Origin: Blastobasis lacticolella
Lineage: Eukaryota > Arthropoda > Insecta > Lepidoptera > Blastobasidae
Reading direction: 5' to 3'
Length of the DNA: 64,000 nucleotides
Assembly: GCA_905147135.1 (NCBI GenBank)
Contig: LR990046.1
Span: 14,662,501-14,726,500, forward strand
Shown: positions 1 through 64,000 of the stretch, piece after piece
Position numbering within the stretch: the first letter of the stretch is position 1
Layout: each line of letters begins with the position of its first letter
Notes under the pieces: generated by a model
Told to the model about the DNA's origin: nothing
The model's database searches: none
The model's input: only the letters and a program-made list of their open reading frames with translations
Program-made: the position numbers and the translations under genes

Positions 1-393
1 CAAATAGATAGTATGTGGGAATTTGTATTTCAAATAAAAGCAGATATGTCGACAGTATAATCCGGAGAATCGAGATACGAAAGAAAGAAAATGGAGACAA
101 ACTAAGTGAAGTGAGTTTTACTCTGTCATAGTAATAATGATTGCATTGGCGTAGGTTAAGACGTGAACACTTTTAGACCGCTCGTATTATTCGAAATGTA
201 TTATTGGACTACCAGACGCGTCTTTAAATTTATTGCCCATCAGCTTCTGAAGCTGCATTACGCGTTGCCTACTTTTATCCGTGATTCCTATGAACGCTAA
301 TTTGTAGGTTGAAATATAAAATCGTACAGAAAGTAAAATTTTTGTATTAAAAATAAGTGAGTATGTAAAAAGTGTGTGAGAGAGATCTTCAAA
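1..393. other. Non-coding, nothing recognised
   Basis: AT-rich sequence. The one open frame here (minus strand, about 73 codons) has no recognisable motif and runs up to the edge of the MITE. I see no gene or repeat. Confidence 0.5.
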
Positions 394-910
394 TACAGGG
401 TGTTTCATAATACATGTATAAAGCCGTGAACTGGATGGAGTGCTAAACGTATTAAAACGATAGGTACAATTATTTTTTTCGTGCGTGGAATAGTAAGCGA
501 GAAAATGACTATCGAACTTTTACCTTTTCAATGTCGATAATCGACATTTTGAAAACGAAAGACCGCATCTCTAGAAATCAGTTGTAAAAGGTCACTCAAG
601 TTCATAGTACTAGGCGCAATGGGATATTAAGGATATCTAAATTAGCCGTTTTGTATTTTTTGGTTTGAGTTCTGTACAAAAAAATATTGTAATTTTAATT
701 TAAAAGGTTAAACTTCTCCTTCTAGGATCATCAACTTGAAATAGAGCTGCGCATCAACGTAGTCGATATGGTTATTTTTCTTTAAAAACGAAGATTTTTT
801 ATAAAAATTAAAATTCAATGTCTGGATAATATGAAGTCGCCAGTGTACTCTTTGCAAGCTATACTTTAACACACTTTCGGCTTTATACATGTATTATGAA
901 ACACCCTGTA
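394..910. mobile_element. MITE with 31-33 bp perfect terminal inverted repeats, probably mariner-like
   Basis: The left end (394-426) begins TACAGGGTGTTTCATAATAC and the right end (878-910) is its exact reverse complement over 33 bases, ending ACACCCTGTA. If the outermost TA on each side is the target duplication, the element proper is 396-908 (513 bp) with CAGGGTG termini, as in Tc1/mariner-type elements. The interior has no transposase, only an AT-rich filler and a small palindrome near 530-550 (AATGTCGATAATCGACATT), so it is non-autonomous. Perfect terminal repeats suggest a fairly young copy. The superfamily is inferred from the termini and the TA duplication. Confidence 0.85.
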
Positions 911-3099
911 TATTGAAATACAGTACGATTGGAGATGGAGTAGAAGTGTATTTCTCTAAGCTGTGGAGACTTGTTCAGAAATTCAGCTGAGAAGGGGTAC
1001 CAAGCCCAACACAGATCAAGTAAGAGCTCAGGACAGAACCCTGGTAAACACTATGATTGATTTGAGGAAGGAATCCAACAATATCAATCACATTTGTTTA
1101 TATCCAGGTGCAAATGAAGGTATACTAGAAAGGGTCATGTTGTGATTTAAACAATCTTGCTTAGAAAATGTTATACTAGTTTTGTTCCTGGGATCACTGA
1201 TCACACTGGGAAAAAAATCGGTAGGAAATACCTACGCAGGCTCGAATTACGCTCGAATCCTCGCGAGCGCTCGTCTTTTAATGTCTCTTCTGTGTGTAGC
1301 AACTTACCACAAGTTTGAAAGAGATAAGTAACGAAGGCAAGGTGCTCGCATGAATGCAAGCGATTAAATAATCTTGCCTTAGGGTGTCGTAAAAGACGAC
1401 TTAATGTTCCTCGAGGCTATAACCTTTGTAGATAAATAAACGATAGTTGGCCTTGGCCAGCGGCTTTTATCATCACCCTCTGGTGAACTCGTCACGTTTC
1501 ATTATGGCCTTGGACGCTATTTTTGGAGAATGGCTCGGGTATGGTCGTGCTACATGACGGTCCAGTTACGTTGCATGGATGCCCAGGTGATAGTCAGACT
1601 CGGGAGGGTAGCGACATCCGAGGCACGATTAACTGGCCGATCGCAGATATGTGAGGACCCAAGCAGTGTGCCAGCCACTCTCGAAGGCCTGCCCTCCCAT
1701 TTCGCGAGAAATCCCAGGGTGCGCTAGCGTGCCGGTTGGCGACCAGAGCAAAGGACCTGCTAGAAATTCTTGGACGGCCTCGGGCGTCTCCTTGGTCTCT
1801 TTTCTTCGGGTCTTGCCATGATGATCTACGAGCGCTGGCCGAACGTAACTAACGGGTTCCGATCGTCAGTCGCAGTGAAGTCGCTGCTTCCCCTTTTGTT
1901 GTAGCTCTTCTTGCAGTAACCACTGTGTCAGTCTGTAGCGCTCTTTGACCTACTTTCATTCTTCCTACCTTCTTCCACTCCCACTACAATGACAAGGGTA
2001 CGGTTATCCCGCGGAAGCATGTCTTTTTGCTACTCGTGTATCTCTCAAACATTTGAGGACTGCAAGCTACTCTCGAACCAGTCCATCAGCATCTTGAAAT
2101 CTCTAAACTCACCTATTGTTTCTCACGGAGACGCAGATCAGATGTCTCGTTGACGCGACATACTATTTCTATCCCGGTTACGGCCTTGAGAACAAAATGA
2201 AAGCTCGGGCAGGTGTGTGCATGAATGCATGTGATTTTGAAAACTCTGTTTTTATCTGTGAGAATCTGTAATTGGCTTTCTGATACTTTAGTTTACTTCT
2301 AATCTAAGTTACGACAGCTGTTAATTTTCCTAAGAATAAATAAATAAATAAACTCTTAATTTCTCTGTGCATTGGGTACTGGTGGATACGGAACTAGAGA
2401 AAATCCTTTACGCCGCTCTAGCGAGCTACCTCATAGAGACGGCTGACATAAGTCAGCAGAGGTATCCTTCCGCCCAACCGGTGTTCCTTCAGTGGCCACA
2501 ATAGCCAAAGGCTCTTCCTATACAATGGCGCGGATCATGCTGGGAGGGGGAGATCTACACTACAAGCCCTAAAGCTGAACCTTTCAGAACTGTCTGGACT
2601 GCCACTAGGATAGGACTTTCGATCCAGAACGATTCTCAGTGTCGGTGTCCTAACTCATCGGTGGGTCAGATCATTGCCTAGTGAAATCGGTATATTCGCC
2701 ACCCAATCCAAGCGCGGAACTTACACGTCGTTTATGAAGGATGGGACATGCTGTCCTTCTTTTGGTCTAAGATCCGGCGGCCATAGTGTTCCATTCTTCG
2801 TCGAGTCAATTTTCGAAAGCTTTAGGTCTGGCTTGCCCAGTAGTCTGCCACGGCAACGGCATTATCAGTCCGGCCATAGACTACTATAGCCTATACTATT
2901 CCCTCATCTGTTATTCAGGAAAATCGCCGGATCCTATGGCCGGATCTCTTACTATTTGCGTCTTACCTTTGGCGGCAAACATGCTTCCCTACTGCGAATC
3001 CTGCAACCTGTGCGGATGCTGTAGCAGAGCTATGTTGCGCAATGGAGTATTTATTCCGTTATTTTTTTATTATTGGACAAGACGGACATTCGACCGCCA
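911..3099. other. Non-coding, probably decayed retroelement sequence
   Basis: No intact frame of interest. A fragment near 1383-1401 (GTCGTAAAAGACGACTTAA) resembles the end of the dispersed repeat seen again at 30906-31110 and 32205-32400. The sequence from about 1500 to 3000 has the balanced base composition of decayed retroelement coding DNA rather than the AT-rich local background, but I could not align it confidently to a named family. A short TAAA-type microsatellite lies near 2335-2352. Confidence 0.4.
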
Positions 3100-3420
3100 T
3101 CTCACCTGTTGGTAAGTTACGATGCGGCCGAAGATGGAATTGTTTGGAGTCTCGGAACAGCCTGTTCACTCTACCTGTTATCTGTAACCTTGAAGGCATC
3201 CAGATTATATTGATCATGGAACACACTCGCAGGCAACGCGTTCGATTCCTTAGCCGTACGCATTATAAAGGTCGAGGCAAAGCGGCTCGTGCGGATAGCT
3301 GGCAGATCCACGACATAAGGATGAATCGCTCGCCCGGATCGCCCTACCGATGGCGGAAATCTTCGCGGACATGCCAATGTTCAACACACGTCGGCGTTGG
3401 TTAGGACCGGAATGTTGGCG
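3100..3420 (-). mobile_element. Decayed non-LTR retrotransposon (LINE), 3' end
   Basis: On the minus strand the frame between 3171 and 3377 contains NALPASVF.DQYNLDAFK, the C-terminal signature of many insect Jockey/CR1-type reverse transcriptases (usually NSLPASVFP..YNL..FK). The element's end lies near 3100, where the reverse complement of TCACCTGTTGGTAAGTTACG matches the CTTACCATCAGGTGAG tail seen on the + strand at 5220-5240 and 5565-5578. The frame is open for only about 69 residues and is surrounded by stops, so this is a relic. Confidence 0.6.
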
Positions 3421-3689
3421 TGCTCTAGTGCATAAACAAGAGCCAAGTCAAGGCTGTCGCTTGGCGCCGCAAATCAAGTGATATACGCAAAAATAAGAGA
3501 ACCTATGACATTCCGGCCAAGTCCTGCAAAAAAGTAATCAAAAAGTCGTGACTCGACCGGGAACAAATTGGCTTCATACCCTGCGGAACGTAAAGCTATC
3601 TGGTCCGTGACCAAATTAGTCGAGGTGAATTTTTGACAACCGTCACTGCCCCCTCTGCTGCTACTTGGTCTTCTTATTCTCTTTTATTG

Positions 3690-3830
3690 GGATCCCTTGC
3701 GTCAGGATTCTGGAAATAAAATGGATTGTCATTGTTCGTCCCAATTTTCTCCAGCTTGCCCATAGCGGACCTAGCAATGTCTATGCGAATTTTCATTTCA
3801 TCAACGTACCCACCCCCGTTGATATAAAGA
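3690..3830 (-). mobile_element. RTE/CR1-type LINE reverse transcriptase fragment
   Basis: The minus strand translates to YVDEMKIRIDIARSAMGKLE followed by KI. This resembles the conserved segment after the reverse transcriptase core in many insect LINEs (E.R.RIA.AK.AF.KL..I). Only about 45 residues are recognisable and no start or upstream domain is present, so this is a short dead fragment. Confidence 0.5.
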
Positions 3831-4066
3831 GCTCTAACATAAACATATGAGGGGACGACTTCGCTGCCTGCAGTCGCTCTAATCTCCGGCCAATTATAAT
3901 TGAGGCAGTCTACTTATCTTGTTTTTTACTACTACGGTTTATTTTTAATCCAAATTGAAGGCTGTAGTAAATCCAATTTTCCGCAATGAATTTAAATATC
4001 GCGCTCGCTAGTCGCAAATAAGGTGGTGTCATCTGCTTATCGTAGATTTGAAATGCGCTAGTCCGT

Positions 4067-4086
4067 CCCCCCCCCCCCCCCCCCCC
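4067..4086. repeat. Poly-C tract, 20 bases
   Basis: An uninterrupted run of 20 C residues lies between decayed LINE segments. Such tracts are rare in AT-rich insect DNA, and its exact length may be affected by sequencing error. Confidence 0.9.
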
Positions 4087-4329
4087 GCATTACCATCCGT
4101 CCAGTTTTTTAGGATCTCTCATTAAATGATACATACTTGACATTCCTTGTCCGCCACTTGGACGACCTAAGCTAAAAAAAAGAGGTCGTCGAGCTAATCC
4201 AGCAAATTAAAGCCCTGTATCCGTAATTTCCATCGTCTGTAACACACTTGAGAATAAGAATAAAAATAACGACATTTATTGCCACAAGAAACCACGAAAC
4301 GACAAAAAATTAACAAATTAAAAAATAAT

Positions 4330-5240
4330 AATACAAAAAAAAATTACATTGTCCTACGTAGACACATTACGTACGTACATTGTCGTACTTGAGCGTGTGG
4401 TGTATAACCGACTCCTGGCGTACCTCGAAGCAAATGCTCTGTTGAGTGACCATCAATAATTCTTATGTCATAGCAGATCAACAGGATACCTTCTTGCGTA
4501 CGCCACTCAAAGTCTAGAGAAGCACTAGCTGTGTTCTTGGATTTTATTTCCAAACCTTCTGTGCGGGGTCCAAGCAAGCTTCCTGCGTATAGATTATCTC
4601 CTCGTTTATGTACCTAGATAGCAGATTTTTTAAAAGAACGGTCGCTTCATATCTTGGTCGTAGGTCACGCATCTTACGTAATGTCAATCAATGCCCTAAC
4701 CTCGGAAGTCCATCCTCTTTGCACCACTTTCCGTGCTGCACGTCAACGATCTGCTCAAGTCTGGTATTATTGGATATTGACAAGCACTGTTGTAGAGATA
4801 CCAGTCGAACGCGCGAGCTACTAAGGCTCTGGTCTAGGCCAATAGAGGCATTACTCAAGCGCATTCATGAGACAAGGCTGTAGCTGACTGGGGCGATGCT
4901 AACCTGGTCAAGTTTAACCTTCTAAGACCCAGGCGTGTCTCAGAAGCCCGTTCCACCTAACTCAGACTACACTACACTAGCATCAGACTTATAAATTACG
5001 TAAATTTTGGAATCCTCATCAAGGTGAAGAAGGAATTTAACGCTTTGCCTGCGAGTGTGTTCCCTGATCAGTATAATGTATGTAAACTCTTTATTGCTAT
5101 AAATACCAGCCATATAATCCAATCATCCATATAATTGCCAGTATAATCTGGATGCCATCAATAGCTAGAGTAAATAGGCTGTTCCAAGACCCGGCATGCT
5201 CCATCTTCGGCCGCAACGTCACTTACCATCAGGTGAGATA
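4330..5240 (+). mobile_element. Decayed Jockey/CR1-type LINE: reverse transcriptase and 3' end
   Basis: Several pieces of one reverse transcriptase can be read in order on the + strand across frame changes. At about 4400-4540 LAYLEANALLSDHQ, a stop, then SRSTGYLLAYATQ correspond to the usual N.LLS.HQ.GFR..RST.DLLAYAT. At about 4710-4780 SVLHVNDLLKSGIIGY corresponds to the segment before the catalytic YADD. At about 4885-4930 WGDANLVKFN corresponds to the later W...NLV.FN.KKTQ. At about 5025-5070 KEFNALPASVFPDQYNV is the C-terminal signature, followed by the CTTACCATCAGGTGAG tail at 5222-5237. Stops and shifts make it non-functional. Confidence 0.7.
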
Positions 5241-5484
5241 AGTTTTGTATAATGAAAAAAAAAAAGAACTTACACCTGTATAGCTTTGCAATTTGTACTA
5301 AGTTATTCCGGCCCTGTAGGGAGTATTGTGGTCACATCTAGGATGGGATCGCCAAGTATCGGCTTGAAGGTCTTACTATCGACTGACGTGCCAAAAGGCT
5401 GTTTGGCGATTACTCGTACGTAGGGTGTCTTCTATCGGATTCACTTCGGTGAGTGCTCTCAGGAGCTCCACAGGCTCATTTCAT

Positions 5485-5590
5485 CGTGTCCTTGTTTGCA
5501 TAAATATAGCTTGTGCGTTAGTATCTTCCAGGCAAGCGTGCTACATCTTCGACCTCAGCGTCGCATACCATCAGGTGAGTTGAGGTCAAG
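5485..5590 (+). mobile_element. Second LINE 3'-end fragment
   Basis: AGCGTGCTACATCTTCGACC and GCATACCATCAGGTGAGTTG repeat, with differences, the tail of the LINE ending at 5240. No coding sequence remains. Confidence 0.5.
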
Positions 5591-6239
5591 TGCAATGCAA
5601 ATAAATTACACACTTCATTTTTTGTAAAACGGAGTGAGGATGTAAAAAGCTTTTATTATTTACTTTTTGTAAGAAGTTGAATTATACTAAATTAAACTAA
5701 AAGAATAAACCGAGTGGCATGTATGTAATAAGTATGCGTAAAACCTTATTATTTTAATTTTCATTAAAAAAAGTAAATTATACTTCATTCTCAAGCTTCA
5801 TATCTGTGTAGCTTGGGGCAACCCTTCCATAACTTTGGCACTCTAATTACCGATGGATCATTGATCTGAATTATCCAAATAATCCTAATAATCTTATATA
5901 TTATCCAGGAAATAAAATCTGCACAGTACTATATATTTTTATCTAGTGGATGCACCAGTCATGGCCTTTTAACATTTTTTTTGTTATTAAATTCAAACTA
6001 GCCACGCATTTCTTTCATTTCGAGCGTTTATTCTTAAGATTATTTTTCAGGTTAACTCCGATTGTGAGTCACATCGTTCTGAATATATGCTGTTCGATTT
6101 GATACGAGTAATTTCGTCATTGATAACTCAAATACAAATAGTACTGAAAGCAGCACATCAACCTACCTAAAACCATTTTTAAAGGTGCTTTGCGCGTCAA
6201 TATAGAAACTTTCTGGTATCCATCGATACGTAAAAAATC
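5591..6239. other. Non-coding AT-rich spacer
   Basis: I see no gene-like frame or recognised repeat here. Confidence 0.5.
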
Positions 6240-6575
6240 ATAATAATCATCTTGGCGTTAATGTCCCGGTGATGCTCGCGCACGCAGGTCCGCCTTGACC
6301 ATGACCCTGGATTTGGCAGATCAGGTAATGACAGTGGAGCGACTGCCATCTGACCTAAGCCACCCTGCTACCAGGAGAACCAGATTGGATCATGATTCAG
6401 TCGCCTGAATGTGCAAGTTTCATCACGACGTTTTCCCTCACCGTAAGAGCATCGGTTAGCATTCAACTAATGTACATAACTTAGAAAAGAGTCATTGGTA
6501 CATGGCCGCAGTGGGATTCGAAACCGGTACCTCTCGCTTACGAGTCGGATACCGTAACCACTCAGCCACCGACGT
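6240..6575 (-). mobile_element. tRNA-derived SINE, near full length
   Basis: Read on the minus strand the element starts with a tRNA-like head. TGGCTGAGTGG (reverse complement of 6558-6568) is a good polymerase III A box and GGTTTCGAATC (reverse complement of 6514-6524) a good B box, with TCCGACTCGTAAGCGAGAGG between them. The roughly 250-bp body is shared with copies at 22525, 28404, 56646, 59200 and 63719. It ends in an ATGATTATTA-type tail at 6240. No clear target duplication was found for this copy. Confidence 0.8.
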
Positions 6576-7374
6576 TCCTCCATCAATTCATATTTACTAC
6601 CGATAGTAATTGCTAGCGGGTACACCTCGAAATTCGGTTAAATGTTGCAAATAGAAATTGGTATGGAATTGATAATCGTTTATGAGCTACACGTTCTCAT
6701 AATAGATTGCTGTAACAGCTATAGGAATATTGAAAAAAATAATTAAAAAATATTGAACATAAATATTCCCGAAATTGCTTCCATGAGTCCAAGCTTGCCA
6801 AAGTCATTTCATTTAATACCCCCCTATACCCCCCTAAGTAGGTTTCAGAGAAAATATATATTTTTCGCCATACTACAAAAAATATAGCGTCATAACTCCT
6901 CTCATTATTTTTTTGGTGCTGCTCTTTTAATATATTCATATGTTCTAACGTTCAATAGTTTAAATGTTCATACTTTTACGAACGAACTGTTAACCTTGTA
7001 AATATAGAAAATGAATTATTAAAATCCTATAAATTCACCAACTAAGCTCTCTTAAATGTTTGTATAAATGTTGTAATGAATCTATCTGGTGAATTCTTGT
7101 TCTTATGCTCAATGGACTTGAGAAGTATTCGTACTTTATAATACTTACGTTGAACTTCACCTTTATGATATAGCCATTCATATCTATAAAGCATACGTAA
7201 TGTTCTAAGCATTCGAGGTTATTATCAGACATGTTATTTCTGTACCTTGGTTAACGAGTAGCCCGATATTTGAACACAGTTGCTCATTGTCACGGACGGG
7301 ACGTCCCGTGTCGTTGACCAAGGTAAACCTGAAAACTGTATTTATGAAATGTAAAGCAAAGTTCTCCATACTGT

Positions 7375-7583
7375 ACTACTAGTGGACCCGGCGCGACCTC
7401 GTTCGCGTACACCTACTTTACTCCTACCTACCCTCTTTCTACTTGCTTATAAACCTTCCTCTTGAATCACTCTATCTGCTGTTGAAACCCGCATCAAAAT
7501 CCGTTGCGTAGTTTCAAAGATTTAAGCATACAAAGGGACATAGGGACAGAGAAAGCGACTTTGTTTTATACTATGTAGTGATA
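7375..7583 (+). mobile_element. LINE (RTE-like) or derived SINE 3' tail
   Basis: The stretch contains CGCATCAAAATCCGTTGCGTAGTTT, AAGCATACAAAGGGACA and GCGACTTTGTTTTATACTATGTAG, which I recognise as the 3' tail of a very common lepidopteran retroelement. The family name is from memory. A related scrap (CATCAAAATCCCTTGCGTGG) recurs at about 59422-59441. Confidence 0.6.
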
Positions 7584-8710
7584 ATCAGCTAATTGGATAC
7601 ACTCTCAAAAATCACGATACTCAGAAAAAATATTAATTCTCACGATAAGTTTTAGGATAAGACGTAATTTACACCTGTGCGAAGCCGGGGCGGGTAAGGA
7701 GTATACTCCAAAACGAAATATTTACCTAGGTGTAGAGATTATTTAAACCCTGGGGGACATGGGTACAATTTTATCGAATATGAGGCGGTTTTTGAACATC
7801 CTTTCTTCGGCATAGTAAATACCGTCACCTTTTGAACCGGTTATACAATCCCTCTTGGGTCCTGGTCTGGGCCTGTTTCTAGTAATAATTTACATATTAC
7901 AATGTAACCAATACAAACGCGCTCTGTACACAAGGGAATGTTATTACTGCTGTCTATACTATCAATCGATAGCAGCAATCTGTAAACAAGTCCTGAACAT
8001 TGTGCAGTTATTATATTTATGTTAAAAATATAATACTATTCCACATAGTAATTATTGTTCACAATCGCAGACTATATAAAGTTATTTTAGCAAAACCGCA
8101 GTGGCACCTGCAATAGAAATATCCATAAAAAATAAAAATACGTCCTCGCTTCAGTATTCACGGCTCTAAAAATAAAAAGACTCGAGTTTTGGCCGAATCA
8201 TCGTTCGTGCATGAATTCACGAGAGGCAGTCATTGTTTAGCTAGCTGTATTCTGTACAGTTCATAGACATTATTATCGGCGGAATTACAGCTAATGAAAT
8301 TTATGATTTCCTTATTACCGATATTCGATGAAGGAATTAAGGACTTTCGAGCGAATGTACAAGAATGAATCTGTATGTACCGTTAGCTAACGGATAAGTC
8401 GTTTCCATAAAATATGTTATTACCGATTCGAGTCGGAGTTGAAACTTAACAAGATTGGAAGCAAGAGCAATGTGGAATGAATCTTAATACCGTTGTCTGT
8501 CACTGGCATGGAGAGTTTCGTGCGAACCGCCACACGACCCGCCGCCGGCTGCTTTCTCACGTTTACCTGTGTTCACAGAAGTTTTTACCTCAGCCCCGAT
8601 GTGAAAGAGGTGTTCGTGTTTTTGTCTAATCAGAGCGTGAACGGTATTCATGCCCGATTTCATAAAATCATTTAGCAAAACAGGCTAATGGACTAATTGG
8701 ATAAAATGCA
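7584..8710. other. Non-coding; one retroelement scrap
   Basis: CTGTGCGAAGCCGGGGCGGG near 7676-7695 looks like the terminal motif of a lepidopteran interspersed repeat. Opposing short frames at 8484-8678 overlap on both strands and look like chance. Nothing else was recognised. Confidence 0.4.
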
Positions 8711-8785
8711 TTTTTACCCGACTGCGACAGAAGGAGGGTAGTTTTTCGAGCGTAGTATGGTAGTATGTACGTATGTATACGACTA
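8711..8785. repeat. Dispersed repeat fragment, also at 54734-54815
   Basis: The segment TTTTACCCGACTGCGACAGA...AGGAGGGTAGTTTTTCGAGCG followed by GTATGTACGTATGTAT is shared, with substitutions, with 54734-54815 (TTTGCCCGACTGCCAAAGAA...GGGTTATGTTTTTCGCGCG then GTATGTATGTTTGTA). It is non-coding. Confidence 0.6.
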
Positions 8786-11700
8786 TTAAAATATTTAAAA
8801 CTTGAAAATTTATTGTTGCATATTGTGACTTTCGACAATTTTTTTTCTAAAACTAATCGAGTTGGGTATCAAAATAAAGGTCTTGAAAGGCGGCGATCTC
8901 AAAAATAAATACAACTTAGTACTTGTAGCTTATCAACGATCATTTTTGTAAGCCAATAAACAAGTTCGATAACCTACTAGAGTAAATGCGAAGTTTTAAT
9001 TACAATATAACTACACTACGTAACTTGTGTTACGCATATGAAATGCACGCGTAATGATCATCCATGCATTTTGAATTGCATTTGTTATGCGGTAGAGGTG
9101 GTAGACACCAGTTTAACTTGTAAATCTGCTTACTGGTGCAGGTATATACAAACTCGTACGCAGGTACTTATGAAGCGTGCACAGCGCGTGTTGTCATGCT
9201 ATGTAAATAGGTGGCGTTACCGTTAGCCGTGTAGTGGGATAGACACGTGTCTCTCTAACGAGCGACTATCTCCGGCCCTGTTCCCACGGCGCCCCACGAC
9301 AAGGAAGCAATAAAGCTACACCTTAACTGCACACGCCATTACCGATTGTAACGGCGCACATGTGATAGAATCGGCGACGATCGCGCGCCGCATCGGCATC
9401 GCCATCACCATCGCCACCGGCGCGATGTGTCAATAACGCCTTATCGAATCGCCGCGATGCCGCGCCCGCCCCCCACGCGCCTGCCTTTATTTCGCCGGGA
9501 ACACGACTGAGGTTAACCGACTTCAGAGCGCACTACTCGTGAAACGATGCAATAAATATAAACTTTATTGCCGCCCTTTTTCATCTAAGCCACCTACCGA
9601 ATTCGATTTTTCTTCGACCATCTAGAAGAAACAAGTGAAATTCAAATACTACTACCACTCAACAAATCATGGCTTTTTCATCGTGTTTCAAAACCGTTTC
9701 GAGTTTTTTCCTTACTTAAGTTGTCGCAAAAGTGACGTTAAGCCACAAGAAACTGTGGGTCATTAAACTTTGGCAACTGTAGTCGGGTCTACTTGCATTG
9801 TTCGGGTCTGCAATCCGTGTGAAAACGGCAATCTGGGTTACACCGTGACTGCATAGTGGCAAAACACCTATTTCGCTGTTGTGAATCAAAATACTCCATA
9901 GAAAATTTATTTGAACGTGAATGAAATCAAATTGTCTTGCTTTCTGTGAAATTACATTTCTTATTACGTGACTTTCAGATAGAGACCTATATAACTTTAA
10001 TTTGTTAGTTACATTATACATTATGTCGACCGTTAATACTATTATTCTCGACTTTTCTCATGGTTTTTTTGCTGTTAGTCCCGGATTTAATGCGAGCTAT
10101 TTTTTATAAGAGATAGCATCTGAAGTACAATGGAATGGTCATTGTGTTTCTCAAGGAATCTTTAAATTTGGTTGTATGTTGTGTTATTTCACCGAATTCC
10201 GGTAGGTATACATAATTAACGGACGTTCACTTGACTATTCATTACTGGCAATTAATTCCCGCGGGCTGCGCTCCGCGGCGCGGAGATCGACCTCGTGGGA
10301 AATTAAACTGTGCGGCCGTCTTGCCGCCCGGCGCCCGCCGCCACCGCGCGCCTCCCTCTTCACACATGAAAAACACTTTCTCTCATTCGCAGATATCCCG
10401 ATTTTTCTGCAGATGCACTTCCCAGGCCATTCTCACCGTTGCAACATCAGCCAATCTCGACGCCTACTCGCTTGTTACGTGTCTTAGAAAATTACATCTC
10501 TACCTAGTATCGTCGCTTTATCGTCTACAACTGCACTCGTTTTCCCACACTCTGTAATTTTAGCAGTGGCGATAGACATCAAATATCCACGAGGGTATTG
10601 AAATTAGTTTGCGGCTTGTTGCGAGCCCGCGTGAGTGGATCATTAAATATGGAGCCGTAATCAGTGCGGTGCCCGCAGTCCCCTTTGCCTTAGTCTCCGT
10701 CCGCCAACCGCACGCTCATTGTTCCTGTTTTCATTTCATACCTGGTGCTCGTACCGAACAATGCGTGTATTTACAGTTAGATGGACAAATTTTAATGAAA
10801 ATTCTCAGACGTAAATTAAATGCGGTATTCTAATTAAGCCGTCCCTGTATATACAGGCGAAGAGGCTCCTGCTTACGTCGGCGGAAGGCGTTAATGTTGC
10901 AACGGAGTTAACGGCTGCGCGAATCGGATCGGAATCGCTCGGCCGCGCCCGATTGCGCGCCACGCATCAGCGGGCGCGGAGAAATTGAAGTGCACCAACC
11001 GCTAGAATAGCCGCCCCGGCCCCGGCCCCACCGCCGCTTGGCAACCACTTGCGAAACTTCGCGCCGATTAATTGTCCCGCTACCGCTAATCTCAATTTTA
11101 AGGGAAGTTATCGTGACGTTAATTGCGCCGTGCATGAATACAATATTGCACGATGAAGCGAGACTTCGTATAATGTGCAAAGTTAATGAAGATTTTTGCG
11201 TGGCGGAGATGTGTCCGCGGCGTCGGCGCGGGCGCTCAAAGCGGCGAGCGCCATCCGCCGCCCTCGGGCCGAGGGCGCTCGGCGTAAGCCGCCGCGTCCC
11301 GCGCGGTTATGAGATTATTCTCGCTTTGACGGCTCGCCTCGGCCGCGTGCATTGCCTGCGCTTTGCGCCGAGCTCGCCTCGTTTACATTTAAAATCCTAA
11401 TTGGCTATTTTACGACTTGATGTTGTTGTGCCGGCACATTTTATGTCATATTATTTAAATTCTCCAAGCGAATAATGCATACCTAATTTCGTTGCTGTTT
11501 CATAACACATTCAATTTGTGGGAATTTCGTGTGAAAATCCCAATTTGCTAGATAACGGGGTTGCACAATTGTTACAGTGCAATGGCACGCTACGTTTATG
11601 AAGCGAGACAGGTGGAGCGAGGGTCGGAATCGATCGTTCATGTGTTAATTGATACGATGATGAGGTTATCTGGCGTGTTGGGTGAGTAATAACGTGTCGG

Positions 11701-14700
11701 GAGATTCGTCTGGCGGGTAGAGGCAGCTCGCGAGGCGCGCGGCGGAGTTAGTCGCCTTATTGGCCGCGCTGCGCCGCCCCGCCGCTAACTAACGCTTATT
11801 AAACTTCAACAACGTTCCCGCTGATCACTTCACCTTCTTGTTTACTCTCTAAACTTAGATTAATCGCTCGCCCGACTTCGTTTGTGCTCCTATTTATCTC
11901 AACATAAAAAGTTGCAAGCGGTGCTCCTCTTGTTTCTAAAAGGCGGAGCTATTAATTCTACGGTAGTGTGTCATTTATTAGCGATAATTGTATAGAATTC
12001 GAAAGAAAAAAAAACTTATAACTTGGGTGCCAATCGATCATCGCAACGTACCTGACACGATACAAAGTTAGAAGTTCCAATTATTGTAGCAAAAGCCTTA
12101 TAATTTTGAGTCGGTGTGTGTATCAATTAAAACAGATTTCCTATTTTGCATTTTTCAAAACCTATAAATAATACTAATAAATTCCTCTTCAAACATAACA
12201 TACAACTTTGAATAAATAATCAAATACGTTTTCCGTGACTTAGTACTACAACAGTATTGCTACTTACCTAGATGATTGTTTTTGCAATTGACCTCTAAAC
12301 GACAATCGGGCTGCTTACCTAAGTATTTCGAAACGGCCGGAAGTGGCAAAGAGTAATCACGAACAAAGTCAAGTACCTACGTAATTGATAATTGTCAACT
12401 GAGTTATCCACTCGATTGAGTTTGCCTTGATTTGTTTACACTGATTTGTATGTGCCTAAGCATGATGATCATTAGGTATACGTATTGTATTTACTTACAA
12501 AACACGAATAGCGCCTGTTATGAAGACCACATTCATAAATGAGTAGGTGAGTGTAATTGCGCTGCGTTGTAAACCTTTGTTTTAGTGTCCTTTGTGTGAA
12601 TCACGGTCTCATGTGTATAGACACTATTATTCCATTGTTGATGGCTGTTTTTATGTAACTTTCTCCTTGGCTTTGCAACAGGCACCTACGCTGTTCTGTT
12701 TGTCACTTCGTTGTCTAAGCACTGAAGTAAACTTCTTCCATGAGTTGCATAACTATCGTTGCATCAGTTATCTCTTAAACCAAATTAATTGCTGCGCCGC
12801 ATTGTTGGAAAATACGTACTTTCGCTCTTTGGCCCGTATCCCACAGGGGCAATCCTCTGCCTACCCCTATATAGGTATCTATAGTGTCTAACTCTACAGT
12901 TACGCCAATTGAGAATATTCCCTGACTTTCCCTTTTTTGAGAAGGGTGTATAGCCTTCTATCATCCGAGCCTTCCAGTCATATTGGCACGATGAATACCT
13001 TCCTAATAGTTTTTCATCCATTTTTTCACAAAAATAGGAAGGCAGTATGTATAAAGGAGCTTCTAGCCGCGAGATGTCCACGTAATATTAAAAATTATGC
13101 CGTATTCCCGCGGGACCAACATTGAATTGGATATGAAAGTATCCGGCGTTAATCCAGGTTATAAAGCTGTTATATCCGTTTTTGCGTGATTGAGTAACAA
13201 ACTTCAAACATACAAGGTACATTTATTATAATATGAGTAGGATTATTGAAAAGGTGGGCTTTAAATAATTTAAAAAATATAAAGAGCCTACATTTTAGCT
13301 TATTGCATTCACATCTATCCCGTACTAAATACGTACAGAGCCGGTACGAAAGTGTGCACTGCAGGCGAGGTATGTGAAGAAACAAAGGAAGTCGTATAAA
13401 CCACGCGCGAGACAGTCACGCGAGCGCCTCGCGCGGCGTGCAGGGTGCTCCACTATCTATTGTTTTATTCCATGTTGGAACCCGCTTTTCTAGCCACTAT
13501 TTCGGTAATTCACTTGCGGCTTCGAGGATAATCTGCGATTTTCAATACATTGCCTGCCACTACGAGTATATGCAGCAGCGTATTACACGATGTTTGCGCG
13601 CCGCCGCCGGAATGGCCTCATAATGGACGTTTTGTATATCCTGTGATGTAATGCGCCCCCCCTCAGCTGACCGCCCAATGTTGACTAAAGCTAAGTCTCT
13701 ACGGCTCGACGTGCAAGTCGTGTGGCTTGCACAATGGTCAGGTGTGTTTGCTCGCCCGCTCTGTTGTTCCCTTGCTCTGCACTCTGCACCACCACCTATG
13801 AGAAATGGTCTACGTACAACCGTGGCCAGACTCGTGATTAAATTTCTAACCGCATCCTGAGTGCACAGCCTCATTATACATCATGCTTCATTATTAATAA
13901 AGCTGACCGTATTCATGTTGCGTTCATCGTCTTGGGGTATTGATTACTACGTGTGTCTAGTATTAAATTATTCTATTTATACAAGTACAGATATTACAAT
14001 GGTAAGGAAAGTTTGAAAACAAGCCAGCATAAGACGTACTGAAGCATATTTGCTGCATACAAATGTCACGAACGCTGCTCTTTACATTTGTCGCGAGTTC
14101 CGAGAAAGGATTTAAAGCGACGACCCTCCGGCCGACGCGGCTTTTCTGTGTCACAATCGGCACATCCCGGCTTTGCGTTGAAACCCAGATTAATGAGATG
14201 AGCCTTGTTCGTGGACGGGGTTAACTTGTTACGAATGACTTTCCATACTAAATGCATTCCACAAAACGAATCGCTGCCCAGGTTTTAGCAGCACACATAC
14301 ATACCGTCACGCCTTTTAGCAGTTTGGAGAATACACACACAAGCGCCATTCAAATGATGTGATTGTTTGATAGCTGACACGAAGAAAGGCTTCAACTAAA
14401 TTGGGTTTCGTAATGGAAGTTAGATGACCCTTTTTCAAGTTAAACTGTTGATTGTTAATAGAGGCAGAATGGGGAGGAAAGTTTACAATAGGGCACGTGG
14501 AAACATAACACGTTCACGTTTCGCTTTTACGCTGCCCAATCGATGTGGAAATAGATGAGGGTCGCCCGATAAGGATTGAGGGTTTATTGACGCTGAATGT
14601 CGCTGGATGCTTGCGTACTGATTTGCAGACAATACGTGCCAGCAAACAGAAACCATAGCAATACAAAACAATTTGTAACTTTATGTTTCGTTCTCCGAGT

Positions 14701-17700
14701 AAGAAGCTATTTGCGTTACATAATGATATTTATTTGTATTTAACTTGAACTGTAAAACCTTCTTATTTCCCTGGTGTTGCAATTTTTCTATACCTATTTC
14801 GTGTAACAAAAAGTAGGTCGTCGGCGTCGATTGAAATAGTCGATTACAATGACTTCATACTTTCGTGATGAATGCGGCCTTCTTGTAATACAAGACTGTC
14901 AGGCCCCCAAATAACTGTCAGATTTGAACAAATTTCTGAGCTTATGCATTTCTAATAAAGTTGAAAACTATATTTATTGCGGCTGCGGTGCCTCTATCAA
15001 CTGAGTCACGATCCGCCGCTGATGACATTTAAAGTTCACACTGATATTTGCATTGGGGAGCTCCTCGATCCATGACGTACGGCCCTTGAATTTTTATGTT
15101 GTAGCAATATTATGCGGAAAACAATGGTGCTTTAGACGATAGAAACAACAAAAGTTCTTGATTACCTCAACCTATATAAAAACCTGTTCACAACAACATT
15201 GATCGTAAATTTAAGTTTTGTATTTGTTCATATTAAATTGAAAGATAATTATGTTGCTGCAGCGAACAATACGTTACATAAAATAGTTACAGTGGTGACT
15301 TAGTTAAATGCAGTCTGCGGTACAATAGCAGTAATTCGGCGGGTTGAAATCCGCGCCACCTAATTAGCCGGGCGTTTGCGTGCGCCGCTGCAGCCGGTCA
15401 AAGGATTCGCCGCTCATTACGCGCGTACAGCCCCCGGTCAACCTCAGACTGTCACTGCTAACTAACTACAGCACCGGTGCTAGATTTTAACGTAGTGGAA
15501 AGTCAAAATTTAAATTATGGCCATGCCTTTACGAAGATAGGGCGAAGCCAGTCACGGAACAGACACGGGCGGGCAGTGCGATGCGATGTTCGCGGAAGGC
15601 GATAACATCGCGTGAGAGGCGGCCGCCGTCAGGGCTGCTCGCCGTTCGAACATGGCGTTACACGCATTACTCTAAGCAAGTAACTCGTTGCGGCCTCGAC
15701 AATTATTCCGTCCTGTCGATTGAATGATTACCAATTAATTCGTGTTTTGTAATAACGATAAGAAATTATTTGCAGTAGAGTTTACGAGTAGCTATCGCGT
15801 GTAAATTTGCATATTGAGCACAGTTTGTAACAGCCCTGCTAGCGGCGCACGGTCGGCTTGCCGTGGGCCGCGTGCCGGCGAACTCGGGCGGACGATTCGT
15901 CACGCTGCGTTAATGGGCGCGCAGCACGCCACACTTGACTATCTGCCACTATCCCTCCGCTATCCGCCAGCCTTGGCCATCCTCGTCCCCCCGCGCGACC
16001 CCGAGTCAATAACTTTTAAAGCACGACCGACCCGCTTGCTGCCATTTTTAACTAAATTTGATAGTGGTACTCTTGGAAAACTAAATATGTTGCTGCTTTA
16101 CATATGTATCTATCGTCTTTGTATCCTTAAAAAATAACACAAACTTTAACAATACGAGTTGGTTGATATTCATATAGAGTATTATGCCCGCAATGCTAAC
16201 GTTCAATTGCGACACAATGGTCATATCACAACACTGTTAAAAATGTTAGACAATAGAAGTAAATTGGGGACATTTTAGTTGATTGTGTACCATAGAAAAG
16301 CGTATCGATTTCTTAATTACAAATAGTTTCATGTTATACAAATATTACTTTGACGGGTATACTCATTTTATCAGTAAACTCTGGCAAGCTGGTTTGTTCA
16401 GTATTATTATTGGCAGTATAAGGTTTCATCAATAACCAATTGACAAAAGCACATGGTTTACGCATGTAACCGTATATGTGGGCGTGAATGGGGGTGGCAG
16501 ATGGCCGCCGGCGCGGCGCGCGGTGCAGGCCATCGGGGCGCTGATTAAACTTAATTAACTGAAGCCGTTTACACGCTGCGGGACGGCCCGCCACGCCGCG
16601 TAGGGCATCGGTCACCGACATCGCTGCTCTAAACCTGTTAGCGGACTCGCGCGACATACGGCGCCCTAGTAGCTGGCTGCCCTGCATTCTGCGACTACAA
16701 TACGTTGAATTCCCGATGCATCGTCCGGGTCGTCCGGATTGCAGAACGAGTTTCATGATTTATTTAGTAAGGATTAGGTAACGGTGAAGTTGTACGGTAG
16801 CCCTTGCCATCGGGCCGGCGAGCGTCGCGGTGTCTGGCGGGGCGCGCGCGGGCCGCGTGCAGTGGGATTTATCGCCGCGCCTCACGCAGCCGGCCGCCAC
16901 GGCCGCCCGCCGCCCGCTGCCCACTTTTATCGCCCGCCGAAACACGGCCAGCGCGTTAATTTGTTTGTTCTGACGCCTTCGAGCTAATGAATCGCCCCAA
17001 GCCGGACCCTATCCGCGACCCTAACACAATTAAACGTTTACACCCTTAAAATGTTACAGACCTACAAATAAACCGTTAATCACGTTGTTTGACCTAAACC
17101 CACGGAGTTTTCAATCAGACTCGGGATTTAGTGCGTGACCCATAAGAGAATTTACGAGGTTTCGTTGTATAAAACGCCGCTGCACTACGTTAGGCTGTTA
17201 TTGCGTTCATTAATCAACACATAATAACGGTTCTATGTTGCAAATTTTAAACGTGGCATCAAAGAGTTGATGTGTAATAAATATGTAGAGCGGACTGATT
17301 TAGCACTAGTGAATCAGAGGCGGCGAGCTCAGGTGAGGTCGAATTCCTGTGCGCGCCGCACCGCCCTACCTGCGCCGCCCGAAATACTCGGCGCGCGCGC
17401 CGCCCGCCGCCCGCGCTGCGTCGGTATTTTCGGCAGATACTCGCACTTTACGCAAACATCCCGCGTTATGAATACGCGGAGGAGTACCACGTAAAACACC
17501 TCATAAATAACTCATTTATTTACAGAGATGAAAGATCACACATGTTGTGACAAAGTTAGAACACTTCAAATGTCATGCTATTTTATAATGTAGTCGTTAT
17601 GTGCGTACTAATTGATAATATGTGTTTGCAAACTTATTCAAAGGAATGAATGAATTATGTTTGTTGCAACAGCACGAAACATATTTATCATGATTGCTTC

Positions 17701-19260
17701 AAAATCAAAATATTTACTGCATTCATACATTGCTTTACCTACATGTATAACAACCATCTAGAGTATACTTATTACCGTTACCGTTAACATACGCTTTGGG
17801 TACTTTTACAGTTACTGTGAACGCTTGTTCGTTTTGTTTGGTTCACCACTTAATTAGGTACTGGTCGTAAAACTGTCTTCCTCATCTTATATTTACCGCG
17901 TTTGCCCTTTTTATTATCCGATTACATGGGCCGGGCGGTTTGCGAGGCGCCGCCGTGCGAAGGGGGAGCCGTTTCATTTGTTTCTTCAGAAATTGCTCGA
18001 GACGATCCCCGCTCGCCTTGCGCCACGGACGGAACAGCGATTCCCACCGAGCACACATTACCCCGTAATTAGCTAAGATTGTTGTCGCACTCCGCCGGCG
18101 CTGTCAAATCGCGTAATTAATGCTCACGCCGATATGATTACGGTCCACCAGTTTTATCAGGACACTCCGCTGGGAGATGCGCGTGCCGTAGCGTATAAAT
18201 AATGCGCGTATCCTATGAAGCTTCGTTAAATTACTGCAAATTGTTGGACGTATGTATGGTGTCCGGCAGAATTTAAACGCATCAACCCTTTCCAGTTACG
18301 GGCGATTAATGTCTTAGAGGCAGACGTTCGGGGACATTCCTAAACCAAAAATGGTCAGCGGCATGTTCGTTTCAAATATGGTCATCTCGAACCCACTGGC
18401 CAAGCGTGTATATATAGCTTATGTATGTATGAGGAGGCTCATCGACGGATGGTTGCTGTTGCGACGGACGGCAGTTGCTGATGATGATCAAACGAAATGA
18501 TGTCAAATCTGTATGTCACGTCGGCTATTCGAATCAGATGCCTCGCCGTAATAGAGCGCCCCGCCTATTTGATGCAGTAGTGGCCTGCGTTTAGCAAGTT
18601 ACTAGTGTACAGATTTGGTGTGTTGCGAGTGGCAGGCACGAGGGCGTATAGGTCCGCTTCGCAATTAGTAGGGCACTCGACGTCTCGCCGCCATCGCATC
18701 GCAGCAGCGGCCTGCGGAGTGCGGATGCTCTCGTGTGTCGCCGCGCAAATTAAAACGCACCACTCGACCAGCTCGCAACGCCCATCAAACCGCGCTATTC
18801 GTTTATTGAGCCCGTAAAAAACCTCCACCTAGTTGGGGTATCACACAAATAGATACCACACAGTCTGTAGGTACGCTAGTTACTAATGCTACGATTGTAA
18901 TGTAATAATATTAATGTATCATCGTTCGTATTGCCAAATCACAATGAAGCTAATTTGGCCCCTAATCAAATATGTAATAGGCGGTTAGTCTTATAAATAT
19001 ACCTCGATATAGAAGGGTTTGGATCCTTATTGGGCCGTTTGCAACTTGTTGGAGGTAAGGCGGTAAGAAGCGAAAGATTTGTAGTTGAGCCCCCGACGCG
19101 CACCCGCCCAGTTTTCTCCGCAGAGACTGAGCAGGCACGGACTCGGTTTAGTTTCAAAAGGGCAATAAAGAGGCACACGTTACGATTTCGTTTAACTTTT
19201 CCAGCACTCTCATTGTCTGTTAAGTATGTATGTAAAGTTTAGTTCACTTGCTTTTTACCA
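8786..19260. other. Long non-coding stretch with GC-rich TAATTA islands
   Basis: About 10.5 kb with no frame I can support as coding. AT-rich background is broken by short GC-rich islands at about 9380-9480, 10255-10350, 10905-11050, 11205-11365, 11720-11790, 15340-15430, 15545-15660, 15830-16010, 16490-16700, 16795-16945, 17330-17430 and 17930-18080. Many are bordered by TAATTA, AATTAA or GTAATTA. Frames crossing them are open on both strands and rich in R, A, P and G, as expected from composition alone. The islands could be conserved regulatory elements of a developmental gene. Confidence 0.45.
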
Positions 19261-19415
19261 TCATCATTACAGCCTACAACAGTCCAGGACAGGACTAAGG
19301 ACTTCTCCCATGAAAGGGGAGGGTATTGCCATAATCTCCACGCTTGGCAGGCGGATTGGAGATCGCAGTGTTATAAATATATCAATGGAAAATGCTGCTG
19401 AATTTTTACCATGAT
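19261..19415 (-). repeat. Dispersed retroelement-derived repeat, copy 1
   Basis: Shares ATTGCCATAATCTCCACGCT, TGGCAGGCGG.TTGGAGATCG and AATGCTGCTG with the copy at 30906-31110, and is inverted relative to the copy at 32205-32400. The + strand starts ATCATTACAGCC..CAACAGTCCA, which reads on the minus strand as a TGGACTGTTG..GGCTGTAATGAT 3' end. It is non-coding. Confidence 0.7.
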
Positions 19416-20528
19416 ATACAAAAACCTAAAACAAAATTAAGAGAAACAAAAAGCCTGTCCGATAGAATGAGGTTTTGTTGGTGGCATTCGAATCTATTCA
19501 TCCTAATTGTTTTAAGCAAATATTATAAAAAAACAAGAAATTGATTTTTTAAACTGAGGAAGTTTATTTTGACACCACGGTGTTGCATTTTTGTTTGATT
19601 GGCACGTGGAGTGATTATGTGCGAATGTGCCGTGAAACACTAGGTGTGGCAAACCGAGGACAAAGCGAAATGGTGCATTCCGGGATGGCTGTGTAAAAAG
19701 ACTGAATTTCTAAACAGATATTTTGTATAGAGCGTCGACGCCAGGTGGGGCCGGGGGCGGTCCCGCGGGCGCGGCCCGTTGTAATCGAGAGCGCCCGCGG
19801 GCCGATAATTGTGGCGCCCGCGAAACCGCGTAAATCATGCCCGCTGTTACTCTCCATTACCTCGCGCGGCTCGCCCTAATGCCGGACCGACTCGCGAGGA
19901 TTCTCGCCGCGGCCGCCGCTGGCTTTTGTTGTCGCTCCTCGTTTAGCGGCCCGCTATCAACTAAACACTCCCTTCGGTAAACCACACTACACGCCGACCT
20001 TGTACGCGCGTGTGTGCCAGTTTTTTTTTATATCCTTTTTATGATCTCTCGCAACGCCGTCTACATCAGCTGTTTAGGCATTTTTCGACCAATTGTAATT
20101 TGTCTTCTGGAATCTGCATTTTTATGACTTCACACTTTGTTGTAAATTGTCTATTTCGCTTGTCGTTCGTCAGATATTCGTACTTACTTCATTGTATTTT
20201 TAACGGATTCCTATTAATATCGCAAACGAAGCGAATGCATCTGTGATGTGATGGCGTTTGTATCTACTAAACTACATAGTGTCTACAGATTATATACTGC
20301 CCAAAATAAAATAAACACTTGTAAATTATGATATTTAATAATTTTGAAGCATCAATCATTTCTATAGTGTTACCAAACATTTTGGAAGTTTAACAGTCGC
20401 TTAGTTTTTGAATTAAACCATATAAGCATTGAGTTTTTCGAACATCCCAATTTGCACTGTTAAGGTGATTTAAAGTCAACTTAAGTGTGGATCCTTTTCG
20501 AGTATTCTAACTTGCCTAAATAAACATT
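19416..20528. other. Non-coding with one GC-rich island
   Basis: A GC-rich island lies at about 19735-19930. The rest is AT-rich. No supported gene. Confidence 0.45.
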
Positions 20529-20810
20529 GTGAAGGAGCTATGGCGAGGATTCGAAGACACGTGGACCTGCAAAGCCAGGGTCAGAGCCATAACATTGCTT
20601 GAAAAGTGCCATTCGCATTGGAATCGATTTCAAGAGACTGGGAATGAAACCAGAAGACAGGTTTCTGGCAGAATTCTTGCAGCCACCTCACAGGAAGACC
20701 ACTATGTACGTTTGACTGCGCGCAGAAACCGACTCGTACCCGCCCGCTCCAAACAGAACATTTTGTGCCAGACGAACGGGTAAACGCATTACATGAGTGT
20801 TTGCGCAATT
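20529..20810 (+). pseudogene. Tc1-like transposase fragment
   Basis: A frame at 20529-20783 ends with GRILAATSQEDHYVRLTARR then NRLVPARS. This matches the helix-turn-helix/linker region of Tc1-family transposases (usually GRPR.TT..EDRYIR..A.RNR...A..L). The catalytic part is missing. The same segment, beginning from GGTTTCTGGCAG, occurs inverted within 20985-21365, so two relics of one family sit head to head across about 175 bp. Confidence 0.65.
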
Positions 20811-20856
20811 AGTACCACATGGAATTTTATGACCTCCTTAATATAACGTTTACTAG

Positions 20857-20884
20857 TATTTATTTATTTATTTATTTATTTATA
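20857..20884. repeat. (TTTA)n microsatellite
   Basis: About six or seven tandem TTTA units lie between the two inverted Tc1 relics. Confidence 0.85.
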
Positions 20885-20984
20885 CTTCATGCACAAACAG
20901 TACATTGGCGGACTTAAAGCTAAAATAGTATTCTGGACCTCGGTGAACTCCTGTGAGCTCAGTTATAGCTAGAGAGATTCTTGC

Positions 20985-21365
20985 CACACCCTTTCATTAG
21001 TACCTCCAAATCTGCCCAGTTCGTGAATACAAGCATCCGAATATCGCTCACATTCCCGTTTTCCATCTCTAATGCGACGGTTATGATAAAAAATAATCAC
21101 TTTACACTCATCTGTGAACAATATTCAGCTCCATTTACTCGTGCCCCTTTCCAAATGCTCCCTTGCGTATAATAATTGGTTTGCATTATGTGCACAAGTC
21201 AATGAATCTGCGCTACACTTCGCCTGGAGGACTGCTGGTATTTATGCCACCGATCTCTAATCATTTGGACACTAATGCTTTGTACCCGTCGTCTGGCACA
21301 TACGGTTTTGTGCATAGAGTGAAGTGGTTGCTCGAATCCTGCCAGAAACCCGTCCTCTAGTTATA
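20985..21365 (-). pseudogene. Tc1-like transposase fragment, inverted copy
   Basis: Translating the minus strand gives FTDECKVIIF, then RRIRDGKRECERYSDACIHE and RFGGTNERVW. This is the Tc1 catalytic region around the second aspartate (usually FTDES.F..., RR..GERY...C.....GG.SVMVWG). Upstream on the same strand is the linker segment with GGTTTCTGGCAG shared with 20529-20810. Stops and frame changes break it. The catalytic aspartate of FTDE is present but the rest of the DDE domain is missing. Confidence 0.7.
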
Positions 21366-22511
21366 CTGCCAGTCTTTAGAAATATACAATAGTTACTCAA
21401 TTTAGTGACAGAATATTGTCATTTTTGTGCTTGATATTTCAACGTCGCACGATACTATTGTAAGATAAATTATTGCCTCGACTTTCTTGGCTTTTTCAAT
21501 GACTTGACAAGTTTGAGTGAGCTGCAAGGCTGAGGGTGCAATTTAGTACAGGATTGGTGCAGTAAAATAATTCAAGCTCAATAAATACATAAAGTTCACT
21601 GCACTTGGGCAAGCCTCTTGTTACTAGTTCAATATTAGGATGTCGAGGGCTGCACCACTTGTCACGACAAGGACGTCGATGTAGTAAAGACATGCGAGCT
21701 TTTTAAAACAAACTTTATCTGCTCTATAAAACAGAAGGAAGGTGTGCGATAAAACGATCGCGTGACTTAGGCCCGACCGGGGCGCCGGCGAATGCCATGA
21801 TTAGGCGAGACTTTTTGTGCTCAAGCTGGGTACATTGCTAAATACACACGGCCAAACTTTACATACCAACGTACATGAGGAACACATTACTTGCGAGTGT
21901 TTGATGTACGTATGGGAGGCAAATGCATCCAGGTAGTGAGCAGCGAAGTGCGCCAGGCGAAGTGGTACTAGCTGGCACTATGAACTTATCGGCGTGACGT
22001 CAGCAAGTGGGCGGTGCCGACGTAGAAGCATGTAGATCGCGAAATTGATTGCATGTTATCTGATGGAGCACGGGTTCTTCGCTAGCGTTTAATACTGGCG
22101 TCCGGGGCGCACGCGATGCTTTTGACAGGAGATCGGCTGCGCCTCCATCGCCCCCTCGCGGTAATTACCGCGGCGCTGTGCAGCGGGGCCGGTGTGCAGC
22201 GGCGACGTCGCCGGCCGGGCACACACGCCGCCCCCGGTAATTACGAATGCCGCTTAGCCGTGAACGGGGACCGACCATTGCCTACCGTAAAGACAATACC
22301 TCTGTCGTTTCTATGACAACTACACGACAATTAAAACAGCCGAGCCAGAGTAAGCAAGCATGCTGTGATTACAGCATTCATCATTTTAATTTCTGACACA
22401 GATTAATATGAAATTACCAGATTGGCCCAGTAACTTGTGATGGTGAAACTGTTGAAAACAAGAGGAAAAACAAATGGATACACTGTCTACCTAATCGTAC
22501 TTATCTAAATA
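21366..22511. other. Non-coding with a GC-rich island
   Basis: A GC-rich island at about 22090-22270 contains GGTAATTACCGCGG and CCGGTAATTACG. No frame is supported. Confidence 0.45.
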
Positions 22512-22832
22512 ATATTAGACGCTTATAATAATTATCTTGGCCTCAATATCCCAGTTGTGCACTAGCGCATAAGGGCCCAGGGTCCGCCTTGACCATGAAC
22601 TAGGATTGTACAGCGACTGCCGACAGACTTCCGTGGCACTGTTCCAGATTGAATCATGTTACATGAATATGCAGATTTCCTCACGATGTTATCCCTGTAA
22701 GAGCATCGCTTAGTGTTCAACTAATGTACCATAACTCATAAAAAGTTGCACATGGCGGCACTGGGGATCGAACTCGCTACCTCTCGCTTACAAGTCGGAT
22801 CGGCTACCGATGCTCTTGCATATTAGACGCTT
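22512..22832 (-). mobile_element. tRNA-derived SINE with 13-bp target duplication
   Basis: The element occupies 22525-22819. It is flanked by ATATTAGACGCTT at 22512-22524 and again at 22820-22832, a perfect 13-bp target-site duplication as left by LINE-mediated insertion. On the minus strand the tRNA-like head is next to 22819 (GAGCATCGGTAGCCGATCCG, ACTTGTAAGCGAGAGG, B box region GAGTTCGATCCCC) and the AATTATTAT tail is at 22525. It belongs to the family of 6240-6575 and has diverged by substitutions and small deletions. Confidence 0.85.
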
Positions 22833-25800
22833 TCATTTGCGTCTAATATGCAGGAGGACAAATCAATAAATGAAAGCTTCTACTTAAAGCTTTTATCGAT
22901 GGAAATCGAAGACGACAAAATGAAGTGATCCGAGTGCGCCACATTTCCATATTGTAATATTAATTGATGTTAAATTAAAAACCAAATAAGAGTTCCGGCG
23001 AGGTTTCCGCCGACCATTAGTTGAAGTGTCGATGTTGCGACATGAATTGAATTGAAAAGGTTTGTTTAATGGCCGGGCCGGGGTGGGTGCTGGAGTTTCA
23101 GTAATTTGATTGGCGGGAGCCGGCCGGCGCGCCGCGCCCGCGCCAGCCGCCAGCCAAGACTGCGCTAATTGCCCCGCGCAATATAGAAACAATGACAAAA
23201 CTTCGGCGCTCGACCCCTCGCCTCTCGCTCTTTTATTTATTTAAAATTCACTTACTCCACTCTGAGATTGTTATCCAGACGAGTTACGTTTGTCGTTACG
23301 AGAACAAGAAAATTCAATTATTTTTTCATTTAACTATTCGCCTTCAGCGCGGCCCGAGATATTTGTACGGTTTTGATGAGTAAACAGATGTCACCCATCG
23401 ACAGTTTAATTACCTTGAGGCGCGCGGCCCGAGGGCGCGGCGGGTCGTCGCGGTAATTGATAGCGACGTGTGATGGACGCGCGCCGGAGTATATTGCACC
23501 GCCAGGGACTGCGCCATACATGCCCATCGTGTCTACGTAATACATAGATACATCGTACACGTCCTCCTTTGCAGACGGTCTCATTTTCTTTTTTTATTCT
23601 TTGACGAAATGATATAGGACGCATATTTTGTCCGTCCGCCTCCTTAATTCAGTACACCATTGTTTGGGTATGGTGGCTGCTTGTTCATGCACTGTTGACA
23701 TTTGGCCAAAACAAACTCACCTAGTCTCGAGCTTTACTCTGCAAACTAAGCTCGCCCTAAACTTTTAAGGCTCGCTTAATAACGCAGCAATTTGAGGGTA
23801 CCCCTCTTTGTTTACTTTCTTGCTTTGCTAAGGTGATTTGATGATTTGACTTATTCAACCTGTTGGAATTGTTCGCGCCGCTGACGCAGTTGACTCTTAT
23901 TTGCACAGACGAATTATTAATGTACCTACGCAGAGATGTGTTCTCAGTTGGCAGGAAATTAAATATGTTCTCAGTGGCAGGAAATTAAGTATGGTAAAAG
24001 GAAAATATTTCTACAGATATGTTTATACGAACAGACATTACGTTAATTACTTAATCCTTTAAAATGTTTGTTATGTCGGGAGTTTTTTGCCGAGGAGCGG
24101 ATGTTTCCATGTTTTGTTTGTATTGAATGAAAGCGAGCTCCGCGGCTCGGCGCCGGCCGCGGCAAAGCTCGGTTTCACTAGCGACTGCCCGTGGTCGTCG
24201 GTGAAACTAACGTAAGTTTCTCTCGTGAAAGCCACGCAACCAGTCTCTATCTATCGCTACTAATTCACTGTATATACTTTATTTTTATATGCAATATTAA
24301 ACGGCCTAATAATTCTCGCTAACATTTAAAATTGTAGTAATTATCACGAATCGCTACCGTTATGTTCCTTTCCTTGAGTGCAATTAACTTAACATTAAAT
24401 ACTTAGATCCCGGACATATTCGTCACTTTGCAACTGTCGTCGCAAATACGCAATAAAATATATTTAGTGCACTTTCGTCTAGTGACGAAACTGGCTTGTC
24501 AGTAGGTTTATCCGCAACATGCATCAGTAAAAAATTTAAAAGACGCGAAAATTCACGAGTGAAGGGGTGGTTTCACAGTAACCTGTATAGGTTTATGAAT
24601 AATCCAAATACTTGCGACAAGTTTACGGGCTGAGTAGTAAAACCGCGCCGGTACACAGAGCTCGTAATTTTGTGGCTGCAGTACATAAAGTTGAGATAAT
24701 GGTCACATATGAAAGGTCGGTGTTATTGCTAAGTGATATTGATTGGCGGCGGCGGCGGCCGTCGCGGGCGGCGCGAGAGCCGTGTTTTTATTGGCGCGAC
24801 ACGTCCTCGGCGCCGCCGACGTCCTCCCGCGGGACACTGGCCGTACTTCCGAACGGAGATATTTATAGCCGCCCCAGAAGCCGCTCTCTTACCTAATGTA
24901 ACGTTTTATGGTGGCCCTTATTACGGTCGCTTCACCGGTACCGTCTTTTTGCCGCACCGAACTCCCGGTGAGAAATTTTATTTATTCAATCGCGTCAGAT
25001 AAATTCTACATTTTGTGCGGTAAGCAATATAGGAAGAAGCTTCCTTCGCTGTCGACAGCGAGCCGTTCGATGGTCACTAGTGGCTCGCAAAAACGCCACT
25101 TGGAAAATATTCTTTGCGGCAATCGTAAATTCGGCGTCTCCCCAGGGCCCGGCCGCCGCTGCCGCGCCGCCGCCCGCGCCGCATACGCTAATCGCGCTCC
25201 ACGCCACCCCGCCGCCGCCGCGCCGCGCCGCTGTGCATCCCGCCGTAATGGCCGCGAGAAAGCCTCTTTTGTTGCGCCAGCGATTTGTTATATCTCGCCG
25301 CCTTGCCGAGATACCTGCTTTGACTCGCGTAATTGTTCTTTCGAATCGGTGGCGGTTCTGTTGTGTTTAAACTGCTTTGTCACTTAAGTCTGTTTAGTCG
25401 TCCTCCCCGTTTATGTAAATCCTATTTGTGAGCCGCGGCTCATTGTTGATCGTCAGCATCATTACCATGAAGTTATTGTATTTGCTTATGGGTTTGTTTC
25501 GTGGCGATTAATGAAGTCTACTGAATCTTCAGTGTTTTCTGAATGAGCATCGCATGTAGGCGAATGTAGCAGGGAGCCGGCCACGCTCCGGCGCGCGGCG
25601 GCCGTTCACCCGCCGCTGTCGTGCTCGGCTTGTGCTCGCGACTTGCTGCTCGGCGACCATCACTTCCTACATGCATTCTATCGCATCACACGTACTTGAT
25701 CTCATTGTTTCACATTACAGCACACGCAGCATTTTTAAATAGTCTCGTAGTAGAAGAGTCTTGACTGTCACGTCCCGTGTCCGTAATTCGTCAACTTTAA

Positions 25801-28403
25801 ACGATGTCACAGATTAATAGGAAATGAATGCAAAGGAAGCTAAATGTCAAGAATGATCTGTTGAGCGTTTTTTGGTACTTCTTACATTTTTATTGTTATC
25901 GGTGAACGGCAGAAAATTGACACCTTGGGTGACCTAACAAATGTGTCGAAATAATGATACAGTTCGTGACATAGTTTGCTTTGTAACAATTTTCGCTGCG
26001 AGGGGCCACTCTCGCGCCCCACGATGAGTCGGCACTCGCTCGTTACCTGTCATGGTGGCCGATGTCGGCGCTAATGATCCCACAATGTCTTGGCTTTTAC
26101 CTCATTGTGTAAATAAGCACAAAAACCTGTTGAAATATTATGTAGTAATCGACAATATTATATCACTTTACAGTTGTCTGCTCAAACGCAACTGCTCCAG
26201 CTTTGTATCTGCTATTGCTAGTTTTTTTCATTGTTTGGTCGGAATATACACATGATTTAAAATAGACTTTACTTGCACACCCATTCATCCCGGTTCATTG
26301 TTCTTCGAAATTGCTATCAGCTCAGAGTGGCGCTACTAGGCTTTGGCTGTTTTGCCTCGTAACAAAGCTGTGCCTGTGTGTAGCTAGTTTTCCCATTCTA
26401 TTTCCTTACGCGCAATATATAAAATGATTGCAAACGTTAACAATTCCTGGGATTATACCATAGATGTTTCAATTACAAAGAATAAAACAGAGCCAAAATA
26501 AATAAGCATGCCAGTTTCATACAGCGATGCAGTCAATACCATTGAAAGCTTCCTTGTTTTCGCATTGTTGTTTGCCTCGCGTTGTTAACTGGATTTCAGC
26601 GTTTTTATCTGCATTCGCAAATAGATAGCCGATAAAATGATAAAGTGTGTTTAGCCGGTGCTGTTTGCCCGGCAGCGGTTAAAAGGTTTGCGGGTCTCTA
26701 GCGGCCGGTGGTAGGTTGTTTTCATTTGGTTATTTACTTTTAATTTGGCAGCTGGCGGGTGATGCGGCGGCGGCGCGCGGCGCGTGAATAATTGACCGCT
26801 AGGACGCCTGCCGCGGGATGTCGTGCGGCGCGCTGCCACCACCGCTGTTTGCGGACGCGTAATCTCCACCACGTACATGACGTGGTTTAGAACGCATCCG
26901 ACATCCCTCTTGTCTTCACCCGCTGTGCAATTCTTGAATCGCATTGGTCTATGATTTAATCAACTTCTTCGATCAAGAATGTTCCGGTTCCGGTTCGTAG
27001 CGGCAAATAAGAATTTAACGTTTTGATTTAAATTCCCGGCAAACTTGGCGTGGAAAAAGAAAGTTAATTATGTTCAAAACGGAATGACAGTGGAACTCCA
27101 CAGCAAAGACGAAATGTTTCCTAAAATCCTTTGAATGATGAAATAATTGATGAGGTTGCTTTATTTATTCTACCTTTGTTTACGGGTCCGGTGACATCTT
27201 CATTGTTTCTTTTCATTTATGTGAGCTTGTGTCCAATAGCTTGCTAGGCAAAGTTTTCTTGTTATGTTCACAATGTTGTGAAGTTGAAACTTGTGTAATA
27301 TTTTAATGCATTGTGTAATCTTACGCATCTTACAAGGCGTTGTAATGAGTATTGCTGTTGGGCGATATGTGCTGATTATAAAAGTATAATATAACAGTTA
27401 CGATCGCGTATAACCTAATTGGTTTGCAGGTTGGTCGCTTACTTTGTGTTTCGACAGCAGGTTGTTCAGTCGTATCTAGTTTACTATAATTTATACGCGT
27501 AGCATTGGTATTATATGCAAATGTAGAGAGCTGGTTTCGAGGTCGGGGGTGCGACGCGCTCGCGTGCCGGCTGACATTAGCTCGCCGGCTAGAAGTTCGC
27601 GAGGGGTGGCTTATTGTCTCGCGTCTATTAATACCAGTGTTTATGGTAAATTAATTTCTGCAGCCTTCACTATACGAATGAAACTCTGCGTTCGTGGGCC
27701 CTACGGGTTCTGTTGGTGGAACATCATCATTAGTTTTCACTAACTTTATTAAAATTTTCATCTTTTTTTCTATAGCCGCGCTTGGCTTGTATTTAAATAT
27801 TCAAGAGAAAGCGTGCGTTGCACGAATTTCCTTTCTTTTTAAAGTTGATGTCGGAAATAAAAATACTATTTGTATACTGTCTTAACGTACCGCCAACCAA
27901 CCTTATTCACATTGTAGATAGGTACTTTAGGAAAACTGAAATGAAAATGGGTTTCGCGGGTGATGGAATCGGAAATTTTCACAAGTTTTGCCATTGTTTC
28001 GGCATGTCTCTCCCGGGGACGTTCTTTTAAATTGGATTCAAGTTGGAATCACGCACTATTGTGGAGCGTTTCTTTGTTTCACACGGGCGCTCGTGTACCG
28101 GCACAGGCCACACAGCAATAAATCCCTGCCCATAGCCGCGCCGCTGGCAAAGTTTCGCGCACACCTACCCTGCCTCGATGTCGTATTATTCCGATCGTTA
28201 ATTATTATTGAGAGTTCGCTAATTGTTTAGAAGTTTGTATTTTGAGACGAATTGCTTGAATTATTTAAAGAGGAGGAGCTCCCGAATTAGTCTCTTGACT
28301 ATTGATGCCGCCTCGAGCGCCGCTAAGGATTCTCGTGTCTTTTTCGTAGGTTGACTTATGCGTCCGATTGTTAAGGTAATATTGTTAATAATCTAGATGG
28401 AGA
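22833..28403. other. Non-coding with multiple GC-rich islands
   Basis: Islands of high GC lie at about 23070-23190, 23405-23500, 24125-24180, 24740-24870, 25130-25260, 25585-25640 and 26745-26850, typically next to GTAATTA or TTAATTA blocks. Several pairs of overlapping frames on opposite strands (24612-25387, 26651-26944) follow the islands and are explained by composition. No gene is supported. Confidence 0.45.
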
Positions 28404-28545
28404 ATAATCTGGTCCAGGTACTCTTGATAACAGGCTTACGGAGGTCAGGTGGCAGTCACTCTACTGTAAATACCTGATCTGCCAAATTCTGGATCATGGT
28501 CAAGCGTACCCCGAAACTGATACGGCAAAAACACTAGGAAGAAGA
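28404..28545 (+). mobile_element. SINE fragment (3' half)
   Basis: GGAGGTCAGGTGGCAGTCAC and CTGATCTGCCAAATTCTGGA followed by TCATGGTCAAG match the body of the SINE at 6240-6575 in opposite orientation. The tRNA-like head is missing. Confidence 0.7.
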
Positions 28546-29235
28546 ATCTAATCAATCAATAATAACGAATACAACGTAATAGCATAAATGTAGGAACCGA
28601 TAGCGTGAGCTTTTACCCGTGCAGACTTTAGTCTCACACGTGAGTGGATATCCTACCAATAAGAGAAAGCCTGCGTACAAAGCAATAACATTGACGAATT
28701 GTCTATTGAACATTGACAATACTCCATACATTTTTTAAATTTAAGTAATCCTGCTCCGCAAACACATAATATTATTGCGGCGGGTGTGCGGTTGAGGTAT
28801 ACGACTTGTTCAGTCATATAGATAGATAAAGTAATCAACACTTTTTGTGTTTATGATAATAAATCTAAAATGTATAAATATGGTTAACAATTAATTGTTA
28901 GTTGTTGGTATGTTGTGTAACAATTGTGTGTAAATTTAATACATTAACTAACACCATAAACTATAATTACGCCACCAAACCTCAAGAGAACCGGGATTAC
29001 TAGGGATTACAGGATTGCTAGGGCAAATATGTAGATAGCCGATGTCCCCGGACCTATCCGTTATTTTCGTTTATACATTCATGCACCCTGTAGAATGCAA
29101 CAAGCCAGTAAAGTGGGTAGATAGTATCAAATTCGCGAAACAAAACAAACAAATGCATGACCATTCGTTTGCTTCACGTTCAAAAAGCTTTTTCGTTTGG
29201 AAACCGGTCGGTTGGTTTCTGACTGTTCAGAATTC
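28546..29235. other. Non-coding AT-rich stretch
   Basis: No gene is supported. AATTAATTGTTAGTTGTT-type sequence lies near 28890. The CpG-rich block begins at its right end. Confidence 0.45.
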
Positions 29236-29486
29236 GGAAAGTGGGCCGAAAGTAGTGGCGGGCCGGCGCGGGCGGCAAAGCTTTGTGGACGCAGGGCGAC
29301 CGCTGCAGCAACGGTGTTTGTTGACGATGTGGTGGGCGGGCGCGCGGCGGGCGGCGGGCGGGGGCCGCGGGGCGAGCGCGGCAGGTGCGCGGCAGTGCCG
29401 CCAGTCTCGCCGCGCCGCCGGCCGCGCGACATGTAGCTCCGTGCAGTGACTGTGCAGTGTTGTTTACTCCCGAGACTCGCAGCGCC
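29236..29486 (+). promoter_or_regulatory. CpG-rich block upstream of a strong start codon; candidate promoter / 5' UTR
   Basis: The sequence switches from AT-rich to strongly GC-rich at about 29240, with dense CG dinucleotides from 29330 to 29430. It leads directly into CAGCGCCATGG, an excellent translation start context, at 29481-29490. Open frames on all strands here are compositional. The promoter role is inferred from composition and from the start codon. No TATA box was seen. Confidence 0.4.
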
Positions 29487-29699
29487 ATGGTGGTGCTAGA
29501 GGGCGGAGGCGCCCTGCTCGAGCCGGCGCTCGCCCTAGACGGCGCGGCCGCCGCGTGTCTCGAGCGTGCTTACGCACAAGCGGATGTTTCCCTAAAACTT
29601 TTACCAAAAAGATACATAAACTTACACCAGTGGCTTTCGCCGGTGACGACGTCGGTCACCGCCGCTGCTGCTGCCGGAAAGGATCTCAAATTACAAATT
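29487..29699 (+). CDS. Candidate first coding exon, host gene uncertain (possibly a pumilio isoform)
   Basis: From the ATG in GCCATGG the frame reads MVVLEGGGALLEPALALDGA, then AAACLERAYAQADVSLKLLP and on to AAAGKDLKLQI. At 29700 a good splice donor (ATT|GTAAGA) would end the exon after 71 codons in phase 0. The frame could also run on to a stop at 29826-29828 as a 114-residue protein. The start lies inside the only CpG block with a strong Kozak context in this part of the window. The next exon I can support downstream on this strand is the pumilio exon at 50149, which also starts in phase 0. That is compatible with a splice but does not prove one. I do not recognise the peptide. It may belong to pumilio, to another gene, or be non-coding. 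Confidence 0.4.
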
Positions 29700-30905
29700 G
29701 TAAGAAGTAAATCTTTTTTGTTCTGTGAAATTGTGCGGATGGATCCGTGTGAAATCCAACCTCCTAAAATGTACCAAACCGTATCCATAATTCTATACCA
29801 GAAAAACAAGTTTTCGTATCATATGTAAAGTCGGTCGGTTCTCATCTCGTCAACAACACAATGTGCGGAACATATAATTAGATATATTTTTAATTTGATT
29901 ATCCAAAATTATGCACATTTCTAGTAGTTGTTAACGTTATAACTGCGCTGAATTTAAGAATTGTATATTTCGCCTAATAATTGAATTTCCCTCAATTCTT
30001 TAGTGTAATTTGAATTTGTTACGAAGTTCGAAAATTAACCATTACTTCATACCATAGCCTTTGGTGTCCATTTAAAATGTCGTAGTTGAAGTTACTTTAG
30101 TTTACAAATCACAAATCAATACTTAATGTAGATCCCAATCGGGAAGGATATCCTTAACACAGTGGATAAAGTGTTACAAACTATTACTATACATTCGTTA
30201 GAGCCGCGGCTCTATCGTCGTGAAAATTATCCTCTACTACCGCCATAACGTATGCGAAAGGAACCTTAAAAATGCTGTTAAACATTGCAGGTTGATAAAA
30301 ATAGGTATTGTTATCCATTGAAACTTGATCTTTATTGGCGATAGAAACCAAGGCATAAAAATGTTGTAATGTGTTCGTCTTTACCAAAATATAAAACCCG
30401 ATGTTGCGGTAGATACGTTAGCTTGATCTTATATTCACAATACAATATTGTTTACATAATAATTGAAAGTAGGTTCGTTACTTAAAAGTAATCAAAATTT
30501 TAATTAAAATTCTATCGGTTACCAGTGATAGGTTCGTTATTACCCATTTTACACATTCATATCATCACATTAAACCGTTTACCTACTTTCTGTAGTTCAT
30601 ATTCGTCGCACGCAAAATGTACCTAATACGCGTGATTATGATACTAAGATGCGAGTTTTCTAACCGTAACACAGTTTATATTCAAAGTCTGTTTGCACAA
30701 CTCACTGCGAGCGTTAAGATTGAAGATGACTCTGTCATGTGACCATGGACTCGCTTGGTTTTTGGCTATCTTATCCTTCATATCGAAACAACAACGCAAG
30801 CGTTCGTAAGCAGAATCAGATAAGGCGATGGTACCCCTCCAGACGGACTCCTCAGGCATGACAGAGTACTAGCACCAGTAAGAAAGTTATATTTAAAAAA
30901 GTACA
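29700..30905. other. Non-coding
   Basis: AT-rich sequence with no supported gene. It may be intron if the exon ending at 29699 is real. Confidence 0.45.
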
Positions 30906-31110
30906 ATCATCACAGCCCGTAACAGTCCACTGCAGGACTTAGGGCCTCTCCCACGAAAGGGGGGTTATTGCCATAATCTCCACGCTTGGCAGGCGGGTTG
31001 GAGATCGCAGTGTTTAAATATAACAATGGAGAATGCTGCTGCCCATTTTCCAGACTACGGAGACTCTTGATCTTTTGCCTCGAAAACATTAGTCGCCTTG
31101 TACGACACCC
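30906..31110 (-). repeat. Dispersed retroelement-derived repeat, copy 2
   Basis: The + strand contains ATCATCACAGCCCGTAACAG, TCCACTGCAGGACTTAGGGC, CCATAATCTCCACGCTTGGC and AGTCGCCTTGTACGACACCC. The first three segments are shared with 19261-19415, and the whole is shared with 32205-32400 read on the opposite strand. I recognise the CAGTCCACTGC.GGACT..GGCCTCTCC block as a very common lepidopteran interspersed repeat. It is non-coding here. Confidence 0.75.
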
Positions 31111-32204
31111 ATAAGTGAAGGGGTTGGTGCTATTCTACTCTGCCGGACACCACACGGCCAACACCACACGGCAAAAAAAAGTACAAAGACGTATAGAAAT
31201 GTTAGTTTTTTATTACATGTTTAAAATCGGTTTCGGTTGGCGTACGGCTCGTGTCGTCCGTCTCTCTAGATGCGGCTGCGATTGCGCTTCGTCCGCCTTT
31301 GCTGTCCGGCGGCCGCGGCCGCGCCGGCTATCGCGCGTCCGATCTCGCCCTATTCACCACCAGTCCGGAAAAGCGCTAAATGTATACAGGCTCCACACAA
31401 CCGCCTCACCTGGCTTTTTGAGACTCCGCTCCGCCGCCGCCGCCGCCGTCGTCGAAAACTTACATTAAACAAATTGAATTCCGACTTTGTGTTTCAAATT
31501 TATTTGCTGGGATCGCCGACGTCTTGCACGGGCGTTACGGACAAGATATGATTCAAAATTTTATGAAATCTTTAACGTGAAAAATGTATCTCTCTGCCAG
31601 AGGGCAGAGGTACAAAATAATATCCAGAAAAGTAAAATATAGCGTAGTTAGCTAGTTTGTTGTTTGAAAATAATTGCATTAGGTGTAAAGGTGTAATGTA
31701 ATATGATTTGAGACTCCTGCGCTAATACCTTTGGTGAATTGTGCAAGGGCTATGTGCGTGTGCACCCCCGGCTCGGTTGCCGCAGTGCTCGTTTATTTGC
31801 GCCTTCCCGGCTCTTTTGTTATGCCTCGTTGCTTGTGTCTGCTTTGAAAAATTGTAATGCAGCCACAGCGGCACTGTAGACGCGAGTTGGTCTGGTACGG
31901 ATTGTGCGCGCCGCATGCCACCGGCTGCGCTGCCGCCGCTGAAAACCATAGACCACCTTCTGCCAGCCAGCCGCCACGCTGTTCAAATATACTGTCCATA
32001 CTTTAGCTCAACTGGATCATCGTCAGATAGCGAATCGTAATATAATAAACCCACATTATTATTATCAACAGCCATGGTCGTACGTTACACCTAAAATATG
32101 TCATTTTATTGAATAATAACTAATCATATGATGTATTTATTCGTTTGTTAGTCGTTTCTCGTTTGGTTTAGCTTGCCATGTGGGATTCGATAGAGTGACT
32201 TCGT
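31111..32204. other. Non-coding; GC-rich island
   Basis: GGACACCACACGGCCAACAC at about 31143 looks like another retroelement end next to copy 2. A GC-rich, (CCG)n-like island lies at about 31265-31455. No gene is supported. Confidence 0.4.
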
Positions 32205-32400
32205 GTGTCGTAAAAGCCGACTAAGAGACCTTCGTAGACCAGAAGAAAATGGGCAGCTTCGATTTCTGTTAACTGTTTTTGACACTGCGATCTCCAAGTC
32301 GCCGGAAAATACGTAGAGATTATGGGAAAACCCACTGCTAACGTAAAGAAGGCTCCTGTCCAGTAATAGACTGGTAAGGGCTGTTGGTCTAATGTGATGT
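32205..32400 (+). repeat. Dispersed retroelement-derived repeat, copy 3 (inverted relative to copy 2)
   Basis: GTGTCGTAAAAGCCGACTAA, GAAAATGGGCAGC, ACACTGCGATCTCCAAGTCG, AGAGATTATGGGAAAACCC and TCCAGTAATAGACTGGTAAG follow, in the same order, the reverse complement of copy 2 at 30906-31110. The 88-codon frame on the other strand at 32168-32434 is a by-product of this repeat. Confidence 0.65.
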
Positions 32401-35400
32401 AGGTCAGTTTAGTTCTCAGTGTAATACTTAGCAATACATATATTCAGTGTGTCCTTACTATGGCGCCAAGTTCCAGATGTTAGTTCGCTCAGAGTTATGC
32501 TGTACTATACTAAGTACACCTCTATTATTTAACAATAGGCTTACAGAGTTTTTTGTGTTCTGCTCACCTACAATGGCCATGTAGCTATAATGCTATTTTT
32601 GAAATAAGTAAAAGTCAATATATTTTTTATATTACAATTAATTGTTAAAGTGAACGTAAGAATTAATTGAACAATAAAAAATGGCAATACTCTGAAACTA
32701 TTTTACTGTCAATACATTATATTGTGTGACCCTTGTAAGTTGATTTGCATAAGCGTGTGTGTTGTGTTCGGTGAGCGCCGTACATTACTGCGAGTAGCAC
32801 CGAACAAAGACGGAGGTAACGCTGGCGAGGGCGGAGCGCTCGGGCTGTGGAATACATTAGCCTGGCCGCCGGTGTGGTGCCGGCTGTACGCTCTAATATA
32901 TTTCACTGGCGGTCATTTTCGACAATTAACCACATAAAATAAGTGAAATTATGCATGCGGCCGACGATGGCGTATATCACGTCCAGTTACGGCGCACGAT
33001 ACCTACCTGTACATTCATTATTCAAAGAAATGTTTCGCTCGACCACGCCGCGCCGCGTACGGAAGCGCGGTGATTGATGGACGAGCTCTTTATTCTTGTG
33101 TTCCCTTTATGTTTATGCAATATTTGCACATTAAACGCTATATACAAATCGTTGTTGACGCGGCGAACTACATTGACATCTCGAGTCATCAATTCGGCTT
33201 GAAAGCGTGCATACGGTGCAACACAAGACGTCAGCGATATTCAGTTTGCTGGAAATCTTCCAACGCAGCGATTCAATATTTGCTTTGCATCTAAACATTT
33301 ATTTGAAAGCCTAAATACCCATCGCAAAGGGGACGCCCGAGTCGGACCTTACGGCTTCATTTTCTCGTGCAATTTCCTACAATTTCCGGCCAGCGTTTGG
33401 TACCGCGATGTGCTGGAAAATTATTTTCCTGTAGAGATAATACTTGTCTCGTGGACGTGCAACATTTAATGGTTCCTCCTAACAACAAGTTGAAAGACAA
33501 ACGTTGTACAAAATTGTTTACAGAATAATGACCTGTTACTGTACCGTATATTTGAGCCTTTTGTTGAGGTACCGTAGAAATTACAAAGTAGTGTCATTGA
33601 CAGTGACGGTCTTTACTAACATTGGGTAGTATGGCAATGTATAAGTAAATACAACATTGTGATTCAAGTTCAAGCGCGAGATCAACGTCCTGCGCGGCCG
33701 GTGCCGGCTGATGTTGCGCAACGCGCGGCTGCGCGCGCGCTTGCCTGTGTGATATACTCCTTCACGATTCCACATACTGGCAAATTAAACTACCTCTTTA
33801 TTTTCTTATCCATAGCACAAATAATAAACTCCTCTCCTCTCTGATGATTAGTAAACAAATAACATTATAATAATAACTCTACACCTACATAAACTAGTCA
33901 TAAACACGTGTCAGTTATACCTGTTCAAACTTCGTGAAGATTCAACTTAATGCAAACCTTGACACACGTTTGTGGAGGGAGAACGAACACGCATGAGCTT
34001 CAGACACTATTGAACTCACGACTTTAGTGTATCTGTGCGTGACGTTGCCTTGTTTATATTTATACGTGTCAAATTGGTTACTTGAATGGTGTATTTGATA
34101 AAATTAGACTTGTTTCGGTCACAAAAAGTAATACGTTTTGCAATTGATTGATCTGTCTGTCGCAATTACAAGGCGACGATTGGTGTTCCCTTGTCCGTAT
34201 TGTGTCCGCTGCCACTCGGCATCACCTTGAAGGGTGCGTGAATCAGCAGCGCTCACCGGCGGGCGCGGCGTGACGGCAGTTCAAGAATAGCAACTGCTCT
34301 ATTTAGAGTCCTCGCGCTTGTTTGCCAGCAAAATGTGTCATTGTTAACTAATTTAAGTAACAGCCACTGCCAGCTGTTACGCCACACCGGTGTGTAACAA
34401 CGGGCGCAGCACACTCCGATGCGCTCATTAATCTCCTGGCGATGCGGACACCCTGCGCCCGATCACTTGTCACCGCGGCTTGATCCCCGCTTTTACACGA
34501 CTTCGCAGATCCCCGCCCACGCACGTCCGCGGACCTTGAGCCAAATTACGAGCGAATTGATTCATGACCAACAGTAAACTCCTCCCTACTGGTTTATTAC
34601 CCCTCCACAGCCCTAAGCTCCATCTCTTGCCCCATTTCTTTCTATGAAACAAGTTTTATAGCTCATAATTACTCGCGCTTTCCCCCTTTACTAAAACGCG
34701 GTGATTAGTTATGTATCATTGCCACCTTTTCCATCACCTTTTTCTGGCTTTTCCTTAATGCAAATAAGCAATTTGTATGCACAGAACGAACAAACCATAA
34801 CGAGCTCCATAATGAAGCTGTTTAATTTTTTAGTGAGCGGCGGGTCGTGTAGTTGATAATTTATTAATTAATCTGCGCACGGATTGCAGTGTCACCGGAC
34901 GATGCGGGCCCGCGACATTATAGGTGGAGAGCTGCGTAAACATCACAGTGTAAAACACGATACCGTTTAGCCGGTTAATTAATTGGCGGGGCTGAACTCT
35001 GGTCGAGTGCGGCGGGCCGCCCGCGCCGCTGCCTCGTTACGGGAATAATGAGAGCGACCGGCGCAGCACTGCACAAGTTGTCCCGTGGCCGCCCCCGCGA
35101 CTTAATGCCTACCTGCATTTTTATTGTGCCCTGCAGACGAGTTTTACGAGTTTAATCAACTTCCAATACACCGCTATGAACCATTATTTCTTAGTACACC
35201 GTTTTTTTCACCATCTTTTAAGGTTACAACTGCAAATGTATAGTCACAATACATGCATACCAATGTGATTAGATAATATACATGTAAGTACTCATTTCGT
35301 AGCAATGTGACGTTACTTACATGTAAAGTAAGGCAAGACGTGATTTTGCATAAAGGGGAACTTATTAAGGTGAACTTACCGTTACACTGTCGTAGTAGAG

Positions 35401-35807
35401 CAAGTTGAGACGGTATATTTTAGTTCAGAAAGTGTCTTTAGAGAGTGGATATAATAAATCAAAGGCACCCAAATATTCTCTTCAAAAACTGAGAAACAGT
35501 TAAGTGAATGAGGTGTTGGGTAGCTTTTGGTTAGGTGTAGGGTAAGGTAGGGGTACGAACGAAGTCGCGCCGGCCTACAAGTTTTGATCTAAAAATTTGA
35601 ATACACATTCATATTCGATACAAACAGCGTATCGTTTAATTTCATCGTTTCATTAGACTATTCTGTAGGTGTTCTTTTGCTCCATTCCGTTCGTCATACA
35701 GGGTTTACTGGCGCGGCGTGATTGAGGCTGGGTTGGCGGCGAGACGTCACTTGATTTAATTAAGAGCCGCTATACCGCCCGTACCTCCTGTCCCAAAGCC
35801 TGCACGG
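32401..35807. other. Non-coding with GC-rich islands
   Basis: GC-rich islands lie at about 32800-32890, 33040-33065, 34235-34275 and 34890-35110. The last contains CCGGTTAATTAATTGGCGGG and TAATTTATTAATTAATCTGC nearby. No gene is supported. The right end is the island into which Transib inserted. Confidence 0.45.
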
Positions 35808-35812
35808 CGCCG
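35808..35812. repeat. Target-site duplication, left copy (CGCCG)
   Basis: CGCCG directly abuts the left CACAGTG terminus and is repeated immediately after the right terminus at 38568-38572. A 5-bp GC-rich duplication is the known signature of Transib insertion. Confidence 0.95.
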
Positions 35813-35851
35813 CACAGTGTAGGAATTTCGTGATCTAGCGGGATTTAAATC
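35813..35851 (+). repeat. Left terminal inverted repeat, RSS-like
   Basis: Heptamer CACAGTG (35813-35819), a 23-base spacer (35820-35842), then ATTTAAATC (35843-35851). The heptamer equals the vertebrate V(D)J recombination signal consensus. The terminal nine bases match the RSS nonamer at about five positions. The transposase is expected to bind and cleave here. Confidence 0.92.
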
Positions 35852-36111
35852 AAAATATATTTTTGTAATGATTGATAATATGGTACCACTTATTTATGCC
35901 TAAGACCCTATTTGTTACAGCTACATATTAGAAATTCTTGTAGGTAGGTTAAAAAAAATAATAAAAAATGTTAAAGTGGGTTGATAATAATCGTTGTATC
36001 CTTACAATACGATCAACAACATTGGAGTGTTATCTTCACTTGAAATTACTAATCATATTAACGTACAGTCTTGTTTATTGGTTTATTATCGTATTGCGTA
36101 TATATTTAAAG

Positions 36112-36356
36112 GTAAGTTAGAGTGTATTATTCTTAAATAATAGTTAAACATAGATCTCATAATATCATTTGAAAGCACAGTTAAATTTTGCATTTTTTAG
36201 AAATGATTTACAAATTTAAAGGAGTGTAGAAAAAAATGACCTGAATATCCCGATGTTATTGTTGTTTTATTTTATAGCTTAGACTCCTAACTTTTGAGAA
36301 CAATTGATGCAACTTGCGATTTTGTGCGACCGTCATACATTTTTTTCGGTTTTCAG
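36112..36356 (+). other. Candidate intron in the Transib 5' leader
   Basis: A consensus donor (AAAG|GTAAGT) at 36111/36112 and an acceptor with a pyrimidine-rich tract (TTTTTTCGGTTTTCAG) ending at 36356 would remove 245 bases. The spliced message would place A|ATGACC, the transposase start at 36358, directly after the junction. The in-frame upstream ATG at 36307 would then be intronic. An ATG at 35968 opens a frame of 48 codons to the donor but does not continue in the transposase frame. This is inferred from splice motifs only. Confidence 0.4.
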
Positions 36357-36357
36357 A

Positions 36358-38397
36358 ATGACCGCCGAAATTACAAAAAAACATATTTTTGATATTTGGA
36401 CCTCAACTTCCAAAAATGAGCGAATTGATGCTGTTTTAGCTTTTATAAAAGGTCATTACCCTCAATTAATATTTTTGGAAGGTGCTATAAATGACATTAA
36501 GTTTTTTTTGAGAAGGTTATTTAACAAATTTAATGAAAAATGGACAGCATGCGGTAGGCATCGTGAACGCTTTTTAAACAAGAATTTGACTTGGTTGAAT
36601 GAGTGCATCAAATTACCAGATAATGTTTTAAATGAAATACCATCTACATCTGGCCATTCACCAGGTAGACCATACAAAAGTTTTGAAGAATGCTGCGATA
36701 AAACTAAAAAACGAAAAGTTCAGAATCTATTATTGTCTACGAGCCCTGAGGAAATTACGATTGCACATGAATGTAATCTTCGAAACGCAGGTAAACGAGA
36801 CTCTGCAGCTATCGTAAAAGAACTTTCTATGAGTTCACCTAAGAGAGGTTCCATCATAAAAAGCGTACTAAGAAGAATGAACAGTGAAAGCGTTCAAGTG
36901 ACTCTGTCGACCGATGAAGCATTAAGCATGATGGTAGATGCTGATTTATCAACCTATCAGTATGAGATTATACGTCAAAGGATAAATAAATTGGTTAAAA
37001 ACTTGTTGCCGTCTTATGACAGAATAAAAGAGGCTAAGAAAAAATTTTATCCTTCCAATAAAACCGTTACAGAATCAACGGCCACGTGTGAACTGCAATC
37101 ATTAGTTGATCACAGTATCGAACGACTTTGTGTGACTCAGAAAGAGGTTCTTGGGTCTATTGAGTGCTTGCAAAGTGGAGTAAAGGAACTATCACTGTTA
37201 ATTAAGTGGGGTTGTGATGGAGCACAACAAAAATCATATAAACAAAAATTTTATTCAGAAAATAAATTCGATGAAAACCTTTTTAGCATATCCATGGTAC
37301 CTATTCAGTTAAGGTTAAACGTTGAAGAGAATAATATCATAGTTTGGCAAAATCCAGCCCCTTCATCAACAAGGTACTGTCGGCCAATTAGACTTAACTT
37401 TGCTAAGGAGACTACTTCACTGATTAAAGAAGAGGTTGACGCGATACAACAACAAATCGATATGTTATCGGCCGTTGAAGTAAATCTAGATAATTTAAAT
37501 TTTTTAGTGAAACCTGTTTTTATGCTGACTATGATAGACGGCAAAATATGTAGTGCTCTATCTAATGTTTCATCCTCATCTCAAACTTGCTACATATGTG
37601 GAGCAAAACCTTCAGAGATGAATAAACCATATCTTATTTCGATGAAACCACTCGATCAAACTGCACTGTCTTTTGGGCTTTCTCCTTTACATTCCTGGAT
37701 AAGATTTATGGAGTGTATACTTCATATTGCCTACAGACTCGATATAAAAATGTGGCAAGTGAGAGGTCAAGAAAATAAAGATAAGGTTCAGACAAGAAAG
37801 ACACACATACAAACACGATTTAGGAATGAATTGGGTTTATTAGTGGATTTGCCGACTCAGCAAGCAGGTAATACCAATGACGGTAACACAGCACGCCGAT
37901 TTTTTAGAAGTGCTACTATCACTGCTGATATTACCGGGGTAAATTTAGAATTAATAACGAGGTTTCGTATAATTTTAGAAACTCTCGGGTCCGGTTTTAC
38001 TGTTGATTTAGATTCCTTCAATAGTTACACAGAAGAAACTAGAAACATATATCTTAGGGAATACCCATGGTATAACATGCCAGTAAGTGTGCACAAAGTT
38101 TTATTTCATGGGCGTGATGTTATAGCTTCGTGTATTTTGCCGATTGGCCAGTTATCGGAAGAGGCACAAGAGGCTAGAAACAAAGATAACCGAAGATATA
38201 GAGAATTCTTTACTAGAAAAACGTCACGAATAGACACCAATACCGACCTACTTAATAGGCTTCTTATATCGTCAGATCCCTTTATATCTAGTTTAAGGCT
38301 TATGATGAAGAGAAAACGAAGTCCTCTAGATCCTGAGGTTCTAAAATTGCTTTCTGTGCCAACCGTGAATGAGGCTGAAACTGAACTTATTGACTAA
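36358..38397 (+). CDS. Transib transposase (RAG1-core homologue), 679 aa
   Basis: A DDE recombinase that would excise the element and join it to a GC-rich 5-bp target. The start is chosen at MTAEITKK. In-frame ATG 36307 would add 17 residues, but it lies before a good splice acceptor. By-eye alignment to the RAG1 core is clear. D287 in KWGCDG equals RAG1 D600. D394 in MIDGK equals D708, with spacing 107 against 108. E605 in SEEAQEARNK equals E962. The zinc ligands also align: C411 and C414 in CYIC equal C727 and C730, and H579 and H584 in HKVLFH equal H937 and H942. VWQNPAPSS..YCRPI and NDGNTARRFF align with further RAG1 core blocks. The N-terminal ~250 residues are basic and should bind the terminal repeats. 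The frame has no stop or shift. Length fits full-size Transib transposases. Stop TAA is at 38395-38397. Confidence 0.93.
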   Translation: MTAEITKKHIFDIWTSTSKNERIDAVLAFIKGHYPQLIFLEGAINDIKFFLRRLFNKFNEKWTACGRHRERFLNKNLTWLNECIKLPDNVLNEIPSTSGHSPGRPYKSFEECCDKTKKRKVQNLLLSTSPEEITIAHECNLRNAGKRDSAAIVKELSMSSPKRGSIIKSVLRRMNSESVQVTLSTDEALSMMVDADLSTYQYEIIRQRINKLVKNLLPSYDRIKEAKKKFYPSNKTVTESTATCELQSLVDHSIERLCVTQKEVLGSIECLQSGVKELSLLIKWGCDGAQQKSYKQKFYSENKFDENLFSISMVPIQLRLNVEENNIIVWQNPAPSSTRYCRPIRLNFAKETTSLIKEEVDAIQQQIDMLSAVEVNLDNLNFLVKPVFMLTMIDGKICSALSNVSSSSQTCYICGAKPSEMNKPYLISMKPLDQTALSFGLSPLHSWIRFMECILHIAYRLDIKMWQVRGQENKDKVQTRKTHIQTRFRNELGLLVDLPTQQAGNTNDGNTARRFFRSATITADITGVNLELITRFRIILETLGSGFTVDLDSFNSYTEETRNIYLREYPWYNMPVSVHKVLFHGRDVIASCILPIGQLSEEAQEARNKDNRRYREFFTRKTSRIDTNTDLLNRLLISSDPFISSLRLMMKRKRSPLDPEVLKLLSVPTVNEAETELID

Positions 38398-38528
38398 CAA
38401 AACAAATTTTTTTCATACCGCTTTTTTTTTAATACAACTTCATTTTCTATCACTATTTATGTATTTTTATTTATTTAAATACCATTCAACATAATTATTT
38501 AACTACATCTATTTTTAAATTCAATTTG

Positions 38529-38567
38529 GATTTAAATCCCCCTAGATTGCGAAATTCCTACACTGTG
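38529..38567 (-). repeat. Right terminal inverted repeat, RSS-like
   Basis: On the minus strand: CACAGTG, a 23-base spacer, ATTTAAATC, identical in layout to the left end and differing from it at three spacer positions. No canonical AATAAA was seen between the transposase stop and this repeat. Confidence 0.92.
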
Positions 38568-38572
38568 CGCCG
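38568..38572. repeat. Target-site duplication, right copy (CGCCG)
   Basis: Exact copy of 35808-35812, immediately after the right CACTGTG terminus. Confidence 0.95.
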
Positions 38573-41500
38573 GGTTAATTTCGAACAGAGTCGTTCCACG
38601 GGAGATTTATTTCAATATTGAACCCGTCCTCCAGGTGTCGTTACCCCACGTCTTACGTGTGGCCATGTCTTTTACGATCTTGTCATATTCATTCACCCCC
38701 GCCTGAAACACCACCTATCTATGTACATTTAAGAGTTAATGCTCTCTTACGGTACCGGCTTGTTAATATCATGAATTTAACAGCGGTATACCGTAATAAA
38801 TAACTGTTGCTTATTTAAACATTTAATTATGCCCAAATTGCTATTTCAACCGCAAACGTGGCGATTAAGCGGTGAAAGTCCGAGTCTTGTAAATTTTCTC
38901 TCTCCGCGCAGACTTTTATTTCAAACAAGACGAGGTAGGTAGTTGCTTTTTCCACAAAAATGTTAAATTGGTTTGCGCACGGTGGGATCTTTTAAATCCG
39001 CTAGTGATTGCATCGTTTAGCTGAGATAGTGGTCATATTTCAGACCGCAACCTTCGAGAGGAGGCTAACGAATGGACTCCCATTTGTTTAACCAGACCGA
39101 CTCCTATTATCACAAACATATTTGTAAAAGTAATTTTAGTTTGTCCACGTGCGTGATAATATCAATCAAGTATGTAACGTAAGTGTTTAATATTGAAACA
39201 GTTTCATTACGTTGACAAACGTAAAACGTTAGCTTTGCAATTTCAATTAATTCATCCTTTATAAATAAACATAAGGAAGCTTGTCGGTCTAAGTAACAAG
39301 TTGAATACATTTATAGAGAATTTTTACGATGGAATAATGCCTATAGTAATTAGGGGGAAAAATTTTGAATTTTTTCTGTTTGGCGTCTAATGCGCTACTC
39401 GTGTCGGCCGTCATCACGCGTCGCGGGAGAAGTTCGTTATTTATTCACAGACTTTCAACTCGGCCGCTTTTACCAGCTTAAGACCTCTGCTGCTATTTGA
39501 GTAGAACCGGGAGCCGTTTTAGACGATCCACTTTATAGAATATCCTCCATCCTTTATGCACCAGGTGTCGTTCGGTGATGGTCACTTCTATTTCAGTGTT
39601 TTACCTATCGTCCATTGCTTATTTGTACTTTTCCTATATCGTACCGACTAGGGAAACTTATATGGAATCACTTATATCGGTGTATACTTGACTGGGCTAG
39701 CATGGGAGATATGGTCCGTTTTCGAAAGTGGTGTAATAAAATAGTTGGTTAATATGACGGGCCACAATCGGCAATCACATATTGGCCAAAAAGCGTCCAC
39801 GCGGTGTTGATTGTGACATTGTGTAGAGGGTGGCGGCGGCGCAGCGCGGGCGCGCGCCGCGGCCGCCACCGCCACCACCCGCATTTGTGATGCAAATTGT
39901 CGCCTCTGCCGCCGCGCTTCATGCCTCGCGCCTTGCCTGCCACAACCTCCGTAATTATTGTGAAAAATATTCATTTGTCTGCCTTTACACCTGCATTTAC
40001 ATAATGCAGCGGCGTCTGAACTTCATCAAGACTTTGCCCACTGTACAGTAACAAGATCGGTTGAGAAACTATTGACTTACGTTACGATCCGATAAAAACT
40101 ACTCGTGAGATAAGTTCCTCAATATCGTTCTTTTTTTCTTCTGCCTTGGGTAATCTGATATCACCGTTGCCTTGCCGACCCGTTAGTCGTAATCGCGGGA
40201 ATTCAATAGCTAACTGGCTGCAAGAAGTCTGTGAGAAGTTTCATGTGAACCTGTAGACGCAGACACCCGACGAACGTTATCATATTTCAAACGATTTCGC
40301 AAAACGAATAAATAAGAACGGAGGCAAGAAGCGTGCGGTGAAACCGAGTCGAAGCGTGGGTATTAGAAACGCTCCGATTACCGCGCTGAGACTGCCGCGG
40401 CCAAAGCGCCTGCGAGCGCGACGTCGTCGGGAGCTTGTTCCATAGTTCCTGACTGTCACTATTTGGAATTAAAAACGCTATGCAAAAATTTCCTTAAGTT
40501 TACGGCCAAAACTTTCCACCCTATTTTCCATAGTCCGAACTTAGATGCTCAACATTCTCAGTTCCACGAGCCAACTACTGTAAACTTGTTGCATCGTGTC
40601 GCTCGTACCACCACATCCGTTGCGGATTGTCTATATTTTACGACAATATTCCAAAATTTGTGTTTCTATTGTCTCGTCATTTATGGTTTTCGAAATTTGG
40701 TAACAATTCTAATTTCGTCCATGATGTTAGACCGCAGTAAGTCGGCACTTTGTCGGTGCACGTCTTTGCGGTCATGAATTGGCATCCATTATAAGCGTAT
40801 TAAGGGAAAGGTGAGAAGTTTGCCATTGGCGGACAGCGCAGCGGTACCGCTGCTGGCTTGACCGCGTTCCACTAACGGTATCCACTCCGAAGTATTTCTC
40901 TGGCTGCGGCGCGTGGCACACTTCGTGCGTGCATTCACCTCGCTGCCGGTCGCCATCTCCGGCTCCACTCCGCGAAGCACACACTAGGTGACACGAATTA
41001 CATGCCTACTTGCAACAGACGATGCGATGCTTCGTTTTATTCTAGATGTAGAGCACAACCTTATGAACAGAAATAGTATTTTAAATAGATTAGTTTTTAT
41101 TTTTAAGTTTTTATCTCAAAGATGAGTCCATAAAAACTTCCGTCATGGTCTGGCTAACGCAGGCCATCTTAGTTGGTTAGTGTAATTAGACACCCGTAAT
41201 TTTATTTCACTAGCCGCCGCGATTCATGGTCCGTATATTATTTACCAGAAGCAACCTCCGCGCAACTCTCTCTCGAAAATTCAAAATATAACGTTTCCGT
41301 GTGGCTGATTATGATGACTCGAAAACGTCTTACGATGTAAAACTTAAACGAGGGCTCAATGAATTTGGATCGCAATACCGTTACATGCCGCGGGTCGTCG
41401 CTCTGTTCGTTGAAGTAAAAGGCAATAGTCGGTATAATACGAGTGTAGCTATACATTTGCATACTTAAATTTTGAAGTGTGATCTTTTTGTTTTAGGAAC

Positions 41501-44500
41501 GTCGCATATTTAGATGTCGAAAACAGTTTAAATTCTTATCTTATACTACATTTACAAAACATAATAAGCGGAAAAATTAAGGAAGCCATTTCGCTATCCC
41601 TCCACCACGTCAAGCGGCATAATTATATTGACTTCGCCGGTTCGCCTTTCTTGTTTTCAGTAAATGACGTTGTGATTTTAATATTTCTGGAAAATTGTTT
41701 TGTTCTTCGCAACGATAGTTAAGCTTTTTTTTGCTGCTGTAACGAGGATCACGTTCGAGCCGTTTAACAAGGAGGGTTAGCCATCTGGTACATCGCAAGA
41801 TTTGTTACGGTCCTACCCCAAATTAGTTTAAGAGGTGTTGGCGTAGTGGAGCAAGTAGGTCCGGGGGTCGTTGCGTTAAGGGTCCAGTTAGCGGGAAATT
41901 GGAGCGGAGCCGGAGGTGCGAGCGGCTCCGACGCGCCACTTCATTACGCGGCCTCGTTACCCGCGGCCGCCGCGGGCTGCCTCCGCTTATGTCCCGCAAA
42001 CACTTTATGGCGCCGGCCATGCCATCACAGCGCGGCGGGCCATCACAACCCGCCCTTCAAACCCCCAAACATTACCGCATACTACGCGCAGTAGCCGCTT
42101 CGCAACGCCTTTCTACTCGCCATAATTCACCATTTTGGAAAATTGCCCCAAAATTAAAGTGTATGCTGTGAATTATTGGTTTTAGGAGAGTTATACCCAA
42201 CGAAAGTATAAACCGTATGCCGGCGCGGCCGCCTCCGCCCCGGCTTCTTGCGTGCGTATGATTACTCGCTCGCATTGCCGTGTAATATATTCACATTTTC
42301 ACCACCTTCGCATCCTTATTATTCTTTTCCGCTTTACTTTTCCACGTGCCATTGCAACCATTTTATTTCATGGGGTTGAAAGTAACAATAACATTAGTTA
42401 CCTTATAATTGTTTCATAAATACTTACATTTTACGCCTTTTTCCGTAGGAGTAGGCAAAGATAACATTGTTCCACTCGCTACCTGACAGTGATAAACCTC
42501 CTGTTACTTCCAGATTCATCTACCTATTCATACATACAGGACGGTTTAGGGTGCTCTTGATGTTGCTTTTATTTGAAATATTGACTTGAACGTGATACAT
42601 ACGTCTCGGAATTCCCCATCCAACAATTGCATTCACTCCTGCCACGTATATTTTTCGTTACTATCCTTTCATTAGAGAGACCAAACCAATTTCTTAAGGT
42701 GTCTTGCGTTTATGGTTTTATGCGTCGAAACGTCCGGGTCTAGAGAAATATTGTTTCAGCACGTTCCCTTTACAATATTCCGTAATTTATCTTTAATTGG
42801 TATTGAAGATCCTATTATCATGTTTCTTCTACCATATCCATGCTATATTTAGGTATATTTTTATTATTATTAATTGAGTGATACATAAATATACAGATTA
42901 TGAGATACATAAATACGGTCAAAGTATTTAACGCTTTCATGAGATGATATCAGACAGATATTTTTGAACCTAATGGGCACAACCATAACTTGTTTACTAA
43001 ATATAGAAAGCCAATGATGTCCTAGTAAATACCAAAACGTAGGATGATAAGACGGCAAGCGCGGGCGCGGGCGCGGTAACGAGCGGGCCCGCCAGCCAAA
43101 TCGGCCCTATCTAATGTCGCGTCTACGCCGCACACAAGCCGCTGGACGCGCGCCAACCAGAACACAAATCACACACCTTTCATATCATAATTAATATTAA
43201 TTAGGTGATCCATCAATATTGTAATTTTAATTGAGCAGACAGTTCCTTTGGTCGCAATGCGTAGTTTATCAAAGCGGTCCTGTTTACATTTAGTGCGACC
43301 CAATTTTTCGGTGACATGGAAATTAGTATTACCTGTAAATTTAATCTACAATATCATTTGATACTGGGGTAGTAAAGTAGTGAATACAAACATTTATGCG
43401 TACTAAACTACTAATGTCCGTAGTTTATCGTCAGTAGTCAACACGAGGGCTTGACCAACTTATTGTGTCACACATTCGATTCATCCGCTGATTTAGTGCC
43501 ATTTCCATTCTGTTCGCCAAGCGCATGTTGCGGTCCAAAACTAGGATAACTGACAAGCTATTTCAAATGTACTTTGAATACCATACCTACATTATTCTAC
43601 TTTCAAGCCACTACGCCCAATAATCCATGGCACCGTATACTTTTGCTGTGACGTCTCTTTTACATGATTTATACGGCATTTCTTGAGCAAGGTGTAGTTT
43701 AGAATGAAGTGCGGTTTCGAAACAAAGCTTGTTGACTCACATAGCGCGGCTTATGATGCTGAAAGTCCGGATTCTTGCGGCCGTGTTGACGCCGGACACG
43801 TGATCCCTTTAAATCCGCGTGTCGCAAATGTACTCCGCATCCCTCCTTATTATTATTCCACTGTTTCGCCACCGCCTTGCGCGGCGTTCAGTTTAAGCTC
43901 AATGGCCTTTATTATCCGCCTTTATTGCCGTTAACTTGTCACGTTGAAAAAGCTTGTTTTAAAAAAATAGTTTCCCCCCGGGGAGCAAACAAAACTGCGG
44001 TTATTGTATCAATAAGTCGAGGGGTAAGCAGTTGGGGTGCGACAGCTAGGTGCGGCCGCGTCGTCAGCGGCGTGATGTGGTGTATTTACGAGCGGGGCGC
44101 GCCGCGGCGGCCCGCGGGTGCGCCGCTAATTTTGATAAAAGCATCGCCGGCCGCACCCGCGCCGCCACCCTGCCCTGCACGCCCATATCTCGCGCGGCCA
44201 CGCTCCACTATCCATTTCACCGCACCCACACCTCTTCCACACCGTGCACTTTCTCCCTTCCGTCGCTTGCCTGCATCGATGTATTTTTGTGACTGCAACG
44301 TCAATAAATATTTACTTCTTCCTTGTTTTTCCCGGTACTCCTAGAATTCTTGACTGGGGCGATATTAAATGCTCTGTCGTGGTTGTGAATGAATGGTTCA
44401 GAATTTTAATGAAGGAACATACACAGACATACATTTAGAAAACCCGATGCAAAATCAGAAAGCAATAATAAATATGTAAACATATTATGTACAATGATTG

Positions 44501-44929
44501 TAGAGAAGCAGTGAACTTGGCGTACATAGTATCTCGAAATAGTTGCAGCGGTGTCGATGTTGTAAAATCGACATGCAGGATAGCATTCGTACTGTTGGAC
44601 CAACCACTTCTCAACTTCCATTCCATTGAGATAAGAAACAGGCAGGTTAGCTAAGACTTCCATAGACAAAAAAATTTGTAGCAGCGTTGTTGGGGAAGCC
44701 CTATGTTCGGCAGAGGAAGTCTTGCGGCTGTGATGACGATGATGATTTTCAACACCGCGATATCTGTCAGTACACATACATAACAAAATACTACATTGTA
44801 TCGTCCTCGCCAGATCCAACAACAGCGACTAGTTTGATTTGAAACTGTTTATAGGTAAATGTTCTGATTCTGGTCCAGGTTGTGGAATGTTATAAGACTC
44901 GCATAATCAATAACTTTTTTTGCGTTGAA
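38573..44929. other. Non-coding with GC-rich islands
   Basis: GC-rich islands lie at about 39830-39920, 40380-40430, 41885-42060, 42215-42250, 43055-43150 and 44040-44225. Frames over the islands are open on both strands and low in complexity. The 138-codon minus-strand frame at 44406-44822 has no motif I recognise. No gene is supported. Confidence 0.45.
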
Positions 44930-45660
44930 TGCGTTACGCACCTTCCGTCGGCGGGAGACGAAGGGCCTGTCTGAGACTACCGGCGCTCGCCGGTCTATCC
45001 ATTAAACCCTGCGGCGGTCCTGCATCGTCTGAAAGGAGGTATCATGAGAACTGCAGTAGCCTTGTCCTCCACGACACCTCCGACGACCGCCTGCCTTACA
45101 CGGCGCCCGCCTTGGAGGGGATGGAAAGTTTGGAAGCGCCGAACCATTCCCATCCACGGCGATGAAGGCCCATGCAATACAGGCGGAGGTCCCCTAGCAC
45201 CTTTGGCCTGCTGATCATCACCGGGAACGTTCGTCTTCTGCGTCTGCAGAGTGGTGGCGCAAGAGGGTCATCCTCCCGCTCCCTCTCTCGCTTCGCTGTC
45301 TTTTTCTGCGAGATTATGTCCTCTCAGAAAGCGACTACGGCTCCCCAGTTCCAGACTTGGCGATAATTACACTTGGCAGCTCAACGTCTGGCCTATGCAG
45401 GCCGTGAGGGTGTGTTGTGCTGTGTCCTCTACTACGCCACATTTGTGGTCCAATAGAGCTTCCTTCCTCCTGATTCGGTGCAGGTACGACTCGAAACACC
45501 CGTGTCCGAATAATAATACCTGCACCAAACGGTAGAATCGGAATACATGCGGACGCTCAACCCAGTCCTCGATAACGGGACAATCGTGTCGAGCGTTCGG
45601 TGTCCAAACTGCTCGCAAGCCATGTCCGCCTTCCAAAGACGGAACATAGTCTCGCGAGCT
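44930..45660 (-). pseudogene. R1-like non-LTR retrotransposon, C-terminal reverse transcriptase relic
   Basis: The minus-strand frame at 45367-45636 contains QVLLFGHGCFESYLHRIRRK then CGVVEDTAQHTL. This matches the cysteine/histidine-rich C-terminal block of R1-clade ORF2 proteins (usually LTGHGCF..YLHRI.R...C..C....DTA.HTL..CPAW). Further downstream on the same strand, around 45300-45320, EDIISQKKTAKREREREDD matches the following segment (VM.QKE.AER.RE). A last piece at 44995-45177 continues towards the end. Stops, frame shifts and the missing upstream domains make it a 5'-truncated dead copy. Confidence 0.7.
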
Positions 45661-48600
45661 TACTCGCCATACAGTCTCACGCTCGTCACACTAATGTGGA
45701 CAGTGTAGAATTCCACTAACGTGGAATCTGAGAATGATAATAAAATTTAAGGTCAGCACGCTTAGTTACATAATAGTTTATATGAGTTTGTATGGAGCAA
45801 AAGGTACTTGGGCGCGCTAATTGTCAATATATAATATTACTAGAGCGAAGGAGTTAGCGCCGCGCTTCTGATTCTCACAAGTACAAACTGCCGTCCTGTC
45901 CTTTGTTTAGAATATGTTAAAGGTATTAAGGATGCCTAGAAACAGACAGACGTGAATACCTACATTGTTTCGTCATAAAAATTACTACAATATTATTTTA
46001 TTAACTACTGCAGGTTCCCCGGGGTTTTTACACCCGTGGAATTTTAAACTTTGTGAACTTTCCCATGGGAAGCGTTTTCTTTTCCGCAATCAAAATTGCC
46101 CTTTGTCACACACTCTTCCTTCTTTATTATTAGTGAAAGAGCTTTCGAAAGTCTTTTAAGGTGCATAGGCAATGTGCTTACAAAGGTTTGCTTATATGGA
46201 ATATTAGTAGGTCGCTATAGATTTTACTCATTGTTTAATCATATTCTTAATAGTATTACCTTAATACAGCCAAATCTCTAAATTGTCATATTTTGAAGAA
46301 TAATTCGATAAACATTAGAAAGCCATTCACATACATGGTTATATTAAGGTTAGGCATACTATTATAAATATTTGCCGATACCGGTTTAACGGGTACCTCC
46401 TTGGGCACCAATCTTGATCAAAATTAATATTCGGAACAAGACTAATCTCAGATCTGATGTAGAAAAATAAATAAAATAATGTAGATATGTAATTAAAGGG
46501 GACACGCCAGTAAATACGCGTGGGTAATTTATTTGAATACTTTAAGCACAGATACTTGTAAAAACATACCCTTATACTCGTACATTTGTTTTAAGATTTT
46601 CGGGGCTGTTCGCTACCTATTTCGCACTGTTTATCGGGGTTATCATCAGTGTTTTCATAATTTTTAACCTCAATATTTCAAAGCGGTTGCAAATTCCATC
46701 AATTTTGTAAGTATACCTATTTATCCTATTAGATTCTGAAAGGATTCGTTTTACGTACCATTATAATATGAATTAAGATTAAATAAAATTGTATTGAAAT
46801 TCTGGCAGGGCGTGGGCAGGGGGCGTGGTCTCGCTCCGCCCAGCCCAACTCGGCCCGCCCTCGCCCTTTGCCACCTTTTCCCTGAAAATCTAAGTGATCC
46901 TCCCAAAGTTAGGTATGTAATCAAACAAATATTATACCTACTTCGTTTTATTTTCACCGTATCAGGGCAGAGCATTTTACATAAAGCTACGTCGCATCAA
47001 TCGCCCATAATAAGTTAGGCCAATTACTTGTACCTTGATATGCTTTATAAAGGTTTTGTGTAGATTGTCTGTGTTATAAATACATATTACCTACCTACCA
47101 CATTGTTCATACTCGCAACCTCGTTTAGCACGAGTTGTCAGAAGTCATTGTGTTTCTCGAAAGCGTTCTAAAAATGATTACTTTGAAATTGATTACATTT
47201 AGGAGCTGATAGAGAAAGAGATGAGCGCGGCCGGGGTCGCAGCCCGCGGGGCAGATAAACTCGTTAGAGCGAGATACGGCGGCGCACGGGCGCACGCCAG
47301 CCGCAGCCACTCGCGGCATCCGCGTAATCTCGTTCCTCCCCGGTCCCGTCACTTCCGATTCTCTCCAAATTACCTTTGTACTCGATCGACAATCTAATTC
47401 GCTACCGGGTAAAATGTTTGTCTTGCAATTGTACCTCCTCGCTCCGCGGATTCGAGTCCCGTTCAACAGGCGCTCCTCGAGAACACATTTAAACGGCGAG
47501 GTGTCGGCGGATGCACGTAGCACGTCGGTCGCCGCTAAAAGCCTGTTGTTGACGCAGCGTTCGGTTCGAGAGGCGCTGCCAGGTTCTCGTCCTTGTAATT
47601 GATTGCTTTGTCGCGTAATTTGTTTGGCGACCCCCGCGTCCTCGCGGGAGGCGCGCGGCTGGCGGCTCATGGTTCGTCCTCTCGTCATCGCCTCCGTAAA
47701 TAATAAATATCGCCGCCGCCGTCGCGGCCCCGCCCTGCCGGCTCGCGCCTCGCCACCTCGCCCGCCCGTGACGCGGCATCTACTTCTGTCCTTTACCGTT
47801 GATGAATCGCACCACCACCCTGGCCTAATGGTCACTGTATTATTACATAGCTCGTAATTAAAAGCCGCACCTCATTACTCATGGTAGCGAGATGCGGCCT
47901 TTGCCGCATTTTGTATGATACGTAATTCAACCAGTAATTATTAATTTTACTATCCGACTATACTGTCAGATATACCCTCCTCTATCTAGTACCGTTGTAG
48001 CAATTCCTATAAGTTGATGTATTGTTGCTGTACGTTTTTTATTTATAATATTTATTTTCTAATCTAAGTCAATCTACATTATAAACCTTATCTAATAGGG
48101 GGTGACAAAGGAGCAAGCTGGTCACCTGATGAAAAGTGACCACCGCCGCCCATAAATAATAATAATAAATAAATAAACGTTTATTTTCTCCCATTAATTT
48201 ACGGTTCACAATTTACATTTTATTTATAGGCTGCGACACCTGGGAAATCGCGAAGACCAGTTGCCATTGCCATTGGATTCTAATATGTCGATAAAACAAG
48301 AATTACCTACATTCCTGGACAATAAATAATTACTAGTGGCCAGCTATTACATGGAAGTTTATTTACAAATTCAATAATTATTTTATCTCATGTTTAATAA
48401 TTTAGAGACATTGTTGTATGATAAATACTTGCAGCGTCTTATAAACCGCATGCTCTGTCCAGAGCGTATCGGAATGCGTGCCAATGTTGCCCATGAATTT
48501 GTAAAATATACATATAAGACGAGGACGTGGGCCGAGGTTTATTAAATATTAATGACCAAAACAACTGACCTTTGCTCATTAATATTTATATTGTCAGTAT

Positions 48601-50148
48601 TGAATTTATAATCGGCCGATGCTCAGTTAGTTGTGACATTGCAATTGAATAGACACAAATTGGTAGATTAAATCGAGATGACTCCAGCATAGAGCGTGTT
48701 TACAGTAGGGACGCAGGCTTTGGCGCGGGGTGATCTCGCTGCGCTCCGGCGGTGGCACGGAGCGTGCCGTCACTAATAACCCCGTAATTGGTATCGAAGC
48801 TCGCCGCCGCCGCAGCCGGATTAGCCGGCGTCTAATTGAATGCGAGACGTCGCCCGGCGCCGGCCACCTTCCGCGCCACGGCAGCCGGCAGCCCCGTTTT
48901 GCTGCGGTCAAGTTGCTCTGTTTTGCGCACGTGTACCGCCACCCGCGCGCGCAATTACGCCCGATGAATTAAATTGCCCCGCGACCCGAGATCAAACGCG
49001 ACTTACCCGGATCGCGCCTCGCCCGCAAACTTTACGACGACGCTAGATAATCATCCCGTGTCAATTAGCTAATGAAAAATCAAACAGCCTCCATAGCGTG
49101 GCGCCGTAATTAAAATTACCGACGAATGGTTGCCATCTGTTTTGAAATGTGCCCGCCCACAGTCGGTTTTACGATGATAAAATGGATTAATTTTGCTGTA
49201 TGTAGGGTTTCAAGTTTCCATTGTTAAACAATCATTGCATTCCTGTTTTGTTTTGGGTATTTTTACCAGACAAAATATAATAAAATCAAAACGTAACAGA
49301 TGTGAAGAAGGTAGAAAGCTGCAATGACGAATTTGCATAAAGCCTTTGCACGATTGAGCACAAAAATGACAACGAGACACTGGCGGAAGCAAGAATTGCC
49401 ATTATGTTGAAACTATATAGAGATTCTCGTAAAATAAACATTGTAAAATTAACAGTGCAATTCGGGTGCGTGATGAATCAATGTGTGCGTTAGAGCGGTG
49501 GCAGGTGGGGCGTGCCGCGTGTTTACAGCGCGCGCGCTGCCACTGGCCGCGAGCCAACTGATCTCTTCTCAACAGGTAAATGGAGTCCTCGTGCTCCCGA
49601 TGACATCACACTCAATGCGCTAACACTATGTATGATTCACCTCATTCAAAAATAAGTCGACCACTCTGACTCAAAATATTCCGTCTACCGTTATCGTATT
49701 GCAATTTCTGTATTGTTCACTTTCTCGATGACATAATATACGTAAATTGACGGTTTAACTGATTTCTAGTTGTATTAGTAATAGGCAGGAAGTGCACTAT
49801 GAATTATAATTGCTATTCATGTTACGCACCACAGGAACGCTGCATATTTTTTCATTTTTTGTTTCCTTTGCACCAAAGAATACTGGGTATAGCGGCATGT
49901 GCATCGGACAGCGACGCGGCTTGTTATTAACTTTTTAAACGATTGCGTTAATTAGCGCGCTTCACGAGAGCCCTCGAGCCCCCGGCCGTGCGCCTGGCGA
50001 GCAATAAACGATACATTTCTGTATTAATTAAATTGCCATGCGATTCCTTCGCAGGCCCGCTTTAACGATGTAAATGAATAAGAAGTGCGCGTAATTGATT
50101 CCATAGCTCCTTCGTTCGGTATCTGACCGGTGTCTCGTTTTGTTTTAG
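45661..50148. other. Non-coding, probably pumilio intron, with GC-rich islands
   Basis: Islands lie at about 46805-46865, 47225-47360, 47640-47780, 48725-49040, 49500-49560 and 49960-50000. The last part ends in the TTCGTTCGGTATC...TGTTTTAG acceptor of the pumilio exon at 50149. The 236-codon minus-strand frame at 47125-47835 crosses a GC-rich island and shows no domain. No upstream pumilio exon could be recognised. Confidence 0.45.
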
Positions 50149-50695
50149 CAATTGTTCCGGTCGCAGCAGGCGGCGGCGGCGGGCGGGCAGGCCGCGGCGG
50201 CGCAGCTGCAGCTGCTGCAGCAACAGCAGCAGCAGCAGTTCCAGCTGCAGCAGCAGCTGGCCGCGCAGCAGGCGTTCCCCGGCGGGCCGTACGTGATAAA
50301 CGCGGGGCAGGAGGGCGCGCCGTACGTGAGCGCGCTGATCGCGGGCGTGCCGCCGTACTACGGCGTGGCGGCGCCGTGGGGCGTGTACCCGGGGCTGGTG
50401 GCGCAGCCCGCGCAGCAGCAGGCGCAGCAGCCGCGCCGCCCGCTCACGCCGCAGCAGCCCGAGCAGCCCGTCAACGGGCAGGGCCAGTACGTGATCCCGT
50501 ACTACGACCCCGGCTCGCTGGTGATGGGCGGGCGCAACGGCACGCCGCTGCGGCTCGTGTCGCCCGGCGGCGTGCTGGCGCCGCGGCAGTACCCGCCCGC
50601 CGCGCACCCCGCGCCCGCGCAGTCCGCGCCCACCGCGCAGCACCCCGCGCACGCGCAGCACCCCGCGCAGCATCCCGCGCACCAGCCGCAGCCAG
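50149..50695 (+). CDS. pum: pumilio, internal exon: Q/A/P-rich region before the RNA-binding domain
   Basis: First of nine exons that together encode about 657 residues of Pumilio, a sequence-specific RNA-binding translational repressor acting in the cytoplasm. The acceptor TGTTTTAG|CAA gives phase 0 and the donor CCAG|GTGAGT gives phase 1. The translation starts QLFRSQQAAAAGG, has a poly-Q run, then PYVINAGQEGAPYV, PYYGVAAPWGVYPG, PRRPLTPQQ, GSLVMGGRNGTPLRLVSP. All are in the same order as in fly Pumilio (SYVINPGQEAAPYM, PYYGVAPWGMYPG, PRRPLTPSQQ, GSLLMGGPRTGTPMRLVSP). It ends in a His-Pro-Ala-rich repeat. This part of Pumilio is low in complexity and carries repression activity in flies. 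Third codon positions are strongly G/C. The exon before it is not visible in the window. Confidence 0.95.
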
Positions 50696-51827
50696 GTGAG
50701 TCCGGTCTCGCGCCGCCTCTACACACCGCACACACGGAGACACGGTTGTGTATATGTAAATGTGTGAGAAATATTTTGCAACTTCACATAACCGAAAATT
50801 ACGAACGATTTCAATTAACATTAACTTTCCAATACCATTTTCATTGTAACGCAAATGTGTTAAAAATATTAATTACATGGAATATATCAATTTGATTTTA
50901 ACCAGGTTACGTATTATTTTCACTTTAATATCAGTAGATAGCAGAATACCTACATACTAATTCTAATTGTATTGTTTTACAGTTGTTTACTTGTAGATTT
51001 ATTGCATAGTCACGTCCATGACATGAGTTGATTGTACGTAAATAGAGACATGTTATACCCGGCGTGTGTGCCTCGAGATATACTTCCGCTAAGAAATAAC
51101 AATTACTAATTAACTATGCTGAAGTAAATTATATTGAACTACGCCGCATCAAGGGCGTACGTCGTACATATGCCATTTCTCGGGACACAAAGCTTGGGAT
51201 TTTACAACTTTTTATGTGTTTGATAGCTAGGTTGAAACGTCCATGTTACTACTTTTTGCTCTATAATTTTTTGTAACTAGTTCCCCATAATGTAGTAGGT
51301 GTACATCCATACTTCATTAATGTAACACCAACTGTATATACATACGACTTATCTCATCATTTCGTAACATTTTGTGGATAAATTATTAAAATTATATCTA
51401 GTTTTTATTTTGCTACTAAATGCGTGTACCTTCCAATTCTCATTTCATAAGATACTGTTCGATGTTATCAATTCGATGTTACTTTAGTCAATTCCATAAT
51501 TTGGAGTTTTTGTCTGTACCGTACCATTAGTGTAAAATATGAAGCAGATTAGTTTTAAACGGATACGGGTCTCATGCATCGATTTTATCATAGAAAGTAA
51601 ATGAGGATAATTCACTCGAAATATTTGAAAACGAAGGAAAGAAATTCCTTCAAAAAATTTCCTCCATCAGTTCGATCGGAGCGTTTTAAACAGTCGATGC
51701 AGGTGCCCCGTGCCGTGTTATGTACAGAGCCGTCGGCGCCGTCGGTGTCCGGACGGCGCGGCTCGGCATGTTGTAAATACTAGCGCGTGTACAGGTGTCT
51801 CTGGGCCGGGGCCGGTGGGTGTTGCAG
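50696..51827 (+). other. pum: pumilio intron
   Basis: AT-rich intron of 1132 bases, GTGAGT...TTGCAG. A GC-rich patch at 51720-51770 has open frames on several strands but no splice context that would make it an exon, and the flanking exons already join in phase. Confidence 0.8.
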
Positions 51828-51996
51828 GCGGGGGCGCGCGGCGCGACTCGCTGGAGTTCGCGGGCGGCGGCGCGCTGCAGGAGTACGCGCGCAAGTGGGG
51901 GCCGTCGCCGCTGTCGCCGCCGCTGGGCGCCGCGCTGGGGCCCGTCGGGCTGCGGCCCGTGTCCGCCGCGCCGGGCGCCGAGACCGCCAAGTACAG
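51828..51996 (+). CDS. pum: pumilio exon with RRDS and SAAPGAE.AKY motifs
   Basis: Acceptor GTTGCAG|GC (phase 1) and donor TACAG|GTGCGG (phase 2). It encodes GGGARRDSLEFAGGG, KWGPSPLSPPLG and SAAPGAETAKY. Human PUM1 has SRRDSL and SAAPGAEAKYR in the same order, so this linker is conserved even though the sequence between is not. The arginine after KY is completed across the next junction (AG|A). The donor is GTGCGG, slightly off consensus. The serine in RRDS is a plausible phosphorylation site, which is inference only. Confidence 0.93.
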
Positions 51997-54249
51997 GTGC
52001 GGCAGGGACCACTGTCGCCGGTGCGACCACTGTCGGACGGTGCGACGAGGACGCGTTCGTTTTCGGAGGCTACAGCCGCACTGGCTGGTGGCTAGCTTGA
52101 GCTAGTGACAGACGTCCCGGTTTGGCTGGAGCCGATCGCCGTCGGTTGCAGTTGATAATCATCCTTACGCTGTATAAAGTTTCAAAAGTGACTTCATTTT
52201 GTATCGTAAGGATTAGTATCGACTGCGACTGACGGTTGGTCGGAGCTCCAGCCAAATCGGAGCGTCCGTTTCTAGTTTTAGCGTCTAGCTGCTTGGTAGG
52301 CGCCTAGGGGGTAGCGAAGTAATACCAACGTTGGAGGATGTGCGCAGCGGGCCGCATTGCGCGCTTGTCGGCTTCGCTACTCGCTGGGCTCTAAGCAAGC
52401 TGATTGTCAGTGCGGTACGGCCGCGGCCATCGTCGCCTTAGGGGCGATACTCATCGGTGAACATTCTCTTTGCCCCATTTGTTTTACGTGCGTTTGTTGC
52501 ACTGGGTACTTTCTTTCGCAAACCAAGCGTTCTTACGGAAGCGGTTTATGAAAATTCGAAACAGCAATATATATTTTTTTTCGGGATAAAGCCCGACCAC
52601 TCGTTTCCACCGATGCAACTCCTATTTAGCAAGGATTCAGATTCAACATCCAGTAAGAGCCACCGAGCCTTGACACTTGCATGCCCGAGGGCAAGTTATT
52701 GTGATCCGAAACAAATATAACGTGATATAGCATCATTAGCAAAGCCAATTTCGCCGGTGAGTATCGTCTCTCTCGCGAAAGCACAGGATTTTTATCGGGG
52801 TACTACATTTTATCTAATGAGTCAGGACCCTAAGTTATACCATTTCCCGTTGGCACACATGTACTGTGTACCATAAATATAAAATAAACGAAATACTTAA
52901 AAAATATCCAGTACAGCAAGATTCCTTTACGAACCGGTTCTCATTTTGGCGACTTCTGTAGGCACTTATTTACGACTAACGTACTTCGCACACAACGATA
53001 TTGCAATTCAAACCCTTTCGTTCAATTCCCCGTCCGACTAATCGGTCTCGGTTCATCCATTTTCCAGTTCGTAAATATCCTGGTGCGTCGATTGCCATAT
53101 TCGTCCATTTCCCAATTCTGATTATATCGCGATATTATGTCTAATACTAATAATCGGTCCAAACTCAACTTTTGTAAAATAAATTACGTTGAGATACCCT
53201 ATGAATTCAATGTAATTGACATTAATTTAAGTAGAGTGTATTGTACCATTGAGATAACTTTCCATTGTTTGTTTATGGAAATTTTGTTAAACAGGTTATT
53301 TTCAAACAACTACGGGAAATAGTATAACCTCTGAATCTTAGAGCCCACAAGATAAAACATGATGTAAATTTTTTATAAACAATTCCTAGGAATTATTTTC
53401 GACAGTTTAAGCATGAATACAACAAATTTACTATAAGGCATTTGATGTTCATATTCATTGATCAATGTACAGCAGACTGCGGTCGTCGATGTATATTTTA
53501 CTAATCATTAATTGTTTCGTTGTCCGGTACACAGATTGTCTAGGTAAGTAACAATAATTCGTGTACAGTATCACATTGACGGTTCGTCTCTATTTCTGGT
53601 CATTTAAAGAGCTGCGGCTCGATCCCCAACATCTTGCGATGGTCGCTCTCGCGTGACTTGAAACTCAAGTTGTGTTTGCCAATATTGATCTGTTATATTT
53701 TATACGTCTCGTGCATAGAAATGGCAGAATGCATTTTGCTTGTTTGCGCCAAATTCCACCTTGACATGGGAAAGTGTCGAATACAAATATGGCCCTGCCT
53801 TCCTCCACGGACTGACACGCGATGTTCCCAAACAACAAGGAAACTTGCTAAATAATAGACTCATAAATACTATGCACCATTTACAATTTTTTATATTTTA
53901 AATTAAATAAGAACAAAGAATCTAGACTCTGTGTAACGAGTTTAATGACCTTTTGAACTTGAAAATACAATGTCATTGAACTACAACTGCCTTATATGAT
54001 AATGACTGAATTAGCGTCACTTAGGTATATGTGTATACTGTATACAGTAAAACCGCCTTGTACATACATTACTTTTTTTGTGAAACGTAACTTGTAAATG
54101 ACTGTATTGTCTCTGCCGGTGTACAGTGTACCGATATGTCGCCATTATTTAGCATGCACACTGATTTGTTTGATCGTGAACTGTATTTGTACATGGCCGC
54201 GGTTACGCTGCGAGTGCATACCCTTGAATAGTGGTTGTTTTCATTGCAG
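51997..54249 (+). other. pum: pumilio intron
   Basis: Intron of 2253 bases. Its first 100 bases contain imperfect repeats of GACCACTGTCG. The rest is AT-rich with no recognised repeat or gene. Confidence 0.75.
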
Positions 54250-54347
54250 AGCTGTCAGCAGTTTAGCACAAAATCTCACGTCGAATGGCATGTTCGGCTC
54301 TTCATCCTCGTTACTCAGCAAACTGAGCGGAGTGGGCACCATCTCAG
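54250..54347 (+). CDS. pum: pumilio short exon, Ser-rich linker
   Basis: Acceptor CATTGCAG|A (phase 2 in) and donor CTCAG|GTCGGT (phase 1 out). Its 98 bases encode AVSSLAQNLTSNGMFGSSSS then LLSKLSGVGTIS. The MFGSSSSLLS core corresponds to fly NNMFGSNSSIFS and to the human SASSASSLFSPSS segment. The donor GTCGGT is non-standard, but it is the only nearby choice that keeps the frame into the next exon: G plus AG gives Glu. Confidence 0.88.
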
Positions 54348-54733
54348 GTCGGTACACAGACCCTGTAAATATACGACACAAACACTAACCAATGTATCAT
54401 ATCGTGACTGACTACTGCACTCGTCACCTAACCCCTTTATGTAAATGACATACCATGATCTATGTCCTTTTGTATATGTAATGTAAATATTATTTAAGCT
54501 CCCGCAGAAGTTCTGCGTTGAGTAAATTATTATTGTATTTTGTACGACCAACTAACTGATTAGGACAGGTAACCAAATAAAATAGATAAACATTCTTGAA
54601 ATGTTTGCGAATAGTCACGTGTTGACTGCAAGAAATGTATATTTCAAAGTCCAGCTGATCCCACGTCTGACTGACCACATCCGACCTCGAAATATGCTGT
54701 CGTTACCTATATGCGGCTTATCGGCTCAAGCGT

Positions 54734-54815
54734 CACTTTTTGCCCGACTGCCAAAGAAGGGTTATGTTTTTCGCGCGTATCTTGTTTGTATGTATGTTTG
54801 TAAATCCCCATACCT
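54734..54815. repeat. Dispersed repeat fragment, also at 8711-8785
   Basis: TTTGCCCGACTGCCAAAGAA, GGGTTATGTTTTTCGCGCG and a TATGTATGT stretch match the fragment at 8711-8785. It lies within a pumilio intron. Confidence 0.6.
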
Positions 54816-54973
54816 ATTGAGTGAGGTATAAAAATGAAGAACTTAATGAGCTGATTTCATAAATATATATAACTTGTACTTGAAAGTAGTTTGGAAAAAC
54901 GAATGGCATCAAAAGTAAAGCTTTTGCAAAAAGTCGTATTACGTCATACAAACGACTAAAAAGTTCAAAGTTT

Positions 54974-55229
54974 AAAAACTAAAAACCCCGACTGTTATTA
55001 AAAAACTGAATAGTTTAAAACAAGCCGATTGTTGGAAGTAAATGTTAGTTTAATTAAACTTGAAAGCTCTTGGGGCCCCATTTTTATATATAGAAATTAA
55101 ATGGGACCCCCGCCTGCTTTCAAGTTTAATTAAACATTTGTTGCACTACATACCTACACCCATTTATTTCAACTTTCGGTTTTTTTAAACTTTTCAGTTT
55201 TTTATAGCATTCGGAGGTTTTAGTTTAGG
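54974..55229. repeat. Imperfect palindrome of about 256 bp, hairpin or MITE-like
   Basis: The left arm reads AAAAACTAAAAACCCCGACT, AAAAACTGAATAGTTTAAAA, then TTTAATTAAACTTGAAAGC and GGGGCCCCATTT. The reverse complement of the right arm reads ACTAAAACCTCCGAATGC, AAAAACTGAAAAGTTTAAAA, an extra ~25 bases, then TTTAATTAAACTTGAAAGC and GGGGTCCCATTT. The two arms meet at about 55081-55101, so a transcript could fold into a long hairpin. Confidence 0.75.
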
Positions 55230-55617
55230 AAGTACTTTTTTTTGACAGATTGATATTTGACAGTAGCGTCTTTTACGGTTGTTGTTTTTACTTTATTACT
55301 TTTTGTGATTATGACGCGTTTTTAAGCTGGTGGAGAGCACGCTTTAACTACGTGATGCATGAACGTATCAGTCGTCAGTATACGCAGCGACAGCGTACTT
55401 TGAGCTGCGGTTGGTCAGTCCTTAATGTGGAGACTAGAGTTGTAAAACCAGAAATATCGTCACGTGGTGCCGGCTCCCGAAACTGTTACATCAGTCAAGT
55501 GAACTATAAAAATTTAATAAATTAATTTGGACGGGTTTCAAAAACATAGTCCTCCTACCCAACAATCGAAGCGACTGACAATAAGATGGGGTGAATGATT
55601 GTGTATTCGATCATCAG

Positions 55618-55816
55618 AGCTGGTGGGCGGCGGCGTGGGCTCCGTGGGCGGCGTCGGCGGCGTGGGCGTGGGCGTGGGCGCGCTGGTGGGCGACAAGCCG
55701 CCCGCGGGCCGCTCGCGGCTCCTCGAGGACTTCCGCAACAACAGATTCCCCAACCTGCAGCTGAGGGACCTCGCCAACCACATCGTGGAGTTCTCGCAGG
55801 ACCAGCACGGCTCCAG
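55618..55816 (+). CDS. pum: pumilio exon: Gly/Val-rich linker and start of the Pumilio domain
   Basis: Acceptor ATCATCAG|AG (phase 1) and donor TCCAG|GTGAGT (phase 2). It begins [20 protein letters not shown], a simple G/V repeat. It then gives [20 protein letters not shown] and [16 protein letters not shown], almost identical to fly and human Pumilio. The last segment is most of PUM repeat 1, whose RNA-contacting SRFIQQ is completed by the next exon. The repetitive 5' part uses GGCGTGGGC units and may vary in length between individuals. Confidence 0.96.
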
Positions 55817-56645
55817 GTGAGTGCCGCTACCACCGTCGCTACTATTGAGGCAATCGCCACTGTCGGATAGGGAGGACCCAGTAATTACGTATTTAGATGA
55901 GGAATTCCTTGTATCCCGGAAAGTGCGCCGAGGCGCCACATTGTTAGCGAAAATGAAAAAGCAATAAATTTACGTGACCAATGATGCGAATTTTGGACGA
56001 GTTATAGTGGAAAAGGTGTCAGTGGGTCGAGCAGTTTAGTTCCGTCAAATCTAATATGTACTTACGAATATTAAAAAGTAAACATATTAATTGCGTATTC
56101 CGAATTTTAATAAATGTAATTCGAACGTGATGTGTAATGAATTCGTGAAATTCGTTGTTTTGGTTTACATCACGTACTAATTGGGGGCGATACCAGTTCT
56201 GAGGGACCTTAGAATCTAAAAATTTCAAATTTTGTTCCAAATAATGACGGCCGCGGTAATGGATAATCTCCAAACCGCTTTTAGCGAATTATAGAGAAGT
56301 TTATGCCACGCACAGCTCCCGACGAGAACAACTCGAAACAACATGGGACGACAGGCTGAGGCAACGCGTCTCAGGTTGAATCGCGCTAAATGGCTCACAC
56401 CGTGGTAGCCTCGGGATTAGTCAAGCCTGAGACTGAGGCGCGTACGCACCTGAGGCAACAGGATAAGCCTTGTGTGTCTCGCCCGAGGCTGCCTCTAGTC
56501 CGTAACGCACTTCTATAAAACATATTTTGTGCGCTTTGCTTCCCGTCTTAAGCAATCAAGGGACCATCTAGAAAATTGTTATACAACCATAGTGATAGAT
56601 GCCCCGCCGGCGCATAGCGGTAATTATTATTATCCATAAACTGTA

Positions 56646-56930
56646 GGAGCCTCGGCAACCAAGTGATTAAGGTATCAGACTCGTAAGCGAGAGGCGGGTT
56701 CGAAACCCACTGCGACCATTTACAGTCGAGTTCATTAATATGTGAGCATTACCAAGGCTTCAAATATAAATGTACATAATAATAATAAACTCACATATTA
56801 ATGTACTCGACTGTACTAATGACTCTTTTCTGTGTTATGTACATCAGTTAAATGTTAACCGATGCTCGGTTCCTCGTGCATGAGACCACATCCGGGACTT
56901 TAACGCCGAGATGATAATGATGGTTATCCA
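56646..56930 (+). mobile_element. tRNA-derived SINE interrupted by a small MITE
   Basis: The head shows ATCAGACTCGTAAGCGAGAG and a good B box (GGTTCGAAACC at 56697-56707). The A-box region is mutated (GGCAACCAAGTGATTA). After GCGACCATT the SINE is interrupted at 56721-56815 and resumes with CTAATGACTCTTTTCTGTGT, matching GTACCAATGACTCTTTTCTA in the intact copies. It then follows the family body in shortened form to a GATGATAATGATGG tail. Confidence 0.78.
56721..56815. mobile_element. Tiny MITE (about 95 bp) nested in the SINE
   Basis: Left arm 56721-56746 (TACAGTCGAGTTCATTAATA then TGTGAG) and right arm 56790-56815 are inverted repeats with one mismatch in 26. TA at both outer ends could be the target duplication, giving a 91-bp element. 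Intact SINE copies lack this insert at the same place, so it is an insertion and not part of the SINE. Confidence 0.7.
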
Positions 56931-57405
56931 TAACCTGTATTATTTCAATGTATTTAGGCTATGCGTCCACAACAGAATCAGCTCGTACGAAGCTTCAGTA
57001 TTAACAAAATGCTATGAACATGTGTAGATGCACAGCTTTAGGTTTCATAGTAGATTCATTGTCGCTATGTAGGGCGGCTGCTGGAGACTCAAACGAAATG
57101 ACCGACTGCGAGATAGTAACTAACTTCATTAATTAATCGGATGATTAAATGCGAGTAAACATAATGTAATACCTAAGTATGTATATCAAATATGTCTCTA
57201 CGTTCACCTCTACAACTACACACAGTAGCTACCTTATTCTTCAAGCGGAACTGTCCACAACAAATCATGAACTGTTTCCCCGCAGAAATAAATGGCGAAT
57301 CTCACTCTTCAGACCAACAGTATCATGACTTTGATTCCGAATAGCTCTTAGATGTAGAAACGAAATAATGTGATTTATGTTTTAAATCAATACTTTTGTG
57401 TCCAG

Positions 57406-57574
57406 GTTTATACAACAGAAATTGGAGAGGGCCACAGTACAAGAGAAACAGATGGTGTTCAATGAAATCATCGGCGCGGCGTACAGCCTAATGACTGATG
57501 TGTTTGGAAACTATGTAATACAGAAATTCTTTGAATTCGGCACTGCTGAACAGAAGACGACATTGGCACAAAAG
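57406..57574 (+). CDS. pum: pumilio exon: end of PUM repeat 1 and repeat 2
   Basis: Acceptor TGTCCAG|G (phase 2) and donor AAAAG|GTACGT (phase 0). It encodes [20 protein letters not shown], then [20 protein letters not shown] and [23 protein letters not shown] (repeat 1) and NYVIQK (repeat 2) carry the residues that contact adenine 8 and uracil 7 of UGUANAUA in the standard PUM code. Both are unchanged from fly and human. Confidence 0.97.
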
Positions 57575-58269
57575 GTACGTTTGCTCAGATCAATTTGTTT
57601 TACCTTCAAGTAGCAACTGGAGTGTTTGTTCGTTTCGACACTTGAAGAACTCCGCAGCTCGACAATACGTCTTACTAAGTAAAATTCGACGTGACTCTGT
57701 AATTTACGACATTTAGGATTTTCGCAAATATTTAATTGCATGCTAGCATCATACAAGGAAGAGGATGCTCAGTAGGAAAACGAACTTTGTCAGACGCCTG
57801 CCTTGATTGACCGCTAGGATTGATAATGATGGAGTGGAAAAATCGGGGATAGGGCTTTGCTAACTGAGTGGTACTAATGCTATATACATAATTATAGTAC
57901 AAAGATGAAAAGACCATCTACACTTCAACTAAAATAATCCAATGTGGAGAGGATAGATGAAATACTGCTTACGAAAGGTATATAGAATGGGAGGCTCGGC
58001 AGAGGGCGCCCGAGGAGGACAATAGTGATCAAATAAATAAAACCTTCACCACAGGTCAAGAGTAACCCCAACCGGCGGTCAAGAGTAACCCCAACCGGCG
58101 TATATGTATGAGACGATGCATGAATCAGGAACATAGCAATCGTGTATGACTCAGGATTGTAGATTTTGGCACGCAATAGCCTCTATCTCTAAAACGGTTG
58201 TGAGTGTGTATGTTGATCATCAACGATTTTGCTCTGAAACGGATACTGGAACGTGTGTGTCTATTCCAG
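57575..58269 (+). other. pum: pumilio intron
   Basis: Intron of 695 bases. A tandem 23-bp duplication lies at 58055-58100. A short LINE-like scrap is visible near 57945-58020 (AGAATGGGAGGCTCGGCAGA...CCCGAGGAGG). The acceptor is TATTCCAG. Confidence 0.75.
58055..58100. repeat. Tandem 23-bp duplication
   Basis: Two perfect adjacent copies (58055-58077 and 58078-58100), each starting GTCAAGAGTAACC and ending AACCGGCG, within a pumilio intron. Confidence 0.92.
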
Positions 58270-58428
58270 GTTCGCGGCCATGTGCTAGCACTAGCGCTGC
58301 AGATGTACGGTTGCCGTGTTATCCAGAAGGCATTGGAATCCATTCCCGGTGAGCAACAGCAAGAAGTAGTACGCGAGCTTGACGGACATGTGCTCAAATG
58401 CGTCAAGGACCAGAACGGCAACCATGTG
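58270..58428 (+). CDS. pum: pumilio exon: PUM repeat 3 and first part of repeat 4
   Basis: 53 codons, phase 0 in and out. Acceptor TTCCAG|GTT and donor CATGTG|GTGAGT. It encodes [20 protein letters not shown], then [20 protein letters not shown] and [19 protein letters not shown] is the repeat 3 contact set for adenine 6. NH(V)VQK of repeat 4 is split by the junction, with VQK coming from the next exon. Conservation with fly is near complete. Confidence 0.97.
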
Positions 58429-59566
58429 GTGAGTTTTGTAAATCTTGCGATGAAATCTCTAGGATTTGTTTCATTTCATGTTTATGGTATAGGTACACTG
58501 TCCCTTTTTTTTTGTTTATGGTATAGGTTTGGTTTGTCTTCCATCTACCTCTGGATTAGTCGCCTTATGAGAAACCTGTCAGTGCAAGAGTGTGATGTTT
58601 TGTCGGACACTACATGGCTATCATGTAAAAAAAATCAAGAATGTAATCATTGCGTGTGCTCGTAACACTTGTCATATTTGCGGTGTCTCCGTCATAACCG
58701 TATCACAAAAATTCCCATAGGCTATAGCTATAGTTATTGTCTGGTTGGTAGGCGTGCTTGTGTTCATTGTTACAGTGTGGGAAGTTAACGACGCTTGCAG
58801 GTTTACACCAAAAATTGTATAACGTATACACGTCACTATAACATGGTACTAACATTTTCATTTAAACGTAAACACAAAGCAGCCGAAAGTCACCATGTCG
58901 TCTCTTTCACATGGTATAGCGAAACAGAAAGACGGCACGTGACTTTCGGCCGTGGTTGCGCTTACGCTTAGCTGAAAATGTCAGTAGAATAAAGTGCCTG
59001 ACCTCCTGCATTGCTCTCTTGTTCGATAATTGCTGCCTGGTACATAAATACTGTAACAAGTCACAAGAACAAGCAGTCATAGCCAAAATGAACATTACAC
59101 CTTGAATGTAGTCTTCGGGTCCTTATGAACTGCTTCAATATTCAAAGTATCAAAAACAAAAACATCAATAGGAAACACGAATGCGCCCTTATATAAAAAA
59201 TAATCATCTTGCCGTTAATGTCCCAGTTGTGCTCTCGCGCACGAGGGCCTGGGGTCCGCCTTGACCATGATCCAGGGTTTGGCAGATCAGTTAATTACAG
59301 TGTAACGACTGCCATCTGACCTCCGTGACCCTGCTACCAGGGTAATTTGAACAGAGTGGATCATGGTTACACATTCAGTCACTTGAATGTCGCATGAGTC
59401 GCCTATATGATAGTGCAAACTGCATCAAAATCCCTTGCGTGGTTTGGGAGGATTCCCCTGCTACCAGGGGAGCCTGACCAGATTGTATCATTATTACACA
59501 TAACGTCGCCCGAATGTGCAGGTTTGATCCCTCCCGAATGAGCCCTAACGTGCGAACGTATTCCAG
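58429..59566 (+). other. pum: pumilio intron ending in SINE-derived sequence
   Basis: Intron of 1138 bases. The last ~370 bases are made of SINE and LINE-tail fragments (59200-59540), leaving only about 25 bases between the last repeat match and the acceptor ATTCCAG. Confidence 0.75.
59200..59540 (-). mobile_element. Two SINE fragments with a LINE-tail scrap between them
   Basis: 59200-59400 matches the 3' body of the SINE (TAATCATCTTGCCGTTAATG, GTCCGCCTTGACCATGATCC, GCAGATCAG, CTGACCTCCGTGACCCTGCT). Then CATCAAAATCCCTTGCGTGG (59422-59441) resembles the retroelement tail at 7490. 59453-59540 is a second, overlapping piece of the SINE body (CCCTGCTACCAGGGGAGCCT...GAATGTGCAGGTTTGATCCC). The tRNA head is missing from both. 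Confidence 0.7.
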
Positions 59567-59761
59567 GTCCAGAAGTGCATCGAGTGCGTGGAGCCGACGG
59601 CGCTGCAGTTCATAATCAACGCGTTCGCGGGGCAGGTGTACGCGCTCTCCACGCACCCGTACGGCTGCCGCGTCATCCAGCGCATACTGGAGCACTGCAC
59701 GTCCGACCAGACCGCGCCCGTGCTCGCCGAACTACATGCGCATACAGATCAACTCATACAG
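59567..59761 (+). CDS. pum: pumilio exon: end of repeat 4, repeat 5, start of repeat 6
   Basis: 65 codons, phase 0 in and out. Acceptor ATTCCAG|GTC and donor ATACAG|GTATGC. It encodes [40 protein letters not shown], then [20 protein letters not shown] and DQLIQ. CRVIQR is the repeat 5 contact set for adenine 4 of the UGUA core. The exon is GC-rich although the sequence just upstream is retroelement-derived. Confidence 0.97.
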
Positions 59762-60580
59762 GTATGCGGGGACAGAGAGAATGCAGCGTTTGCGATATAG
59801 CTCGTGGGAGTAGCCTTTTTATCGCACATGTTGTCGCGTTTGTTACCACTGTTAGTACATTTTTACTTCGATATTTTGACGCAGTTGCAAGTGTCATGGT
59901 CACAAGTAGACTCTTAACTTATACTAACCGTGGTAATAAATCCGATAACATGTGCAATGGAAGTGTGGTGAATAACCACAAAGTCTTAAAACCTGAGTAG
60001 CCTTTTGTTTTGTTCAACCGTACGACGGGTAAATGTATTATTGCGATGGAAGATGCGATGGATTGGCTAGTTTAGGTTTTTGGGTGTAGAAATGTGCGAA
60101 GACGACGATAGCTTTATGGTGCGACGACCTACGCGAAATTGCTTTTGCACGAATTAGGAGTCGCTGTCTGGGTACGAAAGTACGAACCTCGCATGTGGCG
60201 CGCCTTGATGTCCAGCAGTGAAGTTTAAGATGATAATACGTTAAAGGCTTTCATCCTCCGATAAAATTTAGTTGCCTGATAAAATAATATACTACCAAAT
60301 TAAATCAAATTATAATTCTTCACTTTATATTAGGAAACAAGTATGTTATTAGACTGATATGTTTTATATGAGGATTGATCAATCTACTCGGACACAATTT
60401 GTGAAACAGTCCGTAACGAGTGTGGGATCGTTCAGGTCTAAAATGTCAAGCGGTCAATGTCGCCCTATTCTCAGTCCCGCAGCGGGGTCAGCACTCTGCA
60501 TATTGAACATTTTGCACTTTAACGTTATCTAGTCTGTCTGACTACATAATTAACACGATACCTTCCCCCCGGGCACCCAG
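59762..60580 (+). other. pum: pumilio intron
   Basis: Intron of 819 bases, GTATGC...GGCACCCAG. TGGCGCGCCTTGATGTCCAG near 60198 is a possible retroelement scrap. Nothing else was recognised. Confidence 0.75.
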
Positions 60581-60786
60581 GACCAATACGGCAACTACGT
60601 GGTGCAGCACGTGCTGGAGCACGGCGCGGCGGAGGACCGCTCGCGGCTGGTGGCGGCCGTGCGCGGGAAGGTGCTGCAGCTCTCGCAGCACAAGTTCGCC
60701 TCCAACGTGGTGGAGAAGTGCGTCTCGCACGCCACGCGCAACGAGCGCGCGCTGCTCATCGACGAGCTGTGCGGCTTCAACGACAA
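60581..60786 (+). CDS. pum: pumilio exon: PUM repeats 6 and 7
   Basis: Acceptor CACCCAG|GAC (phase 0) and donor GACAA|GTGAGT (phase 2). It encodes [20 protein letters not shown], then [20 protein letters not shown] and [26 protein letters not shown] (repeat 6) reads uracil 3. SNVVEK (repeat 7) with its glutamate reads guanine 2. The exon ends CGFND, corresponding to fly CTFND in the loop between repeats 7 and 8, a region I recall being implicated in partner-protein binding in flies. Confidence 0.97.
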
Positions 60787-61496
60787 GTGAGTAACTACAC
60801 CGTGCATAGAAATTAAAATTATATGTGTAAATGGAAAATGGACGCAGCGTGGGTAGGTGGTGGTGGACGAGGTGAACCGACGATCTGGTAAAGATCGCAG
60901 GCACCAGCTGGATGCGGAAGCCACAGGACCGGCCTGCGGAGATCTCTGGGGGAGGCCTATGCCCAGCAGTGGCTGTCTTTCGACTGATATGATGAAATAG
61001 AAATGCGATAAGGGACATCGACTATCGAGAACGCTTGTCGCTATCTCGGCCGCTACTGCGCAATAACTGTACTACAGCGCAATAAATGTCAAGTGTCAGA
61101 TACAAAAAAGGCAAAAGATGTATGTCATCTGCATGGCGACAATGTCACGCGCGCAATAGGATTTCTATTGACTTATTTTGGTTTCTTTAATTCGATGACA
61201 AACGAGCGGAATCAGCCCAACCCACCTGATGGAAAGCGGTAACTGTCACCCGTAACATCTACTATTTATGCACTTAGGCTACCATGTAACAAAGAACGAG
61301 GATAAATATGCCTTGTGCCTAGGAATGCGCTGGCTACCTTATCCTTCAAACCGGAACACAACAATGCCGACGTTGTTCCTTGCCGGCGGAAATAAATCAC
61401 ACGTGATACTCTCCCAGGCTTGACTCCTCAGACTTGATAGACTTTACCATTTGATAACCTTGCCTTGCACAAGCCTCTGACCACACCCCGTTGCAG
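60787..61496 (+). other. pum: pumilio intron with a LINE 3' fragment
   Basis: Intron of 710 bases, GTGAGT...GTTGCAG. Its first part, about 60838-60990, is a LINE tail (see separate entry). The segment around 61200-61410 (AACCCACCTGATGGAAAGCG, CTACCTTATCCTTCAAACCG) looks like another decayed repeat. Confidence 0.75.
60838..60990 (+). mobile_element. LINE 3'-terminal fragment
   Basis: The + strand frame reads DDLVKIAGTSWMRKPQDRPA then, across a shift, LGEAYAQQW. This matches the C-terminus common to many lepidopteran LINEs (W.DD..K.AG..W...AQDR..W..L.EAYVQQW). It ends in GGGGGAGGCCTATGCCCAGC AGTGG and a TGATATGATGA tail. Confidence 0.65.
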
Positions 61497-61728
61497 CGCA
61501 CTGCACGTGATGATGAAGGACCAGTACGCGAACTACGTGGTGCAGAAGATGATCGACGTGGCGGAGCCGACGCAGCGCAAGGTGCTGATGCACAAGATCC
61601 GGCCGCACATCGGCTCGCTGCGTAAGTACACGTACGGGAAGCACATAATCGCGAAGCTGGAGAAGTTCTTCATGAAGGCGCCGGAGCTGGGCCCCATCGG
61701 GCCGCCGCCGCCCAACCCCGTGCTGTAG
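61497..61728 (+). CDS. pum: pumilio terminal coding exon: PUM repeat 8 and C-terminus
   Basis: Acceptor GTTGCAG|C (phase 2, completing Asn) to stop TAG at 61726-61728. It encodes [20 protein letters not shown], then [40 protein letters not shown] and [22 protein letters not shown] is repeat 8, reading uracil 1. [13 protein letters not shown] is the conserved C-terminal cap. The tail [10 protein letters not shown] resembles the ends of human PUM1 (LGPICGPPNG) and fly Pumilio (LGPIGPPTNG), and lacks the Ser/Thr-rich insert of the fly protein. Confidence 0.97.
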
Positions 61729-62029
61729 TCTGTGTAAAGTATTACCGGCCGCACGCGCCCGCGGCCGCCCGGTAGCGCTAGCCGATGCGACGGCGCGGGT
61801 ATCCCCGCCTATTATAAATTTGTGAATATTTGCGATTGTACATTTGTAACTATAGAGCTCGCCGCTTCGTCCCCGCCGCCCGCCGCCGCCGCCGAGGCGA
61901 ATCTGATTAGGTATTAGTGTCGTGACCCGTGGTATCTCTGTAATGTATGGTAAGTCTCGTCTTATATAATTTTATTTAGTTTAGCGTTTGGCGCGGGCGG
62001 GCCGGGCGGCGCGCGGCGGGGCGGCGCCC

Positions 62030-62037
62030 TGTACATA
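62030..62037 (+). promoter_or_regulatory. Pumilio-binding element UGUACAUA in pumilio's own 3' UTR
   Basis: TGTACATA matches UGUANAUA exactly, the sequence read by the eight repeats encoded just upstream. A near match TGTACATT lies near 61837-61844. Autoregulation is inferred. Confidence 0.6.
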
Positions 62038-62819
62038 CTAGCGGCAGACTGATGTACAGACCTACGATACGATATACTGTATACTGTAACAATAGTTGTA
62101 CAGCATCGACGCCGACTCGGTGCTCGGCCGTCGCGTCACCGCGGCGTAGCGTTTACTGCGTTTCTAGCTCTTAAGTGTTCTAGTATTATTCGTTGTTCGT
62201 ATGAATCTATGTATAAATATTTGAACGTCTCACATTCTCGTGTAATTTATGAATCGAAGGAAAGCTGCGGTCCGACGGACGCATGCGTTTCCGTAATTTA
62301 GCTCGTTGTAGATTTACTATTAGCTGGGCTAGGGGACCTTGAATCTTCTAAAAGTGATGAGATGCCGCAGGCAGTTCTAGACAATCGGCACTATAGTCGT
62401 GATTATATTATTTGTACTATTGTTCAAGTCAAGCTCTCGTTTAAGTTTAAGCCGGCTTTAAAATCGTACATAGTTATCGAATATTGTTTATCGCCGGAGT
62501 GTATAGTTTGTCGATTATAATTTTGTGAAAATGATATTTTTGTATATTTTTATGTAACTTAAGTTATTTAGTTTAATGAGCCCCCGAGAAGATCGGGGCG
62601 TGCGCTTATTGAGTGGGCGATGCTTATGTTAGCCGCGGCGCGCCGCGTTAGGTTATAGTGAAGATTGTAAAGTCCTGTACTGATAGTTGTAGTCCGAGGT
62701 CTACCTTGCCGGTTGCACGTCACAAGCGTAGCTGCTCCTCATTCCCCATGTGTAATTAATTTATAGGAAGCGTAGTTTCCTATGACACCTCAGATTTTTT
62801 ACGTCTAGATGTAATTGAA

Positions 62820-62825
62820 AATAAA
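62820..62825 (+). terminator. Poly(A) signal, proximal (AATAAA)
   Basis: AATAAA followed by TTATTGTATATGGCTGTAC, a U/GU-rich downstream context. Probably an alternative 3' end about 180 bases before the distal signal. Confidence 0.6.
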
Positions 62826-62993
62826 ATTATTGTATATGGCTGTACAAAAATGTTAACAAAATGATTTGTAAAACCTGTATGTGATGGAAGGGCGCGATGG
62901 CGGCAGCGGCGCGCGCGCCGCTCCGGCCACCGCGTCTGTAGGTTGTACTAGATTACATTTATATGATGATCCATCTATTTAGACATTAATTAT

Positions 62994-62999
62994 AATAAA
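62994..62999 (+). terminator. Poly(A) signal, distal (AATAAA)
   Basis: ATTATAATAAAGCATTTCTG is followed by T-rich sequence (GCTGTTTTATTCCATTGTTC) at 63028-63047. It is the last good signal before intergenic DNA, so it probably sets the main 3' end near 63015-63020. Confidence 0.75.
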
Positions 63000-63020
63000 G
63001 CATTTCTGTAATAATATTAC

Positions 63021-63718
63021 AAAGAATCCGCTGTTTTATTCCATTGTTCCCTAATTCATTCCCTAATATTATAATATATCATTCATTCCCTGGTTAAACA
63101 TTTTTAAAAGTTAATATTCATAAATTGACGCTTACCTCAACATTTTAAGAGGACTGACGCACCAAAAACGCTGCAACGCGACTCAACGTGTTAAGTAGAA
63201 GCGCATTTAAAAGTTTGTATTGCAAATTCACCCTCGTCTCAACAAAAATGCCGAAGCTGCATAAACGCAATGACACGGCACGCTTCCGATGCACGTCTGT
63301 GCATTGTAAAGATACATATTAATGAATTTAGATTTTGCTAATGGCTTTTAGTAACGATCCGTCAATAGTCCAATTACTTCGAACTGTCATATTTTACAGC
63401 AGTTCATATTCTAACAGCGCGGCAGTAATTTGACAATGTGCCCAAAAGCTTCTCAGTAACGCCAGTCGGCGAAACTTCACGTAATCACGAAAACCAGCTT
63501 TGGACCATTTGGAAACGGGACGACTTGAGAATGCGTGACGGGTTTGGGAATGGGGCCGTTTGCTACCAAACCGATTGAGCCAAGCTGAAAGTTCTACTTT
63601 ACAACGTTGACTGATGACTGACCGACCGCTCACGAGAATGGTGGCCTCTCGTGTACAGTTCTAAGATAGATGGGAGGTAACGATCGACTTAGTAGTACTA
63701 GAAGTCTCCTCACTCCCT
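63021..63718. other. Intergenic, nothing recognised
   Basis: No supported gene or repeat. The frames on the minus strand at 63394-63633 lack motifs. Confidence 0.5.
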
Positions 63719-64000
63719 TTGTGCTCTCGCGCACGATGGCCCGGAGACCTTGACCATGGTCCAGGATTTGGCAGATCAGGTGCCGACTGCCATCTGACAT
63801 TCGTGACCCTAATAACAAAAACGAAATAAGGGAAACCTGACCAGATTGCATTACACATTCAGTCGCCTGAATGTGCTGGTTTCGTCACGATGTTTTCCCT
63901 CAATGTGAGAGCATCGGTTAGTATTAAACTAATGTACATAACTTAGAAAAGAGTCATTGGTACATGGCGGCAGTGGGAACCCGGGTACCTCTTGCTTGCG
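63719..64000 (-). mobile_element. tRNA-derived SINE, cut by the window end
   Basis: GTGCTCTCGCGCACGATGGC, ACCATGGTCCAGGATTTGGC, TTCGTCACGATGTTTTCCCT, CTTAGAAAAGAGTCATTGGT and the B-box region GGGAACCCGGGTACCTC (minus strand GAGGTACCCGGGTTCCC) match the copy at 6240-6575 in the same orientation. The A-box end of the head lies beyond base 64000. Confidence 0.8.

Follow-up and report, generated by a model that had tools for sequence, protein, structure and literature searches.

HzTransib of Helicoverpa zea (PMC1852546) is an element of 3,518 bp with a deduced protein of 489 aa, bearing DDE and zinc residues, heptamer-like symmetric ends and a GC-rich target site duplication (TSD) of 5 bp. For H. 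armigera, the Transib row of a table in PMC7764229 reads 40, 32 and 188, the last figure being the copy number. Transib1 is described in PMC12974806 as having entered Drosophila melanogaster in 2013-2016, with a recent spread, identical copies and a 5-bp TSD. On the side of RAG, the recombination signals (RSS) of vertebrates share the consensus heptamer CACAGTG and, in their long form, a spacer of 23 bp (PMC8289069); the same paper names the inner-end role of a domain of amphioxus RAG1L as an open question.

We analysed a 64-kb stretch of lepidopteran DNA (the window; C7:14662501-14726500 in a genome assembly of 577 Mb and 45 contigs) and found an element that is very probably a full-length, autonomous-type Transib, one of six close copies in this genome, which was cut and pasted into a CGCCG site. 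It shares with HzTransib the features listed above and, when the structures are aligned, is 42% identical to 6pqx, but with 2,755 bp and 679 aa it carries about 170 extra N-terminal residues. Like Transib1 it points to a recent spread with identical copies and a 5-bp TSD, whereas the activity of Transib1 is documented in populations and accompanied by internally deleted copies (PMC12974806), that of the present family being read from one assembly. With the RAG1 core and ProtoRAG RAG1L it has in common the fold, the catalytic and zinc residues and the RSS heptamer CACAGTG; it differs from them in lacking a RAG2 partner, in its near-symmetric ends and in an identity of 12-18% in structural alignments.

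The element spans positions 35813-38567 and is bordered by exact CGCCG duplications (unstranded) at 35808-35812 and 38568-38572. Its terminal inverted repeats (TIRs) are 39 bp long, at 35813-35851 on the plus strand and 38529-38567 on the minus strand, and are identical at 36 of 39 positions (mismatches at 19, 20 and 27), the match being extendable to 44 bp with 4 mismatches. The left TIR consists of the heptamer CACAGTG (35813-35819), a 23-bp spacer and the 9-mer ATTTAAATC (35843-35851), and the right TIR has the same make-up, its 9-mer being ATTTAAATC in the window copy versus ATTTAATTC in the other five genomic copies. All six copies start with CACAGTG at both ends. As the three TIR mismatches are common to all six, with a fourth in the other five, they are a trait of the family and not a sign of decay. 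By eye the 9-mer agrees with the nonamer ACAAAAACC at five of nine positions, which is no clear resemblance and none is claimed. The 18-bp end motif, allowing up to three mismatches, occurred twice in the window against 0.04 expected, both times at the element's ends, and no second copy of the element was found inside the window. Across the genome the motif at up to one mismatch was located at 14 places, namely the 12 ends of the six copies and two singletons, and the reversed motif used as control gave 0 occurrences.

The transposase frame runs from the ATG at 36358 to the stop ending at 38397 on the plus strand (679 aa and stop) within an open frame of 699 codons, whereas none of the element's remaining five frames runs for more than 95 codons without a stop. 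The protein matched HzTransib 6pqn with an E value of 2e-113. The score against the Pfam RAG1 model (22.2 bits) fell under the 25-bit cut-off, hence the Transib assignment rests on HzTransib and not on Pfam. Residue conservation was counted on the 120 homologues listed out of 449 matches. The catalytic Asp 287 (37216-37218, plus strand) is D in 120 of these, Asp 394 (37537-37539, plus) is D in 115 and N in five, and Glu 605 (38170-38172, plus) is E in 118 with two gaps. Among the zinc ligands, Cys 411 and Cys 414 (37588-37599, plus) are both present in all 120, and His 579 and His 584 (38092-38109, plus) in 119 each with one gap each. The alignments did not shift the catalytic residues to other places, an outcome that would have spoken against the assignment. 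An earlier note made from the letters of the window had proposed the CGCCG duplications, the 39-bp ends with three differences, the unbroken 679-codon frame, these seven residues and the Transib identity, all of which were borne out; it was right on identity and recency, and Transib as a category is well known. Judged by the homology of DDE and zinc residues, the CAC-starting ends, the 5-bp GC-rich TSD and the single gene, the element is a member of the Transib superfamily, and its similarity to HzTransib would place it in Subgroup II of the subgroups in PMC9435367. The nearest protein elsewhere among the 120 listed is P0001 (from a public assembly contig of 2,782 bp), which is 64% identical over 96% of the protein and its sister in the tree. 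None of the 120 exceeds this value and, since the nearest is only 64% identical, no donor is known. The viral contigs scanned contained no copy of the element.

N-terminal to the core, residues ~1-82 (36358-36603, plus strand) are predicted with high confidence to be helical, and their fold had no convincing match among the chains compared. They are followed by a candidate NBD-like region, residues 102-158 (36661-36831, plus), which begins with the GRP motif (G103-R104-P105) that PMC9435367 associates, N-terminal to the core, with Transibs having an NBD equivalent; its R104 is found in 118 of the 120 listed homologues, with two gaps. The solved HzTransib chain (6pqn, 6pqx) lacks this NBD-like region. 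With hhalign the region aligned to the RAG1 NBD over 29 columns (25 with mouse), above 150 of 150 shuffles, a weak signal from sequence alone that disappeared when GRP was masked (9.8, below the five best shuffles at 13.9-14.7). By hmmsearch, zebrafish scored 10.4 bits where the highest of 5,000 shuffles reached 9.8, and mouse was not among the best eight.

DNA search of the genome returned 28 matches, six of them full-length or near-full-length copies, on C7 (the window copy), C10, C4, C3, C23 and C18; the others were ends or a piece of these six, or diverged relatives at 64-75%. The six copies differ by 0 to 1.79% substitutions in pairwise comparison (gaps left out), so the old, diverged copies that were to speak against recency did not turn up as the sole company of the window copy. 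On the element strand the TSDs read CGCCG in C7, C4 and C23, CGTCG in C10, CGGTG in C3 and CCACG/TCACG in C18, that is, a 5-bp GC-rich duplication which is perfect in five of six copies and mismatched in C18. Between the twelve flanks of the six copies the sole match, 51 bp long and 92% identical, paired the right flank of C10 with the left flank of C18. Near-identical copies with different flanks thus bear out the recent movement that had been proposed. Neither miniature derivatives with ends at up to one mismatch nor older members of this family were found in the genome. The few copies, together with these two absences, argue for a recent arrival or activation of the family. The 679-codon frame is kept in the C7, C10 and C4 copies. 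The other three are broken by stops, two of them also by a frameshift: one base is inserted in C3, which also has a stop; C23 has a stop; and C18 carries the insertion of C3 together with a stop and deletions. The insertion common to C3 and C18 lies in an A run at codon 6 and may reflect shared ancestry or a repeated slip. The C23 insertion is flanked by short inverted repeats of 39 and 24 bp (85 and 92% alike), as if a palindromic repeat had been struck by the element.

The copies on C10 and C4, on different contigs, show zero differences over 2,755 bp, which points to a recent mobilisation. With 2.9e-9 mutations per site and generation, the rate of a butterfly, this pair would have split less than ~1.9e5 generations ago. 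The sequences thus indicate that the family of the window element moved recently and that open-frame copies remain. A serious competitor, though not the favoured reading, is that the family was recently mobile and is now inactive, its open copies having lost function by missense changes and the identical pair having been moved in trans by an unseen copy. It draws on the fact that half of the six copies are broken and that every open copy departs from conserved residues. The window copy has six private substitutions in 2,592 compared columns, of which the three that fall in the ORF are without exception nonsynonymous, and codon 230 (37045-37047, plus strand) encodes Phe where the other five genomic copies and 118 of the 120 listed homologues have Cys. 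In the C10/C4 pair K295 is replaced by Glu (the 120 listed have 111 K, 6 R, 2 H and 1 C) and P499 by Arg (111 P, 8 V and 1 I). Counted by hand, the branch between C7/C10/C4 and C3/C23/C18 holds one nonsynonymous and three synonymous changes, and the remaining branches 32 and 8 (Fisher p 0.043 versus the internal branch). With a neutral nonsynonymous share of 0.73-0.79 the outer branches look approximately as they would without constraint, which also suits an inactive family. Against it stand the identity of the pair, whose split at the above rate makes mobilisation recent, and residue 230 itself, where the aligned RAG1 residue is Leu and the two remaining homologues have S and I, so that a residue other than Cys may allow function and Phe need not be fatal. 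The suggestion that the element is possibly active is therefore better founded for the family than for the window copy, the sole one of six with Phe 230. The branch counts, a small sample, fit constraint while the family was mobile and none after insertion, and we retain the reading of a recently moving family with open-frame copies.

The identity of the C10 and C4 copies could also be the product of a segmental duplication or a misassembly rather than of transposition, as the zero differences would allow; we consider this very improbable, the two being on separate contigs with unlike 5-bp duplications, and their 1,500-bp flanks on each side being no more alike than chance would make them (best E 0.045 over 17 bp). 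That the host has retained a domesticated transposase gene, to which the long stop-free frame might be credited, is scarcely believable for an element with intact ends and duplications and six dispersed copies, each broken one of which decayed differently, and with outer branches that give no sign of constraint. A RAGL (RAG1L-RAG2L) transposon, which has the catalytic core and an NBD-like region in common with the element and is marked by a convergent RAG1L-RAG2L gene pair, can practically be dismissed, as the similarity is far greater to HzTransib than to RAG1L 6b40, the single ORF between the ends leaves no RAG2-like frame, and no further ORF of at least 80 aa, RAG2-like or other, was found in 35500-39000.

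For the Transib of the window, no empty site was found in the genome and its flank is unique. It probably sits in a long upstream intron of pumilio, whose coding stretches were recognised, from the first to the last motif, at 50149-61533 on the plus strand, the element's own; this location is proposed because the first stretch (50149) is already mid-protein, no earlier coding exon having been recognised in the window upstream of it. The PUF repeat was recognised by Pfam, and the other downstream stretches we take to be pumilio by motifs of Drosophila Pumilio. The six joined exons had their top named matches (up to ~800 aa) in the butterflies Danaus, Brenthis, Colias, Maniola, Leptidea and Parnassius, at 74-79% over 66-73% of the query, which marks the host as lepidopteran but not specifically as a moth. 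The C3 copy interrupts a LINE whose domains include an endonuclease and a reverse transcriptase. When its flanks were joined with one TSD, each of the 40 places scored out of 1,387 candidates matched over the full 163 bases, 39 of them at 99% and one at 100%, so that this copy has empty-site paralogues. As at least 40 genomic places match so closely, the LINE was presumably young when hit, and the joined flanks form a single frame of 895 codons.

Transibs are not confined to this family in the genome. In the protein search 65 of 450 candidates were scored, and the matched stretches of 38 of these 65, several of them partial, are stop-free. Stop-free Transib copies are hence not rare in this genome, and the premise that few intact Transib copies are described is a weak one, a live Transib1 also being published (PMC12974806). 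With so many stop-free copies in the one genome studied, lepidopteran genomes would seem a convenient place to look for RAG1 relatives to compare. Of 24 further loci (L041-L064), 14 have a matching end pair and an equal 5-bp duplication, this equality being a requirement of the end search, and 13 of the 14 duplications begin with CG. Five Transib groups were compared, and the longest pairwise matches were 97.8-99.9% identical in four and 97.2-100% in the fifth (on C23), which includes a local duplicate. A tree was made of 132 proteins and holds only relatives found with the window element. The 12 from this genome are spread over five positions in it, and no fewer than five changes are needed to accommodate the well-supported branches.

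By analogy with HzTransib and RAG, a transposase dimer would bind the CACAGTG-starting ends, nick them, make flanking hairpins and excise the element, which would then be inserted at a GC-rich target opened by cuts staggered by 5 bp; the NBD-like region might bind the ends in their inner part. An extended scheme of a live new Transib, with at least five lineages young at once and an end of heptamer, 23-bp spacer and 9-mer read by the NBD in a RAG-like two-part recognition without RAG2, appears unlikely. With open copies, matched ends and an NBD-like region combined in a young Transib, there is a system for testing whether this region reads the inner ends.

Besides the family of the window element, a second and larger one (L056-L064, on C17, C6, C8, C25, C16, C2, C26 and C30) has ends CACAGTGGGCTGAAAATCG, a frame reaching 719 codons at most, mostly CG-starting duplications and longest pairwise matches of 97.8-99.9%, with ~44% identity to the closest of the window element's 120 listed proteins. 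A third young family (L043-L046, on C30, C16, C19 and C11) consists of copies of ~2,870 bp with ends CACAGACTGGTATTTGG that are 98.5-99.3% identical, three of the four being stop-free in the matched stretch. The ends of L042 (C24) and L043 (C30) read CACAGTG or CACAGAC, 23 bp and CCAAAA, the last of which resembles, by inspection, CAAAA in the nonamer of an RSS and stands at the same spacing as there. Two broken copies, L053 and L054 (C23:1555233 and C23:1559628), lie 4.4 kb apart and represent a local duplication, identical over 3,640 bp with flank included.
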